From Desulfonatronospira sp. (GTDB taxonomy: Bacteria > Desulfobacterota > Desulfovibrionia > Desulfovibrionales > Desulfonatronovibrionaceae), in NCBI GenBank assembly GCA_007125075.1, contig SLDX01000046.1, forward strand, positions 1 through 33,200: a stretch of 33,200 nucleotides of DNA. Reading direction: 5' to 3'. Numbering within the stretch: position 1 is the first letter of the stretch; each line of letters opens with the position of its first letter. A program made the translations under genes and the position numbers. This document shows positions 1-33,200 of the stretch, piece by piece. Below the pieces are notes generated by a model that was not told the DNA's origin, made no database searches, and was given only the letters and a program-made list of their open reading frames with translations.

Positions 1-167
1 GGAAAGCCAAGGCCAGCGTTTTTTCAGAACTGGTCAAGCACCACATTGAAGAAGAGGAAGATGAAGTGTTCAAATCCGCTGAAAAGATGCTGGATAAAGA
101 CGAACTGGATAAGCTCATGTCTGAATTTACAAATAAAAAAGAGGATATAAAGAAAAGTCTGAAATGA
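1..167 (+). CDS. Hemerythrin-like HHE domain protein, C-terminal fragment
   Basis: This is the last 54 residues of a gene that begins before the window; the reading frame starts at base 3 and ends in TGA at 165-167. The visible part has the pattern LVKHHIEEEEDEVF followed by an amphipathic helix rich in Lys, Glu and Asp. That His-x3-Glu-rich segment is typical of the last iron-binding helix of bacterial hemerythrin HHE domain proteins, which bind a di-iron centre and O2 or NO or act in redox stress defence. The family assignment rests on a short piece, so the exact subfamily cannot be given. The next two genes, a DUF1328 peptide and a short-chain dehydrogenase, are also of the kind found in general stress clusters. 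Confidence 0.7.
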   Translation, partial: KAKASVFSELVKHHIEEEEDEVFKSAEKMLDKDELDKLMSEFTNKKEDIKKSLK

Positions 168-190
168 AAGTTTGTGCTGCAAAAAGTCCT

Positions 191-215
191 TTGGTCACGC
201 CATGCGCGTGATCAA
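191..215 (+). terminator. Hairpin after hemerythrin-like gene
   Basis: A 10-bp stem with one G-T pair (TTGGTCACGC / GCGTGATCAA) around a 5-base loop lies 24 bases after the stop codon. There is no T-run after it, so it may be only a 3' stabilising hairpin. The rest of 216-368 shows no gene. Confidence 0.35.
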
Positions 216-368
216 GGATTAAGGATTGAAGCTAAAGAATCTGTAAAACATATTTTTGTCAGTGTGGAACTACATTCAGAAATTTTGACTCTTGGTCTTA
301 CAGATACATCCTGATAATTATTTTTAAAGTTAATTGGAAATTAGAACCTTTAAAAAAGGAGTTGAACA

Positions 369-536
369 ATGCTAACCTGGGCCATAGTATTTCTGGTTAT
401 CGCGATTATTGCAGGCATTTTCGGCCTGTCCGGAATTGCAGGCGCTGCGACTAACATCGCCTGGATTTTATTTGTAATCTTTTTGATTTTATTTGTGGTT
501 TCTCTGGTCATGGGCAGGGGGCGTCCTCCAGCCTGA
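369..536 (+). CDS. DUF1328 (YtjA/UPF0391-type) small membrane protein
   Basis: This 55-aa protein is almost entirely hydrophobic, with two predicted membrane helices (about residues 3-22 and 28-48) joined by a small Gly/Ala segment ([14 protein letters not shown]) and a short basic tail MGRGRPPA. Length, the [18 protein letters not shown] start and the Gly-Ala turn match the DUF1328 family of inner-membrane peptides, whose function is unknown but which often occur in stress-induced gene sets. The ATG has an excellent ribosome site (AAAAAAGGAG, 6 bases ahead). A strong terminator follows directly, so the gene is probably a single transcription unit. Confidence 0.88.
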
Positions 537-543
537 TGTTCTT

Positions 544-579
544 AAAAAGACCATCTATGCATCGGATGGTCTTTTTTTT
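544..579 (+). terminator. Intrinsic terminator after DUF1328 gene
   Basis: The stem AAGACCATC / GATGGTCTT has a 9-base loop and is followed by eight T residues. It starts 10 bases after the stop codon. Confidence 0.85.
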
Positions 580-702
580 GGAAAGATAACCCTTTATAGC
601 TTTCAGGAAGAATTTTTCTGCAAAGCAGGCAGATATTCGTGCCTATGTCATTTGTATAATATTAAGTTCTTCATCATTTCTTAACATTGGGAGCAATATA
701 TA

Positions 703-1710
703 ATGGAAGAGATGCAGAGCATACAAAAAAGCAAAAGTGAGCGTCTTGAAAAAAGAACAGTAGTTATTACCGGTGCTTCCAGCGGTATTGGAAGGGCGGC
801 ATCAATTGAATTCGCCAGGAGAAATTATCACGTCGTGGCCGTGGCAAGAAATGAAAAGAGTCTTAAGGAACTGGCCGGTGAATGTGAATAATTCGAAGGA
901 GATGTGGCTATTCATCCTGTTGATGTCACTGATTATGAAGGCATAGAAAAGGTTGCCCGGGACACAAAAGAGCAGTTTGGAAGAATAGACATGTGGATCA
1001 ACAACGCAGCGCTTACCGCGTTCGGCAGGATTGAAGTCATGCCTGTAGATATTCTGCGAAGAGTGATCGAGACAAATATTATGGGTTATATTCAAGGTGC
1101 CAGGGCAGTGATACCTAATTTCCGGGAGCAGGGCAAAGGGATACTGGTCAATGTTTCATCCATCGTCGGAAAGACTTCCCAGCCCTATACCATCCCTTAT
1201 ACAATCAGCAAGGCGGCCATAAACAGTCTCTCAGAATGCCTGCGCATGGAACTGATGGATGCACCGGACATACATATATGCACGGTCCTTCCGCCTTCGA
1301 TTGACACTCCTCTATTTCAGCACGGGGCAAATTACAGCGGTCTGGGGATAAAACCAATGGATCCGGTATACAGTGCCGATAAAGTGGTGAAAGCCCTGAT
1401 CAGGCTGGCTGATTCACCGCGACGGGAGGTCTTTATAGGCGGAATGGCAAAGATATCCGCGGCAGCACGCAAAATTGCCCCCTCAATGATGGAGAAATTG
1501 ATTGCGGAGAAGGTACGGCAGGACCATTTTCAGGATTGGACGACTCCGCAAGGCAAGGGCAATTTGTTTGAACCTGATAAAGAATGGACCTCCATAAGCG
1601 GAGGATGGATAAAAGGGGAGAAAAAAGTCGGTACTGGTATAATTGCGGTGGGACTGGGAGCCTTGGCTCTTGGACTCGGCGTCATCGGCTGGATGTTTGC
1701 CGGCCGTTAA
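703..1710 (+). pseudogene. Short-chain dehydrogenase (SDR) interrupted by in-frame TAA
   Basis: The full frame would encode 335 residues of an NAD(P)-dependent short-chain dehydrogenase. The cofactor motif TGASSGIG is at residues 23-30, NNA at 100-102, Ser at 152-153, and the catalytic Tyr166-x3-Lys170 (YTISK) is present. A hydrophobic Gly/Ala/Leu-rich segment near residues 310-333 looks like a C-terminal membrane anchor. Codon 63 is TAA (889-891), and the same frame resumes at once and reads through to 1710, so one base change (for example CAA to TAA) explains it. A GTG at 904 has AAGGAG only 2 bases ahead, and a product from there would lack the glycine-rich cofactor site. The gene is therefore probably a recent pseudogene, unless the TAA is a sequencing error or is suppressed. 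Confidence 0.85.
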
Positions 1711-1791
1711 TCATGGTAATACTTATAAGATTTGTTTTCACCGGATCAAGGATCGGCAGTTTCAATATATTGAATTAATTTAAAGCCTGCC

Positions 1792-1816
1792 AACAGAAAA
1801 CAATATTTCTGTTTTT
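1792..1816 (+). terminator. AT-rich terminator after SDR gene
   Basis: The stem AACAGAAA / TTTCTGTT has a 6-base loop and is followed by TTT. It lies about 80 bases after the SDR stop. Confidence 0.5.
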
Positions 1817-2079
1817 GGAACAATCTTTTTTAGAATATCAAGCAGTCATTCAAACAAAGAAGTCCAGTCTTAGAACAAGAATACAAATATGACATTGACG
1901 ATTCGCTTTGTCAGAGGTATGAAGCGATGAAACTTCCAACAGCAGGACATGTTTATTCCCCAGCGTGAGCTGAACCGAAATTCTGCAGTGGGTTTTAAGA
2001 TACTTTTTCTGAAGATGAAATAGTTTTATGCAGCATATTCGGCACAAGCGTAAAGTTTTTGACTATCAGGAGAATCAAA
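1817..2079. other. Spacer without a recognisable gene
   Basis: Together with 1711-1791 this makes a gap of about 370 bases between the SDR gene and the next small gene. A minus-strand open frame of 65 codons at 1850-2047 has no ribosome site or recognisable sequence and is not called. The segment may carry the promoter of the following gene, but no convincing -35/-10 pair was found. Confidence 0.4.
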
Positions 2080-2277
2080 ATGGAATTTCATCGCAGTGTT
2101 CAAGAAAAATGGAATGCTTTACCTGAATGGGTGAGAAAGCTAGTCGGAAAAAACCACAGCGAATGGGATAAACTGCCTGATGAAAGCAAGCAGTATTTTT
2201 CCTCTGATGAAGGCAGGAAGAAAATTGAAAGAGCTTATCAGCAATATACAAAAGACGTTCCTGGAGAATTCAAGTAA
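2080..2277 (+). CDS. Small hydrophilic protein of unknown function (65 aa)
   Basis: The ATG at 2080 is preceded by CAGGAGAATCAAA, a good ribosome site; an in-frame TTG at 2059 lacks one. The product is soluble, highly charged and rich in Trp, Lys, Glu and aromatic residues, with no signal peptide or Cys. It contains two similar short segments, KWNALPEWVRKLVG and EWDKLPDESKQYFSS, which share the pattern W-x-x-L-P-[ED]. This may reflect an internal duplication of about 20 residues. I do not recognise the family. Its location next to DUF1328 and hemerythrin genes is compatible with a small stress protein, but that is a guess. Confidence 0.6.
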   Translation: MEFHRSVQEKWNALPEWVRKLVGKNHSEWDKLPDESKQYFSSDEGRKKIERAYQQYTKDVPGEFK

Positions 2278-2324
2278 AACAAGGTGCACTTCCGGTCACC
2301 AGACTTTATGCCGGAATTACATCT

Positions 2325-2639
2325 TTATGTAAATACCAAAGCCCTGAGCATGGAAACGGAGATTATCCCGGTCAGCATGGCAATGATCAGGCTGCGGGTA
2401 TAAAGGGCGGCCAGCATGGTGGCTCCTGCGGAAATAAGTTCCGCGGGTCCCTTGCCGGTCAACGTGGGAACGATAATGGCCACCAGGATTGATGCCGGCA
2501 TATGATCAAGAAAAGCTCTGATCCGGGGTGAGGGTGTGACTCTGCTGATAATAAAAAGTCCTCCGGCTCTGGTGAAATACGTGGCGGCAGTCATGAGCAC
2601 AATGGCCGCCGCGAACTGGTAGTCCTGATTTTCAAGCAT
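2325..2639 (-). CDS. azlD: AzlD-family branched-chain amino-acid transport subunit
   Basis: This 104-aa protein has four predicted membrane helices and a conserved TYFTRAGGLFII segment near the first loop. Length and pattern match AzlD/YgaH, the small partner of AzlC/YgaZ. Together they form an exporter for branched-chain amino acids (and related compounds such as azaleucine in Bacillus). The ATG lies inside the end of azlC: the two frames overlap by 8 bases (2632-2639), and the ribosome site GGAG sits in the azlC coding sequence, a sign of translational coupling. A small perfect stem TTACAT / ATGTAA at 2317-2332 overlaps the stop codon. Confidence 0.88.
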   Translation of the reverse strand: MLENQDYQFAAAIVLMTAATYFTRAGGLFIISRVTPSPRIRAFLDHMPASILVAIIVPTLTGKGPAELISAGATMLAALYTRSLIIAMLTGIISVSMLRALVFT

Positions 2640-3372
2640 TTCTTAGTGCTCCTGCCATACCTCCTGCCAGTCCTCCAATAATAATATACCACTTACCTGG
2701 AAAAAGCATGAAAGCAAGCCATGCAGTTAGAGCGGCTATCATCCAGACCGGGATCTGGGCTTTTCCCCGCCAGAAGAATGTGAGCAAAGCAATAAATACG
2801 ATAGTGAAGGCGAAATCCATTCCCAAAACTGCAGGGTCTGCAAGATATCTGTCCATCCAGAAGGATGTGGACGAACCCACGAAGGTGGCACAGTTCCAGA
2901 AGGCATAAATACAAAGACCCGAACCCAGCAGGAAGCCCGCGTCTTTTTTCCCTGAGGCCATCTCTTTTACGGACAGAGCCCAGGATTCATCGGTCATGAA
3001 ATACAGACTGAAATAGGATCTGCCCGTTGGTATGTGCACCAGCCAGTCGCGCATTGCCGCTCCCATGAGCAGGTGCCTCAAGTTTACGGCTAGAGTTGTC
3101 AGAAAAAGGGCAAGAACAGGCAGCTGGGGAGCCCAGAGTTCCAGAGCCATGAGTTGAGAGGCGCCGGCAAAAACGGTCAGGCTCATGATCTGGGCCTGCA
3201 AAGGTGTCATGCCGGCCTGGACGGCGAGCATGCCAAAGACGATTCCATAGACAAAAACCCCCAGCCCCAGGGGGATGCACTTCAAAAATCCATCAAGCAT
3301 GCCCTTGCGGGAAAAAATGACCTTTGATTTTTCCTGAAGCTGGGGCTTGGTTTTCATTGCACCGGCGGACAC
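2632..3372 (-). CDS. azlC: AzlC-family branched-chain amino-acid exporter
   Basis: The product is up to 246 residues with several hydrophobic helices and the AzlC hallmarks: a GLGVFVYGIVFGMLA start to the first helix, then QAQIMSLTVFAGASQLMAL and TTLAVNLRHLLMGAA. AzlC proteins are the large subunit of the AzlCD/YgaZH exporter in the inner membrane. The start is uncertain: GTG at 3370-3372 gives the longest product, while an ATG five codons later (3355-3357) would fit the family equally well; neither has a clear ribosome site. The gene begins 21 bases after the gltX stop, so it may depend on read-through from gltX. Confidence 0.88.
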   Translation of the reverse strand: MSAGAMKTKPQLQEKSKVIFSRKGMLDGFLKCIPLGLGVFVYGIVFGMLAVQAGMTPLQAQIMSLTVFAGASQLMALELWAPQLPVLALFLTTLAVNLRHLLMGAAMRDWLVHIPTGRSYFSLYFMTDESWALSVKEMASGKKDAGFLLGSGLCIYAFWNCATFVGSSTSFWMDRYLADPAVLGMDFAFTIVFIALLTFFWRGKAQIPVWMIAALTAWLAFMLFPGKWYIIIGGLAGGMAGALRNA

Positions 3373-3393
3373 ATGAAGAGTTAAAAAGAACTG

Positions 3394-4785
3394 TTATCTT
3401 TGAAGGGAGAGCCTCAGCCTGTTTACGCATCTTTCTCTGCCCAGCACCTCCATGGTCTCAAAGATACCCGGGCTGGCAGTCCTGCCGGTCAGAGCCACTC
3501 GGAGAGGCTGAGCTATGGCTTTGAAATTGATGTTTTTTTCTTCAATATAGGATTTAAGAGCAGCCTCAAGGCTTGAGAGATCAAATGAATCCATTTTTTC
3601 CAGTCGATCTGCGATTTCTCTTATATAAACTCCGGCTTCAGGAGTAAAAAACTTCTCTGCCGCCTCTTGTTCTATCGTCAGTTGATCGTCGGTAACCAGA
3701 AAGAAATGTGCCATTTCAGCCATTTCACGCATTGTAACAGCCCTGGGCTGCAGCAGGGGAATGATTTTTTCCAGATAGCCGGTATCGGCCGAAGGTAGGT
3801 CAGGGTCCAGATGTTCGGTCAGGATCGAAGCCAGCCTTTTTACATCCGCCTGTTTGATATAGTGACTGTTGAGCCAGCGAAGCTTGTCCATGTCAAAAAC
3901 GCATGCCGAAGATCCCAGATTGTCGAGGGAGAATTTGGCTAAAAGATCCTCCAGAGTAAAAATTTCTTCGTCCTTGTAGGACCATCCCAGACGGACCAGA
4001 TAATTGACCAGGGCTTCCGGAAGATAACCCATTTCCCGGTAGGCTGTAACTGAAAGTGCGCCATGACGTTTGGACAGCTTTTTCTTGTCCGGTCCAAGAA
4101 TCATGGGCACATGTCCAAAAAGTGGAGGGGGTACGTTCAGGGCATTATACAAAATAATTTGTTTTGGAGTATTATTTATATGATCATCTCCGCGAAGTAC
4201 ATGGGTAATGCCCATTTCAATATCGTCCACAACCACAGCCAGATTATAGGTTGGAGTACCGTCTATTCTTTCCAGAACAAAATCATCCAGCTGAGAGTTG
4301 TCCACTGAAATCCCGCCCTTGACCAGATCCTGGTAAACGTTTTGTCCACTGAGCGGAGCTTTGATTCTGATCACGGTATCTGCACCGGGCTTCAGGCTCA
4401 GATCGCGGCATCTGCCTGAATATTTGGGCTTCAGCCCCTTTTCTCTGGCCAGGCTGCGCATTTCTTCAACTTCTTCAGGAGTGCAGCGGCAATAATATGC
4501 CTGTCCGGTTTGAACAATTTTTTGTATATAATCTTTATATATTTCAAAACGCTGGCTCTGGTAAAACGGACCCTGATCGTAATCCAGGCCAAGCCAGTGC
4601 ATGCTGTCCAGAATGGCCCTGGTCATCTCTCCTGAAGATCTTTTGACATCGGTATCCTCGACGCGCAACAGGAATCTGCCCTGATGCTGACGGGCCAGGA
4701 TCCAGTTGAAAAGGGCCGTTCTTGCTCCGCCTATATGCAGATAACCAGTGGGACTGGGAGCAAATCTGGTGACAACCTCACTCAT
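3394..4785 (-). CDS. gltX: Glutamyl-tRNA synthetase
   Basis: This 463-aa class I aminoacyl-tRNA synthetase charges tRNA-Glu with glutamate in the cytoplasm. The ATP-binding HIGH-type motif is HIGG at residues 17-20 within RFAPSPTGYLHIGGA. The KMSKS-type loop is KKLSKRHGA around 235-243. Cys99, Cys101, Tyr122 and Cys126 form the zinc-site pattern seen in many bacterial GluRS. The C-terminal part (after about 320) is the helical anticodon-binding domain. Length is normal for the family. The ATG has AAGGAG 7 bases ahead. A terminator lies just upstream, so gltX starts its own transcription unit and may include azlCD downstream. Whether it also charges tRNA-Gln cannot be told from this window. 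Confidence 0.97.
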   Translation of the reverse strand: MSEVVTRFAPSPTGYLHIGGARTALFNWILARQHQGRFLLRVEDTDVKRSSGEMTRAILDSMHWLGLDYDQGPFYQSQRFEIYKDYIQKIVQTGQAYYCRCTPEEVEEMRSLAREKGLKPKYSGRCRDLSLKPGADTVIRIKAPLSGQNVYQDLVKGGISVDNSQLDDFVLERIDGTPTYNLAVVVDDIEMGITHVLRGDDHINNTPKQIILYNALNVPPPLFGHVPMILGPDKKKLSKRHGALSVTAYREMGYLPEALVNYLVRLGWSYKDEEIFTLEDLLAKFSLDNLGSSACVFDMDKLRWLNSHYIKQADVKRLASILTEHLDPDLPSADTGYLEKIIPLLQPRAVTMREMAEMAHFFLVTDDQLTIEQEAAEKFFTPEAGVYIREIADRLEKMDSFDLSSLEAALKSYIEEKNINFKAIAQPLRVALTGRTASPGIFETMEVLGRERCVNRLRLSLQR

Positions 4786-4812
4786 TGTCGTTCTCCTTAT
4801 GCCGGGCCATAG

Positions 4813-4843
4813 TCAAAATAAAGGCGGGCCGAGGAGACCCGCC
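4813..4843 (-). terminator. Terminator between nfu-like gene and gltX
   Basis: Read on the minus strand, the stem GGCGGG / CCCGCC is followed by TTTATTTT. It lies about 30 bases after the nfu-like stop and separates that gene from gltX. Confidence 0.8.
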
Positions 4844-4871
4844 TGCAAGCAATACTAAAAATCCAGTAAGT

Positions 4872-5093
4872 CTAAACCGCTTCAACGGCCTTGATTTCTG
4901 GCAGTTCTTTAAGAACAAGGCGTTCAATACCGTTTTTCAAAGTCATCTGGGACATGGGACAACCTTTGCAGGCGCCCTGCAGCCGGACTTTTACCACACC
5001 GTCATCGGTAACCTCGACCAGTTCAACATCTCCTCCGTCAGCCTGAAGCGATGGTCTGATTTTGTCCAGTACAGCCTGTACTCTCTCACGCAT
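4872..5093 (-). CDS. NifU C-terminal domain (Nfu-type) iron-sulfur protein
   Basis: This 73-aa protein consists of a single NifU_C domain. It has the typical [13 protein letters not shown] start, then the Cys pair C42-x2-C45 in [13 protein letters not shown] and a LKNGIERL helix. Such proteins bind a [4Fe-4S] cluster between two subunits and pass it to apo-enzymes in the cytoplasm. The whole protein is just this domain, shorter than E. coli NfuA, which has an extra N-terminal A-type domain; stand-alone forms are common in anaerobes. The start codon has GAGGGAG 7 bases ahead. Confidence 0.93.
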
Positions 5094-5467
5094 ATTATCA
5101 CTCCCTCAAAGGATTCATAGTAAATCCTTATTTATTTTTAGTGTATTTTCAAAAAATTCAGTTAACCAGATATCTGCAAATAGTAATGCCGATTTTTGAG
5201 TTAAGTTTAAGCTGACAACCTTTTATTTTGCTTAGACTTAATCCTGAATCCTGACCCTGAAGCTTCAAAAGGACTTTTTACGGGCTTCTCTGACCAGCTT
5301 CGAAATTTAAAGTGGTAGAGAAAAGCATCAGATTTGCCGGATGAGCTTTGTTTTGAAATATAATTTTAGCCCAGGTGCATCTGTTTGTAAAGAATCTTTG
5401 AAACCTCCTGCTGCATTTGCTTCAACATCATGAGTTCGAAACGAACAAAATGAACGATAAATGGGAG
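5094..5467. other. Spacer between glutaredoxin and nfu-like gene
   Basis: No gene is supported in these 374 bases. An open frame at 5328-5678 on the minus strand overlaps the glutaredoxin in another frame and has no ribosome site. The minus-strand promoter of the nfu-like gene should lie near 5100-5200, an AT-rich stretch, but no clear consensus is visible. Confidence 0.4.
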
Positions 5468-5722
5468 CTATACAGCGCAGGCCTCCATGATTTCTTTCTC
5501 CTTCATGCCTACCACTACCTTTTCTCCGTTTATGACCAGGGTGGGAAATGACAGACTGGGATTGAAGCCTTTCAATTCCGCAATTACTTTTTCCCGTTCT
5601 TCGCCTTCCAGCTTGTCCACATCTATATATTCGAATTCTATTCCCTTTTCCTGAAGAAATTTCTTGATATTGCTGCAATGTACACAGGTGCTCAGAGCAA
5701 AAAGATATACGTTTCTTTCCAT
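5468..5722 (-). CDS. Glutaredoxin-family thiol-disulfide protein
   Basis: The 84-aa protein has a thioredoxin fold typical of short glutaredoxins. A beta strand NVYLFAL leads to the redox motif C13-V-H-C16, then a helix, the strand EFEYIDVDKL, the cis-proline strand SFPTLVI and the GEKVVVGMKEKEI segment expected of the glutathione-binding end. It probably reduces disulfides or serves as a small electron carrier in the cytoplasm. The Cys-Val-His-Cys centre differs from the usual CPYC, as is common in anaerobe glutaredoxin-like (NrdH/Grx) proteins, so the reductant may be thioredoxin reductase rather than glutathione. The ATG has AAGGAG 9 bases ahead. It stands alone between two spacers. Confidence 0.9.
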   Translation of the reverse strand: MERNVYLFALSTCVHCSNIKKFLQEKGIEFEYIDVDKLEGEEREKVIAELKGFNPSLSFPTLVINGEKVVVGMKEKEIMEACAV

Positions 5723-5965
5723 CGGGATCTTCTCCTTAGGCTTATTGTTTATAAGGATATTACACGCATTTTAAAAATCTTTCACCAATCATCAGTAAAT
5801 ATTTCAACAAGTAACTGCTTTCATTCCAAGCTTAATAATTAATCTTGCTTGCGGCCTGAGAAGCGAACATGCTTATCAAGTGAAAATAAAAAAATGATCT
5901 AATCTTTAACCAGTTAACTCATAATCATAAAAGTTTGACCAATCAACTCCTTATAGGAAGATATT

Positions 5966-6000
5966 TTAAAGCCGGCTGCAGATTTATATCTGCAGCCGGC
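5966..6000 (-). terminator. Strong hairpin after symporter 1
   Basis: A perfect 13-bp inverted repeat (GCCGGCTGCAGAT / ATCTGCAGCCGGC) with a 4-base loop occupies 5971-6000. Read on the minus strand it is followed by TTTAAAAT. It begins 30 bases after the symporter stop. Confidence 0.75.
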
Positions 6001-6029
6001 TTAGAGTATTATTGGTAATCGATCTGAAG

Positions 6030-7805
6030 CTAATGGCCTATTGCTGAACCTGAACCGCGAGGAGTGCGGACATTTTGAACCAGTTCCCGGATGTGGGCCG
6101 GAGGAGACTTGGTAAACGCGGAAACCACCACGGTCACAATGGCATTGAGCAGCATGCCTACAGTGCCGATGCCTTCCGGAACGATTCCGAAAAACCATGG
6201 GTCCATGCCCATAAACTTGGTCTGAATGATATACATCATGGTGAAGCTGATTCCGACGATCATTCCGGCTATGGCTCCTTCACGATTCACCCAGGTAGTG
6301 AATATCCCCAGTATGATTATGGGAAAAAATGAAGATGCCGCCAGGCCAAAGGCAAAAGCCACCACTTCCGCCACGAAGCCCGGAGGATTTATACCAAAAT
6401 AGCCGGCAATAAGAACAGCCAAAGCGATCATTATCCGAGCCACAAGCATGCGCTGCCTTTCCGTGGCCTGTGGGTTCAATATCCTGTAATACAGGTCATG
6501 TGATATGGATGAAGCAATAACAATCAACAGCCCTGAAGCAGTGGACAAAGCTGCAGCCAGTCCTCCTGCGGCAACCAGACCGATCATCCAGGCGGGAAGA
6601 TTGCCCATCTCCGGACTGGCCAAAACTATGATGTCCCGGTCAACATAAAGTTCGTTTTCATTGTCCGTAGGCACGTTGGCCACCAGTCGCTGGCCATGCT
6701 CTCCGCGCTCCCCGGTCAATTCCGGAGGTCCGATAAAGGGTTCTCCGGCCCGGAAACGGATTATGCCGTCTCCGGCCTTATCCACCCAGGCCACCAGTCC
6801 GGTCTGCTCCCAGTTCTTAAACCACTCAGGGGCTTCTGTATAAGGTACATCATTGATGGTATCGATCATGTTGTATCTGGCAAAGCCGGCCACTGTGGGA
6901 GCTGTGGTGTAAAGCAGAGCTATGAACAAAAGAGCCCAGAACGCGCTTATTCTGGCAGCTTTGACGCTGGGCACGGTGAAAAAGCGGATGATGACATGAG
7001 GCAGACCTGCTGTACCCACCATCAGGGCCAGGGTGATGCTGAAGACCGAAAGCATGCCCATGCCGTCAGGGTGAAAGGCCTCTGTATATCGGTGCAGACC
7101 AAGTTCTATATGGATTCCGTCAAGGGCCTGCAGAACATATTGTCCAGCCCGTTCTCCCTCTATAAGAGTAGATCCAAAACCAACCTGTGGAACAACTATT
7201 CCCGTAAGCTTCAGGGATATGGCTGCAGCAGCGAGAATAAAAGCCACGATCAGGACGCAGTACTGGGCCACCTGAGTCCAGGTGATGCCTTTCATGCCTC
7301 CAAGGGCGGCATAGAAAAAGACCACGGCCATGCCGATGACCACTCCGGTACTGACTTCAACTTCCAGAAACCGGCTGAAAACTATGCCTGCGCCGCGCAT
7401 CTGACCGGCAACATAGGTAAGCGAAATAAAGATGGCACAGATAAGAGCCACCACTCGAGCAGTATTGGAATAATACCTGTCACCGACAAAGTCCGGAACG
7501 GTGAATTTTCCGAATTTACGCAAATAAGGAGCCAGAAGCAGAGCCAGGAGCACATATCCTCCTGTCCAGCCCATGAGATAAACCGCTCCTGAATAGCCCA
7601 TAAAAGAAACCAGCCCGGCCATGGAAATAAAAGAAGCAGCACTCATCCAGTCTGCCGCTGTGGCCATCCCGTTGGCCAGCGGGGGGACCGAGGACCCGGC
7701 TACATAAAAACCCTTGGTTTCCTTGACCCTGGATCGCCAGGCAATAAAGATGTATAATGCAAATGTTAATATGACCAATATATAGGTCCAGGCCAAAATA
7801 GACAT
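6030..7805 (-). CDS. Sodium:solute symporter, VC_2705-type (acetate-permease-like)
   Basis: This 591-aa inner-membrane protein of the SSS (SLC5) family has about 13 hydrophobic helices. It opens with WTYILVILTFALYIFIAWRS and contains the family segments FYVAGSSVPPLANGMATAADWMSAASFI and GGLAAALSTASGLLIVIASS. A long hydrophilic insert around residues 315-395 (charged, GxGxR-rich) is a feature of the VC_2705 subfamily that pairs with a DUF4212 small subunit. The relative ActP transports acetate, so a monocarboxylate is a fair guess, but the substrate is not shown by the sequence. The gene lies 51 bases after the DUF4212 gene, has AGGAGGGAAGAGC before its ATG, and ends in a strong terminator. Confidence 0.92.
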   Translation of the reverse strand: MSILAWTYILVILTFALYIFIAWRSRVKETKGFYVAGSSVPPLANGMATAADWMSAASFISMAGLVSFMGYSGAVYLMGWTGGYVLLALLLAPYLRKFGKFTVPDFVGDRYYSNTARVVALICAIFISLTYVAGQMRGAGIVFSRFLEVEVSTGVVIGMAVVFFYAALGGMKGITWTQVAQYCVLIVAFILAAAAISLKLTGIVVPQVGFGSTLIEGERAGQYVLQALDGIHIELGLHRYTEAFHPDGMGMLSVFSITLALMVGTAGLPHVIIRFFTVPSVKAARISAFWALLFIALLYTTAPTVAGFARYNMIDTINDVPYTEAPEWFKNWEQTGLVAWVDKAGDGIIRFRAGEPFIGPPELTGERGEHGQRLVANVPTDNENELYVDRDIIVLASPEMGNLPAWMIGLVAAGGLAAALSTASGLLIVIASSISHDLYYRILNPQATERQRMLVARIMIALAVLIAGYFGINPPGFVAEVVAFAFGLAASSFFPIIILGIFTTWVNREGAIAGMIVGISFTMMYIIQTKFMGMDPWFFGIVPEGIGTVGMLLNAIVTVVVSAFTKSPPAHIRELVQNVRTPRGSGSAIGH

Positions 7806-7856
7806 TGCTCTTCCCTCCTCACCGCAGGGTGTTCGAGTTAAATAAAAATCAGAAAA

Positions 7857-8111
7857 TCATTGTTCATCAACTTCATATTTACGATCCAGCCTGTTCATGA
7901 GGATGCAGTAGACAAGAATAAGGATTACAAAAACATAAATGGATCCCTGCTGAGCAATCCAGAAACCCAGAGGAAAGCCGGCTATCCAGATGCTGTTCAG
8001 AGGCTGAACCAGAAAAATTCCAAGTACATAGGGTACAAAGGCCCATACAACCAGCAGGACGGCTATCAGAGTCAGATTTTTTTTCCAGTACACATCAAAG
8101 CTTTTGGACAT
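7857..8111 (-). CDS. DUF4212 symporter small subunit
   Basis: The 84-aa product has two membrane helices (about residues 14-35 and 48-70), separated by a loop with GFPLGFWIAQQGS. It matches the DUF4212 family, which nearly always precedes a VC_2705-type sodium:solute symporter and is thought to be its accessory subunit (compare YjcH beside ActP). The ATG at 8109-8111 is chosen because GGAGG lies 8 bases ahead; the upstream in-frame GTG and ATG (8118-8120, 8115-8117) overlap or touch that ribosome site. It is the first gene of the minus-strand symporter 1 operon, divergent from the first DUF294 gene. Confidence 0.92.
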   Translation of the reverse strand: MSKSFDVYWKKNLTLIAVLLVVWAFVPYVLGIFLVQPLNSIWIAGFPLGFWIAQQGSIYVFVILILVYCILMNRLDRKYEVDEQ

Positions 8112-8588
8112 CTTCATCACCTCCGTTAAAAAATATGGCGATCATTTTGCACCTTAGCCTGAACCGGAAATAATTCAGCATTGATTCAAGACAAGAATGC
8201 TTTTCATAATTTATTTGTTAATGATGAAGAAACAGCAAGTCTTCTCTTTTCTGGTCAACGGCAGTAAATTTTGGATTAAAAATATAAAAAACGACTGTAT
8301 GCATTTACAAATAATTTGTGGTCATTTATCGGATATTATCCGCCGCTTAAGGACTTGAACCAGAAGTTTATTTACTGTTCTTTTTGCTTTATGAAGGAAA
8401 AAATAAATTTAGATCGTTTAACGGCCATTATCCGCCGCTTAAGGATTTGAATCAGCGGTTTATTTTCTGTTTTTGATTTCTTTATGAAAGAGATACTTGA
8501 TTTTTAAAAAATATGTCATTCTTTAAGTTCTCGAAGATAAAGGATTTTAAAAATAAACGCCCCTGCAAAGTTTTCACCAGGAGTGAGC
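8112..8588. promoter_or_regulatory. Divergent intergenic region of module 1
   Basis: This AT-rich 477-base gap must hold the promoters for the DUF4212-symporter operon (minus) and DUF294-1 (plus). Besides the two repeat copies, no open frame with a ribosome site is seen. No sigma-54 type GG-N10-GC promoter was recognised. Confidence 0.5.
8321..8490. repeat. Imperfect direct repeat in divergent promoter region
   Basis: Two copies of about 77 bases lie 92 bases apart, at 8321-8397 and 8413-8490. The core ATTATCCGCCGCTTAAGGA is identical in both, followed by TTGAA-CAG and TTTATTT with scattered changes. They lie in the 470-base gap between the divergent DUF4212-symporter operon and DUF294-1. 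They could be paired operator or leader elements; neither is coding in any frame with a ribosome site. Confidence 0.75.
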
Positions 8589-10487
8589 ATGAAGGAAGAT
8601 GCAACAATTAATTTCCTGTCCAAAGTGAAGCCTTTTCACATCCTGCCTGATCAAGAAATTCGAAAGGCTGCACAAAATCTGATCCAAAGAAATATACTTT
8701 CTGATGTAATCTTTATTCACAAGGAAAAGACAATCTTAGACAATGTCTACATTCTTTTTTCTGGTAAGCTCGAACAATACATCCAGGAAAATGGTGAAAA
8801 AAAGCTGGTCAAGATTCTGGAAAGCAAGGATCTTTTTGGAGGTATCTCCATCCTGTTCAACAGAAATATTTCACTGTTCTCTGTAAAGGCTCTGGAACAG
8901 AGCTCTCTTTATTCTCTATCCAGAGATCTCTTCCTTTACTACTGCTCGCGCCACCCGGAATTTGTTCAATACTTCTGTTCACTTTATTTTGAACAGCTAG
9001 ATAAACATCCAAACCTGACGACTTCCACACTGGAAACTGCAGCATCCCAGAATTTTTTAAATCTGTCTTTACAGGATATTTTTTCCAGAGAAGTTGTCTC
9101 CTGCAATGAAAATATCAGTATTCAGAAAGCAGCAGGTTTAATGAGCGAAAAACAGATAAGTTCCTTACTCATTAAGGACAGTCAGGGAAAAGGCACTGGT
9201 CTGGTTACTGATAATGATCTGCGCAGGAAAGTGGTCAGCACAAATTTTCCGGTTTACAATCCCGTCGGGGATATCGCTTCCAGACCTCTGGTCACTCAGC
9301 CGGTTCAATCCCTGGTCTTTGAAGGCATTCTGCAGATGATGAAGCACAGAATAAGACACCTTGTTATAACAGACGAATCTGAAAAAGTACTTGGAATCGT
9401 CACAGACAGGGATCTGCTGCTTGCGCATGGAAGTTCTGCTGTTTTTCTGATGCAGGAAATTCAGCAGACCAAAAGCATCCATGAGCTGGAGACGAAAACA
9501 AGACAGCTTCCTGTGCTCATAAAATCCCTGCTGGACAACGGGGCTAAGGCTGGGAATATAAACAGGATCATTACTGAAGTCTCTGATACGGTTTTGAAGA
9601 AAATTATCGGCTTTGCCTTGAAAGAAGCGGGGGAACAGCCGGTTCCATTCGTCTTCATGATCATGGGCAGCGAAGGCCGCAAGGAGCAAACCTTGAAAAC
9701 GGATCAGGACAATGCTATATTATACGAGGATGTGGATGCTGACCGATCAGAGGAAATACAAAATTATTTTTTGCAGCTTGGAGACATCATCTGCACCTGG
9801 CTTGATCAGGTAGGCTATTCATACTGCCGTTTCGATATCATGGCCCAAAATCCCAAATGGTGTCAGCCTCTGAGTGTCTGGAAAAGATATTTCTGGGAGT
9901 GGATTCATAATGCTGAGCCCAAAGACCTTCTGTTTTCCAGCATTTTCTTTGATTTCAGAACCGGTTACGGCGATCGCCTGCTTATAGATGAACTGAGAAG
10001 CTATCTTTTTCAAACGCTTGGAGATTGGCAGGGTTTTTTCCGTCACCTGGCTGAGAACGCGCTGCGCTTTAAACCGCCCCTTGATATTTTCGGCAATATT
10101 GCCCTGAAATACGACAAAGACAAGAAGGGCTTCCTGGATATCAAACAGCCGATGCAGATGCTGGTCGATTTTGCCCGCATTTACGCCTTGCGGCATAAGA
10201 TTTCAGAGACCAACACCATGGACAGACTTGAAAAACTGCGCGACCTGGAAGTCCTGGACAAGCACGATCATGGGGAACTGGCCCACGCTTACAGCTTCAT
10301 GATGCATGTAAGACTGTGCCATCAGGCGGAGCTGCTGGTGGATGAGGGCAGGGATGCCGATAACCTGATCCTGCCCGGGGAGCTGACCTATATCAACCGG
10401 CAGGGACTGAAGGAGGCCTTCAAAAGGATCAGGACCGCTCAGGGCAGGATGCGCATGGATCTTACCCATGATATCGGTATAACCTGA
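8589..10487 (+). CDS. cNMP-like / CBS pair / DUF294 nucleotidyltransferase protein 1
   Basis: The 632-aa cytoplasmic protein has three parts. Residues about 10-130 form a cyclic-nucleotide-binding-type beta-roll, residues about 160-280 hold two CBS domains (LLIKDSQGKGTGLVTDNDLR and LVITDESEKVLGIVTDRDLL), and from about 300 on there is a DUF294 nucleotidyltransferase. The transferase motif is GSEGRKEQ at 360-367 with the metal-binding DQD at 372-374, followed by the DUF294 C-terminal domain with NPKWCQPLSVWKRYF. This fold is related to the GlnD uridylyltransferase, so nucleotide transfer to a protein or small molecule is likely but unproven. In the cNMP domain the usual phosphate-binding Glu and Arg are not conserved. 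The ATG at 8589 follows AGGAG by 5 bases; an in-frame GTG at 8583 overlaps that site. Confidence 0.92.
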   Translation: MKEDATINFLSKVKPFHILPDQEIRKAAQNLIQRNILSDVIFIHKEKTILDNVYILFSGKLEQYIQENGEKKLVKILESKDLFGGISILFNRNISLFSVKALEQSSLYSLSRDLFLYYCSRHPEFVQYFCSLYFEQLDKHPNLTTSTLETAASQNFLNLSLQDIFSREVVSCNENISIQKAAGLMSEKQISSLLIKDSQGKGTGLVTDNDLRRKVVSTNFPVYNPVGDIASRPLVTQPVQSLVFEGILQMMKHRIRHLVITDESEKVLGIVTDRDLLLAHGSSAVFLMQEIQQTKSIHELETKTRQLPVLIKSLLDNGAKAGNINRIITEVSDTVLKKIIGFALKEAGEQPVPFVFMIMGSEGRKEQTLKTDQDNAILYEDVDADRSEEIQNYFLQLGDIICTWLDQVGYSYCRFDIMAQNPKWCQPLSVWKRYFWEWIHNAEPKDLLFSSIFFDFRTGYGDRLLIDELRSYLFQTLGDWQGFFRHLAENALRFKPPLDIFGNIALKYDKDKKGFLDIKQPMQMLVDFARIYALRHKISETNTMDRLEKLRDLEVLDKHDHGELAHAYSFMMHVRLCHQAELLVDEGRDADNLILPGELTYINRQGLKEAFKRIRTAQGRMRMDLTHDIGIT

Positions 10488-10496
10488 TTACTGATG

Positions 10497-10519
10497 AAGG
10501 CCTTCAGGCCTTTAAGATT
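10497..10519. terminator. Hairpin between convergent DUF294-1 and symporter 2 operon
   Basis: The stem AAGGCC / GGCCTT with a TTCA loop is followed on the plus strand by TAAGATTTT. It starts 10 bases after the DUF294-1 stop and could serve both convergent units. Confidence 0.55.
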
Positions 10520-10536
10520 TTAAACAATTAATAATC

Positions 10537-10623
10537 TTATCCCAAAACTCCTGTGCCCAAAAGTATGAGCCAAAGCACAATAAGACCTATTACCACGATC
10601 AACCATATATCTTCTTTCTTCAT
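10537..10623 (-). CDS. 28-aa single-helix peptide, symporter small accessory protein
   Basis: This tiny gene encodes a charged start MKKEDIW and then one continuous hydrophobic helix (about residues 7-22) ending in GTGVLG. It has an excellent ribosome site, CGGAGG, 8 bases before the ATG, and starts 17 bases after the symporter 2 stop on the same strand, so it is the last gene of that operon. Very small one-helix peptides of this design are found next to sodium:solute symporters and are annotated as symporter small accessory proteins. By position it fills the place that the DUF4212 subunit holds in module 1. Its role in folding, stability or control of the symporter is inferred. Confidence 0.8.
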   Translation of the reverse strand: MKKEDIWLIVVIGLIVLWLILLGTGVLG

Positions 10624-10640
10624 TTTAAATACCTCCGGTA

Positions 10641-12422
10641 TCAGGTTACTTCTTCGACTACGATTTTTGATTCGGTTTCCGCCCGCCTGATCTGGTCATC
10701 GGTTATGGTGGACATTTCCGCCTTGAAACAAAGCGCCCACATCATAATCAATCCAACTATCCACCAGGCGATCTGCCAGGACCACAGAGATGGAAACCCG
10801 GCAAAAGAAAAAAGCCCGTAGTTGCCTAGAATAGCCAGCGGGCCTACAGCGAACAGATACCATAGCGGCACAACCACTTTCATGGAATTACGCCAGGTCC
10901 GTCCACTGGGGCTTGGCTTTTCCACGCTGTCCAGCCAGCTTCTGATTTCCTTTTGCCTGTCTATGGTTTCAGCGCTGTCCGTCTTTCCAATCCATCTGCA
11001 GATATAAGCCACCAGCAGTCCTGTGCCCGTACCCCAGGCAGCACTGTGTATGGTCAGGGGGTTGGGAAATACATAGTAAGTCAGCAGGACCGCTATCACC
11101 CCCGCCAGAATTCCCAGAAAAGTGCCGATGGACGGCCAGCGGAACCCCCACAGGGTGCCAAGCAATGGGACGTACATGACAAAGCCCAGTGCAGTAGCCA
11201 ATGCTCCCAGGATAACAATGGCTGCGGTGGAATACATACCCACTGCCAGAGCCAGTATGGTCAAAATGGTCACAAACAGCCGGTTGACCCAGATCTGCTC
11301 AGCGTGGCCGCCTTTTTTCTTGCGGATCTTAAGCCACCATATGTCTCTTAAGATCATGGAACCCGCAGTTCCGATGTATGGAGCCGCAGTGGAGTGCATG
11401 GCTGCGATCAAACCTATAAAAGCGATACCCAGAACAAAGGGAGGCAGGAACTTGGCCATGAGTATTGGCACCACATCCCTGTCCGAGGCTGGATCAATAA
11501 GTCCCTGCATGTCCAGAATCTGCCCGCCCAGCCCTTGAAACGCGGTAAAAAAGAACAGGGCGAAACCGACCAAAAAAGTGGACATGAATACCTGCTGCCA
11601 GGCAAAAGGTTTGGGGTTCTTATTAGCAAACTGCCACATGGTGAAAGCGGGAGAAGACTGTATGCCCATGAGAGCAAAGAGATAGGTCAGGATCATGAGC
11701 GTGGTCCAAATCTCCTCGCCCACAGTAAATTCGATCACCGAAGGTATCTGCAGGTATCTATCCGGCAGATTGGCCACATCATGGCTTAGAGCGCTCCAGC
11801 CGCCGAAATAGGCCAGTACATAAGCTCCTATCAAAAAGATCGACAAAACCAGCAGAATGAACTGGACCACTCCCACCCAGGTACTGGCCCGCAACCCTCC
11901 GGTTACAACATAGAACCAGACGATGAAGGCCATAAGAATAGCTCCCCAGGTAAAGGGGAATCCGGTAACCCAATGGAACAACGCGCCTGCCGCCATCAGC
12001 TGCACCGCGGAATAGAAGATGCCGTAAAGTACCGCGGTGAGCACCACAAGCCAGCGTATACCTTCCTTATTATAGTAGTAGGCATACATGTCTCCAGGGG
12101 TGACAAAACCGTACCTTTTGCCCATGAGCCAGGCTCTTTTGGCAAAAAAAGTTCCGGTAATGGGTATGGTCAGGACGTAAAATGAAGCAAACGCGTAAGC
12201 CAGGCCGTATTTCCAGATCAGCCCGGGATGTCCGACCGTGGTCCAGCCGCTGAAAGAAGCGGCTGTGGCGGCCATGAGAAAGGCGATCATGGGAATCTGC
12301 CTGCCGCCGATGGAATAGCCGTAAGAAGTGGTTTCTGTGAAGTACCCCCTGAGACCCCAGTAAAAGCAATAGATTATGTACAGAGCAAGAAACACCCAGA
12401 CCCAGGTAGTATCGATTTCCAT
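10641..12422 (-). CDS. Sodium:solute symporter 2 (SSS family)
   Basis: This 593-aa protein has about 13 membrane helices and is a second, clearly different SSS symporter. Recognisable segments are SYGYSIGGRQIPMIAFLMAA, then TAASFSGWTTVGHPGLIWKYG in helix 2, TGGLRASTWVGVVQFILL in helix 6 and GLIAAMHSTAAPYIGTAGS around helix 9. The last 100 residues carry a cytoplasmic linker (SWLDSVEKPSPSGRTWRNS) before the final two helices. It lacks the large insert of symporter 1 and has no DUF4212 partner. The substrate is unknown. The ATG has GGAGGG with GGGAG close behind. It is third in the operon DUF294-2, exonuclease, symporter 2, 28-aa peptide, with a 43-base gap before it. Confidence 0.92.
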   Translation of the reverse strand: MEIDTTWVWVFLALYIIYCFYWGLRGYFTETTSYGYSIGGRQIPMIAFLMAATAASFSGWTTVGHPGLIWKYGLAYAFASFYVLTIPITGTFFAKRAWLMGKRYGFVTPGDMYAYYYNKEGIRWLVVLTAVLYGIFYSAVQLMAAGALFHWVTGFPFTWGAILMAFIVWFYVVTGGLRASTWVGVVQFILLVLSIFLIGAYVLAYFGGWSALSHDVANLPDRYLQIPSVIEFTVGEEIWTTLMILTYLFALMGIQSSPAFTMWQFANKNPKPFAWQQVFMSTFLVGFALFFFTAFQGLGGQILDMQGLIDPASDRDVVPILMAKFLPPFVLGIAFIGLIAAMHSTAAPYIGTAGSMILRDIWWLKIRKKKGGHAEQIWVNRLFVTILTILALAVGMYSTAAIVILGALATALGFVMYVPLLGTLWGFRWPSIGTFLGILAGVIAVLLTYYVFPNPLTIHSAAWGTGTGLLVAYICRWIGKTDSAETIDRQKEIRSWLDSVEKPSPSGRTWRNSMKVVVPLWYLFAVGPLAILGNYGLFSFAGFPSLWSWQIAWWIVGLIMMWALCFKAEMSTITDDQIRRAETESKIVVEEVT

Positions 12423-12465
12423 CTCCCTTACCCTCCTGAGTTAAAGGTAGCCAACCTCTCTATTT

Positions 12466-13218
12466 TTACACCCCCCACCTCTTGGTGCATCCGGCCCTGC
12501 ACAGATCCTTAAGGGTCCAGACGGAGTCTTCCTGCAGCTTGTGTGCCAGAAAAAGGAAAAGATAGGCTGTCTGCAGGGAATCGGTTAAGGCGTTATGTTC
12601 TGCGAATAAAGGCAGACCATACTCCCGGCTCAGATTTCTCAGGTTGTAGGAAAATTCCATGTAGCACTCAGGTGAACCAGTCCATTGTTCTTCCTTGTAG
12701 ACCCTGGCCAGGTGCATGGTATCAATACATAGATTATAAAGTTCTCCTCCGAAGTGATTTTTCAGATCCCTGTTGATCACTTTTGTATCCAGACTGATGT
12801 TGTGACCGACTATCACAGCATTGCCGCAATATTTCAGAAATTCATCCAGTGCATGCTTAAGGGGTGCGGCTTTGCTGGCCTGAGAAGGAGTAATGCCATG
12901 GATCAGAGTGCTTATCTTGGGAACATCCCTGGTTGGACAGGCACAAAAATAAAAACTGTCATCCATATCTATACGCATTTCCCTGATGCGCACGGCACCT
13001 ATGGAAACTATTTCGTCTTTTCTGACGTTCAGGCCGGTCAGCTCGGTATCCAGGACCACAAATTCATAGTCCTTAAGGGGTCTGTCCTTGTCCAGATTGG
13101 CAAAATAATCCTTGCTCTGCGCCAGCAGGGGATGATCTGGTCTGGTGCTTTCGAAAAGTTTGAACGGCCAGGAACTTCCGGAAACCATTAATGAAGGCAA
13201 GATATTTATAAATGACAT
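12466..13218 (-). CDS. DEDDh 3'-5' exonuclease (DnaQ/Pol III epsilon-like)
   Basis: The 250-aa protein has an RNase-T/DnaQ exonuclease domain from about residue 51. Exo I is D57-T-E59 in FVVLDTELTGL, with the HGIT signature at 107-110. Exo II is VGHNISLDTKV with Asp144, and Exo III is H208-x4-D213 in EHNALTD. All DEDDh residues are present, so it should be active on DNA or RNA 3' ends with two metal ions. The N-terminal 50 residues are an extra helical region not found in the minimal epsilon subunit. It is not a replicative epsilon by context: it sits between DUF294-2 (21 bases before) and symporter 2. Similar exonucleases are often found beside DUF294 genes, so it probably works in that pathway. 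Confidence 0.92.
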   Translation of the reverse strand: MSFINILPSLMVSGSSWPFKLFESTRPDHPLLAQSKDYFANLDKDRPLKDYEFVVLDTELTGLNVRKDEIVSIGAVRIREMRIDMDDSFYFCACPTRDVPKISTLIHGITPSQASKAAPLKHALDEFLKYCGNAVIVGHNISLDTKVINRDLKNHFGGELYNLCIDTMHLARVYKEEQWTGSPECYMEFSYNLRNLSREYGLPLFAEHNALTDSLQTAYLFLFLAHKLQEDSVWTLKDLCRAGCTKRWGV

Positions 13219-13239
13219 GATGAAGCCTCGTTCGCCTTG

Positions 13240-15177
13240 TCAGGCCATGTTCAGCTTGAATGTTTCTTTGAGGAAATTCTGCAGATTGTTAATGACTGAA
13301 AAAGCTCCTTTCAAGGTCTGCTTTTCCAGATCGGTCAGTTCTGCAGGGTCAATATAATTATGAGGCGTCTCGCCAGCTTCCATCAATTTCAGCTGGTTGA
13401 CGAATCTCAGCTGCATCTGAAATTCATAGGATTCCCTGGCCCGGACAAACAGGCTGTGGGGCATATGGCCTTCGCGGTCCAGAATTTCCATCCGCTCCAG
13501 GGTGTTTGTCTCCATGATGCCATGCTTCAAAGCCATGACCCGGGCAAAGTCCCAGAAGGGGACCAGACCTCTGGCTTTAAGATCCAGCCTGTTTTTGTGC
13601 TCCCCATCCCTGTCGACAATAAAATTTTTAAAAAAACTAAGAGGAGGCTTGGTCCGAAAACAGTCCTGAGCCAGATAGCGCAGAAACATATCCTTTTCTT
13701 GAACCAGATCTTTAAGATAATTTTTGAGTTCCCGACCCAGAGCGATGTTTCCGTAGGCGGGGCGAAAATCAAAGAAAATAGTGGAGTTCAACACTTCATC
13801 CGGTTCAGGCTTGTTCACCCAGTTGGAAAAGTATTTCTTCCACATCGAGACCGGCTGACACCATTTGGGATTGGAAGCCATGTTGCCTCCATTGCACAGA
13901 GGATAGCCACACTTCACCAGATGGTTTATTGCTTCCTGGCCGAATTTTTGAAAATAAGATTCAGCAGCCTTTTTTTGCTCTTCATCCAGGGGGTCCTGAT
14001 AAACAAGGGCGTTATCCTGATCAGTGCGGAAAGTCTGTTCTTTTCGACCCTCGCTGCCCATCAGAAGCCAGCAGTATTCAACAGGAGGAGGGCCAAGCTG
14101 TTCCTGGAGCATGGTTAAAAGACGGCTCAAAATTAGATCATTAAGAATGGTGATCATCCTGGTTATGTTGTTGGCTTTGGCTCCCTCCTCAATGAGCGGA
14201 CGGACAACCAAAGGAATTTTCAGAGAGAGTTCGTATAACCTCTCAATGCGATGCTGACGCATGATCTCCTTGAAAAGGTAAATCGGCGATTCACCCTGCA
14301 ACACCAGAATATCATGGCTGGTTATCACTCCAATAACCCTGTCGCCGTCCTGAACCGCCAGATGGTGTATACGGTTGCTCATCATGTCCAGGAGTGCGTC
14401 AAAACAGAGTTGATGTGCGGAAATCTTTTTCACCGGGCTGGTCATGACTTGTTCCACCTCGGTGGAGTAGGGCAGTCCCCTGGCCACCACTTTTGATCTG
14501 ATGTCTTTGTCGGTTATTATTCCGGAGATTTTTCCGTATTCATCCTTTATGAGCAAAGATCCGATGCCCTGTTCGGACATTCTTTGAGCTGCCTGTTGAA
14601 CATTTTGAGCGAGAGTGATTATTTCCGGCTTTCGCCGGATTACTTCATTGACTTTCACTGTAAACAGGTAAAGGGAGCCTTCTGTTTTTGGAGAAAGTTT
14701 TTCCTTACGCAGTTCATCAAAAGATTTTTGAATATAATTATTGGAAAAAGACTTGAGATAATACTGGGAAAAACCAGGATGGGTCTGCAGCAGTTTTAAA
14801 AAATCTTTTTTGGGAAATAAAAAACAAAAGGTGTCTTCCACAGCTTCCACAGTCATATTTGCTCGGGTACCACGGATAATATCCAGAGCCCCGAAGACAG
14901 AACCTTCCCCCCTGAAATCCTTAAGGCTGATCTCACCTGCCTTGTCCTGCAGATATAGTTTGACCCCTCCTTTCTGAATCAGGTAGATATAATCCACATT
15001 GGATTCATCTTGCGTGAGTATTCTGGCTCCTTTGGGGTAAAAGTCTATCCTGGTGTGACGGGATAATTCAAGAAGAGTGAAGTCATCCAGATCATTGAAG
15101 GGCAGAGTCTTTTGCAGAAACTCCATTACCATGTCTGAATCCAGGGCCTGCATACCTTTTTTTTTCTGTCCAAACAT
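13240..15177 (-). CDS. cNMP-like / CBS pair / DUF294 nucleotidyltransferase protein 2
   Basis: This 645-aa protein is a paralogue of the DUF294 protein at 8589. Residues about 20-150 are a cyclic-nucleotide-binding-type domain, in which GTRANMTVEA keeps the Arg-Ala of the phosphate-binding cassette. Two CBS domains lie at about 175-300, and the DUF294 nucleotidyltransferase follows with GSEGRKEQ at 374-381, DQDN at 386-389 and NPKWCQPVSMWKKYF. The ATG at 15175-15177 has AAGGA 7 bases ahead and is preferred to an in-frame TTG 39 bases upstream. It is the first gene of a four-gene minus-strand operon with an exonuclease, a symporter and a 28-aa peptide, so it probably controls that symporter or its expression. 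Confidence 0.92.
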   Translation of the reverse strand: MFGQKKKGMQALDSDMVMEFLQKTLPFNDLDDFTLLELSRHTRIDFYPKGARILTQDESNVDYIYLIQKGGVKLYLQDKAGEISLKDFRGEGSVFGALDIIRGTRANMTVEAVEDTFCFLFPKKDFLKLLQTHPGFSQYYLKSFSNNYIQKSFDELRKEKLSPKTEGSLYLFTVKVNEVIRRKPEIITLAQNVQQAAQRMSEQGIGSLLIKDEYGKISGIITDKDIRSKVVARGLPYSTEVEQVMTSPVKKISAHQLCFDALLDMMSNRIHHLAVQDGDRVIGVITSHDILVLQGESPIYLFKEIMRQHRIERLYELSLKIPLVVRPLIEEGAKANNITRMITILNDLILSRLLTMLQEQLGPPPVEYCWLLMGSEGRKEQTFRTDQDNALVYQDPLDEEQKKAAESYFQKFGQEAINHLVKCGYPLCNGGNMASNPKWCQPVSMWKKYFSNWVNKPEPDEVLNSTIFFDFRPAYGNIALGRELKNYLKDLVQEKDMFLRYLAQDCFRTKPPLSFFKNFIVDRDGEHKNRLDLKARGLVPFWDFARVMALKHGIMETNTLERMEILDREGHMPHSLFVRARESYEFQMQLRFVNQLKLMEAGETPHNYIDPAELTDLEKQTLKGAFSVINNLQNFLKETFKLNMA

Positions 15178-15493
15178 TTTTTTGTCCTTAAAAAGAATAG
15201 GAGTTGAAAAACTCAAAAATAATTTCTTTTCTTATGGCTGATAAGATGATGCTTTTCAGGAAAACGCACTAAATTTTAGATAAGTGGTCAAAAAAGGAAT
15301 ATAAGATCTTATATACATATATTTCGATTATTGGACAAGATCATATTCCGTTTAACGATTGATTCGGCCGCTCAACCGCTTAAAAAGGCACATAAACAGT
15401 CAAGCCCCTGGATACTTTTTGTAAGTATCTGAAAATTATATAAATGTGGCCGAGAAATTACGCCGACACTCTAAGACAACCTATGAGGACGAT
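15178..15493. promoter_or_regulatory. Divergent region between DUF294-2 operon and larC
   Basis: This AT-rich 316-base gap must drive the minus-strand DUF294-2 operon and the plus-strand larC gene. It contains a perfect 16-bp palindrome (15299-15314). At 15350-15395 a stretch with GTTTAACG, GCCGC and CCGCTTAA in the same order resembles the repeat of the first module. No gene was found in it. Confidence 0.45.
15299..15314. promoter_or_regulatory. 16-bp perfect palindrome, possible operator
   Basis: The sequence ATATAAGATCTTATAT reads the same on both strands. It lies about 120 bases upstream of the DUF294-2 start and 180 bases before larC. A dimeric regulator could bind it, although AT-rich palindromes also arise by chance. 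Confidence 0.35.
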
Positions 15494-16645
15494 ATGCGCA
15501 GACTGTATCTGGATCTTGAGTATGGAATCAGTGGAGATATGTTTGTAGCCGCTCTGGCAGATCTGGGCGTTGATTTTGCATTTTTGCAGCAGGTCCTTGA
15601 TCGCCTGGGACTTGAGATCAACATGAATTTTTCTTCTGAGTCCAGAAACGGAATTATGGGAAAAAAGGCTGAATTTTCATGGGGCAAGGAGCAGCCAATG
15701 CGAAACCTGAATAGTATTCTGTCCCTGATCAACAAAATGGATATTTCCTCAGAAGTAAAACAGCGTTCCTGCCAGGCTTTCAAAAGGCTGGCCCAGGTGG
15801 AGGCTGAGGTGCACGGCATAGATGTCAAAGAGGTCCATTTTCACGAAATCGGGGCCTTGGATACCCTGATGGACGTAGTCGGGGTTTTCTGGGGTCTTGA
15901 ACAGCTGAATGTAAATGATGCAACTGCGTCTCCAGTTCCATGGTTCAGGGGAAAGATAAAAGCCGATCACGGGGAGTTGCCTTTGCCGGTACCTGCTACA
16001 GCAGTTCTGCTCAGGGGCAAGACTGTTCGCCCTGCAGATTATGAGTGGGAAGTTATAACTCCTACCGGAGCCTTGCTTTTGGATCAGCTTGTCGCTGACT
16101 TCCGCACAGGGTTCAAGGGCATGCTTTTGGGCTCAGGTACCGGATTCGGCCAAAGAGAGAAAGGTTTCAACGGCCTCAGGCTTTTTTTATTCGAAGAAGA
16201 AAGCGGGGACAAAAAATATCTCCATGACCATGTCCTGGTGTTGACCACCAACATTGATCACCTGACCGGTGAAGAACTGGGAGTGTTTATGAGCCGGATC
16301 ATGAAATCCCGGGCACTGGATGTTCTTTACATTCCGGGATTCATGAAGAAGAACAGACCAGGGTGCCAGATTCAGGTCATATGCGCTGAAGAAGATCTGG
16401 ACACGGTTCTGGACAGTATGTTCAAGCAGACCCTGACCCTGGGCATCAGAATCGAAAAGGTGCAAAGAGTCCTTTTGCCGCGGAAAACAGGGAAAATGAA
16501 ATTGGAAGAAGAAGATATCAAAGCCAAAAAAATTTTTTTAGATAATCAGGAATACATCCGGCCGGAAATGGACGCATTGCTGGATCTGGCTGCAAAAAAA
16601 AAGAAGTCTGTCGCCGGGATCAGGCTGTCCAAAAAAGAAAGTTAA
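15494..16645 (+). CDS. larC: LarC nickel-pincer cofactor nickel insertase
   Basis: The 383-aa protein belongs to the LarC (DUF111) family, which inserts nickel into the pincer nucleotide cofactor of lactate racemase and related enzymes in a CTP-dependent step. The N terminus MRRLYLDLEYGISGDMFVAAL matches the family start, and EVHFHEIGALDTLMDVVG at about 113-130 is its metal-binding signature. The ATG at 15494 has GAGG 5 bases ahead; a GTG 48 bases upstream in frame is less likely because it would add residues not found in the family. The larB and larE partners and a racemase are not in this window. The following xseB starts 88 bases on, so co-transcription is possible. Confidence 0.93.
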   Translation: MRRLYLDLEYGISGDMFVAALADLGVDFAFLQQVLDRLGLEINMNFSSESRNGIMGKKAEFSWGKEQPMRNLNSILSLINKMDISSEVKQRSCQAFKRLAQVEAEVHGIDVKEVHFHEIGALDTLMDVVGVFWGLEQLNVNDATASPVPWFRGKIKADHGELPLPVPATAVLLRGKTVRPADYEWEVITPTGALLLDQLVADFRTGFKGMLLGSGTGFGQREKGFNGLRLFLFEEESGDKKYLHDHVLVLTTNIDHLTGEELGVFMSRIMKSRALDVLYIPGFMKKNRPGCQIQVICAEEDLDTVLDSMFKQTLTLGIRIEKVQRVLLPRKTGKMKLEEEDIKAKKIFLDNQEYIRPEMDALLDLAAKKKKSVAGIRLSKKES

Positions 16646-16733
16646 ACTCTTGACCAGTCCCTGCACCGGCGGTAAAACGAAGCGGATAATATTCTGTATC
16701 AACCACAAAGCCAGGAGTTGTTCGAGGTCAGAT

Positions 16734-16952
16734 ATGCCATCCAGACATGGTGATTTTGATAAAAAAATGCAAAAGCTGCAAAAGATCGTCCAGGAACTGG
16801 AAAAAAAGGATTTGCCTCTGGAAAAGGGGGTCCAACTGTTTAAGGAGGGCATGGAACTTTCCCGTTCCTGCCGCAAACAACTGGAAGAGGCCCGGCATGA
16901 ACTGAGCATATTCAATGCCGATCCGGAGGCGGACAGGAGCAGGGATGAGTAG
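16734..16952 (+). CDS. xseB: Exodeoxyribonuclease VII small subunit
   Basis: The 72-aa product has the XseB pattern FDKKMQKLQKIVQELEKKDLPLEKGVQLFKEGMEL, two helices joined by a short turn that pack as a coiled coil on XseA. The complex degrades single-stranded DNA in both directions. The ATG at 16734 has GAGG 7 bases ahead; longer in-frame starts upstream do not fit the family length. It overlaps the next gene, ispA, by 8 bases. The pair xseB-ispA is a common gene order in proteobacteria and here confirms both calls. The large subunit xseA is not in the window. Confidence 0.92.
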   Translation: MPSRHGDFDKKMQKLQKIVQELEKKDLPLEKGVQLFKEGMELSRSCRKQLEEARHELSIFNADPEADRSRDE

Positions 16953-17829
16953 GGAGTTCAAGGCGGTTTTAACCGCGCTGGCTGCGGAAGTGCAGGAGTA
17001 TATGCAGGACTGCCTGAAAATTGAAGACATTCCCCGGGATCTGCGGAAAGCCATGGAATACAGCCTGCTGGCCGGAGGGAAAAAAATAAGACCTGTACTG
17101 TGCCTTTCCTGGGGGGTGATGCTCGGTGCGGACAGGAAGGAGCTTCTGCCTTTTGCCGCGGCACTGGAAATGATTCATACATACTCCCTGGTTCATGATG
17201 ACCTGCCGGCAATGGACAATGACGACCTGCGCAGGGGCAGGCCCACAAATCATAAGATGTTTGGCGAGGCTGTGGCCATTCTGGCCGGGGACGCTCTTTT
17301 AACCCAGGCCTTCTTTGTCATGCTCGACTCATCCTTCCCGTCAGGACGCGTTCTGGCTGCCTGCAGGGAAATTGCCGCCGCGGCCGGGCCTCAGGGGATG
17401 GTCGGAGGGCAATGCCTCGACCTGATGGCCACCGGAATGGGTAGTATGAACCTTGAAGACCTGAAGAACATGCACGCTTTAAAGACAGGGGCGCTGATCC
17501 GGGCTTCGTGCACGAGCGGAGCTCTGCTCGCCGGGCAAGGCGCAGATGTTCATAAAGCTGCTTCCTATGGAAAAAACATCGGTCTGGCTTTTCAGATCGT
17601 GGATGATATTCTGGATGTCACCGGAGACGAACAAACACTGGGTAAACCTGTTGGCAGCGATTTATCCGCTGATAAATCCACCTATCCAAAATTTCTTGGA
17701 ATTGAGCGGAGTAAAGCCATGGCTCAGGATTCTGCTGAGCTGGCCAAAGCCTGCCTTGATGATTACCATGGTCCACAAAAAGAGTTTCTTAGGTCACTAG
17801 CCCAGTACATTGTGGACCGGATCTGTTGA
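16945..17829 (+). CDS. ispA: Farnesyl diphosphate synthase (polyprenyl synthetase)
   Basis: This 294-aa trans-prenyltransferase condenses IPP with DMAPP or GPP to make farnesyl diphosphate for quinone side chains and undecaprenyl carriers. The first Asp-rich motif is DDLPAMD at residues 85-91, the second is DDILD at 220-224, and the IPP site GGKKIRP is at 44-50. The two residues between the Asp pairs of the first motif (DDxxxxD) place it with bacterial type FPP/GGPP synthases; chain length cannot be fixed by eye. The ATG at 16945 has AGGAG 5 bases ahead and lies inside the xseB end, so translation is coupled. An upstream ATG at 16915 has no ribosome site. Confidence 0.94.
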   Translation: MSREFKAVLTALAAEVQEYMQDCLKIEDIPRDLRKAMEYSLLAGGKKIRPVLCLSWGVMLGADRKELLPFAAALEMIHTYSLVHDDLPAMDNDDLRRGRPTNHKMFGEAVAILAGDALLTQAFFVMLDSSFPSGRVLAACREIAAAAGPQGMVGGQCLDLMATGMGSMNLEDLKNMHALKTGALIRASCTSGALLAGQGADVHKAASYGKNIGLAFQIVDDILDVTGDEQTLGKPVGSDLSADKSTYPKFLGIERSKAMAQDSAELAKACLDDYHGPQKEFLRSLAQYIVDRIC

Positions 17830-17882
17830 ATATCCGCCTTGATGCAGATTCTTTACCCTGATAATTCTAAAAACTCATAAGC

Positions 17883-18518
17883 ATGAACAGATCATCGACA
17901 ACAGCACTGGAGGTGCTGACCAGACTTAAAAGTTTCTATCCCCAACCGCAGATCGCCCTGCACTGGAAAACTCCCTGGCAGCTCCTGGTTGCTTCTGTCC
18001 TGTCAGCACAGTCAACAGACAAACAGATAAACAAAATCACTCCGGAATTCTTCGCCCGCTGGCCGGATCCGGCTGCTTTGTCCAGGGCCCGGTTGGAAGA
18101 AGTGCAGGATGTGATCAGGCCTGCCGGGTTCTACCGGGTAAAGGCAAAAAATCTTATAAATTCCGCGAACATGATCGCACAAAAGTTTAATGGCCAAGTC
18201 CCGGCAAGCATGAGCGAGCTTCTGCTTCTTCCTGGTGTGGCCAGAAAAACTGCAAATGTGATACTCTTCAATGCCTTTGGAATTAATAAGGGCATTGCCG
18301 TAGACACCCATGTCAAGCGCGTAAGCCGGCGTCTGAAACTTACGGCATCGGATAATCCGGTGAGGATAGAAAAGGACCTGATGGCTTTGTTCCCCGGCAG
18401 TGAATGGGGCATACTCAACCAAATAATGGTACTTTTCGGCAGAGAGATCTGCAAAGCAAAAAAACCTCTTTGTTCTTCATGTCCTTTGGCGGATGTCTGC
18501 CCAAGCAGCAGGGTATGA
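17883..18518 (+). CDS. nth: Endonuclease III
   Basis: The 211-aa DNA glycosylase/AP lyase removes oxidised pyrimidines. The helix-hairpin-helix is LPGVARKTA at 116-124 with the catalytic Lys122, and the catalytic Asp is Asp141 in [12 protein letters not shown]. The C-terminal loop C190-x6-C197-x2-C200-x5-C206 binds a [4Fe-4S] cluster. Length and all key residues are normal. The start ATG has no strong ribosome site, but the protein start fits the family. The gene follows ispA by 53 bases and nearly touches tgt, so it is likely part of the larC-to-tgt plus-strand group. Confidence 0.96.
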
Positions 18519-18535
18519 TAAAAAGGCAGATTTTT

Positions 18536-19651
18536 ATGGAAATAATCGGAAAATTCAGCATCGAACATACTGACGGCTCAGCCAGGGCAGGGTGTCTTCA
18601 AACCTTGCATGGACTGGTGCATACTCCTGTTTTCATGCCCGTGGGAACGCAGGGCAGCGTCAAGAGCCTGTGTCCCGAAGATTTGAAAAGCATCGGAGCA
18701 GACATCATTCTTGGAAATGCATATCATCTGTATCTGCGACCGGGAGATCACCTGCTGGCTGAACTGGGCGGACTGCATGCCTTTATGAACTGGAAAGGGC
18801 CGATTCTGACCGATTCAGGTGGATACCAGGTGTTCAGCCTTTCAGATCTTAGAAAAATCACCGGGCATGGAGTGGAGTTTTCGTCCCATTTAGATGGTTC
18901 CAGGCATATGTTCACCCCTGAAAAAGTGATCAGCATCCAGCAGAACATCGGTTCGGACATCATGATGGTTCTGGATGAATGCGTACCTTACGGTGCGGAC
19001 CTTGATTACACCAGAAGTTCTCTGCATCTGACTGCGGCGTGGGCTGAAAGAAGCAGAAAATTTTATCCTCAGGGAGCAGGAAAGCAGCTTCTTTTCGGAA
19101 TCGTTCAGGGCGGGTTCTTCAAGGATCTGCGCCGGGAAAGCGCAGAAAGCATCACGTCGATTCCTCTGGATGGATATGCACTGGGAGGCTTGAGTGTAGG
19201 CGAACCCAAGGAAGAGTTGCTGGAAATAATGAACTACACCGCCCAGCTTCTGCCTGAGGTAAAGCCCAGGTATCTGATGGGCGTGGGCACCCCCATGGAC
19301 ATTCTTGAAGGCATAAAAGCGGGGATTGACATGTTCGACTGCGTACTGCCCACGCGCAATGCCAGGAACGGGACCTTGTACACATCCAGGGGTAAAGTGA
19401 ATATAAAGAGGTCTGAGTACCAGAGAGATCGGTCTGCCCTGGATCCACTGTGCCGCTGCTACACCTGCACCAATTTTTCCAGAGCTTATCTAAGGCATCT
19501 GTATATGGCCAGAGAACTTCTGTCTTACCGGCTGAATACCATTCACAATCTGCATTTTTTTATCAATCTCACCCTTCAGGCCCGGCAGGCCATAAAGGAA
19601 AAAAGATTCACCGCTCTGATGCTTGCTTATAATGACGCGTACCCTGACTGA
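18536..19651 (+). CDS. tgt: tRNA-guanine transglycosylase
   Basis: The 371-aa enzyme replaces guanine 34 with preQ1 in tRNAs for Asp, Asn, His and Tyr during queuosine formation. Hallmarks are [11 protein letters not shown] near the start, the substrate segment [11 protein letters not shown] with the general acid/base Asp93, the nucleophile region [14 protein letters not shown], and the zinc site beginning C306-x-C308-x2-C311 followed by a downstream His. The ATG at 18536 is preferred: it gives the usual length and has AAGG 9 bases ahead. An alternative ATG at 18515 overlaps the nth stop in an ATGA arrangement, which would suggest coupling. No queuosine synthesis genes are nearby. Confidence 0.96.
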
Positions 19652-19713
19652 AATCAGCTTCAGATAAATGGACAAGGGAATGAGGAAAGTCAGGCTGATA
19701 AATAACAATGTTT

Positions 19714-19751
19714 TTTATCATCCGTTGTTTATCATCTGTTGTTTATCATCT
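19714..19751. repeat. 14-bp tandem repeat, 2.7 copies
   Basis: The unit TTTATCATCYGTTG occurs at 19714, 19728 and (partly) 19742. It covers the 3' end and stop codon of the minus-strand gene that follows. The unit length is not a multiple of three, so copy changes would alter the C terminus of that protein. Confidence 0.85.
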
Positions 19752-20157
19752 GGGAGACAAAGCGGAATTCCGGAGACATAAGATCCCAGCATGAACCTTC
19801 CCAACCGGTAATTATCCCCTTGTCCCTGCAGGCCGGACAACGCCAGAATATTTCCCCGTCCTTCAGGTAGTCGATATAGATTATCTCCAGCTTTCCCCTG
19901 CACGCGTACCTATGGGGCCTCCTTCGGCAATCGATACCGCTGAATACAGGACCGAAAGTGGCATCATTGGAGGCGGTTTTGACTATCTCCCCGAAATATT
20001 TCGCCATTATAGCCGAAGACCTGGATATATACGGATCTATACAGCCCTCCTCGTCAAGAAATTGCTGCATGTCCACTTTCCAGCAGTACTTCATTTCCTC
20101 CGGATTGAATACAGGACTAATTAATTGTCTGTAAATTTTAAGTAATGTTAAAACCAT
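19732..20157 (-). CDS. Conserved-looking Cys-containing protein of unknown function
   Basis: This 141-aa protein is soluble. Its C-terminal half has the arrangement C-R-R-R-P-H-R-Y-A-C, then a short beta-like stretch IIYIDYL, then W-R-C-P-A-C-R-D-K-G-I-I-T-G-W-E-G-S-C-W-D. The CPxC plus GWEG-x2-WD ending resembles a group of small uncharacterised bacterial proteins with a zinc-ribbon-like tail, but I cannot name a function. The start is uncertain: the ATG at 20155-20157 has only a weak site, and an ATG at residue 22 has GGAGG just 2 bases ahead. It stands alone, convergent with tgt, and its last codons lie in a tandem repeat. Confidence 0.65.
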   Translation of the reverse strand: MVLTLLKIYRQLISPVFNPEEMKYCWKVDMQQFLDEEGCIDPYISRSSAIMAKYFGEIVKTASNDATFGPVFSGIDCRRRPHRYACRGKLEIIYIDYLKDGEIFWRCPACRDKGIITGWEGSCWDLMSPEFRFVSQMINNR

Positions 20158-20182
20158 CCCTGATTAACCGCTGATAATATTG

Positions 20183-20200
20183 TTCGGCACACCTGCCGAA
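20183..20200. other. Small hairpin in the gap before the PPDK-like gene
   Basis: A perfect 6-bp stem TTCGGC / GCCGAA with a 6-base loop lies in the 237-base spacer 20158-20394. No T-run follows. The rest of this spacer shows no gene. Confidence 0.3.
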
Positions 20201-20394
20201 GTTAGAATGATATACAGGATGGCAAAAAATGCAACCGGTTAAAAATACTTTTAAGTAACTGTCAGAAAGAGAAGCTGATGAATCGCGGCGAATGAATTGA
20301 AAAGGAGATCTGTAAATATTTCAAGCAGATAAGTGGTTTTTCCGACCAATGCACAGCCTGAACAATAAATACCTGAGATCATGATGTTTTTTGG

Positions 20395-23034
20395 TCAAGC
20401 CTGTCCCTCATGATCAAAATAAGCAAGAACAAGCTGTTCTTTCGCGTCAGCAAAGAGAAGCAGGGCTGACTTGCCGGGCAGGTGTTCACGGTCGATTACA
20501 AAAACCGTTTCAGACCACCTGTTTTCTGCCGGCATGAGCTCGGCAAGCCTGTTTCCGGATGCTTCTAGAATGTCGCGATTGAGATAGTGCCCCTCTTTAT
20601 CCGGGTAAAGGGCCAGGTAAAGAATATCAAATTCAATAAGATCGGTAAAAAAATGTGTGCCCAGGGAGACATCCGGGGCAAAATCCCGACGCATGGCCAC
20701 AATTTCGCACAATACCGAGACCCGGCTGATCTCGGCAAAGCTGACAGGCACTCCAAGAGAGGCAATGCTTGTTCCCCATCTACCAGGTCCTATGAGCATG
20801 ATGCTCTGTTCTGCGCCATATGAGTGTTCACGCAAAATGCGGCCTGTCAGCCGGGCCACTGAGTGGCGATCCGCTTCTGAGAGATAACCGTAACTCTCAG
20901 GGCGGACATAGATTATCCGGTCAATTTTATCCACTCTGCTCTGACCGATGACCGGACCTGTACTTCTAATTACCATATCCTCTGTCGGGATATTCCTGTT
21001 CATTTTTTTCCGGCTTACTATGCTTTTAAGCTCCAGAGGTCTGCATTGAACGAGATTTATCATATAGTTCTGTTCGAATTCTTCATCATCAGAAAAAAAA
21101 TTCAGGGTAAATTCAATATCAACTGTTGAACCATAAGCCTTTTCAAGACATTTGAGCATATTCTGCATATCCTTGGAGAATTCTGTCTCGGATAGAAGCT
21201 TTTTGAAGTTGATCAGCCAGGGAAAGAAATCATTAAGATTCATTTTTCTGGCTTTGACTTCAAGTTCCCGGTTTTTCTCAGCAAAGAGTTCCAAAGGAAC
21301 TTCCGGACACTTTTTAATAACATCCTTGAAATACAATGAGGACATGTTGTTTTTCTCAAGGTCCAGAACATCTACCTTTTGCTGGGTGTAGCCATACCCA
21401 TGAAGATCGGCCAGAGGCTGCAGCAAGGGTTCGTTTAAGGCGATCACCCGGGTGTAATCATCATCAGTCCGGTTTACCGCCCTTGTTCCCAGTCCGAATA
21501 CAAGTCTGAGCAGGCCGGATTCGGGCTCTACATGTTCGCTCCATACATATGGATTAAAGGAAAAACCAACCCCGGCGGCCTGGGGGAAAAAATACTTTTT
21601 GTAATTTATTCCGCTCACTCTCTGAACCAGCAGGGCCATCTGCTCATCCTGGTCCAGCAGACCTTTCTGTTTTCGATAGCTTAAAGCCTCTGAACTCACC
21701 GCACTGGCATAGATCTGCCTTACAGCCTCGATAAAAGCGGCAAGACGCTGCCCTCTGCTGCCCTGATTGGGACAAAAAATGCTGTCGTATTTTCCGGCAA
21801 AAATATTTCCAAAACCGTCTTCCATAAGAGAGCTGGAACGGACAATAAAAGGCCATTGTCCGAAATAATCCAGGAGATCAACGAACTGTTTGATGATGTT
21901 TGGATCAAAGGAGCCGTTCAGGATCTGCAGCCTGGCCCTTTCTGTGCCTTTTAAAAAATGATCGGGATCTCTTTGCTGCTGCCTTATCCACCAGACGCCG
22001 TTCTGGACCAGAAAGGTGTAGAACACGTCCGATCCGATATAGAATGAATCATGCGGTTCAAGCTTCTTCGGCCATTTATCCGGATCAACTTTCTCCAGGA
22101 TGGCTCTGGCCAGTAAAAAACCGCTGCTTTTACCGCCTATAAGTCCGCTTCCGATCATCCTTCGCTTGATCAGCAAAACATCCTTGAGTGAAAGATATTG
22201 ACTTGCAAGTTCAAGAATCCGGGGGTCTCTGGAAAAGATCATCCTTAACAGTTTTTTCAGGATTTTTTTTATCTCGGCTTCTTCGCAATGGCCGCTCTCA
22301 AAGGCATTCTGCAGGCGTTCAGCTTCTTCAAATGTCTTGTTCCAGTAACCAAGGGCCGAAGTGGACGAATCCAGCCTGGACCAGGTCTTTCCTGAAAGAA
22401 TCCTGCTTGTCTTATCACTGGTTCGAACAGCGGTAAAATTGCTTCCCTGCCATTTGTGCAGGGAATTCATCGTTGATGAATACCTGCCATCCACCTTTAA
22501 AGGATGGACATAAAGATTTTGACCGTCATTATAGATATCAAGAAAAAGCTGGGTTACATTCAGAATAGGGCTGGTGGCGTGCACAGAATGCCTGTTTCGC
22601 AGAAGAGAAAAGTAGGCTATAGTATCCATGCTTCCAAGGTAAGGGCAGATGAGCATGAAGAAATTGCCAAGCATACGGTCTGAATGCCAGTCAGTGGGCA
22701 GCTCGCTTAGACAGTCAAAAAGATAGCAGCAACCTTTTCCGTATTCATGAATTATGGAATGGATCCTGAAGATAAATTTCTCAAAGCTGTGGATTGGATT
22801 CAACCTGAAAGTGGCTGTTGTCTCGTGGTCTTTCAAAAGCGGCTTGTGCCTGGCAAAACGGATGTATATCAGTGGAATGTTCTTGAAAATACAGTAGTCT
22901 CTGTAAGGACGGACAAATGAAATATAATCTTCAATGGAGTCTGACTGCCAGACCACATTGTCTCCGGAACGCAAGCCGCTCAACGCATTGTCCAGCCCGG
23001 AAAGTCCCGTACTGAACTCATATTTATTATTCAT
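20395..23034 (-). CDS. PEP/pyruvate-binding (PPDK ATP-grasp) protein with KaiC-like N-terminal domain
   Basis: The 879-aa protein has two main parts. Residues 1-200 resemble a RecA/KaiC-type domain: the opening FSTGLSGLDNALSGL matches the KaiC start, and YLFDCLSEL at 104-112 matches its Walker B strand, but the Walker A Gly-Lys-Thr loop is absent, so it is probably a non-ATPase remnant. From about 295 a PPDK/PEP-synthase N-terminal ATP-grasp domain follows, with GLIGGKSSG at 297-305 and FIVRSSSLMED at 396-406. The phospho-His swivelling domain and the PEP/pyruvate TIM barrel are missing; instead the C terminus has IGPGRWGTSIASLGVPV and GTHFFTDLIE. It may be a kinase-like regulator rather than PEP synthase. 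Start ATG has no clear ribosome site. Divergent from gdhA. Confidence 0.85.
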   Translation of the reverse strand: MNNKYEFSTGLSGLDNALSGLRSGDNVVWQSDSIEDYISFVRPYRDYCIFKNIPLIYIRFARHKPLLKDHETTATFRLNPIHSFEKFIFRIHSIIHEYGKGCCYLFDCLSELPTDWHSDRMLGNFFMLICPYLGSMDTIAYFSLLRNRHSVHATSPILNVTQLFLDIYNDGQNLYVHPLKVDGRYSSTMNSLHKWQGSNFTAVRTSDKTSRILSGKTWSRLDSSTSALGYWNKTFEEAERLQNAFESGHCEEAEIKKILKKLLRMIFSRDPRILELASQYLSLKDVLLIKRRMIGSGLIGGKSSGFLLARAILEKVDPDKWPKKLEPHDSFYIGSDVFYTFLVQNGVWWIRQQQRDPDHFLKGTERARLQILNGSFDPNIIKQFVDLLDYFGQWPFIVRSSSLMEDGFGNIFAGKYDSIFCPNQGSRGQRLAAFIEAVRQIYASAVSSEALSYRKQKGLLDQDEQMALLVQRVSGINYKKYFFPQAAGVGFSFNPYVWSEHVEPESGLLRLVFGLGTRAVNRTDDDYTRVIALNEPLLQPLADLHGYGYTQQKVDVLDLEKNNMSSLYFKDVIKKCPEVPLELFAEKNRELEVKARKMNLNDFFPWLINFKKLLSETEFSKDMQNMLKCLEKAYGSTVDIEFTLNFFSDDEEFEQNYMINLVQCRPLELKSIVSRKKMNRNIPTEDMVIRSTGPVIGQSRVDKIDRIIYVRPESYGYLSEADRHSVARLTGRILREHSYGAEQSIMLIGPGRWGTSIASLGVPVSFAEISRVSVLCEIVAMRRDFAPDVSLGTHFFTDLIEFDILYLALYPDKEGHYLNRDILEASGNRLAELMPAENRWSETVFVIDREHLPGKSALLLFADAKEQLVLAYFDHEGQA

Positions 23035-23163
23035 ATTTTGTCACTGGCAGGTATCAATATCAAAAAAAGTTGATAATTTTTGAATTATTGGCTATGTGCA
23101 TTTTCCGCCTGCAGACGGAAAAAATTACCTTTGATGGTGATCTATTCATTAACAAAGCTTTAG

Positions 23164-24549
<1,386 letters not shown>

Positions 24550-24574
24550 GATCAGATAAAAATATGCAGTTGAG

Positions 24575-24598
24575 CCCGCTGATGCGCGTATCAGCGGG
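24575..24598. terminator. Hairpin between convergent gdhA and tRNA nucleotidyltransferase gene
   Basis: The stem CCCGCTGAT / ATCAGCGGG with a 6-base loop lies 25 bases after the gdhA stop and 30 bases after the minus-strand stop. T-runs are weak on both sides (TTCAT, and ATATTTTTAT further on), so efficiency is uncertain. Confidence 0.6.
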
Positions 24599-24628
24599 TT
24601 CATACCCTGCCGGACTGATGCTTATCCG

Positions 24629-27301
24629 TCATTTTTCGTCGCTTTTGATCTGATGATGATATCTTTTCTTAACCCATTCGATTTGATCCTGCCTGTCGCA
24701 TGACAACCCGTCTATTTGAGCTGCCTTGAGCTCATACAGGATCTTTCCGAAATGAGGTCCAGGCTCAAGTCCCAACTGCTTGAGATCCTTGCCTGAAAGC
24801 TGAGTCTGAATACCACGCAACTGAGTAATATAATAGGAAATATACCTTCGAAGCTCCTCTTTCTGTACTCTGGCCATGAGAAAAAGCTGTCCTTCCAGGG
24901 GGACGGGATTAAGGATGAAATATAAAGAACTGCGCTTGTCATCTCTTTGATGCCAGGCATACAGTTCTTTCATGGTTGTGTTGATCTGATGGCGCAGAGA
25001 AAAGACGAATGCTGATCTTTTTTGAGAAAAATTAAATCTGTTCAGGATGACCCGGACTTGTGCGTCATTGGTGTTGTGCAGCAATCCGAGCAGATAGATG
25101 ATCCATTTTTCAAACTTTTCCTCAAGATAGAGCAATTGGAACCAGTTGACCACCTTTTCCGTTTCCGAAAGAATATTCTTAATGGTCGGGGTGAGCTTGA
25201 GCAGGGGATGAATGTTTCTCAGCAATCCGAAATTGTCCATACGGATTATGCACAAAAGCGGATTGTCCTCTTCAAAGATCATCTTTAGCTCATGAAAGAT
25301 TCTGCTGCCTGAAAGCTGATGGAAAATATTCAGTTCCATGGCATTCTTGATCAGTTTTTCCGTCTGAGCACCGATCCTGAAACCGAATCTTTGTTCAAAA
25401 CGAATGGCCCGGACTATTCTGGTAGGATCTTCTACAAAACTAAGAGAATGCAGGACACGGATCACTTTTTCCTTAAGATCTTTCTGGCCTCCGAAAAAAT
25501 CCACCAACTTTCCGAAGTTCTCCGGATTAAGATGCACTGCCAGAGCATTAATGCTGAAGTCCCTGCGGTACAGATCCATCTTGATCGAGGAAAGCTCAAC
25601 AGTGGGCAGGGCGGCAGGGTGCTCATAATACTCCAGCCTGGCAGTGGCCACGTCGATCTTTTGCCCGTCTTTCCGGATGACTACCGCTGTCCTGAATTTT
25701 TGATGCGCCCGGACTCTGGCTTTTAAACGTTTGGCCAGAGCCCTGGCGAATTCTATCCCATCGCCTTCCACTACAAGGTCAACATCCAGATTTATCCGGC
25801 CAAGAAAAATATCCCGAACAAAACCTCCAACGCAGTAAACTTCAAAGCCCATATCCCGGGCCTGTTCACCGGCTGTCAGTAAAAGACTGTAAATGTCCTC
25901 AGGAAGTCTTTCCCTGAGCATGCGCTTTATGTTGCGCTCGCGCTTCTTTTTCGGGAACAGGGATTCCGGGATTCTTGCAGGTTCCTCGATCAGGGTATTG
26001 ATCAGATCAGTGCGGGTGACCACTCCGATTACGCTGTGATCCTCGATAACGGGTATGAGCCGTTGTTTCTGTCCGATGATGATTTCCATTACCCGGTAGA
26101 TATCCGAGTCTGGATCAATGGTCACTAGATCGGTAATCATGTATTCGCGGATAGGAATTTTTCCAAGACCGTGTCCAATGGCCTTGTCGGCAAGTTGATG
26201 CTCCAGTATGCCCACACATTCCTGACCTTTTTCCCGGATAACCGGTATAGCTTTCAATCCAAATCTGGTCATGACTTGCGAGGCAAGGGTGATTGTCTTG
26301 TTTTCCTCTATGGTTACCGCCGGGCTGGACATCAGATCGCCTGCCAGAATCTGTGGATTGACCTGAGAATAGAGCAGGCCGAACAGTTCATCCTTAACCT
26401 GAGTCAGACTCTTGTGCTTCAAATTGGCCGAAGCTGCAAAGGCATGTCCGCCACCGCCCATGGAGGAGCAAATTTTGCCCACATCCACGTCAGTAGTCCT
26501 GCTTCTGGCCACCAGATGCACCCGATCATGCATACGGCCTAAAGCAAAAAGTACTCTTATATTCTCAATATCCATCAATTTGTGGGCCAAAAGGGCGAAA
26601 TCCCCCACATAGTGCTCCAGTGAAATTTCCGTAACCAACACGTCAATCCCTTTTATTTTATGCGTAGTGGCTGACTCCAGCATATCGTTGAGAATGGAGA
26701 TCTGTTCCGCGCTCAAGTCCCGATTGACCATGTCGGAAATCATGTTCAGATCCATGCCCTGGGACAAGAGCCAGGAAGCTGCTGCAAAATCATGTCCGGT
26801 TGTGGACCTGAAAGTAAAACAGCCTGTATCTTCATAAACCCCAAGTCCCATGATGGTGGCTTCATCTTCAGAAAGCCTGATTTCTTCGGATATTAGTCTT
26901 TCAGTGAGAATTGAAATGGTGGACCCCCAGGGGCGAACCACTTCCAGTTCACCCTTCAGGTCTTCATCCGAATCTGGATGGTGGTCAAAGAGATGAATGC
27001 GCACGTCGTTTCTTTCCAGGAGCGGCTGGACATGCTTTACGCGGGATCTCTGCCTGGTGTCCACAATGACCAGTTGATGCACAGAATTCTGGTCAATGTC
27101 TTTAAATGATTTAAAATTATACAAATATGTGGCGCTTTGTATAAAAAAATTCTTAAGGTTTTTCTCCTGGCTTCCCGGAAAGATGAGCACTGAGTCCGGA
27201 TATATCTTGCTCGCGGCGATCATTGAAGACAAAGCGTCAAAGTCTGCGTTTACATGGCAGGTGATAACCGTATGAGCAGATATTTTATTTTTTTTCTGCA
27301 T
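24629..27301 (-). CDS. DHH-CBS-poly(A) polymerase/tRNA nucleotidyltransferase fusion
   Basis: The 890-aa protein has four domains. Residues about 10-320 form a DHH phosphoesterase (HVNADFDA at 16-23, later DTRQRSRV, DHHPDSD and a DHHA1 GGGGHAFAAS). A CBS pair follows at about 325-445. A class II nucleotidyltransferase comes next, with VGGFVRDIFLGR and the metal pair LDVDLVVEGD, and the RNA-binding helical region with EDPTRIVRAIRFEQRFGF after it. It probably adds A (or CCA) to tRNA 3' ends; enzymes of this architecture in deltaproteobacteria can be specific for the last A, with another enzyme adding CC. The sequence does not show which. It starts 3 bases after xerD and is probably co-translated. 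The ribosome site AGGA is 10 bases before the ATG. Confidence 0.92.
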   Translation of the reverse strand: MQKKNKISAHTVITCHVNADFDALSSMIAASKIYPDSVLIFPGSQEKNLKNFFIQSATYLYNFKSFKDIDQNSVHQLVIVDTRQRSRVKHVQPLLERNDVRIHLFDHHPDSDEDLKGELEVVRPWGSTISILTERLISEEIRLSEDEATIMGLGVYEDTGCFTFRSTTGHDFAAASWLLSQGMDLNMISDMVNRDLSAEQISILNDMLESATTHKIKGIDVLVTEISLEHYVGDFALLAHKLMDIENIRVLFALGRMHDRVHLVARSRTTDVDVGKICSSMGGGGHAFAASANLKHKSLTQVKDELFGLLYSQVNPQILAGDLMSSPAVTIEENKTITLASQVMTRFGLKAIPVIREKGQECVGILEHQLADKAIGHGLGKIPIREYMITDLVTIDPDSDIYRVMEIIIGQKQRLIPVIEDHSVIGVVTRTDLINTLIEEPARIPESLFPKKKRERNIKRMLRERLPEDIYSLLLTAGEQARDMGFEVYCVGGFVRDIFLGRINLDVDLVVEGDGIEFARALAKRLKARVRAHQKFRTAVVIRKDGQKIDVATARLEYYEHPAALPTVELSSIKMDLYRRDFSINALAVHLNPENFGKLVDFFGGQKDLKEKVIRVLHSLSFVEDPTRIVRAIRFEQRFGFRIGAQTEKLIKNAMELNIFHQLSGSRIFHELKMIFEEDNPLLCIIRMDNFGLLRNIHPLLKLTPTIKNILSETEKVVNWFQLLYLEEKFEKWIIYLLGLLHNTNDAQVRVILNRFNFSQKRSAFVFSLRHQINTTMKELYAWHQRDDKRSSLYFILNPVPLEGQLFLMARVQKEELRRYISYYITQLRGIQTQLSGKDLKQLGLEPGPHFGKILYELKAAQIDGLSCDRQDQIEWVKKRYHHQIKSDEK

Positions 27302-27304
27302 AAT

Positions 27305-28216
27305 TTAGAAGTCCTGTTTTTGAGAGCGGGGATGAAAGCGCTCATGTACGGATTTAAGTCTGTCGCTTTGTACGTGTGTATAGATCTCAGTTGCTGTTAT
27401 GTCTGAGTGCCCGAGAAGAATTTGAACCGTGCGCAGGTCAGCTCCGCCCTCCAGCAGATGGGTGGCAAACGAATGGCGCAGGGTATGGGGGGAAACATCC
27501 TTATTGATTCCAGCCTGCAGGGTATATTTTCTGACCATTTTCCAAACTCCCTGTCTTGAGAGTGCCTTGCCGGAGCGGTTCAGAAAAATATGCTCAGAAA
27601 GAGGAGAAAAAGTGCCGCGCCAGTTCTGCAGATAATAATCAAGCCACTTCATGCAACTGTAGTGCAGCGGAACTATGCGTTCCCTGGATCCCTTGCCCCA
27701 GACCCTGAGCGTCCCGGTCTGAGGGTCAAAATCAAGGAGTTTGATGTTGATCAGTTCAGAAACCCTCAGCCCTGCTGCATAAAGCATCTCCAGCATTGTT
27801 CTGTCCCTGATTCCCAGCTTGTCCTGCTCAGCCGCTTGGGCTAAAATCGTTTCGACCTCCTGGATGGACAAAACTTTGGGCAGTAATTGAGGCAGCTTAG
27901 GATTTTCAAGCATTCCTGCGGGGTTGTGCTTCATCAATCCCTGCTCGAGCAAAAAGGCGAAAAATCCGCGTAAAGAGGCCATATGCCTGGCTATGCTTCG
28001 GTTCTGCAGTCCCTTGCTGCGTAAGAGGAGCAGATATAAAAAGATAATCTGTTCATCCGCCTTTTGAACATCCATTTTTTTTTCCTTGAGAAAAACAAGG
28101 AAAGAGGTCAGATCTTCAGTGTAGGCTTGTACTGTTTTTTTTGCCAGCCCCTTGATCACCAGGATGTGTTCAAGGTATAGTTCAATTAGTTCGTACTGGT
28201 CTGTTTGTTCGGTCAA
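27305..28216 (-). CDS. xerD: Site-specific tyrosine recombinase XerD-type
   Basis: The 303-aa protein is a tyrosine recombinase of the XerC/XerD group, which resolves chromosome dimers at dif sites. The N-terminal SAM-like core-binding domain (about 1-95) has LAKKTVQAYTEDLTSF. Catalytic residues are R151 (AAGLRVSEL), K175, H244 and R247 (HTLRHSFATH), H270 (LLGHSD) and Y279. The TLRVWGKGSRERIVPL segment is typical. The only in-frame start that gives a full N-terminal domain is TTG at 28214-28216, with GGAG 9 bases ahead; the next ATG lies 48 codons later. It is the first gene of a pair with the tRNA nucleotidyltransferase fusion. There is no sign of an integrative element, so a housekeeping role fits. 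Confidence 0.9.
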   Translation of the reverse strand: MTEQTDQYELIELYLEHILVIKGLAKKTVQAYTEDLTSFLVFLKEKKMDVQKADEQIIFLYLLLLRSKGLQNRSIARHMASLRGFFAFLLEQGLMKHNPAGMLENPKLPQLLPKVLSIQEVETILAQAAEQDKLGIRDRTMLEMLYAAGLRVSELINIKLLDFDPQTGTLRVWGKGSRERIVPLHYSCMKWLDYYLQNWRGTFSPLSEHIFLNRSGKALSRQGVWKMVRKYTLQAGINKDVSPHTLRHSFATHLLEGGADLRTVQILLGHSDITATEIYTHVQSDRLKSVHERFHPRSQKQDF

Positions 28217-28329
28217 TGATATTTACTCCGCAAAAAAACTTTCAGGACAAGGCCTTCAGCCAGTTATTCAGCTTACCTGTACAGCCTTGCGCCTTCAAGC
28301 AGAAAAATATAGTTTAAGAAACAAAGATT

Positions 28330-28824
28330 ATGCAGGACATTTATATCAGTCTGGGATCTAATCAAGGTGTGCCTACAGTCAACCTCGACCGGGCGGTACT
28401 GGCTCTATGCGATAAACCCGGTCTGACATTGATTCGTAAGTCATCCCAGTATCAGACCGAACCCCAGGAATTCAAGAATCAGCCCTGGTTTACAAACCAG
28501 GTTGTCTGGATGAGCGCAGATAAGTACTGGACTCCCGAGGACCTTCTGTCTTTACTGAAAAAAATCGAAACTGATCTTGGACGCGTTCCCGGGCCGCGTT
28601 ACGGTCCCAGGCTGATTGATTTGGATATACTATTATTCGGCAATTTGATCCATCGGGAAAAAAGATTGATTCTGCCTCATCCGGGTTTGGCCAAAAGAGC
28701 ATTTATATTGATCCCTTTGCTGGAAATCAGTCCGGAACTGGCTCTTCCTGACGGCTCAAATGTCAAGGAATTGTTGAACAATCTGGATTTCACCTTACAG
28801 GAATACAGTATTTTTCAAACTTAA
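28330..28824 (+). CDS. folK: 2-amino-4-hydroxy-6-hydroxymethyldihydropteridine pyrophosphokinase
   Basis: This 164-aa HPPK transfers pyrophosphate from ATP to 6-hydroxymethyl-dihydropterin in folate synthesis. The start DIYISLGSNQG, the substrate-binding SQYQTEP and QPWFTNQVV, and the signature GPRYGPRLIDLDILLFG with metal-binding Asp97 and Asp99 are all present. Length is normal. The ribosome site is weak (AAGAAACAAAG). Divergent from xerD across a 113-base gap; the YHS gene follows 24 bases later, so the two may be co-transcribed. The rest of the folate pathway is not in the window. Confidence 0.95.
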   Translation: MQDIYISLGSNQGVPTVNLDRAVLALCDKPGLTLIRKSSQYQTEPQEFKNQPWFTNQVVWMSADKYWTPEDLLSLLKKIETDLGRVPGPRYGPRLIDLDILLFGNLIHREKRLILPHPGLAKRAFILIPLLEISPELALPDGSNVKELLNNLDFTLQEYSIFQT

Positions 28825-28848
28825 ACCAAAACTTAAAGGATAGACAAG

Positions 28849-29124
28849 ATGTTCAAGTTTATTATCATTGCCGTAGTCCTTTTTATCTTATACAAATTGT
28901 TGACCAATGACCGCAGAAAGCAGCAGGATTCGCGACTCAAAGAAAACGAAAAGCTTGCTGCTTCAGGAATCATGGTCAAGGACCCTGTGTGCGGAACCTT
29001 TGTGGACAAAAAAAGCGATGTACGGGTCAAAAACAAAGACGAAGTTCATTATTTCTGCAGCTATGATTGCCGGGACAAGTATCTGAAAAGACTTAAATCT
29101 TTTGAAACGACTAAAGTGGAATAG
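28849..29124 (+). CDS. Membrane-anchored YHS/TRASH-like metal-binding protein
   Basis: The 91-aa protein has an N-terminal membrane helix (about residues 2-18, KFIIIAVVLFILYKLL), a charged linker, and a YHS-type domain from about 43. The Cys pattern is DPVCG with Cys48, then HYFCSYDC with Cys70 and Cys74. YHS domains of this kind bind heavy metals or Fe-S and are often fused to metal-transport proteins; anchored single-domain versions occur next to unrelated housekeeping genes. With three Cys and a short anchor, a role in metal sensing or delivery at the membrane face is likely but not proven. The ATG has AAAGGA 8 bases ahead, and the gene follows folK by 24 bases. Confidence 0.85.
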   Translation: MFKFIIIAVVLFILYKLLTNDRRKQQDSRLKENEKLAASGIMVKDPVCGTFVDKKSDVRVKNKDEVHYFCSYDCRDKYLKRLKSFETTKVE

Positions 29125-29208
29125 CTTTAAGCCGCATTGTTTTTTATGTTGTTTATACGTGCTGGTGCATTTATTAAACCCGGCGAAAGAAAATAAAAAG
29201 AGGCGGGC

Positions 29209-29853
29209 ATGAAATTTTTTCTGGACAGCGCCAACATCGAAGAAATTGAAAAAGGTCTGGACCTGGGACTGGTGGATGGCGTGACCACGAATCCATCCTT
29301 GCTGGCTGCAGAAAATTCCGGCTGGAAAGAACTGGCCTCTGAAATATGCTCTAAAGTAAACGGACCGGTCAGTATTGAAGTAATGGAAACCGAAACTGAG
29401 CAAATGGTTCTCGAGGCAAAAAAACTTGCTGAACTCAGCCCGAATGTCGTGATAAAAATTCCCATGACCCTGCAGGGCATTAAGGCTGTAAAAGTTTTAT
29501 CCGCCGAAAACATACCCACCAATGTGACTCTTGTTTTCTCGCCGCTTCAGGCGCTGCTGGCGGCCAAAGCCGGAGCAGCATACGTAAGTCCTTTTGTCGG
29601 GCGACTCGACGATACCGGGCAAAGCGGGATGGACATAGTAGCCAGGATAATAAACATTTATGAAAATTACGGCTTCGCCGCTCAGATAATCGTCGCCAGC
29701 GTCAGAAATCCCGGCCATGTCCTGGAAGCCGCTGAAACAGGGGCGGACATAGCGACCATTCCATATAAGGTATTGTTGAAGCTGGCTGATCATCCCATGA
29801 CTGATCAGGGAATTCAGACTTTTGAAAAGGTGTGGAAGTCTGCACGAAAATAA
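29209..29853 (+). CDS. fsa: Fructose-6-phosphate aldolase / TalC-type transaldolase
   Basis: The 214-aa protein belongs to the short transaldolase group (Fsa/TalC), a beta-barrel Schiff-base aldolase. Motifs are KFFLDSANIEEI with Asp6, GLVDGVTTNPSLL, the catalytic Lys83 in KIPMT, then NVTLVFSPLQALLAAKAGA and YVSPFVGRLDD. It either splits fructose 6-phosphate into dihydroxyacetone and glyceraldehyde 3-phosphate or transfers a three-carbon unit between sugar phosphates. Sequence alone does not separate the two roles; TalC-like transaldolase is the common role where a full-length Tal is missing. The ATG has AGAGGCGGG ahead, and a strong terminator follows. Confidence 0.94.
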   Translation: MKFFLDSANIEEIEKGLDLGLVDGVTTNPSLLAAENSGWKELASEICSKVNGPVSIEVMETETEQMVLEAKKLAELSPNVVIKIPMTLQGIKAVKVLSAENIPTNVTLVFSPLQALLAAKAGAAYVSPFVGRLDDTGQSGMDIVARIINIYENYGFAAQIIVASVRNPGHVLEAAETGADIATIPYKVLLKLADHPMTDQGIQTFEKVWKSARK

Positions 29854-29880
29854 CAGATTTCTTAAATAATTTTCCAATAT

Positions 29881-29908
29881 AAAAGGTCATGATTTCGGAC
29901 CTTTTTTT
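29881..29908 (+). terminator. Intrinsic terminator after fsa
   Basis: The stem AAAAGGTC / GACCTTTT has an 8-9-base loop and runs into seven T residues. It starts 28 bases after the stop codon. Confidence 0.88.
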
Positions 29909-30100
29909 AAAAACATATATTTGTCCCATAATGTAAATTATGTAAACTTTTATTTATATATAGTGTGTATATATAATAAAAAGTTATGTTTCCATCCATT
30001 GTACAACTTTTACACTGAAATAAATCATCTTCAAGCATCTCCCCACCGTCGCTGTTACTGATCCTGTATTTTCTTTTTAATGAAAAATATCAGGGCCTCC
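29909..30100. other. AT-rich spacer beside IS630 relic
   Basis: No gene was found. It contains a run of TA-rich sequence at about 29950-29980. By position it should hold the catalytic half of the IS630 transposase if that element were intact, but no DDE-type coding sequence can be recognised in any frame. Confidence 0.5.
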
Positions 30101-30559
30101 TTAATGACTTGAGTTCATTTTTTTTAAAATGCGCTGCACACTCATATGTGATATCGATTGACTCATTTCCAGTTCCACCGCTTTTTCCGCCAGCAGCCTT
30201 ACCGTCCAGCGCCGGTGTCCCTCAGGAGGCTCAGAACATGCCAGATTGATCAGTTTTGCTTCAAAGACCTGATCAAATTTCATTTTCCGGGAAGATTTCT
30301 TCCGGACCCGTCCATTAAGCGCAGATTCAAGTCCGTGCTGAACAAAACGTCTTTTCAGGAGCTCTAACGTGCGTGTGGTTACTCCAAGAGCTCTGGCTGT
30401 ATTTGAAGCCTTCCAGTCTGGTCCTTCTGATCCTTTATCGCACAAAAGCAAAGCTCTGGCCCTGATAAATTTTCCAGCCGGGCTTTTTTTATTTTTGGTG
30501 ATTCTCTCGAGCTCTTTTCGCTCCCGCTCAGTCAAGACAATTCTATATCTTGGGGACAT
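30101..30559 (-). pseudogene. IS630-family transposase, N-terminal HTH part only
   Basis: The 152-aa frame is the DNA-binding half of an IS630-type transposase: LTERERKELERI, a helix-turn-helix with TARALGVTTRTLELLKRRF, and the conserved EPPEGHRRWTVRLLAEKAVE segment. The ATG at 30557-30559 has GAGG 5 bases ahead. The frame ends just after a run of eight A residues. A -1 shift there would continue as KKNELK, the residues expected next in the family, and then stop a few codons later. The DDE catalytic half is absent, so the gene is a truncated relic that can no longer transpose by itself; the A8 run may be a former frameshift site. Confidence 0.85.
30101..30559 (-). mobile_element. Remnant of an IS630-family insertion sequence
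   Basis: The element is represented only by the N-terminal transposase half. Clear terminal inverted repeats at its edges were not found. A TA-flanked palindrome lies 154 bases beyond the transposase start. Confidence 0.6.
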
Positions 30560-31023
30560 GGCGACCTCATTGTCTGCTTGCATGCACGATTGGTATCATA
30601 TCCAGCTGAATACGAAAAGATAAATGTTACAAGAATTAACGTTTCTTATTATGAACCTTGATTTTTCGCAGAAAAATAATCGAACCGGTGCAAATAAAAT
30701 GCTTAAATCTACTACGACACTTATAATTTTAAATTCAGCTTTTAAGCTTTAAATATAAGTGTCGTAATAGCTAAACGCTGGTAATTAAAAGAAAAATTGG
30801 TTAAAAAAAATCTATAAAAATGCGGTTCATGTTCACTGGATAAATAGACTTAGGCAGACATAATCAAATCCTTAAATCATCCAAGTTGATTCATATCATA
30901 AACCCGACTCTCAAGCACAGAGTGCTGAATCATGCACGACCGGATTTTGATTTGGTCTGTCGAAGCGAGTTTTACTGTTCGGCCAGGTTTCTGAACCTGT
31001 TTTCACTGATTCAGGTTAAATTG
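30560..31023. other. Spacer with palindrome and alternative hairpins
   Basis: No gene is supported in this 464-base gap. It holds the MITE-like palindrome at 30713-30766. Near the DUF374 stop there are three copies of the CAGGTT/AACCTG hexamer (30984-31018) that can pair in two alternative ways, one of which gives a CAGGTT-TCTG-AACCTG hairpin followed by TTTT on the plus strand. Confidence 0.45.
30711..30768. repeat. TA-flanked inverted repeat, MITE-like
   Basis: The arms TACGACACTTATA (30713-30725) and TATAAGTGTCGTA (30754-30766) are perfect 13-bp inverted repeats around a 28-base AT-rich centre that itself contains GCTTTTAAGC. Both ends can be read as TA next to CGACAC, as expected for a Tc1/mariner or IS630-type insertion into TA. 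Confidence 0.7.
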
Positions 31024-31647
31024 TTATTTCAACACTTTAAGTTTTTGCTCCAGGTAACGGGCTTGCGCGGAAATTTCCAGCGACTTGATTCTGGAAGGTA
31101 TTTTATAAGGCCGGCCATAAATTACTTCGCATCTGGACCAGATCCAGGGGATCTTAAATTTATCCCAGGAACGGACAAAGACATACCTGGTGCTCATCCT
31201 TACTCTTACCGGAACAATAAAGCCACGAATCCTTGAAGCCAGATAAATGATTCCTGGTTTAACCTCATGTCTTGGTCCCCGCGGACCATCTACAGTGAAC
31301 ACCGCGTCCCTGCCCTTTTCCTGCATTTGCCTCAAGGCCTCAAGCATGGCTTTAAGTCCTTGTCTTGAGCTTGACCCCCGGGCAAGATTAAAGCCAAGAC
31401 TGCTCAAAACTCTGGCCAATATTTCTCCGTCGCGGCTGGCGCTGACCACAGCCACGACTCCTTCATTGCGGTGCAGGTAGCAAAGAGGGAAAAGTTCATC
31501 ATGGTAAATGGCAAAGACTACAGGCTTTTTGTTTTTTCTGAGTTCTTGAACAGGGCCGTAATTAAGGCGATGGTAATCAAGGCTCAATGACCAGGCCTTG
31601 GATAAGAAGCTTAATAGCGGTGAGAATTTTATTCCCAGATTTTGCAT
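31024..31647 (-). CDS. DUF374 lysophospholipid acyltransferase-like protein
   Basis: The 207-aa protein matches the DUF374 group of the lysophospholipid acyltransferase superfamily. Landmarks are VVFAIYHDELFPL at 43-55 with His49-Asp50, VVSASRDGEILARVLSSLGFNLARGSSSRQG at 67-97, and TVDGPRGPRHEVKPGIIYLA around 118-137. Such enzymes are thought to acylate lipid A or phospholipid precursors at the inner membrane face; the true substrate is not known. There is no signal peptide, but the first 25 residues are amphipathic to hydrophobic. The start ATG has no clear ribosome site. Divergent from mqnA across a 211-base gap. Confidence 0.88.
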   Translation of the reverse strand: MQNLGIKFSPLLSFLSKAWSLSLDYHRLNYGPVQELRKNKKPVVFAIYHDELFPLCYLHRNEGVVAVVSASRDGEILARVLSSLGFNLARGSSSRQGLKAMLEALRQMQEKGRDAVFTVDGPRGPRHEVKPGIIYLASRIRGFIVPVRVRMSTRYVFVRSWDKFKIPWIWSRCEVIYGRPYKIPSRIKSLEISAQARYLEQKLKVLK

Positions 31648-31760
31648 GCCTTTACTTTAGGGAAACATCAGGTCCAAGACAAGCTGCATAATTCTTGATC
31701 CGGCTGGGAATTTTTCGGCCAGGGTAAAAGGGTTGCAAAAGACAATTTGTCCAGCTAAGT

Positions 31761-31790
31761 GTTTGCAAACATTTGTAAGTTTTCAAACTT
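31761..31790. promoter_or_regulatory. Two palindromes in the divergent DUF374-mqnA region
   Basis: GTTTGCAAAC (31761-31770) and AAGTTTTCAAACTT (31777-31790) are perfect or near-perfect palindromes 6 bases apart, upstream of both genes. They could be a dimer-binding operator. No further promoter consensus is clear. Confidence 0.35.
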
Positions 31791-31858
31791 TACTCATTTG
31801 AAACAGGAATCCAAGCATTGAATCAGAACCTGGAAAAATCTCAGGCTGGGCAATAATC

Positions 31859-32701
31859 ATGTGCATAGCAAAACTGCAAGTCGGCCGTATAGACTATCTG
31901 AATATCTGGCCTTTATTTTACAGCATCAATAAAGACAATTTAAATGAAAACATAAGTTTTGTAACCGGTCATCCTGCTCAACTGAACGCTATGCTGGCCC
32001 GAAAAAAGATTCACGTCTCCCCTTCTTCTTCCGTTGAATATTTATCAAGAGCTGAAAGATACCGTCTGCTTCCGGATTTAGGAATCAGCGCATTCGGAAG
32101 TGTGCAGAGTGTTTTGTTTTGTCTGCCTTTCCCCCGGGAAAAGCTTGGGGATTATGTGGAGAGCGGCGGGGAAATACTTCTGACCAGTGCTTCAGACACC
32201 TCACGCGGCCTGCTTCAGGTACTTTGGAAATTTTACTGGCAGCTTCCTTCTCCCATATGGAAAAACCTTGAGCCCGGCCAGGGGCTGCAGACCGGCAAAC
32301 CTTTCCTGGAGATAGGTGATCACGCCCTGCGCCTTAATTTCCGCGCTCCTGCCGGCTGGCATATCGTGGACCTGGCTTTGGAATGGAAAAAAATGACCAG
32401 CCTGCCCTTTGTGTTTGCCTTGTGGATTATCAACCGCGACTTGAGCATGCAGCAAAAAGTAATTCTCCACAGACTGACAGAAAAGCTTATACAGGCAAAA
32501 CAAACCATGCACGAAAATTATTCGCGGTTGTCCTCCAGATATCCTGCAAATGATTTCAGCCAGGAACACATTGTCTCTTACTGGGAAAGAATGGATTACG
32601 GGCTAGGTCCGGAACATCTGGCAGGTTTGACCGTGTTTGGAGAGTATCTGACCAGGCTGGACATCATCCAGGGCATGCCTGCTCTCGACTTTTTTAAATA
32701 A
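31859..32701 (+). CDS. mqnA: MqnA, chorismate dehydratase of the futalosine menaquinone pathway
   Basis: The 280-aa protein belongs to the MqnA/MqnD periplasmic-binding-protein-like enzymes. The N terminus LQVGRIDYLNIWPLFYSI and the segment LARKKIHVSPSSSVEYL match MqnA, which converts chorismate to 3-[(1-carboxyvinyl)oxy]benzoate, the first step of the futalosine route to menaquinone. TSASDTSRGLLQVL and RAPAGWHIVDLALEWKKMTSLPFVFALWI are also family segments. It has no signal peptide, as expected for a cytoplasmic enzyme. The ATG at 31859 has only a weak ribosome site. Other menaquinone genes are not in the window. Presence of MqnA implies menaquinone-based respiration. Confidence 0.92.
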   Translation: MCIAKLQVGRIDYLNIWPLFYSINKDNLNENISFVTGHPAQLNAMLARKKIHVSPSSSVEYLSRAERYRLLPDLGISAFGSVQSVLFCLPFPREKLGDYVESGGEILLTSASDTSRGLLQVLWKFYWQLPSPIWKNLEPGQGLQTGKPFLEIGDHALRLNFRAPAGWHIVDLALEWKKMTSLPFVFALWIINRDLSMQQKVILHRLTEKLIQAKQTMHENYSRLSSRYPANDFSQEHIVSYWERMDYGLGPEHLAGLTVFGEYLTRLDIIQGMPALDFFK

Positions 32702-32941
32702 TTACAGATTTAAGCTTTGAAATGTTTTTTAACTCAGAAGGCATGCTCGTGTTTCGAAGTGAGAATTCAAATTTTTGAAATAGATTTTTCAAAAGAAATG
32801 CGGAGGCGCAAGCCTGATGCAGCGTTTGCATGAAAATTGCTCAATGACAATCCATTCTGCTCGTGGCAGCAAATCTTGAAATACGGGCGGATACCGGAGG
32901 AAGGATTTCCGCCCCGGATTTCAACTGTGATTGACTGCTCT
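32702..32941. terminator. Spacer with hairpins downstream of rpsT
   Basis: On the minus strand after rpsT a long hairpin with GGGCGGA / TCCGCCC and flanking GAAAT / ATTTC lies at about 32877-32922, without a T-run. A second, smaller one (AGGC / GCCT, 32804-32815) is followed by CCGCATTTCTTTTG and is the better candidate for the end of the transcript. No gene is seen here. Confidence 0.45.
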
Positions 32942-33200
32942 TCAGGATTGCTGGATGGATGAAACAGTTCGGCTCAGACGGGAAATTTTGCGGGCAGCTT
33001 TCTTCCAGTGAATGACGTTTTTTCTGGCAGCTCTGTCGATCACAGAAGAAGCTTCCCGGACAGCGGTTGCGGCTTTCTCGGAATCCTTCTCGTCCACTGC
33101 CTCCTGGACGGCTTTAGTTACGTTTTTTATCCGGGTTTTGACCGCCTTGTTCCTTTCTCTGGCTTTCAGGTTCTGCCTGTGCCTCTTGGCTGCTGATTTA
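32942..33200 (-). CDS. rpsT: 30S ribosomal protein S20, missing first few residues
   Basis: The gene enters from beyond the right end of the window on the minus strand; the stop TGA is at 32942-32944. The visible 85 residues begin KSAAKRHRQNLKARERNKAVKT-like sequence and continue as long basic helices (RIKNVTKAVQEAVDEKD, AATAVREASSVIDRAARKN), ending VIHWKKAARKISRLSRTVSS. This is the S20 signature, a three-helix protein that binds 16S rRNA in the small subunit. Only about four N-terminal residues (M-A-N-H in the family) lie outside the window. S20 is usually transcribed alone. Confidence 0.95.
   Translation of the reverse strand, partial: KSAAKRHRQNLKARERNKAVKTRIKNVTKAVQEAVDEKDSEKAATAVREASSVIDRAARKNVIHWKKAARKISRLSRTVSSIQQS

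Follow-up and report, generated by a model that had tools for sequence, protein, structure and literature searches.

The window (the whole stretch of DNA analysed, 33,200 nt of a Desulfonatronospira sp. contig) carries two modules built around sodium:solute symporters (SSS). In the second module the symporter gene is followed by a very small ORF with an ATG start, 28 codons and a TAA stop, called in the ORF list on the minus strand at 10623-10537. The features concerned are:

6030..7805, minus strand: module 1 symporter, VC_2705 family (TIGR03648, 822 bits)
7857..8120, minus strand: DUF4212 small subunit of module 1 (PF13937, E 4e-32; TIGR03647, 108.8 bits)
8583..10487, plus strand: convergent cNMP/CBS/DUF294 gene (ORF list, Pfam), bounding the operon on its 3' side
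10537..10623, minus strand: gene of the 28-aa single-helix peptide (MKKEDIWLIVVIGLIVLWLILLGTGVLG), stop included (ORF call; conserved at 69 of the 71 loci that could be read)
10624..10640, minus strand: 17-nt spacer TACCGGAGGTATTTAAA with the Shine-Dalgarno sequence GGAGG at 10636-10632
10641..12422, minus strand: 593-aa SSS (PF00474) sodium:solute symporter, the conserved partner (Pfam E 4.3e-29; fold of fused orthologues)
12466..13218, minus strand: DEDDh 3'-5' exonuclease-like gene in the same direction, 5' of the symporter after a 43-nt gap (PF00929, E 1.1e-25)
13240..15216, minus strand: cNMP-binding/CBS/DUF294 regulator-like gene, first of a likely four-gene operon, 21-nt gap (PF00027, PF00571, PF03445, PF10335)

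On the minus strand the cNMP/CBS/DUF294 gene is thus followed by the exonuclease-like gene, the symporter and the 28-codon ORF. Because the gaps between them are only 21, 43 and 17 nt, the four genes (15216-10537) likely form one operon. The original prediction described a small gene 17 bases past the symporter that closes this operon, with a near-ideal ribosome site and one transmembrane helix, and these points are borne out. The gap is exactly 17 nt and both ORFs are on the minus strand, GGAGG ends 8 nt 5' of the peptide ATG, and the next gene is convergent, with its end 49 nt from that of the peptide gene. The best 19-residue Kyte-Doolittle window of the peptide scores 2.88, and a single helix is predicted in both AlphaFold models of fused orthologues (see below). 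An inverted repeat (AAGGCC-TTCA-GGCCTT, 10497-10512), spotted by eye and unreported by the hairpin scan, lies between the convergent gene and the peptide gene; the plus strand is T-rich after it, and it is possibly a terminator. Genes of the cNMP/CBS/DUF294 type stand on both sides of the symporter modules, and the DEDDh exonuclease-like gene lies inside the operon of the second one.

The DUF4212 subunit expected in module 1 is also present; the protein is 87 aa long from the first GTG and 84 aa from a later ATG. DUF4212/TIGR03647 proteins accompany VC_2705-type symporters and are likewise small membrane partners of an SSS carrier, but they are about 84 aa long, are encoded 5' of their symporter and belong with another subfamily, whereas the 28-mer is encoded 3' of its symporter. 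The 28-mer does not match the DUF4212 models. The two symporters differ in their putative accessory peptides, as had been proposed.

The symporter was searched for in 84,980 species genomes, which gave 76 loci, nearly all labelled Desulfobacterota. Two of the loci (L112 and L126) carry labels that we take to be of Bacillota type. Three loci (L111, L120, L133) whose contig ends inside the symporter were left out, as were L090 and L109, where it ends 3 and 36 nt past the symporter, leaving 71 readable loci with symporters 57-90% identical. A same-strand 28-aa peptide gene is found just 3' of the symporter in 69 of these, and its length is 28 aa in all 69. The carriers, dozens of sulfate-reducing bacteria, include the cultured Desulfosarcina widdelii (L087), Desulfosarcina alkanivorans (L110) and Desulfatitalea alkaliphila (L077). 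At 67 loci it is an ATG-started ORF located 2-167 nt past the symporter. These copies were gathered by a pattern that asked for 24-36 aa, an ATG start, an acidic motif and G as the last residue (a stricter earlier pattern missed several), and two more were added by hand: L126, which has a GTG start, and L129, where the symporter frame is broken in the assembly and the peptide is present.

At the other two readable loci, L119 and L123, no adjoining peptide was found 3' of the symporter. The genome of L123 carries another symporter that does have the peptide, and that of L119 has a copy on a different contig, away from the symporter. This lone copy (L173:481-564; the genome is labelled Desulfatirhabdium) has repeat sequence 5' and a terminator-like hairpin 3'; it was viewed with 480 nt of upstream sequence, and it may reflect a binning error. 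Regardless of sequence, an ORF of 28 aa follows 69 of 70 symporters within 170 nt, versus 29 of 425 other ORFs of at least 150 aa at the same loci. Under a strict test of hydrophobicity and motif over the same distance, 58 of 70 symporters and 3 of 425 control ORFs pass. The three control passes are the tandem symporter of L088 together with L068 and L127, where the locus's own symporter precedes the peptide. Terminator-like hairpins lie 3' of the peptide at 14 of 67 loci and between symporter and peptide at 2 of 67.

The original prediction had proposed a search for one-helix peptides downstream of SSS genes in relatives, and it hung on there being a translation signal and conservation. The 69 positive loci answer the search, a Shine-Dalgarno-like site precedes all 67 ATG-started orthologues, the linkage to the symporter is near-exclusive, and among 68 copies of the gene pN is 0.31 versus a pS of 0.72, which is saturating. 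Variability in the same number of copies is 0.345, 0.258 and 0.573 at codon positions 1, 2 and 3 (order 3 > 1 > 2), and none of the 68 has frame +1 open. Against seven close relatives, nucleotide identity is 0.59-0.71 inside the ORF versus 0.15-0.46 in the next 80 nt. The peptide consensus is MKxEDxWMIxxVxFxILWTASFGWGxxG, with G25 and G28 invariant across 69 copies; one further copy (L043) has S at the end. The conserved residues do not define a significant single helix face (permutation p=0.34). Distances between peptides correlate with distances between symporters (r=0.66, n=65), as any pair of genes that move together would show. Judged from these alignments, the constraint at the ORF acts on the protein, and the 28-codon ORF is a genuine conserved gene and not a chance ORF.

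The peptide also keeps to one symporter subfamily. Across the class (348 genomes), the peptide profile (E<1e-4) and the symporter (E<=1e-60) match the same 13 genomes at 14 places each, and by coordinates all 14 adjoin. The next-best class-wide peptide match has an E-value of 0.005 and lies inside a 622-aa frame. A phylum-wide search (395 genomes) yielded four strong peptide matches outside the window's own genome, all beside the symporter. In the phylum of the L126 genome (299 genomes) the one true match is the L126 locus itself; two further matches there are long frames with no symporter nearby and were rejected. At L088, where two symporters stand in tandem, each has its own copy of the peptide. 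Several of the loci L061-L066, L083 and L124 appear to come from genomes that are also in the class counts, so the 71-locus census and the class-wide counts are not independent. The genome search can overlook places, as two symporter-bearing genomes gave no match; the class counts used closer queries.

Outside this subfamily the nearest other symporter viewed is a paralogue at L074 (L074:2940-4925), 37% identical to that of the window over most of its length. It is followed by a terminator and then by an ORF of about 83 aa whose product has hydrophobic stretches, and the 28-mer is absent. Since this paralogue is without the peptide, the general mechanism of symport does not need it. A protein search of viral contigs with the symporter gave no match. 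On plasmids only symporter relatives below 60% identity were found, and the four that were viewed (L145-L148) have no annotated 28-aa gene after the symporter. A consensus-like peptide had no match in 72,556 plasmids.

The partner symporter matches the SSF profile PF00474. For structural comparison, the stop was read through at loci where symporter and peptide are in frame, and the fused orthologues were modelled with AlphaFold. The two models (pLDDT 82.1 and 87.3) match SiaT with Z of 28.9 and 30.2 and rmsd of 3.0 and 2.9 over 460 and 465 residues, and the best VIA matches of both are SiaT, NIS, SMCT1, CHT1 and SGLT1/2. According to these models, the partner symporter has the LeuT-type SSS fold. 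Its best sequence relatives in the PDB are a bacterial choline transporter, vSGLT and SMCT1.

The substrate can be approached through the neighbouring genes, which were counted at 65 of 73 loci (in the other 8 the ORF caller dropped the symporter ORF). A gene of the acetate--CoA ligase type lies within four ORFs of the symporter, to one side or the other, at 44 of the 65 loci, directly 5' of it in 35, and a representative neighbour exceeds the AcsA cut-off. The symporter itself scores below every ActP and MctC cut-off. The excerpted text of PMC6295475 describes a haloalkaline acetate oxidiser without ActP in which an Na+/solute symporter lies next to AMP-forming acetyl-CoA synthetase, and states that acetate is a required or preferred carbon source for most cultured members of a set of genera, Desulfonatronospira among them. 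From these neighbours and that excerpt, the most likely cargo of the symporter is acetate or a similar short carboxylate, taken up with Na+. In the window's own operon the acetate--CoA ligase gene is absent beside the symporter, so this reading of the substrate rests on the relatives. Regulator-type genes also recur nearby: cNMP/CBS/DUF294 (C4) at 25 of 65 loci, sensor-exonuclease (C2) at 31 and response-regulator (C6) at 15. An exonuclease-like domain is linked to symporters, and the gene types of the window recur near orthologues (C4 and C2 as counted above, C8 at 10 of 65 loci).

Several known small partners of transporters were compared with the 28-mer. A Pfam search with 68 members of the peptide family gave no match to DUF4212, DUF485 or DUF997, and none of the 68 matches NF045580 at its 35-bit cut-off. 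The NF045580 profile is named symport_access, which we take to mean "symporter small accessory protein". Like the 28-mer, NF045580 proteins have one predicted helix and are encoded by a tiny gene beside an SSS-type symporter in the same bacterial class, where they occur in 36 of 120 genomes. In contrast to the 28-mer, which is encoded 3' of its symporter, they lie directly 5' of a 476-489-aa ORF (18 of 20 loci, 2 unclear), go with a different SSS subfamily and have a hydrophilic tail and the motif MLGxGS...CVVYGxxxWN. The best NF045580 score in the window's genome is 13.8 bits, below the cut-off and away from the peptide, and hhalign found no profile similarity between NF045580 and the 28-mer family (probability 0.2). 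In five genomes (G202, G203, G204, G209, G210) NF045580 peptides occur twice about 2 kb apart (e.g. G202:C20:47982 and 50080), which suggests tandem symporter units. At two further loci (L012 and L017), two other SSS genes have 5' of them a 37-aa ORF that encodes one helix and is preceded by a ribosome site (e.g. METYSLTAATWFWLLVPMPLVIVLSLINLVLHRRNDT); the ORFs start 144 and 147 nt ahead of where the symporter match begins. No NCBIfam model matches these ORFs, and they are possibly another unnamed accessory family.

DUF485 proteins are about 100 aa long and their gene precedes that of the symporter; the ORFs of that size seen 5' of other symporters are presumably of this family. MAP17 is eukaryotic and longer than the 28-mer, and MetS of the NSS transporter MetPS is a very small single-helix subunit. 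DUF485 (YjcH, Pflu1813) is, in the excerpted part of PMC5715377, always in an operon with the acetate symporter gene actP, near acs genes; it is a small membrane protein paired with an SSS symporter. The 28-mer has no Pfam match to it. For human SGLT2/SGLT1, members of SSS/SLC5, the available portion of PMC9616851 describes MAP17 (PDZK1IP1) as a small membrane protein bound to the SGLT2 carrier through helix M13 and required by SGLT2, a likeness to the role proposed here for the 28-mer. In PMC10903887, as far as it was available, and in abstracts, CydX, KdpF and AcrZ are small single-helix proteins that serve larger membrane complexes; these complexes are others, and no 28-mer sequence matches these proteins over the cut-off. 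CbdX gave a weak match to one peptide member (E 0.049, under the cut-off) and was rejected. Against PDB chains the peptide profile hit anoctamins only (E 8.7-9.2); the Pfam, NCBIfam and PDB matches to the peptide were weak and unrelated, and were set aside.

The most probable reading, at about 0.7, is that the ORF is a real gene whose translated product, a single-span membrane peptide, serves as a dedicated accessory subunit of the symporter encoded before it. The peptide gene would be co-transcribed with the symporter, and the peptide would be made from its own strong ribosome site, enter the membrane as one helix and pack on the symporter. There it may stabilise the carrier or tune its transport cycle, comparable to the role proposed for YjcH (DUF485) with ActP or to that of MAP17 with SGLT2. 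Gene linkage and sequence constraint are the grounds on which we infer this physical role, and with it translation, insertion, topology, binding to the symporter and an effect on transport; the substrate is deduced from the neighbouring genes of relatives. A stronger form, in which the peptide does in bacteria what MAP17 does, as an obligate beta-subunit of 28 residues in whose absence the sodium/carboxylate symporter neither folds nor transports, is doubtful.

The place of the peptide on the carrier bears on one of the alternatives. Both fused models show the peptide as a helix (with block means of 57-66 and 67-84), and the two disagree on where it lies. The first aligns it with the C-terminal helix of SGLT in 7 of 15 SGLT1/2 rows, as would be the case if the peptide supplied, as a separate chain, the last transmembrane helix that SGLT-type carriers hold in the same chain. 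In the second and better model, however, this is seen in 0 of 15 rows, and the symporter's own helix 553-580 occupies that place, which makes such a detached helix quite improbable. It is unlikely, though less so, that the peptide is translated and symporter-linked yet acts in trans as a regulator, e.g. by coupling the symporter or the state of the membrane to the cNMP/CBS/DUF294 or sensor proteins, and is not a structural subunit. The C4, C2 and C6 genes near many loci, the persistence of a symporter-free copy in the L119 genome and the failure to find a conserved single helix face are consistent with it; the invariant neighbour, however, is the symporter and not the regulators, and every tandem symporter at L088 owns a copy.

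A small membrane-active toxin or stress peptide of the type I kind, present here by accident, would share the size and hydrophobicity of the 28-mer. Against it stand the good ribosome site and the fact that, across families, the gene is tied strictly to one transporter subfamily; independent mobility is not apparent, and the search of plasmids was empty; this reading is very improbable. Least probable of all is a chance ORF or a conserved untranslated RNA or DNA element. Its small size would fit, but pN is well below pS, third codon positions vary most, the 28-aa length is fixed and frame +1 is closed throughout, and by these sequence measures this explanation is already largely refuted.

As an accessory subunit of a symporter, the 28-mer would work by a mechanism of a known kind, while the family itself appears to be new: neither Pfam nor NCBIfam has a model for it, and no published description of it was found in a search limited to open-licence papers. 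It is a 28-residue family with a strict partner that existing models miss. Should it prove to be the counterpart of MAP17, it would rank with the smallest known transporter subunits and form a new family that present annotation overlooks. The upstream DUF485, DUF4212 and NF045580 and the downstream 28-mer described here suggest that SSS symporters commonly have small partner subunits. The 28-mer and its symporter may offer a minimal bacterial system in which to ask what MAP17-like subunits do in SLC5-type carriers, and would be relevant to how sulfate reducers of soda lakes and sediments scavenge acetate.
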